Virus record (IMG/VR): IMGVR_UViG_3300025132_000337
Span: 1-22,534 of that record
DNA length: 22,534 bases
Source of the DNA: a virus
Reading direction: 5' to 3' (one strand)
The notes below the pieces were generated by a model that was given only the letters and a program-made list of their open reading frames with translations, did not search any database and was not told the DNA's origin. This document shows positions 1 through 22,534 of the stretch, in pieces (the stretch's first letter is position 1; each line of letters begins with the position of its first letter). Position numbers and translations under genes: made by a program.

Positions 1-40
1 GTACTAGCAATAGTTCTAAGTCGTTTAAAGGCGAACAATA

Positions 41-484
41 ATGTATGAATATGGTTGCACAGTCACTAGGGTGGTTGATGGCGACACTATTGATGTTGTC
101 CTTGATCTTGGGTTTTCTATTCTTCACAAGTGTCGTGTACGCCTTTATGGGATTGATACACCTGAATCACGCACAAGAGACAAAGATGAAAAAGCTAGAG
201 GCAAACTAGCCTCAAAATACCTTAAAGATGCCATTAATAATGGAAAAAAGGTTGTTTTAAGATCAAAACTTAAAGATTCTAAAGGAAAATATGGTAGAGT
301 TTTGGGAGAGGTTATTGTAGATGACATCAATATCAATGTTTCTATGATAGAAAACTATCTAGCTGTTGCATATCATGGACAAAGTAAAGATGATATTGAG
401 GCAGAACACTTAGTAAATAGAGATAAATTGATAGATTTAGGAGTTTTTATCCCAAATGAACGAAAAGGATCAAAGAAAACATGA
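41..484 (+). CDS. Staphylococcal nuclease-like (thermonuclease/SNase) endonuclease
   Basis: The 147-residue product fits a single SNase domain (OB-fold, Ca2+-dependent phosphodiesterase acting on DNA or RNA). It has the metal-binding DGDT at residues 13-16, the VRLYGIDTPE core at 33-42 and KYGR at 83-86. R34, E42 and R86 align with the catalytic R35, E43 and R87 of staphylococcal nuclease, and D15 and D39 with its metal ligands D21 and D40, so the enzyme should be active. There is no signal peptide, so it would act in the infected cell. The start is ATG with an AAAGG-type ribosome site about 7 bases upstream. The end overlaps the next gene by 29 bases, so the two are probably co-transcribed. 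Host DNA breakdown or DNA processing is inferred from the family. The family call is firm; the role is not. Confidence 0.9.
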   Translation: MYEYGCTVTRVVDGDTIDVVLDLGFSILHKCRVRLYGIDTPESRTRDKDEKARGKLASKYLKDAINNGKKVVLRSKLKDSKGKYGRVLGEVIVDDININVSMIENYLAVAYHGQSKDDIEAEHLVNRDKLIDLGVFIPNERKGSKKT

Positions 485-1577
485 CAACATGCTCGTTTGG
501 GCAGGGCTTTTATTCCTTATAACATTGGTTACTGGTTTTTCAATTAATGTAAACGCACAATCAAACCAACAATCAGGCACAGCCTGTGTCAATGGCTCAC
601 AGTATTGTGAAAATAATTCTTTAGATACAGTCAACACAACGACTACGACAAATACGAACTCGAACACCAACACCAACAACAACACTTCGACTTCGACTAA
701 CACAAATAATAACTCTAATACCAATGTTTCGACTAATACCAATAATTCGACCAATGTGAACACTAATACAAATTCAAACACAAATTTGAATACGAATATT
801 AATACTTCTACAGCAAATTCGACCTCAAATAACACCAACAATAACAATAATGTAAATACTTCAACTTCTACCTCTACAGTAAATTCGACAGTAAATCAGA
901 ATGTTAATAATACAAATAACAGCACATCCAATAACACGAATACCAATACAAACATTAATAAATCTGAATCTGAGTCCAATGTGTCAACTAACAATGTTAA
1001 TCAAAATAATAACAATACTAAGTCTGACAACACCAACAGAAACATTAATGAATCCAACTCAACACAGACAATAAATCAAAACATTAAATCTGAAGCTCCT
1101 CCTGCATCTGCTATCGCACCATCTATCATGTCTTATTCACAGGATTTATGTACTACTGGTGTATCAGGTGCATTTCAAGGACAAGTATTTGGTTTTTCAG
1201 GTGGTAAAACTATTACAGATGAAAACTGTGAAAGACTAAAATTATCCAAGTATTTATACGATATGGGCATGAAAGTAGCATCAGTAGCTTTGCTATGCCA
1301 AGATAAAAGAGTATTTAAAGCTATGTCTATGGCAGGAACTCCTTGTCCATATGAAGGCAAGATAGGTAAAGAAGCATCAGCAGAATGGGAAAAAAACCAA
1401 TCTAAAAGACCTGATGTAGATGATGCTGAGAAAGAATACATAGCTAAATGTACACATGAAACCAACCCAAACAGAGCCAAAATTAATAAAGATGTTGTAG
1501 GCTTAGTTAAAAAAACTTACACAAGAAAGACAAAGACCACCAAACAATGCCGAAACGAATTTTATGCTACGCAATAG
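456..1577 (+). CDS. Exported Asn/Thr/Ser-rich protein with conserved cysteine C-terminal domain
   Basis: Function not recognised. A hydrophobic segment (residues 12-30) followed by NVNA-Q at 31-35 looks like a signal peptide cleaved near residue 34, or an uncleaved anchor. Residues 58-210 are almost entirely Asn, Thr and Ser in alternating patterns. Residues 222-340 are ordinary sequence with five cysteines, including TPCPYEG at 295-301 and a predicted helix around YDMGMKVASVALLCQ (268-282). The C-terminus is Lys-rich. ATG 456 has a TAGGAG site 12 bases upstream. ATG 489 (residue 12) would give a more usual signal peptide but has a poorer ribosome site. It overlaps the nuclease gene by 29 bases and the next gene by 31 bases. 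I recall similar C-terminal domains in marine phages but cannot verify this. An envelope or virion-surface role is possible. Confidence 0.85.
   Translation: MNEKDQRKHDNMLVWAGLLFLITLVTGFSINVNAQSNQQSGTACVNGSQYCENNSLDTVNTTTTTNTNSNTNTNNNTSTSTNTNNNSNTNVSTNTNNSTNVNTNTNSNTNLNTNINTSTANSTSNNTNNNNNVNTSTSTSTVNSTVNQNVNNTNNSTSNNTNTNTNINKSESESNVSTNNVNQNNNNTKSDNTNRNINESNSTQTINQNIKSEAPPASAIAPSIMSYSQDLCTTGVSGAFQGQVFGFSGGKTITDENCERLKLSKYLYDMGMKVASVALLCQDKRVFKAMSMAGTPCPYEGKIGKEASAEWEKNQSKRPDVDDAEKEYIAKCTHETNPNRAKINKDVVGLVKKTYTRKTKTTKQCRNEFYATQ
627..1085 (+). repeat. Low-complexity Asn/Thr/Ser coding tract
   Basis: About 150 codons encode mostly N, T and S (TNTN, NNNT and STST patterns). The codons are mixed: all four Thr codons occur, both Asn codons occur, and Ser includes at least seven TCG codons. 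The DNA is therefore not a simple short tandem repeat, which suggests selection on the protein composition rather than recent slippage. Confidence 0.85.
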
Positions 1578-3793
1578 CTAGTCTGCTATCCTTTAGTGTA
1601 TATGGACAATACACTTACGAAGCAGGACAGGATTTATACCACCTACAAACAAACGCTAATAACTTTGAGGGCGAGTTAGCATACGAGGTTTCTGATGATG
1701 GTATTAGCCCTGCAATTGACCTTTCTTTTAATTTTACTTTTTATGGTTCTACATTTACACAGGCAAGAATGTCCACGAATGGTTGCTTACACTTTGGTAA
1801 TAATGGTAGCTATTGCAATGACTATACTCCTGACCCTATTAATGGACAACACACCTATACAATCTATGGTTTTTGGACTGACCTAATTAGAGACAATAAT
1901 TCTCGTATGAAGTCTTGGGGTGATAACAGCAAGATGATATTCGGTTGGTATGATTTGCGAGAGTACAACAGAAGCAATACAGACAATAGCTTTGAGATCA
2001 TACTTTGGAACAACAACTCTTTTGACATACGCTATGGTGCATTGAACATTATTAACCATGATGTGCTAATAGGTGAGGTAGGCTCTAACAAAGAAAATTC
2101 GTATACCTATTATTATCATGATGAATGTTCTACTGGCACAACTAATTCAAGCACTTGCGTAAATACTAATTGGAACAATACAACTATCAATACAACACTA
2201 GAAAATGGTGGTTCTTTGTATGGTTCAGGCAGTGGCAATGGTGTTGACTGTAGTAATCCACTTAATGATTCTAGTTGTTCAGGCTACGCACAGGCTTATC
2301 TTACGCAACAATGCAACATAACACAGCTACACAGTGAGTCATGCCCTAACTACTGGGAAGCCTATGATGATGAACAGTGCAGACAAGACAGTCAATATGC
2401 ACCTTTTTGTGCAGGGTATACACAAGAAGAATCAGTAGCTTTTTTTGATGACAGTAATGTTGATTATGGTTTTGTAGATGAGCAAGAACAATTTGCCACA
2501 GGTATATTTGAAGACGATCATTACGATGATTATGGTTTTGAAGAACAATTTACAGTAGTTGAAATCTTTGAAGATGAGATGTTTCCATCTTATGAAGAAT
2601 TTGGTGACGATAACTTTGAAGAATATTTTGATGGCTCTGAACCTGAAGAATTAATTATATTTTTTGAGCCTGAACCATTGCCTTTTATTGATGATTTTAC
2701 GCCACACCATGATGAGCCCTTGCATCATCAAGATGATATATTGCTAGATGAGTTTATATTTCAAGAAACATTCCTAGTAGAAGATTACAGCGAGCCTGAA
2801 ACATTTATAGAATTTAATAGCATAGATGAATTAGACGAATGGTTTGAAGAAGAAACCAACGAAAACTTTGAAGAAAGACTAGCAGACTTAGATGAACCTG
2901 AAGAAGAATTTATAGAAGAGATATTTGAAGAAGAAGCAGTAGAAGAAATATTTGAAGAAATAGAAGAAATGCAAGAGACAATGGAAGAAGAACTTATTGC
3001 TGAAAGAGAAGAAGAGGCTAGAGAAGAAATATTTGAAGAAGTGATAGAAGAGTTTGAGGCAATTGAAACTGAATCACCCACAGGTAAAAATAAATTAATG
3101 ACTGTAGCTCTTAATGTAGTGCGAGCAGGAATACAAACAGCATCTAATAGTTATTCACAGGCTTCAGGTGGCTCCCAAACAAATAATGCAACCAATAACT
3201 CATCTAACACCAACCTAACCACAGGTGGCTCTACAGCATCTAGTGGTGGTATTAGCACTTCTAGTAGCCCTAGTGCATCAGATCAGTTTGCTAGTGCAAC
3301 ACAACAATCTAACCAAGTTTTATCCATGTCAAATGATATGGGTGGTTCTAGTAACGCAACTATGTCTATAACACCTTTACCTACCTTTGATAACTCTGCA
3401 TCTATGGTTGTAGCTGATGTGCAAGTGCAAAATGTACAAGGCGAGATTGACACAGCATCTTCAGGCGTTATGACAGCTTCAGAAGCAGATCAAATAGCAG
3501 AAAAAATTATTGCACAAAACATAGAAGCACAACAAGAAGAGATAGAAGAACAACAACAAGAAACAGGTAAGTATGGTGATGAATCAAAACTAATAGCACT
3601 TATAGGTTATGTGCCTGCGTTTAACAATTATTCACAAGTAAGCGTTCCTGATGCTACAGATTGGTATATTAGTGCAAATATTTATACATCTGCTACACTA
3701 GACGACAATACTGGTGCATTTTATGGGCTAGTAAACGAAAATTTAAAAGGTTTAAATGAAATGATAAGTGACGAACCTAATATTTGGAGATAA
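1547..3793 (+). CDS. Large exported protein: NIDO-like domain, Cys repeats, long acidic region
   Basis: 748 residues. A short signal peptide (1-20, ending SVYG) is followed by a beta-rich region at about 50-180. Features such as STNGCLHFG, YGFWTDLIRD, SFEIILWNNNSFDIRYG and IGEVG resemble the nidogen-like (NIDO) domain of secreted adhesive proteins. Residues 235-295 hold three tandem cysteine units. Residues 300-508 are extremely acidic and rich in Phe, Tyr and Ile, with repeated EEIFEE blocks. Residues 535-600 are Ser/Gly/Asn-rich. Residues 640-672 form an acidic Gln-rich helix, followed by a compact C-terminal segment (675-748) containing LIGYVPAFNNY and DWYISANIYT. The ATG overlaps the preceding exported-protein gene by 31 bases, with only a weak ribosome site, suggesting translational coupling. 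Function is unknown. It could be an envelope-modifying, exclusion or virion-surface protein. Confidence 0.85.
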   Translation: MPKRILCYAIASLLSFSVYGQYTYEAGQDLYHLQTNANNFEGELAYEVSDDGISPAIDLSFNFTFYGSTFTQARMSTNGCLHFGNNGSYCNDYTPDPINGQHTYTIYGFWTDLIRDNNSRMKSWGDNSKMIFGWYDLREYNRSNTDNSFEIILWNNNSFDIRYGALNIINHDVLIGEVGSNKENSYTYYYHDECSTGTTNSSTCVNTNWNNTTINTTLENGGSLYGSGSGNGVDCSNPLNDSSCSGYAQAYLTQQCNITQLHSESCPNYWEAYDDEQCRQDSQYAPFCAGYTQEESVAFFDDSNVDYGFVDEQEQFATGIFEDDHYDDYGFEEQFTVVEIFEDEMFPSYEEFGDDNFEEYFDGSEPEELIIFFEPEPLPFIDDFTPHHDEPLHHQDDILLDEFIFQETFLVEDYSEPETFIEFNSIDELDEWFEEETNENFEERLADLDEPEEEFIEEIFEEEAVEEIFEEIEEMQETMEEELIAEREEEAREEIFEEVIEEFEAIETESPTGKNKLMTVALNVVRAGIQTASNSYSQASGGSQTNNATNNSSNTNLTTGGSTASSGGISTSSSPSASDQFASATQQSNQVLSMSNDMGGSSNATMSITPLPTFDNSASMVVADVQVQNVQGEIDTASSGVMTASEADQIAEKIIAQNIEAQQEEIEEQQQETGKYGDESKLIALIGYVPAFNNYSQVSVPDATDWYISANIYTSATLDDNTGAFYGLVNENLKGLNEMISDEPNIWR
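2249..2431 (+). repeat. Three tandem cysteine-containing protein repeats
   Basis: Residues 235-295 of the 748-residue protein contain three units of about 20 residues. Each has the form C-x8/9-C-x-x-Y: CSNPLNDSSCSGY, CNITQLHSESCPNY and CRQDSQYAPFCAGY. The first two share the spacing up to the next cysteine and an A-Y pair (AQAY, WEAY). They could form disulfide-stapled units after export. Confidence 0.6.
2915..3040 (+). repeat. Repeated GAAGARATATTTGAAGAA coding motif
   Basis: Three copies of an 18-base motif encoding EEIFEE lie at 2915-2932, 2942-2959 and 3023-3040. The first differs from the others by one base. They sit inside the longer acidic segment of the exported protein, where looser versions (EEF, IFED) also recur. 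This suggests growth by local duplication. Confidence 0.75.
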
Positions 3794-3795
3794 TT

Positions 3796-4155
3796 ATGGA
3801 TTGGTTTCAAAGTAAAACAGGACAACTCATTGCTCTTGCAACAATAGTTACAACGCTTGCAGGCTTTGGCTATAGTGGAGCAACCTATGTTAATCGCATA
3901 GCCAACCTAGAAGCTAAGATCGGTGGATTAGGTGAAACAGAAAGCGAAATGAAAGTCATTGAAGAACGCTTTGCATCTATAGAAACATCAGTGCAATTTT
4001 TAGAAAAAGAAATAGATGGTATATCTGTTCCTGATGTAACTGAAATTAAAACAGACATTGCTACTATCAAAGCTGACTTACAAAGTTTAGACAGTAATTT
4101 AAGTAAAGTAGAAGATAAATTAGACAAAAAAGATAGCAACCCTCTGAATGGATAA
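3796..4155 (+). CDS. Membrane-anchored coiled-coil protein, holin candidate
   Basis: I place the start at ATG 3796, giving 119 residues, because GGAGA lies 5 bases upstream. A longer reading from TTG 3784 would overlap that ribosome site and the preceding gene. One hydrophobic segment (residues about 9-29, LIALATIVTTLAGFGYSGATY) is followed by a charged helical tail with heptad-like spacing (NRIANLEAKIGGL and later IKTDIATIKADLQSLDSNLSKVEDKL). The single membrane span and the position just before the spanin and lysozyme genes suggest a lysis role, possibly a holin or a lysis-associated membrane protein. One-span holins exist, but no specific holin family is recognised. The stop codon overlaps the next ATG by one base. 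Confidence 0.8.
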   Translation: MDWFQSKTGQLIALATIVTTLAGFGYSGATYVNRIANLEAKIGGLGETESEMKVIEERFASIETSVQFLEKEIDGISVPDVTEIKTDIATIKADLQSLDSNLSKVEDKLDKKDSNPLNG

Positions 4156-4349
4156 TGAAAAATCTATTCAGTCTTTTGTTGCTTAGTTCTTGTGCATCAG
4201 TACCTATGCCTGAAAAAGAATGGTCTGATTCCTACGATCCTGCAAAATGGCGTGCTCAATACGAAATTTGTAAAACAAAATTGTTTACAAAATATCCTAT
4301 TGAGGTAGACAGTGAAGAATGGAGCAAATGTATGGGAGAGTTTAAATGA
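4155..4349 (+). CDS. Small predicted lipoprotein in lysis cluster
   Basis: 64 residues. A short Lys start and a Leu-rich stretch end at LLSSC (residues 9-13), a plausible though non-ideal lipobox, so Cys13 could be lipidated after signal peptidase II cleavage. The mature part is short and charged (WSDSYDPAKWRAQYEIC) and keeps two more cysteines at C29 and C49. It overlaps the upstream gene by one base and the downstream i-spanin gene by four. It could be an outer-membrane partner in lysis (a short o-spanin) competing with the larger lipoprotein encoded at 4647, or an unrelated lipoprotein. Function is not established. Confidence 0.75.
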   Translation: MKNLFSLLLLSSCASVPMPEKEWSDSYDPAKWRAQYEICKTKLFTKYPIEVDSEEWSKCMGEFK

Positions 4350-4741
4350 GTAAAATATTTATAGGAATTATTTTTGTTTTAGGATTATTTACATTTTTTC
4401 TTTGGAATGAAAACTCAAAACTTGCAGAACTTAACCAAGCCTTTGAACTTAGAGACAAAGAACAAAAATTAGCACTAGAAACAGTACAGAACGATTTTGC
4501 ACTCCAAACATCTAGTTTGAAAGATTTGCAAAGCAAGAATAACGCTATAGAATTAGAAATGAGTCGTTATTTAGACATTTTTAAACGACACAATCTTACC
4601 AAGTTAGCAAATGCAAAGCCTAGTTTGATTGAAACGAGGGTAAATAATGGAACCAAGAAAGTATTTGATGGCATCGAAACAGACAGTAGGGGTATTGATA
4701 GCCTTGATGATGGTTTGCAGTTGCAGTCTGATTCCCAGTAG
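4346..4741 (+). CDS. i-spanin, Rz-like
   Basis: 131 residues with an N-terminal membrane span (about 3-19, IFIGIIFVLGLFTFFLW) and then a long charged coiled coil (about 24-75). The C-terminal RHNLTKLANAKPSLIE segment (81-96) is typical, as I recall it, of Rz-like proteins in marine phages. In Gram-negative hosts i-spanins sit in the inner membrane and pair with an outer-membrane lipoprotein to fuse the membranes in the last lysis step. The last 95 bases overlap the next gene in another reading frame, as in Rz/Rz1 pairs. The topology and neighbours support the call more than any catalytic motif could. Confidence 0.7.
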   Translation: MSKIFIGIIFVLGLFTFFLWNENSKLAELNQAFELRDKEQKLALETVQNDFALQTSSLKDLQSKNNAIELEMSRYLDIFKRHNLTKLANAKPSLIETRVNNGTKKVFDGIETDSRGIDSLDDGLQLQSDSQ

Positions 4742-5030
4742 ACAACAAGTAGACATAATTACTAAACCTATTGAACGAACCATCGTTCAACCTGTCATGC
4801 CTAGAGCAATTGATCTCAAAGAGCCATATTGGTATGTCGTTTCAGGCAAAAATTTAGATGAATTTCTTGCAAGGGTCGAAAAAGAAGAAGGTCAAGTCGT
4901 ATTTTTTGCTATGTCTGTGCCTGATTACGAATTAATGGCATACAACATGCAAGAACTTAAACGCTACATCAATGAATTGCAAGAAGTCATTGTTTATTAC
5001 AGAAAAGTCACCATTACTGATAAAAAATAG
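4647..5030 (+). CDS. Lipoprotein overlapping the i-spanin gene, o-spanin candidate
   Basis: 127 residues, starting inside the Rz-like gene in the +1 frame. A strong GAGGG ribosome site lies 6 bases before ATG 4647. Residues 12-26 form a hydrophobic signal ending in VCSC, so Cys26 (or Cys24) may be lipidated. The mature part begins with a Pro-containing stretch (TKPIERTIVQPVMPRAIDL) and continues into a conserved-looking helical domain (KEPYWYVVSGKNLDEF; YELMAYNMQELKRYINELQEVIVYY). It is longer than classical Rz1, which is mostly a short Pro-rich peptide. The overlap and lipobox fit an o-spanin, while the extra C-terminal domain is unusual. A second in-frame ATG lies at 4668. Confidence 0.65.
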   Translation: MEPRKYLMASKQTVGVLIALMMVCSCSLIPSRQQVDIITKPIERTIVQPVMPRAIDLKEPYWYVVSGKNLDEFLARVEKEEGQVVFFAMSVPDYELMAYNMQELKRYINELQEVIVYYRKVTITDKK

Positions 5031-5039
5031 GGGTAAAGT

Positions 5040-5483
5040 ATGGAAATTTCATCAGAAGGCATAGCCTTAATTAAAAAATTCGAGGGATGCGAGCTTAAAG
5101 CGTACAGATGTGCCGCTAATGTATTAACAATTGGCTATGGACACACTAAAGATGTCACTGAAGACATGGAAATCACCCAAGAAGAAGCTGAGAACATGTT
5201 AAGACATGAATTAATAGATTATTGTAACTATGTAGACATGTATGTGGAGGTTCCATTAGAACAACATCAATTTGATTCGCTAGTTTCTTGGACATATAAC
5301 CTAGGACCAACCAATTTAAAGTCTAGTACGCTACTCAAAGTGTTAAATGGCAAAGATTATGAAGGTGTACCTGCTCAAATTAAGCGTTGGAACAAGGCAA
5401 ATGGCGAAGTTAAAAAAGGTTTAATACGCAGAAGAGAAGCTGAAGCATTAATGTTTGAAAATAAAGAATGGTATGAGGTGTAA
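5040..5483 (+). CDS. GH24 phage lysozyme (endolysin)
   Basis: 147 residues covering the full length of the T4/P22-type lysozyme fold, which hydrolyses the MurNAc-GlcNAc bonds of peptidoglycan. The active-site block runs from KKFEG (E15) to TIGYGHT (30-36). The spacing E-8-x-5-T matches the family's catalytic triad, but the middle residue is Cys24 instead of Asp. The downstream QFDSLVSWTYNLG and the C-terminal RRREAEALMF are standard for the family. There is no signal peptide or SAR segment, so release to the periplasm should need a holin; the membrane protein encoded at 3796 is the nearest candidate. A GGGG-type site (5031-5034) precedes ATG 5040. It is the last gene of the lysis cluster before the non-coding leader. 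Confidence 0.92.
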   Translation: MEISSEGIALIKKFEGCELKAYRCAANVLTIGYGHTKDVTEDMEITQEEAENMLRHELIDYCNYVDMYVEVPLEQHQFDSLVSWTYNLGPTNLKSSTLLKVLNGKDYEGVPAQIKRWNKANGEVKKGLIRRREAEALMFENKEWYEV

Positions 5484-5499
5484 TTGGTTTATAATTTTC

Positions 5500-5568
5500 T
5501 TAGGCACAACTCCATTAGTGCTTAGGGCAGGATAGAACCAAAAATGTCACTATCTATCTATTCTGTCC
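5500..5568 (+). promoter_or_regulatory. Structured non-coding leader before terminase gene
   Basis: The 92-base gap 5484-5575 can form two hairpins. One pairs TTAGGCAC (5500-5507) with GTGCTTAG (5518-5525), including two G-T pairs. The other pairs GGATAGAA (5530-5537) with TTCTGTCC (5561-5568), with one G-T pair and a 23-base loop. Neither is followed by a T-run, so they are not intrinsic terminators. A TATAAT sits at 5490-5495 but lacks a good -35 box. Any role in terminase expression is inference. Confidence 0.4.
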
Positions 5569-5575
5569 GACTTTT

Positions 5576-7063
5576 ATGAACATAAACGATCTAAAAGACT
5601 TTGATATTCTTTCACCTCAAGATAAGGCTGAGGCTCTTACACTATTACAAAAATACGATGAATTAGGCAAACAAGATTCTTGTCAAAAAGATTTCATGAG
5701 TTTTGTCAAACACATGTGGGGTGAAACTTTTATTGAAGGTCGCCACCATAAGATAATTGCTGACAAGTTTAATCGTATTGCACAAGGTAAACTAAAAAGA
5801 TTAATTGTTTGTTTGCCACCAAGACATTCTAAATCAGAATTTGCTTCTACTTTTTTTCCTGCATGGATGATGGGTCTAAATGGTGCTTTAAAGATCATAC
5901 AGTGTACCCATACATCAGAATTAGCAGTCAGATTTGGTCGAAAAGTAAGAAATTTAATTGATTCAGAGGATTTTCAAACTGTTTTTCCTAATGTAAGCCT
6001 TCAATCAGACAATAAATCAGCAGGTCGGTGGACAAGTAACATGGAAGGTGAGTTCTTCGCAGCAGGTGTTGGAGGTGCTATTACTGGTCGTGGTGCTGAT
6101 TTGCTTATTATTGATGATCCACATAGTGAACAAGATGCACTATCACCAAAATCAATGGACTCTGCTTATGAATGGTATACATCAGGACCTAGACAGAGAT
6201 TACAGCCCGGTGGAACTATTGTGATTGTTATGACTCGATGGAGCACAAAAGACTTGGTTGGTAGAGTGCTTAAAAAACAAGGTGATGACAATGCTGACCA
6301 ATGGGAAATCGTAGAGTTTCCTGCAATCATGCCAAAAACAGACAAGCCTTTGTGGGGTGAGTTTTGGAAGAAAGAAGAGTTATTAGGAGTCAAAGCATCA
6401 TTACCTATAGCAAAATGGAACGCACAGTGGATGCAAAATCCTACTGCTGAAGAAGGCTCTATTGTTAAAAGAGAATGGTGGGAGAAATGGCATGGTGAAC
6501 AGGTACCATCCTATGATTATGTTATACAAAGTTACGATACAGCTTTTTCTAAAAAAGAAACTGCTGACTATTCTGCAATAACTACATGGGCTGTTTTTGA
6601 ACATGAAACTAATGAAACGCCTTGTTTAATTTTGTTAGATGCCAAAAGGATGCGTGTGGACTTTCCTGAACTAAAAAGACTAGCATGGGATGAATATAAA
6701 TACTGGGAACCTGATTGTGTTTTAATCGAAGCCAAAGCATCAGGCACACCTTTAACACAAGAACTAAGACGAATGGGAATACCTGTCACTGCCTACACAC
6801 CTAGTAGAGGTCAAGATAAAGTGGCTAGAATGAACAGTGTTGCACCTATTTTTGAATCAGGCATGGTTTGGGCACCTGATGAAAGTTTTGCAGACGAAGT
6901 TATTGAAGAAATGGCTAGTTTCCCTTATGGTGATAATGATGACTATTGCGATAGTGCAACTATGGCTTTAATGCGTTTCAGACAAGGTGGTTTTTTGTCA
7001 TTGCACGAAGATTACCAAGATGAAGTAAAATTATTAAGAAAAGACAGAACAGTGTATTATTAA
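5576..7063 (+). CDS. Terminase large subunit (TerL)
   Basis: 495 residues. This is the ATP-driven DNA-packaging motor and nuclease that docks on the portal. The N-terminal ATPase has a Walker A-like LPPRHSKSE (80-88), Walker B LLIIDD (176-181) and a coupling-type MTRW (219-222). The C-terminal RNase H-like nuclease has SYDTAFS (D321), VLIEAK (E385) and DDYCDS (D456, D459) as likely metal ligands. The overall layout fits the TIGR01630-type phage TerL C-terminal family. ATG 5576 has no clear Shine-Dalgarno site; it follows the two-hairpin leader. No small-subunit terminase is recognisable in the window. It heads the packaging and head block and lies directly upstream of a small protein and the portal. 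Confidence 0.95.
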   Translation: MNINDLKDFDILSPQDKAEALTLLQKYDELGKQDSCQKDFMSFVKHMWGETFIEGRHHKIIADKFNRIAQGKLKRLIVCLPPRHSKSEFASTFFPAWMMGLNGALKIIQCTHTSELAVRFGRKVRNLIDSEDFQTVFPNVSLQSDNKSAGRWTSNMEGEFFAAGVGGAITGRGADLLIIDDPHSEQDALSPKSMDSAYEWYTSGPRQRLQPGGTIVIVMTRWSTKDLVGRVLKKQGDDNADQWEIVEFPAIMPKTDKPLWGEFWKKEELLGVKASLPIAKWNAQWMQNPTAEEGSIVKREWWEKWHGEQVPSYDYVIQSYDTAFSKKETADYSAITTWAVFEHETNETPCLILLDAKRMRVDFPELKRLAWDEYKYWEPDCVLIEAKASGTPLTQELRRMGIPVTAYTPSRGQDKVARMNSVAPIFESGMVWAPDESFADEVIEEMASFPYGDNDDYCDSATMALMRFRQGGFLSLHEDYQDEVKLLRKDRTVYY

Positions 7064-7066
7064 ACA

Positions 7067-7255
7067 ATGAAAATTTTTTTAACATCTTTTGAATTTGATG
7101 GCATAGAATATTCAGGACCAAACATATTTGCTAAAAACTGGGAAATAGCCGAGGCTGTTGCTGAGTATCAAGGTTTAAAAATTGATGGTGAATTAGAAGA
7201 AATACACAGTGAAGAGTTGTTACAAGAATTAAACGAAAAAAGAGTGCTACACTAA
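7067..7255 (+). CDS. Small conserved-type protein between TerL and portal
   Basis: 62 residues, function not recognised. It has a short beta-like start (KIFLTSFEFDGIEYSGPNI), then helices (WEIAEAVAEYQGL, SEELLQELNEK) and an acidic overall charge. There is no signal peptide, membrane span or metal-binding motif. It begins 3 bases after the TerL stop and ends 7 bases before the portal start, so it is surely transcribed with them, although its own ribosome site is weak. The position would suit a small packaging or head accessory protein, but nothing in the sequence shows this. Confidence 0.7.
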   Translation: MKIFLTSFEFDGIEYSGPNIFAKNWEIAEAVAEYQGLKIDGELEEIHSEELLQELNEKRVLH

Positions 7256-7262
7256 GGTTATT

Positions 7263-9758
7263 ATGGCAGTTGAAAGAGTATTAGGTACAGAAAATAATCC
7301 TGACATCATAGAATCAGGCAGTGCTGTAGAAATTATCCCTGAACAAAGCAGATCAGAAGCTATTAGCGAATCAGATAACATTCTAGTTATGAATGATGAA
7401 GTTTTGTTAGACGAACAAATAGCGGCTGAACTTGCTAACATGGAAAACGAAACAGAAGATTTTTTTGATAATTTAGCTGATTTTATAGACGAAAGAGAAC
7501 TTACAAAACTAGCATCTAATCTTATTGATTCTATTCATGGCGATCTTGAATCAAGAAGTGAGTGGGAAAAAACCTACACAGATGGTCTTAAATACTTAGG
7601 AATGAAGTTTGATGACAGTCGTTCTCAACCATTCCAAGGTTCTAGTGGTGTCATTCATCCAATACTAGCAGAGGCTACAACTCAGTTCCAAGCTCAGGCT
7701 TATAAAGAGTTATTACCTGCTAAAGGACCAGTTAAGACACAAATACTTGGTGCAAGAACTGTAGAAACAGAATCACAGGCTGAAAGAGTCCAAGAGTTTA
7801 TGAACTATTACATCATGAATGTAATGCAAGACTACGATCCTGAATTAGATCAATTGTTATTCTATTTACCACTTGCAGGTTCTTGTTTCAAAAAAATCTA
7901 CTTTGATACTGTATTACAAAAAGCAATATCTAAATTTATACCACCTGAAGATTTGATTGTGCCATACGAAGCACCTGATATGTCTTCAGCAGAAAGAATT
8001 ACCCATTCAATCACTATGTCTCGTAACGAGATTAAAAAACAACAACTATCAGGCTTTTACATAGATGTAGATATACCTGAAGAGTCTTATGAAAGTCGTG
8101 ACGAAATAACTACTGAAATTGATGAAATAGAAGGCACATCACCTAGTTACACAGAAGATCGAAATAGAACAATCTACGAAGTACACACCATTCTTGATTT
8201 AGAAGGATTTGAAGATAAAGATAATATGGGTGAGCCAACAGGATTAAAACTGCCTTATATTGTTACGATAGACGAACAATCTAACCAAATATTAGCAATA
8301 AGAAGAAACTACAATCCAAATGACCCAACTAAAAACAAAATAAATTACTTTGTACAGTATAAGTTCTTGCCCGGTCTTGGTTTCTATGGGTTAGGTCTAT
8401 CACACATGATTGGTGGTATATCTAAAGCTACCACATCTATTCTTAGACAACTTATTGATGCAGGAACATTAGCTAATTTACCCGCAGGATTTAAAGCTAG
8501 AGGCATGCGTATTCGTGATGAAGCTGATCCATTACAACCGGGTGAATTTAGAGACATTGATACCACTGGTGGTTCTTTGCGAGAAAACTTAATTCCTTTG
8601 CCTATTAAAGAACCAAGCAATGTATTAATGCAATTACTTGGTTTATTAGTAGATTCAGGCAAACGCTTTGCATCTATTGGTGATATGAATGTCGGTGACA
8701 TGAACCAAGCCATGCCAGTTGGAACCACAGTAGCTTTATTGGAGCGTGGAACCAAGGTCATGAGTGCAATTCACAAACGCTTACATTATTCACAAAGACT
8801 AGAATTTAATTTATTAGCTAAAGTTTTTGCAGATTATTTACCACCTGAATACCCATACGACACTGGCTCAGGAGCAAGAGAAATAAAGATTAGTGATTTT
8901 GATGATCGCATTGACATAGTACCTGTCTCTGATCCAAACATATTCTCACAAAGCCAAAGAATTACTATGGCTCAAGAATTATTGCAAATGGTTCAATCAA
9001 ACCCTGAAATACATGGTCCTACAGGCATATACGAAGCCTATTACAGGATGTACAGTGCTTTAGGTGTTGATAATGTAGATTCTTTATTACAACCACCTGC
9101 TGATAACACACCCAAACCATTAGATGCAGGTATAGAAAACAGTGGTTTACTATTGGGTCAACCTGCACAAGCCTTTGCAGAACAAAATCATGAAGCTCAT
9201 GTACAAGCACACCAAAGTTTGTTTTTAACACAAGTTGTTAAAGATAATCCACAATTACAATCTTTAATTATTAGTCATGTCATGCAACATTTACAGTTTT
9301 TTGCATCACAAATAGCTGAACAACAAATGCCACCTGAAATGCAAGAACAAATTGCACAAGTACAAATGCAAATGCAACAAGTTACACCTGAAGAAGCACA
9401 ACAAATTCAGTTACAAATACAAATGATGCTAGATCAAATGAGTTCACCTATCTTGGCAGAATTGACTACGCAGTTTATGGAATCTATTAGTCAATCAAAT
9501 CAAGGCGATCCTTTGGTTGCTATCAGACAACAAGAATTAGAACTAAAAGATAAAGAATTAGACATGGATCAAGAACAGTTTGATGCAAAACAACAATTGC
9601 AACTACAAGCAAATGCTCTTGATACACAAATGCAACAACAACGCTTGGATATGCAAAAAGCTATAGCTGATGATAAACTCCAATTAGCAGTAGAAAGGAT
9701 GCAACAACAAGCAGAATTAAAACTTATGGAGTTACAATCAAAACTAAGGGGTAATTAA
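7263..9758 (+). CDS. Portal protein
   Basis: 831 residues, longer than many portals but fitting podovirus-type ones. After an acidic start (1-70), the core contains SEWEKTYTDGLKYLG, RSQPFQGSSGVIHPILAEATTQFQAQAYKELLP and later FLPGLGFYGLGLSHMIGG, PTGTTVALL-like and LLERGTKVMSAIHKRLH segments, typical as I recall of marine phage portals. Residues from about 680 to the end are Gln/Met-rich long helices, which could form the barrel reaching into the capsid seen in P22-type portals. The portal is the dodecameric channel at one capsid vertex that binds TerL during packaging and the tail adaptor afterwards. AAGG lies 5 bases before the ATG. Downstream genes encode small basic proteins and the co-chaperonin. 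Its place after TerL supports the call. Confidence 0.88.
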   Translation: MAVERVLGTENNPDIIESGSAVEIIPEQSRSEAISESDNILVMNDEVLLDEQIAAELANMENETEDFFDNLADFIDERELTKLASNLIDSIHGDLESRSEWEKTYTDGLKYLGMKFDDSRSQPFQGSSGVIHPILAEATTQFQAQAYKELLPAKGPVKTQILGARTVETESQAERVQEFMNYYIMNVMQDYDPELDQLLFYLPLAGSCFKKIYFDTVLQKAISKFIPPEDLIVPYEAPDMSSAERITHSITMSRNEIKKQQLSGFYIDVDIPEESYESRDEITTEIDEIEGTSPSYTEDRNRTIYEVHTILDLEGFEDKDNMGEPTGLKLPYIVTIDEQSNQILAIRRNYNPNDPTKNKINYFVQYKFLPGLGFYGLGLSHMIGGISKATTSILRQLIDAGTLANLPAGFKARGMRIRDEADPLQPGEFRDIDTTGGSLRENLIPLPIKEPSNVLMQLLGLLVDSGKRFASIGDMNVGDMNQAMPVGTTVALLERGTKVMSAIHKRLHYSQRLEFNLLAKVFADYLPPEYPYDTGSGAREIKISDFDDRIDIVPVSDPNIFSQSQRITMAQELLQMVQSNPEIHGPTGIYEAYYRMYSALGVDNVDSLLQPPADNTPKPLDAGIENSGLLLGQPAQAFAEQNHEAHVQAHQSLFLTQVVKDNPQLQSLIISHVMQHLQFFASQIAEQQMPPEMQEQIAQVQMQMQQVTPEEAQQIQLQIQMMLDQMSSPILAELTTQFMESISQSNQGDPLVAIRQQELELKDKELDMDQEQFDAKQQLQLQANALDTQMQQQRLDMQKAIADDKLQLAVERMQQQAELKLMELQSKLRGN

Positions 9759-9759
9759 T

Positions 9760-10095
9760 ATGACAACATCTTACATAAAAGAGAGAGTGCAAGAACTTAA
9801 AGCTCAAAAAAAATTAGATAGAGCTAAAGAAGAAGCAGAAAGACTTGCAAAAGAAGAAGCATTAGCAGAAAGAAAAAGACTTTCTGATGAAAGAATTGCA
9901 ATGAAACAATCTGCAATAGATTCAGGAGAAGTATTTGTAAATACATCAACGCCTGTTGTTGAAGAAACAACCTCTGTTGTTAAAGAAACAAAAAAAGAAA
10001 CTAAGAAAACTGCTAAAAAAACAGTCAAAAAAGCAGTGACAAAGGTCGCACCAAAGAAAAAAGGTAGACCAAAAGGCACTAAAAATAAAAAATAG
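9760..10095 (+). CDS. Lys-rich helical protein with AT-hook-like C-terminus
   Basis: 111 residues. Residues 1-50 form a charged helix (many E, K, R and A). Residues 60-75 are a short linker. Residues 75-111 are a histone H1-like Lys/Thr/Ala tail (KKTAKKTVKKAVTKVAPKKK) ending in KGRPKGTKNKK, where GRPKG at 102-106 resembles the AT-hook minor-groove binding core. A good AAGGGG site lies 8 bases before the ATG. It sits just after the portal and before another small basic protein. DNA binding, for example to packaged DNA or as a minor capsid component, is inferred from composition only. Confidence 0.8.
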   Translation: MTTSYIKERVQELKAQKKLDRAKEEAERLAKEEALAERKRLSDERIAMKQSAIDSGEVFVNTSTPVVEETTSVVKETKKETKKTAKKTVKKAVTKVAPKKKGRPKGTKNKK

Positions 10096-10104
10096 GAGAA
10101 AATT

Positions 10105-10311
10105 ATGCCAAAAGTAGGTGGAAAAAAATACGATTACAGCCCAAAAGGTATTGCCATGGCAAAAAACGCCGCTAAGAAAAAAGGCGTTAAAGTCCAATAC
10201 AAAAACTATGGTGGCACTGTCAAAATGGAAAAAGGTGGTGGAGTCAAAGTTATGAAATGCAGAGGTGGTGGAGCAGCTACTCAGGGTCTTGAATTTAAAA
10301 TGAGAGACTAA
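10105..10311 (+). CDS. Small Gly/Lys-rich basic protein
   Basis: 68 residues, strongly basic. It has a lysine-rich helical half (KYDYSPKGIAMAKNAAKKKGVKV) and a glycine-rich half with GGG runs at residues 44-46 and 54-56, ending AATQGLEFKMRD. AGGAG lies 6 bases before the ATG. The stop overlaps the next start by one base. As I recall, similar tiny K/G-rich proteins are common near portal genes in uncultured marine phages, without a known role. It might bind DNA or be a minor head protein; nothing decides this. Confidence 0.75.
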   Translation: MPKVGGKKYDYSPKGIAMAKNAAKKKGVKVQYKNYGGTVKMEKGGGVKVMKCRGGGAATQGLEFKMRD

Positions 10312-10496
10312 TGGATGTAGATTTTCTTAATAAATTGCAAAAAGAGATCGATTCTAAGATCGAAGCAATTAAAGAAACATACATGGGTGGTGGACTAAAT
10401 GACATGGAACACCATAAATACTTGCAAGGACAACTGGAAGCGTTGTATTATGTACAGGATTTTATAAAAAATTACTTTAAGGCAAACAATGACTAA
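10311..10496 (+). CDS. Small helical protein of unknown function
   Basis: 61 residues, mostly predicted helix: FLNKLQKEIDSKIEAIKETY, then MGGGLNDMEHHKYLQGQLEAL and a final YVQDFIKNYF. The GGG break suggests a helical hairpin. No catalytic motif or membrane span is seen. The start codon overlaps the previous stop (TAATG) and its end overlaps the co-chaperonin gene by 8 bases, so expression is probably coupled to both neighbours. Confidence 0.75.
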   Translation: MDVDFLNKLQKEIDSKIEAIKETYMGGGLNDMEHHKYLQGQLEALYYVQDFIKNYFKANND

Positions 10497-10905
10497 AAAA
10501 ACAGTAGAATTATCCTCAGCTTATGTAGAACCTGATGAGGTTGTATTAGACCCAACTAAGTTAGATGATTCTGTTTTAGATCGTATGCCTCAACCTACAG
10601 GTTGGAAAATCTTGGTACTGCCTTATCGTGGTAAGGGAGTTACAAAAGGAGGAATCCTTCTCACAAAAGAATCACAAGACAAGGAACAACTGGCAACAGT
10701 TGTAGCTTATGTGGTGAAGTGTGGACCTCTTTGTTATAGTGGAGAAAAATATGGAGCACCATGGTGTCACGAAAAACAATGGGTTCTCATTGGTCGTTAC
10801 GCAGGTGCTAGGTTTAAATTAGATGATGGTGCAGAAGTCAGAATAATTAACGATGACGAAGTTATTGCGACAATTTCTAATCCTGATGATATAGTGAGTT
10901 TATAA
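10489..10905 (+). CDS. GroES-like (Cpn10) co-chaperonin
   Basis: 138 residues. The core from about 36 to 130 follows the GroES pattern: PTGWKILVLPYRGKGVTKGGILLTKE (start strand and mobile loop, with GGILL at 54-58 matching the GGIVL motif that docks on GroEL), a turn VKCGPLCY, a strand WVLIGRYAGARFKLDDG and an end EVRIINDDEVIATI. It has an N-terminal extension of about 35 residues and cysteines C78, C82 and C93 that GroES lacks. Phage Cpn10 proteins (T4 gp31) replace host GroES to fold the capsid protein. The location between portal and scaffold/capsid genes supports that role here. AAGG lies 6 bases before the start. Confidence 0.85.
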   Translation: MTKKTVELSSAYVEPDEVVLDPTKLDDSVLDRMPQPTGWKILVLPYRGKGVTKGGILLTKESQDKEQLATVVAYVVKCGPLCYSGEKYGAPWCHEKQWVLIGRYAGARFKLDDGAEVRIINDDEVIATISNPDDIVSL

Positions 10906-11826
10906 ATGGTAGAAAATAAAACAGAACAAGTTGCATCTGAAGAACTAGACATCGAAATAGTTGAGGAAGCAACAGATCAAAACGCAGTTGTACAATCTGA
11001 TGATGAGTTAGATGAGTACACAAAAGGTGTGTCTAAAAGAGTAAACAAACTTACTCAAAGAGCAAAAGAAGCTGAACAAAGAGCACAGTATCTTGAGCAA
11101 GTAGCAGCTCAAAAAGATGCTGAAATAAATGCTTTGCGTACACATACCAATGAACTTGGTGCACAAACCTTGCTTGCAGAAGAACAATCTATTGAAGCAA
11201 AAGAACAACAAGCCAATGAGTTGTACAAAAAAGCTGTTGAATCAGGTGATGCAGAGCTTATGTCTAAAGCAGACACTCTCAAAAGCGATCTTTCAATACA
11301 AAAAGAAAAAGTACGCATGGCTAAAAACAGAAAACAACAGCCACAACAAGCACAACAAGTGCAACAAGTACAACCACAGGTACAACAACAAGTTGATCCA
11401 CAGCCTACTAGAGAGGCTTTAGATTGGGCAAGTAAAAATACTTGGTATGGAGATCAATCTAACCAAGAAAGTGTTGAAGCAACCCAATTTGCGTATTTTA
11501 CTCATTTTAATTTAGTCAATGAAGGCTTTGAAGCTGATTCAGACGACTACTACAATGAGTTAAACAAAAGAGTTTTTAAAGTTTATCCTTCATTGGATAA
11601 TAATGAAAAAGCCGAAGTAAAAGATGATAGACCCTCTGTGCAAAGAGTCGCATCTGCTTCTGTAGGAAGTCGGCAAAAAACACAAGCTAAAAAGAAAGGC
11701 GTGACTTTTTCTAAGTCCGAAGTAGATCGCCTCAGAGGGTTAAAACCTTACAACATGTCAGAAGATGACTGGTTGAAAAGAGTAGCCCAAGAGAAACAAA
11801 AAATTTCACAAAGAGAGGTAATCTAA
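10906..11826 (+). CDS. Scaffolding-like coiled-coil protein
   Basis: 306 residues. It has an acidic N-terminus (1-40), a long charged coiled coil (about 44-142), a Gln/Pro linker (144-165) and a C-terminal region (170-306) with a basic patch (SRQKTQAKKKG) and final helices. This composition, and the place just upstream of the decoration and major capsid genes, fit an internal scaffolding protein that guides procapsid assembly through its basic C-terminus. There is no conserved enzyme motif, and in particular no protease triad is evident. The start follows the previous stop directly, with only a weak ribosome site, suggesting translational coupling. Confidence 0.7.
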   Translation: MVENKTEQVASEELDIEIVEEATDQNAVVQSDDELDEYTKGVSKRVNKLTQRAKEAEQRAQYLEQVAAQKDAEINALRTHTNELGAQTLLAEEQSIEAKEQQANELYKKAVESGDAELMSKADTLKSDLSIQKEKVRMAKNRKQQPQQAQQVQQVQPQVQQQVDPQPTREALDWASKNTWYGDQSNQESVEATQFAYFTHFNLVNEGFEADSDDYYNELNKRVFKVYPSLDNNEKAEVKDDRPSVQRVASASVGSRQKTQAKKKGVTFSKSEVDRLRGLKPYNMSEDDWLKRVAQEKQKISQREVI

Positions 11827-12305
11827 TGAAAGACGAAAAGAATTTGGACATGACTAGAACTGTTCGTGATTCCGAGACACACGATAAAGAGGCTCGTAGA
11901 AAACCATGGCGACCAGTCAGAAAACTTGAAACTCCTCCACCACCTGAAGGCTATGAATACAGGTGGATTAGAGAAGCAACTTTAGGTCAAGAAGATGCAA
12001 ATAACATGAGTTACAGACTAAGGGAGGGTTGGGAACTTGTACAAGGTTCTGAGCTACCTGAAGGATGGCATTTTCCTACTATCGAACAAGGCAGGATGGC
12101 AGGCGTAATTCACAACGAAGGACTCGTTTTAGCAAAAATGCCAACTGAGACTGTACAAGAAAGAAGAGATCACTACGAGGGTAAAACTCGTCAGGCAAAT
12201 GAAGCGTTAGACAATACTATGTTTAACGATTCTTCTAAAGACAATCGATATGTTAAGTATGATTCTAAGCGAGAATCTCAAGTTACTTTTGGACAAAAAA
12301 AGTAA
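11826..12305 (+). CDS. Conserved-type head-region protein, function unknown
   Basis: 159 residues. It is Arg- and charge-rich with a disordered-looking start (KEARRKPWRPVRKLETPPPPEGYEY) leading into a small domain containing YRWIREATLGQEDANNMSYRLREGWELV and VLAKMPTETVQERRDHYE. I recall this PPPEGY-xx-RWIR pattern from marine phage genomes, where it is unnamed. There is no membrane or export signal. It overlaps the scaffold gene by one base, with GAGGT 5 bases before the ATG. It may be a head assembly or minor structural protein, as inferred from position. Confidence 0.78.
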   Translation: MKDEKNLDMTRTVRDSETHDKEARRKPWRPVRKLETPPPPEGYEYRWIREATLGQEDANNMSYRLREGWELVQGSELPEGWHFPTIEQGRMAGVIHNEGLVLAKMPTETVQERRDHYEGKTRQANEALDNTMFNDSSKDNRYVKYDSKRESQVTFGQKK

Positions 12306-12326
12306 CTAATAACAGGAAACTAAATT

Positions 12327-12911
12327 ATGGCAAATAAAAATGCTCCATTTGGTCTAAAACCTGTTCGTATGATGAGTGGTGCACCTTATTCAGGTGGACA
12401 ATCAAGATACAGAATCGCTAGTGGTGCGACTACCCCAATTTTCCAAGGAGACTTGGTTACTCAGCTAACAGCAGGAGTATTGGGCAGACACGCCGCTACT
12501 GGAACTGTACCTATCGTTGGAGTTTTTAATGGCGTTAGCTATACAAACTCTGAGGGCGAACAGATTTTTAGTAACTATTACCCGGGAAGTATAACTTCCT
12601 CTGACATCTTCGCATCAGTGATAGATCATCCTAATGTTGTTTTTGAAGTACAATGCAATGCAGCTTTTCCAGTTGCAGACTTGTTCGGAAACTTCGACAT
12701 TGTTGATGGATCACCTGTAGGAGACACGAAGTCAGGAAGATCAAATACTGAATGTGCAGTTAGCACTGGTAACACCACTGCTACACTACCACTGAAAGTC
12801 TTAGATATTTCTGAGGACCCTGATAACTCGGATGTAGGTTCGACTGACACTAATGTTCTATGTGTGATTCAAAATCATATATGTGGACAGAAAGGTGCAG
12901 GTTTAGCATAA
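12327..12911 (+). CDS. Probable capsid decoration or minor head protein
   Basis: 194 residues. It is beta-rich and Gly/Thr/Ser-rich, beginning APFGLKPVRMMSGAPYSGG, then SRYRIASGATTPIFQGDLVTQ and GVFNGVSYTN. These segments recur in unnamed structural proteins placed just before major capsid genes in marine phages (from memory). The cysteines at C110, C143, C179 and C186 are unusual for this block. AGGA lies about 9 bases before the ATG. A capsid-binding (decoration) role is inferred from fold-like composition and its position immediately upstream of the capsid gene. Confidence 0.72.
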   Translation: MANKNAPFGLKPVRMMSGAPYSGGQSRYRIASGATTPIFQGDLVTQLTAGVLGRHAATGTVPIVGVFNGVSYTNSEGEQIFSNYYPGSITSSDIFASVIDHPNVVFEVQCNAAFPVADLFGNFDIVDGSPVGDTKSGRSNTECAVSTGNTTATLPLKVLDISEDPDNSDVGSTDTNVLCVIQNHICGQKGAGLA

Positions 12912-12922
12912 GGATATAAATT

Positions 12923-13840
12923 ATGGCAATTTCAAGAGCACAATTAGCGAAGGAACTTGAACCCGGTCTGAACAGTTTATTTGGACTTGAGTACGATCAG
13001 TACCAACAAGAATATACTGAAATTTTTTCTATCGAAGACTCTCAAAAGGCTTTCGAGGAAGAAGTATTGGTTATGGGTTTTGGTTCAGCACCAACTAAGT
13101 CTGAAGGTCAAGGAGTTGTTTTCGACAATTCTTCTGAAAGTTATACAGCAAGATATACGCATGACACGATTGCGTTAGCTTTTGCACTAACAGAAGAAGC
13201 AGTTGAAGATAACCTCTACGATTCTTTAGGAAAAAGATATACAAAAGCACTAGCACGATCAATGGCTAACACCAAAGAAGTGAAAGGTGCCAATGTACTC
13301 AATAACGCATTTTCTACCAGTTTTACTGGTGGTGATGGAAAACCTTTAATCGCTACAGATCACCCACTTGCAGGTGGTGGAACTGCTGCGAATAGAGCGA
13401 CTTCTATGGCTGACCTCAATGAAACTTCATTGGAAGATGCACTTATTGACATCTCAACATTTACAGACGATAGAGGTCTAACAATCTCTGTTAATGCTTC
13501 AAAACTTGTGGTTCCACCACAGTTAGTTTTTGTTGCTGACAGAATATTGAACAGCACTCTAAGACCAGGTACATCAGATAATGATGTAAACGCTATCGCT
13601 AACACAGGCGTGTTACCGGGTGGCTATACAGTTAATCATTACTTGACTGATCCTGATGCTTTCTTCTTGCTTACATCTATTACAGATCAAGGCGAGGGTC
13701 TAAAAATGTTCCAAAGAACTGGCATGGAGACTAACATGGAACCTGATTTCTCTACTGGTAACATTCGTTACAAAGCTAGAGAAAGATACAGCTTCGGTTT
13801 TTCAAACTGGCGTGGTATTTATGGTTCACAAGGTGCTTAA
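12923..13840 (+). CDS. Major capsid protein, Mu gpT-like (HK97 fold)
   Basis: 305 residues, near the usual length for the Mu-like major head subunit family (gpT). Typical features are the N-terminal helix (LEPGLNSLFGLEYDQ), a beta hairpin region (ESYTARYTHDTIALAFALTEEAVEDNLYD), a spine helix (RYTKALARSMANTKEVKGANVLNNAF), DGKPLIATDHPLAGGG, a central VNASKLVVPPQLVFVADRIL and a C-terminal RTGMETNMEPDFSTGNIRYKARERYSFGFSNWRGIYGS. It forms the icosahedral shell. There is no obvious N-terminal delta domain, which fits the absence of a visible head protease. AAGGA lies 8 bases before the ATG. A strong terminator follows about 40 bases after the stop, closing the head block. Confidence 0.92.
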   Translation: MAISRAQLAKELEPGLNSLFGLEYDQYQQEYTEIFSIEDSQKAFEEEVLVMGFGSAPTKSEGQGVVFDNSSESYTARYTHDTIALAFALTEEAVEDNLYDSLGKRYTKALARSMANTKEVKGANVLNNAFSTSFTGGDGKPLIATDHPLAGGGTAANRATSMADLNETSLEDALIDISTFTDDRGLTISVNASKLVVPPQLVFVADRILNSTLRPGTSDNDVNAIANTGVLPGGYTVNHYLTDPDAFFLLTSITDQGEGLKMFQRTGMETNMEPDFSTGNIRYKARERYSFGFSNWRGIYGSQGA

Positions 13841-13851
13841 TTGAACGATTT

Positions 13852-13868
13852 GTAATAGCGTTTATTAC
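13852..13868 (+). other. Small hairpin after capsid gene
   Basis: GTAATA (13852-13857) pairs with TATTAC (13863-13868) around a 5-base loop, between the capsid stop and the main terminator. It has no T-run. It could protect the mRNA 3' end or be chance in AT-rich DNA. Confidence 0.35.
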
Positions 13869-13881
13869 TCAACTATTACTT

Positions 13882-13911
13882 AAAAAGGGCTCAAAAGAGC
13901 CCTTTTTTTTT
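13882..13911 (+). terminator. Intrinsic terminator after major capsid gene
   Basis: GGGCTC (13887-13892), loop AAAA and GAGCCC (13897-13902) form a perfect stem, extended by A5/T5 pairing to 11 bp, followed by nine T residues. It is a textbook rho-independent terminator on the + strand that separates the capsid block from the next cassette. Confidence 0.93.
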
Positions 13912-13963
13912 GACTTTTTTTAAATAATACGACATATCAGTGACTTACAATGTGTAATATATG

Positions 13964-14003
13964 TGTAAAAAGTTGTACATTTATGTAAAAAGATGTATAT
14001 TAC
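13964..14003 (+). repeat. Tandem 20-base direct repeat overlapping a promoter
   Basis: Two adjacent 20-base units (13964-13983 and 13984-14003) match at 16 of 20 positions; both begin TGTAAAAAG and continue WTGTAYATT. ATGTGTAA also occurs just upstream at 13950-13957 and 13961-13968. The repeats overlap the predicted -35 and -10 boxes, as expected for an operator or activator site, but no regulator is known. Confidence 0.65.
13973..14001 (+). promoter_or_regulatory. Predicted sigma70-type promoter for the two-gene cassette
   Basis: TTGTAC at 13973-13978 and TATATT at 13996-14001 are 17 bases apart, the ideal spacing for a sigma70 promoter. The expected transcription start is near 14008, just upstream of the AGGAG site and ATG 14044, and just downstream of a strong terminator. 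The base composition is AT-rich, so chance matches are possible, but the placement is right. Confidence 0.6.
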
Positions 14004-14043
14004 TTATATGGGAAATAAATTAAATAACAAAAAAGGAGAAAAT

Positions 14044-14265
14044 ATGACAATTAAGTTAGTGCGAATTAAAAATGAAACATTTACTGATGATCCTGATAAA
14101 AGACTTTATGTTTATGGTCAATACACAATTAGAAATGATTGTGACTGGTATGGTTGGAAAGTTTTTGATGGTGACAAACAAATTAATACCAAGGGTTATT
14201 GTTTCAAAACATCTAAAGATTTCTTAAAAAATTATATTAATCAAAATTCTCAGGAGGTAGCGTAA
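14044..14265 (+). CDS. Small protein of unknown function, first gene of cassette
   Basis: 73 residues, not recognised. I chose ATG 14044 because AGGAG lies 5 bases upstream. The in-frame ATG at 13993 overlaps the predicted promoter and has no ribosome site. The sequence (IKLVRIKNETFTDDPDKRLYVYGQYTIRNDCDWYGWKVFDG...GYCFKTSKDFLKNYI) suggests a small beta-sheet domain with aromatic residues and two cysteines, then a helix. There is no signal peptide. It is coupled to the next gene through an overlapping TAATG. A small binding or regulatory protein is possible; nothing shows which. Confidence 0.78.
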   Translation: MTIKLVRIKNETFTDDPDKRLYVYGQYTIRNDCDWYGWKVFDGDKQINTKGYCFKTSKDFLKNYINQNSQEVA

Positions 14266-15122
14266 TGTTTTATTTAAAACACGATTTAAACCCTGTAGAA
14301 GAAAATAGCACCTGTACCACTGGTGCTGTTATCTTTGACAACAAAGGTTGTTCTACATCAGGTGGTCATTACAATGGCAACAAATGGAAAGATCACTGGC
14401 AAGTAACTGAATCTTGTTATCACAAAGTCATTGAGTTTGGTTCTATCATAGACAAAAAAGTTCATGTGGTTGTTACATGCAACAGGTGTCAAGGCACTGG
14501 TCAAACATCAGAGTGGATGGGCAAAGAACAAGTCTTCTTGCCTGATGGCAGAACCTCCATACAAAGCGTGTACGCAATGGTTGATTGTCACAAATGTGAA
14601 GGTACTGGTAAGTTTGAGAAAGATGTTGCTGTCATTGGTCAGGTTGCAAAAGACAACGAACAAGCAAGAAGAGATGAAAAAGCAAGAATCAAACAAGAAA
14701 AATATGAGGCTTGGGCAAAAAAAGTTGCTGAAAGAGAATACAATTATGCTCTTATTTGTTGGGCAAATGATATCAAAAGATACGCAAAAAAATATGACAT
14801 TTTGCAATCACCAAAATTACCTACTGATAAAAGAACCACTATTGTTGGTAAAGTTATTAGTAAAAAAGAGGTTGATGGTTATTTTAGCTACTCACCTACT
14901 ACATTCAAAATGTTGGTTGAGCTTGATACAGGACAAAAAGTCTTTGGTACTTGCATCAGAGTCAATGAAAAAGGTAGTGGTGGCTACAAATGGTATGTCG
15001 AAAAAGGCGACATCGTAAAGTTTGATGCTCAATTACAAGAGCCAAAAGATTGTGATGGTTCTTTTTACTTTTACAAAAGACCAACCAAATGCGAATTAGT
15101 AAAGAGTGCACCACCTGTATGA
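14265..15122 (+). CDS. DnaJ-type zinc-finger protein without J domain
   Basis: 285 residues. Two CxxCxGxG motifs, CNRCQGTG (72-79) and CHKCEGTG (108-115), would bind one zinc ion as in the cysteine-rich domain of DnaJ. No J domain or HPD motif is present, so it should not stimulate Hsp70 by itself. A long charged helix follows (128-175). The C-terminal part (190-280, GKVISKKEVDGYFSY, MLVELDTGQKVFGT, GDIVKFDAQL, FYFYKRPTKCELV) looks like a small beta-barrel of OB-fold type. I recall this end pattern from zinc-finger phage proteins, but it is unverified. A strong AGGAGG site precedes the ATG, and the start overlaps the previous stop. Nucleic-acid or protein binding is inferred. It is non-structural in appearance. 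Confidence 0.85.
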   Translation: MFYLKHDLNPVEENSTCTTGAVIFDNKGCSTSGGHYNGNKWKDHWQVTESCYHKVIEFGSIIDKKVHVVVTCNRCQGTGQTSEWMGKEQVFLPDGRTSIQSVYAMVDCHKCEGTGKFEKDVAVIGQVAKDNEQARRDEKARIKQEKYEAWAKKVAEREYNYALICWANDIKRYAKKYDILQSPKLPTDKRTTIVGKVISKKEVDGYFSYSPTTFKMLVELDTGQKVFGTCIRVNEKGSGGYKWYVEKGDIVKFDAQLQEPKDCDGSFYFYKRPTKCELVKSAPPV

Positions 15123-15152
15123 ACCCATAAAACTTAAAACATTCTATTTGCT

Positions 15153-15180
15153 AAATCATGCTCCAAGGAGTATGATTTTT
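15153..15180 (+). terminator. Intrinsic terminator closing the two-gene cassette
   Basis: AAATCATGCTCC (15153-15164) pairs with GGAGTATGATTT (15167-15178) over 12 bp with one G-T pair, ending in five T residues (15176-15180). It lies 30 bases after the zinc-finger gene and would stop cassette transcription. Its stem is less GC-rich than the terminator after the capsid gene, so it may be partial. Confidence 0.75.
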
Positions 15181-15199
15181 AGTATCTAGGATATTTTAA

Positions 15200-15259
15200 C
15201 TTGTTCTACAGACTGACCTAGCAGACAAGCCAAGACAGTAGAACTTATTTCCTTGGAGG
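15200..15259 (+). promoter_or_regulatory. Structured leader before the tail/decoration operon
   Basis: GTTCTAC (15203-15209) can pair with GTAGAAC (15238-15244) around a 28-base loop. In addition CTTGTT (15200-15205) can pair with GACAAG (15224-15229), and CCAAG (15230-15234) with CTTGG (15252-15256), which overlaps the GGAGG ribosome site of the gene starting at 15265. These alternatives could form a switch. No clear sigma70 promoter is seen in 15181-15264, so how the next operon is transcribed is unclear. Confidence 0.4.
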
Positions 15260-15264
15260 AAATT

Positions 15265-15771
15265 ATGGCTAAATCAACTTTTTCAGGTCCAGTCAAATCA
15301 TTGGCAGGATTTATTTCAGCAGGTAACGCTAATGTCGTTAGCTTAACTGCCGATACTACTTTAACAGTAGCATCACATGCAGGTAAGGTTCTTGTATGTA
15401 ACGATGCTGATGGTAAATTTACACTGCCTTCAATCGTAACAACTGCTCCTGATAGTAATGACGACCCAAATCAATTAAACAACCTTGGTGCTACTTTTAC
15501 ATTTATCGTAGTAACAGCGGCAACTGATATGGACATTCTTACCGATGGCACAGATAAGTTTGTTGGTGGGTTATACACAGGTGTAGATGATGCAACAGGT
15601 AAAACTTTTATTTCTGCTTCAGCTAACGATGTAATCACTATGAATGGAACAACTAAAGGTGGACTTGTAGGTAGTATTGTAAAATGTACTGCTATGGCAA
15701 CTGCTAAATATGCTGTAGAAGGCATTATTTTAGGTTCAGGAACCTTAGTCACACCATTTGCTAATAGTTAA
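15265..15771 (+). CDS. Probable head decoration/structural protein
   Basis: 168 residues. I start at ATG 15265, which has GGAGG 5 bases upstream. A longer TTG start at 15253 would overlap that ribosome site. The protein is beta-rich and Thr/Ala/Gly-rich, opening MAKSTFSGPVKSLAGFISAGNANVV-type sequence, then TTLTVASHAGKVLVCNDADGKFTLP, FTFIVVTAATDMDILTDGTDKFVG and GSIVKCTAMATAKYAVEGII. I recall this family as a frequent unnamed structural protein in uncultured marine phages. A decoration or capsid-fibre role is inferred. It is the first gene of the dense tail operon that continues to the end of the window. Confidence 0.75.
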   Translation: MAKSTFSGPVKSLAGFISAGNANVVSLTADTTLTVASHAGKVLVCNDADGKFTLPSIVTTAPDSNDDPNQLNNLGATFTFIVVTAATDMDILTDGTDKFVGGLYTGVDDATGKTFISASANDVITMNGTTKGGLVGSIVKCTAMATAKYAVEGIILGSGTLVTPFANS

Positions 15772-15786
15772 TAGTAGGAGCTTATT

Positions 15787-16191
15787 ATGGCTGATGTAGT
15801 AACATCACAAACCATTCAGGATGGGCAACGCAAGGCTGTTATGAAATTCACCAATGCCAGTGATGGCAGTGGTGAGTCTGCAGTAAAAAAAGTTGATGTA
15901 TCAGCTTTAAATTCAAACTCAGCAGGCGTTGCTTGTACTTCAGTTGCAATCGCAAAGGTATGGTGGGCAACAACAGGTATGGGTGTCAAAATTGATTTTG
16001 ATGCCACTACCAATGTTTTAGCTGTAACCTTACCTGCTGATTCAACTGGTGACGAGTATTACGATGATTTTTCAGGTATTCCAAACAATGCAGGCAGTGG
16101 TGTAACAGGCGATCTTGATTTCACCACAGTAGGTCATTCTAATGGCGATACTTATGTCATTATTCTTGAATTAATTAAAAACTATGGATAG
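15787..16191 (+). CDS. Structural protein of unknown role
   Basis: 134 residues, beta-rich. The segments DGQRKAVMKFTNASDGSGESAVKKVDVSALN, KVWWATTGMGVKIDFDATTNVLAVTLP and NNAGSGVTGDLDFTTVGHSNGDTYVIILELIKNYG match, from memory, a common unnamed structural protein family in marine phages. AGGAG lies 6 bases before the ATG. It is followed immediately by the tail adaptor gene. It may be a virion surface or head-tail joining protein. Confidence 0.75.
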   Translation: MADVVTSQTIQDGQRKAVMKFTNASDGSGESAVKKVDVSALNSNSAGVACTSVAIAKVWWATTGMGVKIDFDATTNVLAVTLPADSTGDEYYDDFSGIPNNAGSGVTGDLDFTTVGHSNGDTYVIILELIKNYG

Positions 16192-16887
16192 ATGGCAACA
16201 TCAAACAGTAAAAATTTTGAACCTGATGTAGGTGAATTTGTAGAAGAAGCCTTTGAACGATGTGGTTTAGAGCTTCGCACAGGTTACGATCTTAAAACAG
16301 CACAAAGAAGTCTTAATCTTCTGTTAGCAGAATGGGCTAACAGAGGATTAAACCAGTGGACTGTGACACAAAAGACTGTAGCCATGGTTACAGATACCAC
16401 TTCTTATAACATTGACACTACTAATAGCACTGCACCCATTGATGTTTTAGATGCTTTTGTTAGAGAAACCATTGGTTCAGATGTAACTGACATTGCCATG
16501 GCTAGAATTAGTCGTTCACAATACTCAGCTATACCTAACAAAGCACAAACAGGGAAACCTAATCAGTTTGTGATAGACAAACAACTATCCCCAACCATTA
16601 GTGTTTATCCAACACCTGATAAGTCTGCAACATACACTGTGTACATGAATGTTCTTACACGCATGGATGATGCTGATGTAGGTGCTAACACCATGGATAT
16701 GCCCTATAGGTTTTATCCATGTTTAGCAGCAGGTCTTGCATATTACATATCTCTTAAAAAAGCACCTGAAAGAACACCTATGTTAAAACAGTTGTATGAA
16801 GAAGAGTTTTTGCGAGCCATGAATCAAGACGAAGAAAGAGCTTCGTTTCGTGTTAGCCCTGATCTAAGGAGTTATAATTCAGCCTAA
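16192..16887 (+). CDS. Head-tail adaptor, P22 gp4-like tail accessory factor
   Basis: 231 residues. The mostly helical N-terminus (VGEFVEEAFERCGLELRTGYDLKTAQRSLNLLLAEWANRGLNQW) is typical of gp4-like tail accessory factors, which bind under the portal ring and seal the filled head in podoviruses. A beta region follows (TDTTSYNIDT; VYPTPDKSATYTVYMNVL), then a helical C-terminus (YRFYPCLAAGLAYYISLKKAP; QLYEEEFLRAMNQDEERASF). The start directly follows the previous stop. The next gene overlaps by one base. The adaptor call is based on motif memory and gene order. Confidence 0.75.
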   Translation: MATSNSKNFEPDVGEFVEEAFERCGLELRTGYDLKTAQRSLNLLLAEWANRGLNQWTVTQKTVAMVTDTTSYNIDTTNSTAPIDVLDAFVRETIGSDVTDIAMARISRSQYSAIPNKAQTGKPNQFVIDKQLSPTISVYPTPDKSATYTVYMNVLTRMDDADVGANTMDMPYRFYPCLAAGLAYYISLKKAPERTPMLKQLYEEEFLRAMNQDEERASFRVSPDLRSYNSA

Positions 16888-17204
16888 TGAGTGCGTTTGC
16901 AAGTAATAAAAATGCTTATGGAATTTGTGATATAACTGGTTTTCGTTACAAATTAATAGACATGAAAAAAACATGGAATGGTCTTTTGGTAGGACCTGAC
17001 CAGTTTGATCCTAAACATCCACAGATAGAACCAAGAAATGTAGCTACCGATCCTCAAGCATTACAAGACCCAAGACCTGATACAGCAGACGATAACAATT
17101 TTTTTACAGTCTACACCAATGTTGGCTTAGGTAAGTTAGGCACACAATTGACTACTTTTGAAGTAGCCTGTGGTGTAGGTTCTGTTACTATTACAACATC
17201 ATGA
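16887..17204 (+). CDS. Small structural protein with degenerate zinc-ribbon-like start
   Basis: 105 residues. The N-terminus (YGICDITGFRYKLIDMKKTWNGLLVGPDQFDPKHPQIEPRN) matches the layout of a small zinc ribbon that I recall in related phage proteins, where the pairs are C-x2-C. Here only one early cysteine (C14) and one late cysteine (C95) remain, so zinc binding is unlikely. The end is beta-rich (GTQLTTFEVACGVGSVTITTS). An AAGGAG site lies about 15 bases upstream. It sits between two adaptor-like genes and overlaps the next by 4 bases. Its role is unknown, probably in the connector. Confidence 0.72.
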   Translation: MSAFASNKNAYGICDITGFRYKLIDMKKTWNGLLVGPDQFDPKHPQIEPRNVATDPQALQDPRPDTADDNNFFTVYTNVGLGKLGTQLTTFEVACGVGSVTITTS

Positions 17205-17848
17205 GTTTTACATACGCAACATTAAAGACAGCAATAGGAGATTATTTAGAATCTTCTGAGACTACTTTTACCAATAACTTACCTACTTTTATACAAGAAG
17301 CAGAAGATAGAATATTAAAATTTGTTGAATTACCTGAACAAAGAAAAAATGTACAAGGTCAAACCACAGCAGACACAAGATTTTTAGCTTGTCCTAGTGA
17401 TTTCTTGGCTCCTATGAGTTTAGCTATTATATCAAGCAATACTTATACTTATCTTGATCTAAAACACGCTTCTTTCTTAAAAGAATACAGTCCAACAACA
17501 ACTGTGACAGGTCAACCTAAATATTACTCAATCTTCAGCCAAGACTCTTTTTCTCTTGCACCTGTACCTGATGCAATTTATACAGTAGAATTACATTACT
17601 TATATAAACCAGCTTCATTGACAAGTGGTAGTGACAGTGGAACGACAGTTCTTAGTACAGATTATCCTGATGCTTTACTCTATGGAAGTTTAGTTGAAGG
17701 TGCAATTTTTCTCAAAGAGACTCCTGATGTCATTGCTCAGTTTGAAGCAAGATTCAAAGAGGCAATCATGAGAATGAAAAACTTATCAGAAGGTAGAGAT
17801 ACTAGAGATGAATACAGATACGATAGCCTACGCTCAATAGTATCGTAA
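17201..17848 (+). CDS. Tail adaptor-like protein (tail tubular A type)
   Basis: 215 residues. Helices at the start (YATLKTAIGDYLESSETTFTNNLPTFIQEAEDRILKFVELPEQRK) and end (PDALLYGSLVEGAIFLKETPDVIAQFEARFKEAIMRMK) flank a beta region with PSDFLAPMSLAII, QPKYYSIFSQDSFSLAPVPDAIYTVELHYLYKP. This arrangement resembles T7 gp11-like tail tubular A and other adaptor rings. The ATGA overlap with the preceding gene and the TAATG overlap with the next show tight coupling. It probably forms a ring of the short tail between portal and nozzle. Confidence 0.75.
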   Translation: MSFTYATLKTAIGDYLESSETTFTNNLPTFIQEAEDRILKFVELPEQRKNVQGQTTADTRFLACPSDFLAPMSLAIISSNTYTYLDLKHASFLKEYSPTTTVTGQPKYYSIFSQDSFSLAPVPDAIYTVELHYLYKPASLTSGSDSGTTVLSTDYPDALLYGSLVEGAIFLKETPDVIAQFEARFKEAIMRMKNLSEGRDTRDEYRYDSLRSIVS

Positions 17849-18567
17849 TGAAACCAATTAAATCGCTCAAGGGCAAGAGAGTTGCCTTGTTAGGTCTTGG
17901 CATATCACAAATAGATTATGTGATTGGCAAAGAAAATGGTAAAGAATGGGATGAAGTTTGGGGTATAAACTCAGCTTGTAGTGTTTTTAACCTAGATCGT
18001 TTGTTTATGATGGACCCTGCTAGTCGATTTTTAGACAGTGATGATGCAGGCAAACAAACTTTGGTTATGCGTAAGATGTTACCTGACCTTAAAATACCTA
18101 TTTACACTTGTGAATTAGATCAAAGAGTACCAAAAGCTACTTTGTTTCCTATAGAGGAAGTTGCTAATGCTACTCAGTGTGCTTACTTTAACAACACAGT
18201 TGCTTATGCTTTAGGATTTGCTATGTGGAGTGAAGTAGAGTCTATTGATCTATTTGGCATAGATTTTTCCTATAGAAACGACTTACATTTTGCAGAAGCA
18301 GGCAGAGCTTGTGTTGAATTTTGGCTATCTAAAATGATGGATCATGGTATTACAGTAGGTGTAAGCCCTAGATCAACAGTCTTAGATGCTGATGTGCCAC
18401 CCACAGAAAAGCTCTATGGCTATCATCGTTTAGAAAAACCTTTTGTGACTGTAATTCATGGCAACAAATGGATTATCAAACCTTATGATGAGGTAGATAG
18501 TGAACTAGCAAAAGATGGATTAACATTGCAAGAACATCAATTACCACCTGAACCTTACAAAGGATAA
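17848..18567 (+). CDS. Rossmann-like MAF/MptE (DUF115)-type protein
   Basis: 239 residues. KRVALLGLGIS (10-20) is a Rossmann-type strand-turn-helix. WDEVWGINSAC (34-44), RLFMMDPASRF (51-61), a Thr/Tyr-rich strand (IPIYTCELD, 83-91), NTVAYALGFAMW (116-127), ESIDLFGIDFSYRND (131-145) and AGRACVEFWLSKM (151-163) follow. The pattern resembles the MAF/DUF115 and 6-hydroxymethylpterin-type families, some linked to sugar transfer on flagellin, and unnamed marine phage proteins I recall with RNDLHFAEAGRACVEFW. It lies inside the tail operon with one-base overlaps on both sides. It may modify a virion or host glycan, but this is inference; no substrate is evident. Confidence 0.72.
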   Translation: MKPIKSLKGKRVALLGLGISQIDYVIGKENGKEWDEVWGINSACSVFNLDRLFMMDPASRFLDSDDAGKQTLVMRKMLPDLKIPIYTCELDQRVPKATLFPIEEVANATQCAYFNNTVAYALGFAMWSEVESIDLFGIDFSYRNDLHFAEAGRACVEFWLSKMMDHGITVGVSPRSTVLDADVPPTEKLYGYHRLEKPFVTVIHGNKWIIKPYDEVDSELAKDGLTLQEHQLPPEPYKG

Positions 18568-18851
18568 TGTCAGATAGCTTTATACAATTAGGCAAAGTAG
18601 AGGTTCATACCACAGAAAATAAAGGTCATGATCCTGAGTTTTGGGCAAAACAAACCACTGAAAAAATTTTAGGCATATCAGAAAATGCACCTGAACATGT
18701 AAGGTTGCAAGCTGAGGCTTTCAAAAATCATATTTATAGTATAATCTTAGCTAATATAAACAGTGCGATAGAATCTAAAAAGGTTACTATGGTTGGTTTA
18801 TTAGTTAAACAAGGTCATGAAGACATGGCTAAGATTATAAAGGAGCTATAA
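18567..18851 (+). CDS. Small conserved-type helical protein in tail operon
   Basis: 94 residues. It opens with IQLGKVEVHTTENKGHDPEFWA and continues in helices (HVRLQAEAFKNHIYSIILANINSAIESKK; VKQGHEDMAKIIKEL). I recall the HTTENxGHxPEF pattern as common in uncultured marine phage tail regions, always unnamed. AAGGA lies upstream of the ATG, which overlaps the previous stop. Its function is unknown; a tail assembly or chaperone role would suit the position. Confidence 0.75.
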   Translation: MSDSFIQLGKVEVHTTENKGHDPEFWAKQTTEKILGISENAPEHVRLQAEAFKNHIYSIILANINSAIESKKVTMVGLLVKQGHEDMAKIIKEL

Positions 18852-19277
18852 ATGGCAATTACATCAGCAATATGTTCAAGTTTTAAACAAGAAATACTTG
18901 TCGAAGGACATAATTTAACCAATGGTGCAGATTCTATTAAGTTAGCACTCTACACATCATCAGCAACTTTAGGTGCAGGTACAACTGTATATGTAACCAC
19001 AGGACAAGCTACAGGCACTAATTACAGTGCAGGTGGATCAACATTAACCAATGTTACTCCTGCGTTGTCAGGAACTACTGCTGTGTGTGATTTTGCAGAT
19101 TTAACTTTTGGTACAGCTACAGTTACAGCTAGAGGTTGTTTACTGTATAACAGCACCAATAGTAATAAAGCAATTTGTGCAATTGACTTTGGTGGAGACA
19201 AAACCAGTACAGCAGGTGATTTCACTGTGGTTTTCCCTAGTGCGACTGCAACTGGTGCGATTATTCGTTTGGCGTAA
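18852..19277 (+). CDS. Putative tail or virion structural protein
   Basis: 141 residues, beta-rich and Thr/Gly/Ala-rich. It includes SSFKQEILVEGHNL, DSIKLALYTSSATL, TGTNYSAGGSTLTNVTPALSGTTAVCDFADLTFGTATVTARGCLLYN and NKAICAIDFGGDKTSTAGDFTVVFP. This matches, from memory, a frequent unnamed phage tail or structural family. It has an AAAGGAG site 6 bases before the ATG. It may be a tail fibre-associated or surface protein. Confidence 0.75.
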   Translation: MAITSAICSSFKQEILVEGHNLTNGADSIKLALYTSSATLGAGTTVYVTTGQATGTNYSAGGSTLTNVTPALSGTTAVCDFADLTFGTATVTARGCLLYNSTNSNKAICAIDFGGDKTSTAGDFTVVFPSATATGAIIRLA

Positions 19278-19282
19278 ATTTT

Positions 19283-19301
19283 AAAGTTTATGGTAAACTT
19301 T
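19283..19301 (+). other. Perfect short hairpin before large tail gene
   Basis: AAAGTTTA (19283-19290) and TAAACTTT (19294-19301) form a perfect 8-bp stem with a TGG loop, between two tail genes. It is AT-rich, with only a short following T stretch, so termination would be weak. It could tune translation or mRNA stability. Confidence 0.45.
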
Positions 19302-19324
19302 TATGACAATAAAAGAGTTTACTT

Positions 19325-21205
19325 ATGCCTTTAGCAAAATTTAATTTCAAAGCAGGAATCAACAAAGAAGAGACTGATTACTCAGAAGAAGGTGGTTATG
19401 TTGATGCTAATTTAATTCGTTTTAGAAGAAATCGACCTGAAAAAATTGGTGGTTGGCTAAAAGCTAGTGCTAACGCTTTTTTAGGCATAGCTAGAGCTTT
19501 ACATCAATGGGTTAGTCTTGGTGGCACCAAATATCTCGGACTAGGAACCACACTTAAATATTACATAGAAAGAAGTAGTGTGTTTAGTGACATTACTCCT
19601 ATTAGAAAAACCAGTACCAATTCAATAACTTTTAGTGCAACCAATGGTTCTGCGACTATCACTGCTACTGATTCTAGTCATGGTGCTGTTATTGGTGATT
19701 TTGTTACTATCAGTGGAGCTACTTCTCTTGGTGGTTTAATTACAGCATCAGTCTTAAACACAGAACATCAAATTGTCACTGTGCCAACAGCCAATACTTA
19801 CACTTTTGTGGCATCAGCTACAGCAAATGCAAGTGATTCAGGCAATGGTGGGTCAGGTGTAGATGGGTTATATCAAATTAATGTTGGTTTAGATGACTAT
19901 GTGCAAAACACTGGTTGGGGTTCAGGAGCTTGGGGTGTTGGCACATGGAGTGCTGAAAATACTTTAAGTGTTACTAATCAATTGCGTTTATGGTCACACG
20001 ACAACTTTGGTGAAAATCTCTTAATTAATGTTCGTGGTGGTGGTGTTTATCAATGGACAGAAAACGATGGTTTGACTACTAGGGCTGTGGCTTTGTCAGA
20101 TATATCAGGAGCAGACAAAGCTCCTACTGTAGGATTACAGGTTTTAGTCTCAGAAACAGACAGACATGCCATTGTTTTAGGTGCTGATCCTATTACAGGT
20201 GGCAATCGAACTGGTGTGGTTGATCCTATGTTAATTGCTTTTTCTGATTCAGAAAGTGCAATTGATTGGAACCCCACCAATACTAATTCAGCAGGATCGT
20301 TGCGTTTATCAAGTGGTTCACAGATTGTAGGTGGTATAAAAGCAAGACAAGAGGTGCTCATTTGGACTGATACCAGTATTTACAGTATGCGTTTTATTGG
20401 TGCTCCATTGGTTTTTTCTGTTAATTTAATTAATGAAGGAGCAGGATTACTTGGACCTAAAGCCTTTGTAAATGCACCAAGTGGTGTATTTTTTATGAGC
20501 AAACAAGGATTTTATTTTTACAATGGTGCTATACAAAAACTACCATGTACAGTGCAAGAATATGTGTTTGAAGACCTTGACCTATCTCAGGCTTACAAAT
20601 GTCATGTAGCTTTAAACTCAGAGTTTTCAGAAGTTTGGTTCTTTTATCCATCCATTGATGATGGCACAAGAGAAATTTCAAGATACGCCATATACAATTA
20701 TGAAGAAAACTTATGGTCAATTGGCTCAATGGTGCGACATGCTTGGATTGATGGTGGTATACAAAACAATCCACAAGCCACTGGTGTATCTTCAAGTTCT
20801 TACTACTTATACAACCACGAATTAGGCTATAACGATGACACTGAGCCGATGGACAATGTGTTTATACAATCTGCTGATTTTGATTTAGGTGATGGTGACT
20901 CATTGGCGTTTGTAAAACGCATCTTGCCTGATGTCAAATTTGTTAATGCACAAGGCACTTCACCTGATCCTGCGATAAACATAGTATTAAAGAATCGTGA
21001 TTTTATGGGTGAAAGCCTAACCACAGACTCTACATCACAAATTAAATCTAATACCAACAAAGCAGATGTAAGAGCTAGAGGTCGTCAATTTGTGCTTAGA
21101 TTTGAGTCAGATGATGATAATAGTGCTGATGATAGAAAAGATTACAAATGGAGGTTGGGTAACACTAGGCTAGATATACAGCCATCAGGTCGTAGAGGAT
21201 CATGA
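19325..21205 (+). CDS. Large tail protein, nozzle/P22 gp10-like
   Basis: 626 residues. The start (LAKFNFKAGINKEETDYSEEGGYVDANLIRFRRNRPEKIGGW) is the signature of large podovirus tail proteins of the tail nozzle type (P22 gp10, T7 gp12 class). A beta-rich insertion at about 98-185 (SITFSATNGSATITATDSSHGAVIGDFVTISG...NTYTFVASA) looks like a small Ig-like or beta-sandwich domain. The rest is beta-propeller-like, with SEVWFFYP, RYAIYNYEENLWS and GVFFMSKQGFYFYNGA. Its ribosome site is only AAAGAG-like. It overlaps the following gene by ATGA. Such proteins form the lower tail through which DNA leaves and may bind fibres. Confidence 0.82.
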   Translation: MPLAKFNFKAGINKEETDYSEEGGYVDANLIRFRRNRPEKIGGWLKASANAFLGIARALHQWVSLGGTKYLGLGTTLKYYIERSSVFSDITPIRKTSTNSITFSATNGSATITATDSSHGAVIGDFVTISGATSLGGLITASVLNTEHQIVTVPTANTYTFVASATANASDSGNGGSGVDGLYQINVGLDDYVQNTGWGSGAWGVGTWSAENTLSVTNQLRLWSHDNFGENLLINVRGGGVYQWTENDGLTTRAVALSDISGADKAPTVGLQVLVSETDRHAIVLGADPITGGNRTGVVDPMLIAFSDSESAIDWNPTNTNSAGSLRLSSGSQIVGGIKARQEVLIWTDTSIYSMRFIGAPLVFSVNLINEGAGLLGPKAFVNAPSGVFFMSKQGFYFYNGAIQKLPCTVQEYVFEDLDLSQAYKCHVALNSEFSEVWFFYPSIDDGTREISRYAIYNYEENLWSIGSMVRHAWIDGGIQNNPQATGVSSSSYYLYNHELGYNDDTEPMDNVFIQSADFDLGDGDSLAFVKRILPDVKFVNAQGTSPDPAINIVLKNRDFMGESLTTDSTSQIKSNTNKADVRARGRQFVLRFESDDDNSADDRKDYKWRLGNTRLDIQPSGRRGS

Positions 21206-21513
21206 CAAAACTCTTGGTTACAAGGTTGCCACTGGCTGAAGGCACTGATGTAACACCTGAGCTTTTCAATCGTTTAATAAGAATATTAGAGATTAACTTA
21301 GATAATGTTGATCCTGATAGAATCCCTAGTTTTAACGCTACAGAGATTTCTGAATTGCAATTTGCAACAGGTAGTATAATATTTAATACTACAAACTCTA
21401 TACATCAAGCGTTTGATGGTACTAGGTTCAGAGACTTGTACAGTCATCAAACCTATCCAACAGGATTAGGTGCTACAATGAGTGTAGGAGCAGTAACAGT
21501 TACAATAGGTTAA
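21202..21513 (+). CDS. Small tail-associated structural protein
   Basis: 103 residues. A helical start (GTDVTPELFNRLIRILEINLDNVDPDRI) leads into PSFNATEISELQFATGSIIFNTTNSIHQAFDGTRFRDLY, similar to short phage proteins containing an (F/V)N.T. or GSIIFNTT segment before tail fibres. It ends in a beta-like AVTVTIG. It is coupled to the nozzle gene by an ATGA overlap. It may be a minor tail or fibre-joining protein. Confidence in the reading frame is good, in function low. Confidence 0.78.
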   Translation: MTKLLVTRLPLAEGTDVTPELFNRLIRILEINLDNVDPDRIPSFNATEISELQFATGSIIFNTTNSIHQAFDGTRFRDLYSHQTYPTGLGATMSVGAVTVTIG

Positions 21514-21515
21514 TT

Positions 21516-22534
21516 ATGGCTATAAGCGAACAATTACAACAAAGAATCAACAATTTAACTCAGGGCATGGGTGCTACATCCAACAAAGAAATGGAGATGT
21601 TTAGAGATGCTAGTCCTAGCAACATGCAATTTGATGTCGAAATAGATGGAAAAAATCGTCAATTTGGTTTTGATAGCCAACCTGATGAACAAGCCATGCA
21701 AATGTTAAGAGATAGATTAGGCGTTACCAAAGGAGCTATCTCAAACAAAGAAATGGAAATGTTTAGAGATGCTGTTCCTAGCATGGGCACAATGGGTAGT
21801 GGTATGGGTGCTATATCTGACCAAGAAAGACAGATGTTTATGGATTCTATTCCAAAACAAACAGGCGAAACCCAACAAGCCATAGATGCTTTACAACAAG
21901 AACTGCAAATGACTGCTGATCCTGAAGAAGCTGAAGGCTTGGGTCGTATGATTGCAAAATTATCAGCAAGCATGATGGCACCCTTGGGTAGTGTAGCAAA
22001 ACAAGTAGCACAAGCAGGTGGTGGTGAAGACACAGCTTTGGCTCATGTACGACCGGGTGAGATTGTGTTGCCTCCTGAAATGATGGAAGACCCACAGTTT
22101 GAGGCTATAGTTGAAGAAAAGTTCAATCAATTGGGTATTAACCCTGAAGAAGCTGTAGTAAGTATGGGTATTGCTAGTCTAAACGAGTCCACAGGACTAG
22201 AAGAGTTTGGTTTCTTTAAGAAACTAGGCAAAAAACTAGGCAAAGTAGTTAAGAAAGTAGCTCCAATTGCTATGCTAGTGCCGGGCGTTGGTACTGCTTT
22301 AGGTGGTGCTTTAGGTGGTTTAGGTGGTCTAGCAACCAAAGGTTTAGCAAAAGTTGGTCTAGGTGGCTTAGGAAGTGCTCTTGGCAGTGTTGGAAGCACA
22401 GTCATGGGTGGTATAGCAAATGCAGGAATACCGGGCTTATCTTCTATAGCAGGTGGTACAGCACAAAGTTTTGGTGGCATAAAAGCAGGGTTAGGTTCTT
22501 TAAAAGGTTTAGTAGGTGATGGTCCTTTAAGTGG
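21516..22534 (+). CDS. Gly-rich membrane-active protein, probable DNA-ejection/internal virion protein (partial)
   Basis: Open from ATG 21516 to the window end (339 complete codons, no stop), so the C-terminus is missing. Residues 19-113 hold three copies of a motif with consensus A-x-S-[ND]-[KQ]-E-x-[EQ]-M-F-x-D-x-x-P. Residues 115-165 are helical. HVRPGEIVLPPEMMEDPQF (about 176-194) and the following NEST-GLEEFGFFKKLGKKLGKVVKKVAPIAMLVPGVG resemble the end of phage internal virion or ejection proteins. The remainder is very Gly/Ala/Leu-rich, as in membrane-inserting segments. Such proteins leave the capsid to form a channel across the envelope. The ribosome site is weak. It is the last gene here; fibre genes probably follow. 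Confidence 0.75.
   Translation, partial: MAISEQLQQRINNLTQGMGATSNKEMEMFRDASPSNMQFDVEIDGKNRQFGFDSQPDEQAMQMLRDRLGVTKGAISNKEMEMFRDAVPSMGTMGSGMGAISDQERQMFMDSIPKQTGETQQAIDALQQELQMTADPEEAEGLGRMIAKLSASMMAPLGSVAKQVAQAGGGEDTALAHVRPGEIVLPPEMMEDPQFEAIVEEKFNQLGINPEEAVVSMGIASLNESTGLEEFGFFKKLGKKLGKVVKKVAPIAMLVPGVGTALGGALGGLGGLATKGLAKVGLGGLGSALGSVGSTVMGGIANAGIPGLSSIAGGTAQSFGGIKAGLGSLKGLVGDGPLS

Follow-up and report, generated by a model that had tools for sequence, protein, structure and literature searches.

A probable accessory island, independently expressed and exchanged gene by gene, at the capsid–cement junction of a marine phage

Although mosaicism is familiar in phages, it is mostly unexplained how they acquire or swap small accessory genes without disrupting expression. 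This question is raised by a two-gene cassette between the capsid and cement genes of IMGVR_UViG_3300025132_000337, a virus record of 22,534 nt, the whole of which is termed the window here; the region examined comprises positions 13,882–15,180 and their flanks. Comparison with related loci indicates that this region is probably an island of accessory genes that is expressed independently and exchanges its genes one by one. The features concerned are as follows.

13882–13911, plus strand: predicted Rho-independent terminator closing the capsid operon (hairpin 13882–13907, 11-bp stem, T-run)
13964–14001, plus strand: tandem repeat over the promoter (20-bp unit ×1.9, 88% matches)
13973–14001, plus strand: predicted cassette promoter TTGTAC-17-TATATT (TTGTAC 13973–13978, 17-nt spacer, TATATT 13996–14001)
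14002–14043, plus strand: cassette 5′ UTR with Shine-Dalgarno (SD) sequence AGGAG at 14034–14038
14044–14265, plus strand: orfA, 73 aa, exchangeable first-slot gene
14253–14267, plus strand: linker GGAGGTAGCGTAATG, 15 nt, containing SD, stop TAA and start ATG; putative exchange joint
14265–15122, plus strand: orfB, 285 aa, terminal-slot gene
14814–15113, plus strand: orfB OB-fold domain (aa 184–283), predicted structure match
15119–15130, plus strand: 3′ flank ATGAACCCATAA, common to cassettes with different last genes; remnant joint, M-N-P-stop
15148–15181, plus strand: hairpin terminator (15155–15176 and T-run) with overlapping predicted cement/tail promoter TTGCTA-17-TATGAT
15203–15248, plus strand: conserved structured RNA leader of the cement gene, seen by covariation, bordering the cassette and outside it

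The capsid protein is 58–66% identical to those of DSL-LC04, 023Pt_psg01, Pelagibacter phages HTVC023P and HTVC027P, and Roseobacter phages CRP-901 and CRP-902; this marine phage is probably lytic and related to the HTVC023P/CRP-901/Pam1 group. In named phages, the region has no DNA match. A preliminary description had held that the genes around the cassette are structural and its own products are not. This is supported for the capsid gene (PF25209 by family search), the gene 3′ of the cassette (a cement protein, by its annotated counterpart in DSL-LC04) and the 16192 gene (an SU10/Pam1-type adaptor, PF24175), and orfA and orfB have no significant structural-family match (phrog_31826 at E 0.1 only). 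Elsewhere in the window, a gene at 456–1577, upstream of the lysis/terminase block, includes a very long low-complexity stretch of Asn, Thr and Ser (NTNTN repeats).

Gene content at the site varies among relatives. Of 43 distinct loci with 78–100% capsid identity, about 13 have nothing at the site, seven have cargo that is minus-strand or mixed in orientation, and plus-strand genes, mostly different from those of the window, occupy 23. The orfA–orfB pair occurs in the window and probably in one truncated contig (L209) only; a pair present in all relatives, which would have counted against the earlier view of the cassette as accessory cargo, is not what the 43 loci show. The capsid–cement gap is 105–155 bp, with no annotated gene, in DSL-LC04, CRP-901, Pag-Yong1 and HTVC023P, and one or two small genes are present there in HTVC027P and 023Pt_psg01. 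The G+C content of the cassette is 34.9% versus 36.7% for the window, which places it near the 20th percentile of sliding windows. In more distant relatives, a recurrent cargo of the same site is a short protein with a C.GrCsT...C.GCGR...IRDW motif (L046, L051, L057, L061, L068–L071, L074, L077 and L078), which resembles, by eye only, a DUF1289-type zinc protein. In L021, L032, L035, L102 and L195, the 15787 and 16192 genes are separated by a second variable stretch of 2–3 kb; it encodes small basic proteins and MKGTKYMAKGG-repeat proteins and is absent from the window.

The terminator after the capsid gene is strong, as had been described (−16.1 kcal/mol, z −4.6), and in the relatives inspected a terminator-like hairpin likewise lies 3′ of the capsid stop codon. 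The tandem repeat noticed earlier is present and overlaps the promoter; it is conserved in the nearest relatives only (the second copy is degenerate in L249 and missing from L012 and L028) and is therefore probably incidental to the promoter. The TTGTAC-17-TATATT element itself is sigma-70-like. Within the single genome, such matches are no more frequent than chance would give (11 promoter-like sites versus 15.7 expected), and it is comparison across relatives that makes this promoter credible. When the pattern TTG[CT]AN-(16-18)-TAnnnT was scanned after the capsid terminator, with the expectation taken from shuffles, it was present in 22 of the 43 loci (1.36 expected), all of them plus-strand cassettes, and in no empty locus. 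Moreover, 5/7 inverted cassettes have a TTGCAC-16-TATAAT promoter at their far end, on the minus strand. On this distribution, promoter and cargo occur together.

The 5′ UTR is nearly invariant among leader-bearing contigs despite the differing first gene; leader identity before unrelated first genes is 98–100% in the main leader group and 92% for L086. The leaders of L322, L344 and L349 are hybrids, in which the promoter half of one variant and the 5′ UTR half of the other are joined to the MLNI gene, suggesting that exchange also takes place within the leader. A longer orfA reading frame from 13993 is unlikely, as its start would lie inside the −10 element.

The second terminator is likewise found (−15.1 kcal/mol, z −5.0), and is unlisted by a simple terminator scan. 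What had been missed is that its hairpin overlaps a promoter (TTGCTA 15148–15153, 17-nt spacer, TATGAT 15171–15176). In cassette-bearing relatives, and likewise in L006, a locus with an empty site, TTGCTA-17-TATGAT lies 86–90 bp upstream of the cement gene, and some promoter match is present in 15/38 cement upstream regions (3.5 expected). Downstream, the cement leader RNA is supported by 19 loci including L220 and L221 (91% of cells paired, 72% when shuffled; 50 double changes, 14 when shuffled; covariation 0.62 versus 0.24). It has no Rfam match above threshold, and translational control of the cement protein is possible. A pseudoknot in this leader was considered and set aside, as it fits some lineages and fails others. 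The cement gene itself (15265–15771 in the window; L083, L085 and L213) has 168-, 194- and 293-aa versions in otherwise near-identical phages, which have mainly an N-terminal MA.STF.GPV motif in common.

From these elements, we infer that capsid transcription would stop at the first terminator, that the host-type sigma-70 promoter would drive a short message, of two genes here, and that this message would end at the hairpin in the spacer and −10 of the second promoter. Because the hairpin occupies those positions, the cement/tail transcript would begin just past the stop. orfA and orfB share one base in TAATG, which agrees with the tight coupling described previously, and cassette genes would be translationally coupled because the near-identical linker is an SD sequence, a stop and a start at once. 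When phages infect the same cell, homologous recombination at their shared stretches (leader, linkers and 3′ flank) would exchange single genes and leave expression intact.

Gene-by-gene exchange is strongly suggested by comparison of the arrangements behind the leader. Two leader-pattern scans yielded 29 stretches, in which arrangements were read by walking the genes behind the leader. One leader, in two variants, precedes 15 arrangements built from 12 gene families in about 29 contigs and the window. Genes are named after their first protein residues, orfA being MTIK and orfB being MFYL285.

Arrangements 1–3: MTIK-orfB (window); MTIK-MTKY-MKNQ; MSNQ-MTKY-orfB
Arrangements 4–6: MSNQ-MENL-MSKS246; MSKT-MRSL-orfB; MSKT-MRSL-MKNQ
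Arrangements 7–9: MSKT-MKNQ; MENL-orfB; MENL-METL-MSKS246
Arrangements 10–12: MENF-MENL-MSKS246; MLNI-MENL-MKNQ; MLNI-MENL-MSKS246
Arrangements 13–15: MLNI-MKNQ; MRSL-MKNQ; MRSL-MSKS246

The orfA slot holds other genes in L002, L083, L207, L211 and L249, and the terminal protein of the catalogued complete arrays is always one of three versions. Between the genes, 18 of the 20 kinds of internal adjacency have a linker near GGAGGTAGCGTAATG with a one-base overlap; the remaining two are accounted for by the rare genes MENF99 and METL82. Within 2 mismatches, the linker is present at 18/25 non-redundant cassette TAATG joints versus 0/67 other TAATG joints of the same loci. Joints without it include those from orfB to the 3′ flank in the window, from METL82 to MSKS246, and from a 173-aa gene to a deoxynucleotidase gene in L102. 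At the 3′ end, different last genes enter one flank, TATGAACCCATAA, in several cases after a geneless copy of the linker.

Sequence identity changes abruptly at these joints. In most pairs of arrays sharing the upstream gene, identity is 93–100% over 150 bp before the linker, 94–100% in the linker and 25–36% downstream; pairs sharing the downstream gene give the mirror image, typically at 97–100%. A few swap pairs compare diverged subfamilies, and identity there is lower on both sides. For example, the MTKY gene is 100% identical upstream of the linker and is followed by different genes, and orfB is 98–100% identical behind different upstream genes, with identity of about 30% beyond the linker.

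The linker might instead be kept for translation only, as a start-associated sequence, with the mosaicism resulting from ordinary recombination and selection for intact genes. It does contain an SD sequence, a stop and a start, and a similar mycobacteriophage motif has been read as translational (PMC3203893). In an IMG/VR scan with a 14-mer of the linker, 107 of 128 occurrences among the matches listed are at gene joints, as this explanation would predict; the scan is not counted as evidence for exchange, because any SD-stop-start word sits at joints. However, conservation extends to the bases that separate SD and stop, unlike at other joints in the same genomes (0/67); at the 3′ end, the linker is retained ahead of a stub of three codons; and identity switches at the linker on either side. 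A purely translational role is thus possible but rather unlikely, and exchange at the linker is preferred. A 15-bp linker by itself offers little length for homologous recombination, so that longer flanking sequences may take part in exchange. The recombinase families ERF, RecT and YqaJ were absent from 14 records of relatives, which counts against recombination of this kind. As a separate observation, the 14-mer GAGGTAGCGTAATG is flanked by open frames of about 300 and 285 codons in many marine contigs among the matches listed (L088, L089, L092, L103, L104, L127, L138, L140 and others), perhaps representing one conserved gene pair.

The same gene families are also present in unrelated phages. 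L307, L309 and L311–L314 have no homologue of the structural genes of this phage, yet they contain MKNQ at about 90% identity, together with the same linker. At the MKNQ site of L307 and L311–L314, another terminal gene is present in L238 and L242. In the unrelated phage L309, the leader is 84% identical to that of the window over 87 bp. A second terminal-slot gene has 78–82% DNA identity between L250, which belongs to this capsid family, and the unrelated L242, L246 and L248.

The cassette products themselves give no match above threshold in PADLOC, Pfam or NCBIfam. orfA has no family or named-phage match, its known relatives being within this phage group only. orfB includes CxxCxGTG motifs at aa 72–79 and 108–115, which resemble DnaJ-like zinc knuckles below threshold: the DnaJ central zinc domain (PF00684) scores 14.9 bits versus a cut-off of 32.7, with two CxxCxGxG motifs of four. 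Identification of orfB as NCBIfam Lar or DnaJ was rejected, the scores being far under the cut-off and probably due to zinc knuckles, as was a weak PADLOC PDC-M01B match to the same part (E 0.013).

The AlphaFold2 model of orfB, from a shallow alignment, is poor for residues 1–117, where confidence is too low for structural reading, and better for residues 118–285, with pLDDT >70 for most of aa 184–283. The latter domain matches the archaeal RPA domain 3dm3_A (VIA Z 9.7, rmsd 3.2, 86 aa), with which tRNA-synthetase OB domains tie, and BFVD structural neighbours of the model include proteins named ssDNA-binding. With its predicted C-terminal OB fold, orfB probably binds nucleic acid. The alternative terminal protein MKNQ297 has an OB-like fold at its C-terminal end (Z 9.5 to RecG residues 160–247, low-confidence model), and MSKS246 and orfB have a common C-terminal sequence motif. 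On this basis, the last slot would hold an OB-fold protein whose N-terminal part differs from version to version. The C-terminal domain of orfB has 229 candidate viral relatives; bacterial genomes contain five distant OB-domain matches and no relative of the MKNQ297 gene.

In known anti-defence islands, small ORFans change fast and have a host-type promoter of their own. The island resembles them in this and could be a counter-defence or host-takeover locus, in which the OB protein would be incidental. Against this, PADLOC gives no notable match and no named anti-defence family exceeds threshold. In addition, more distant relatives have an NT5C-type deoxynucleotidase (PF06941, 33.8 bits versus a cut-off of 24.8) in their cassettes, which suggests metabolic cargo in some of them. 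A counter-defence or host-takeover locus of this kind is rather unlikely. In the preferred reading, the small partner proteins of the accessory island perhaps modulate the host.

The preliminary description had gone further and likened the cassette to lambdoid morons. Its own promoter and its position between head and tail blocks hold, as does accessory cargo in general; the lambdoid label is not supported. A classical moron would be a fixed recent acquisition, expressed from the prophage for the benefit of the host, and the separate promoter and terminators and the insertion between genes adjacent in relatives would fit. However, a search of 20 related records, the majority incomplete, gave no integrase (Phage_integrase), and CRP-901-type phages are described as strictly lytic (PMC10149686). 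The G+C content is ordinary, and a combinatorial array reshuffled gene by gene takes the place of one insert. This origin is accordingly improbable.

A bolder version of exchange, which we would credit with little likelihood, is that the island is an exchange platform common to unrelated marine phages: single genes would be swapped into a fixed promoter/terminator frame with a common SD-stop-start linker, and the terminal OB-fold protein would be a single-strand annealing factor promoting its own shuffling. It is very improbable that the products are ejected virion proteins, made late by read-through from the capsid operon: the position between capsid and cement genes would suit them, but the strong terminator, a promoter conserved with the cassette only, opposite-strand cassettes and the same genes at a non-capsid site in unrelated phages all speak against it. 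Least probable are assembly chimeras joined at the common leader or linkers, since, although these are metagenome contigs with a repeated short sequence and some arrangements are known from a single contig, four arrangements each recur, on three to six contigs that come from different samples, and slot order is consistent.

An island of this kind would be informative in several respects. The role of the linker in exchange is directly testable, because joints, regulatory frame, gene pool and empty site are all visible in near-identical phages. A simple motif and a leader could offer a route to accessory genes, possibly for host takeover or counter-defence, in abundant marine phages where homology fails. 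Swaps of one gene at a time at a short repeated joint suggest natural mix-and-match gene trading between viruses.

The island acts like morons, PeSL modules and start-associated sequences (SAS), and each of these has a tested feature that is absent here. Lambdoid morons, as defined in PMC4378225, PMC1524935 and PMC7067206, are similar in being accessory genes inserted between genes adjacent in relatives and in having their own promoter and terminator, seen here at the sequence level. Unlike them, the island has several genes swapped singly at a repeated linker, no G+C anomaly and no sign of lysogeny. The lambda ninR region is a chain of small accessory genes with overlapping stop and start codons; its sequence and position differ from those of the island. 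PeSLs are reportedly the subject of work by Arbiol in 2010 and Comeau in 2014. As described in PMC4503421 and PMC3950731, they are composite promoter-terminator motifs of T4-like phages. Promoter/stem-loop composites likewise stand at the borders of the shuffled region here (13882–14001 and 15148–15181), but the composite is not repeated at high density between modules: one terminator/promoter unit lies on each side, with the 15-nt linker between genes. Furthermore, one promoter unit serves the whole array, the site is in the late region of a podovirus-like phage, and the element is sigma-70-like.

Auxiliary gene transfers of HTVC023P-type pelagiphages involve, according to PMC9599517, multigene cargo common to several viral families. 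The phages are related to this one and the cargo is similarly shared across viral families; a term search of that text gave no account of this site, the linker or promoter-bounded shuffling. Finally, SAS of cluster K mycobacteriophages (consensus GGGATAGGAGCCC) are spread over non-structural genes (PMC3203893). Like the linker, they are short, conserved, asymmetric SD-containing sequences located just before the starts of unrelated gene families. SAS are not confined to one exchange site, whereas the linker here, GGAGGTAGCGTAATG rather than GGGATAGGAGCCC, includes both stop and start and marks the swap boundaries.
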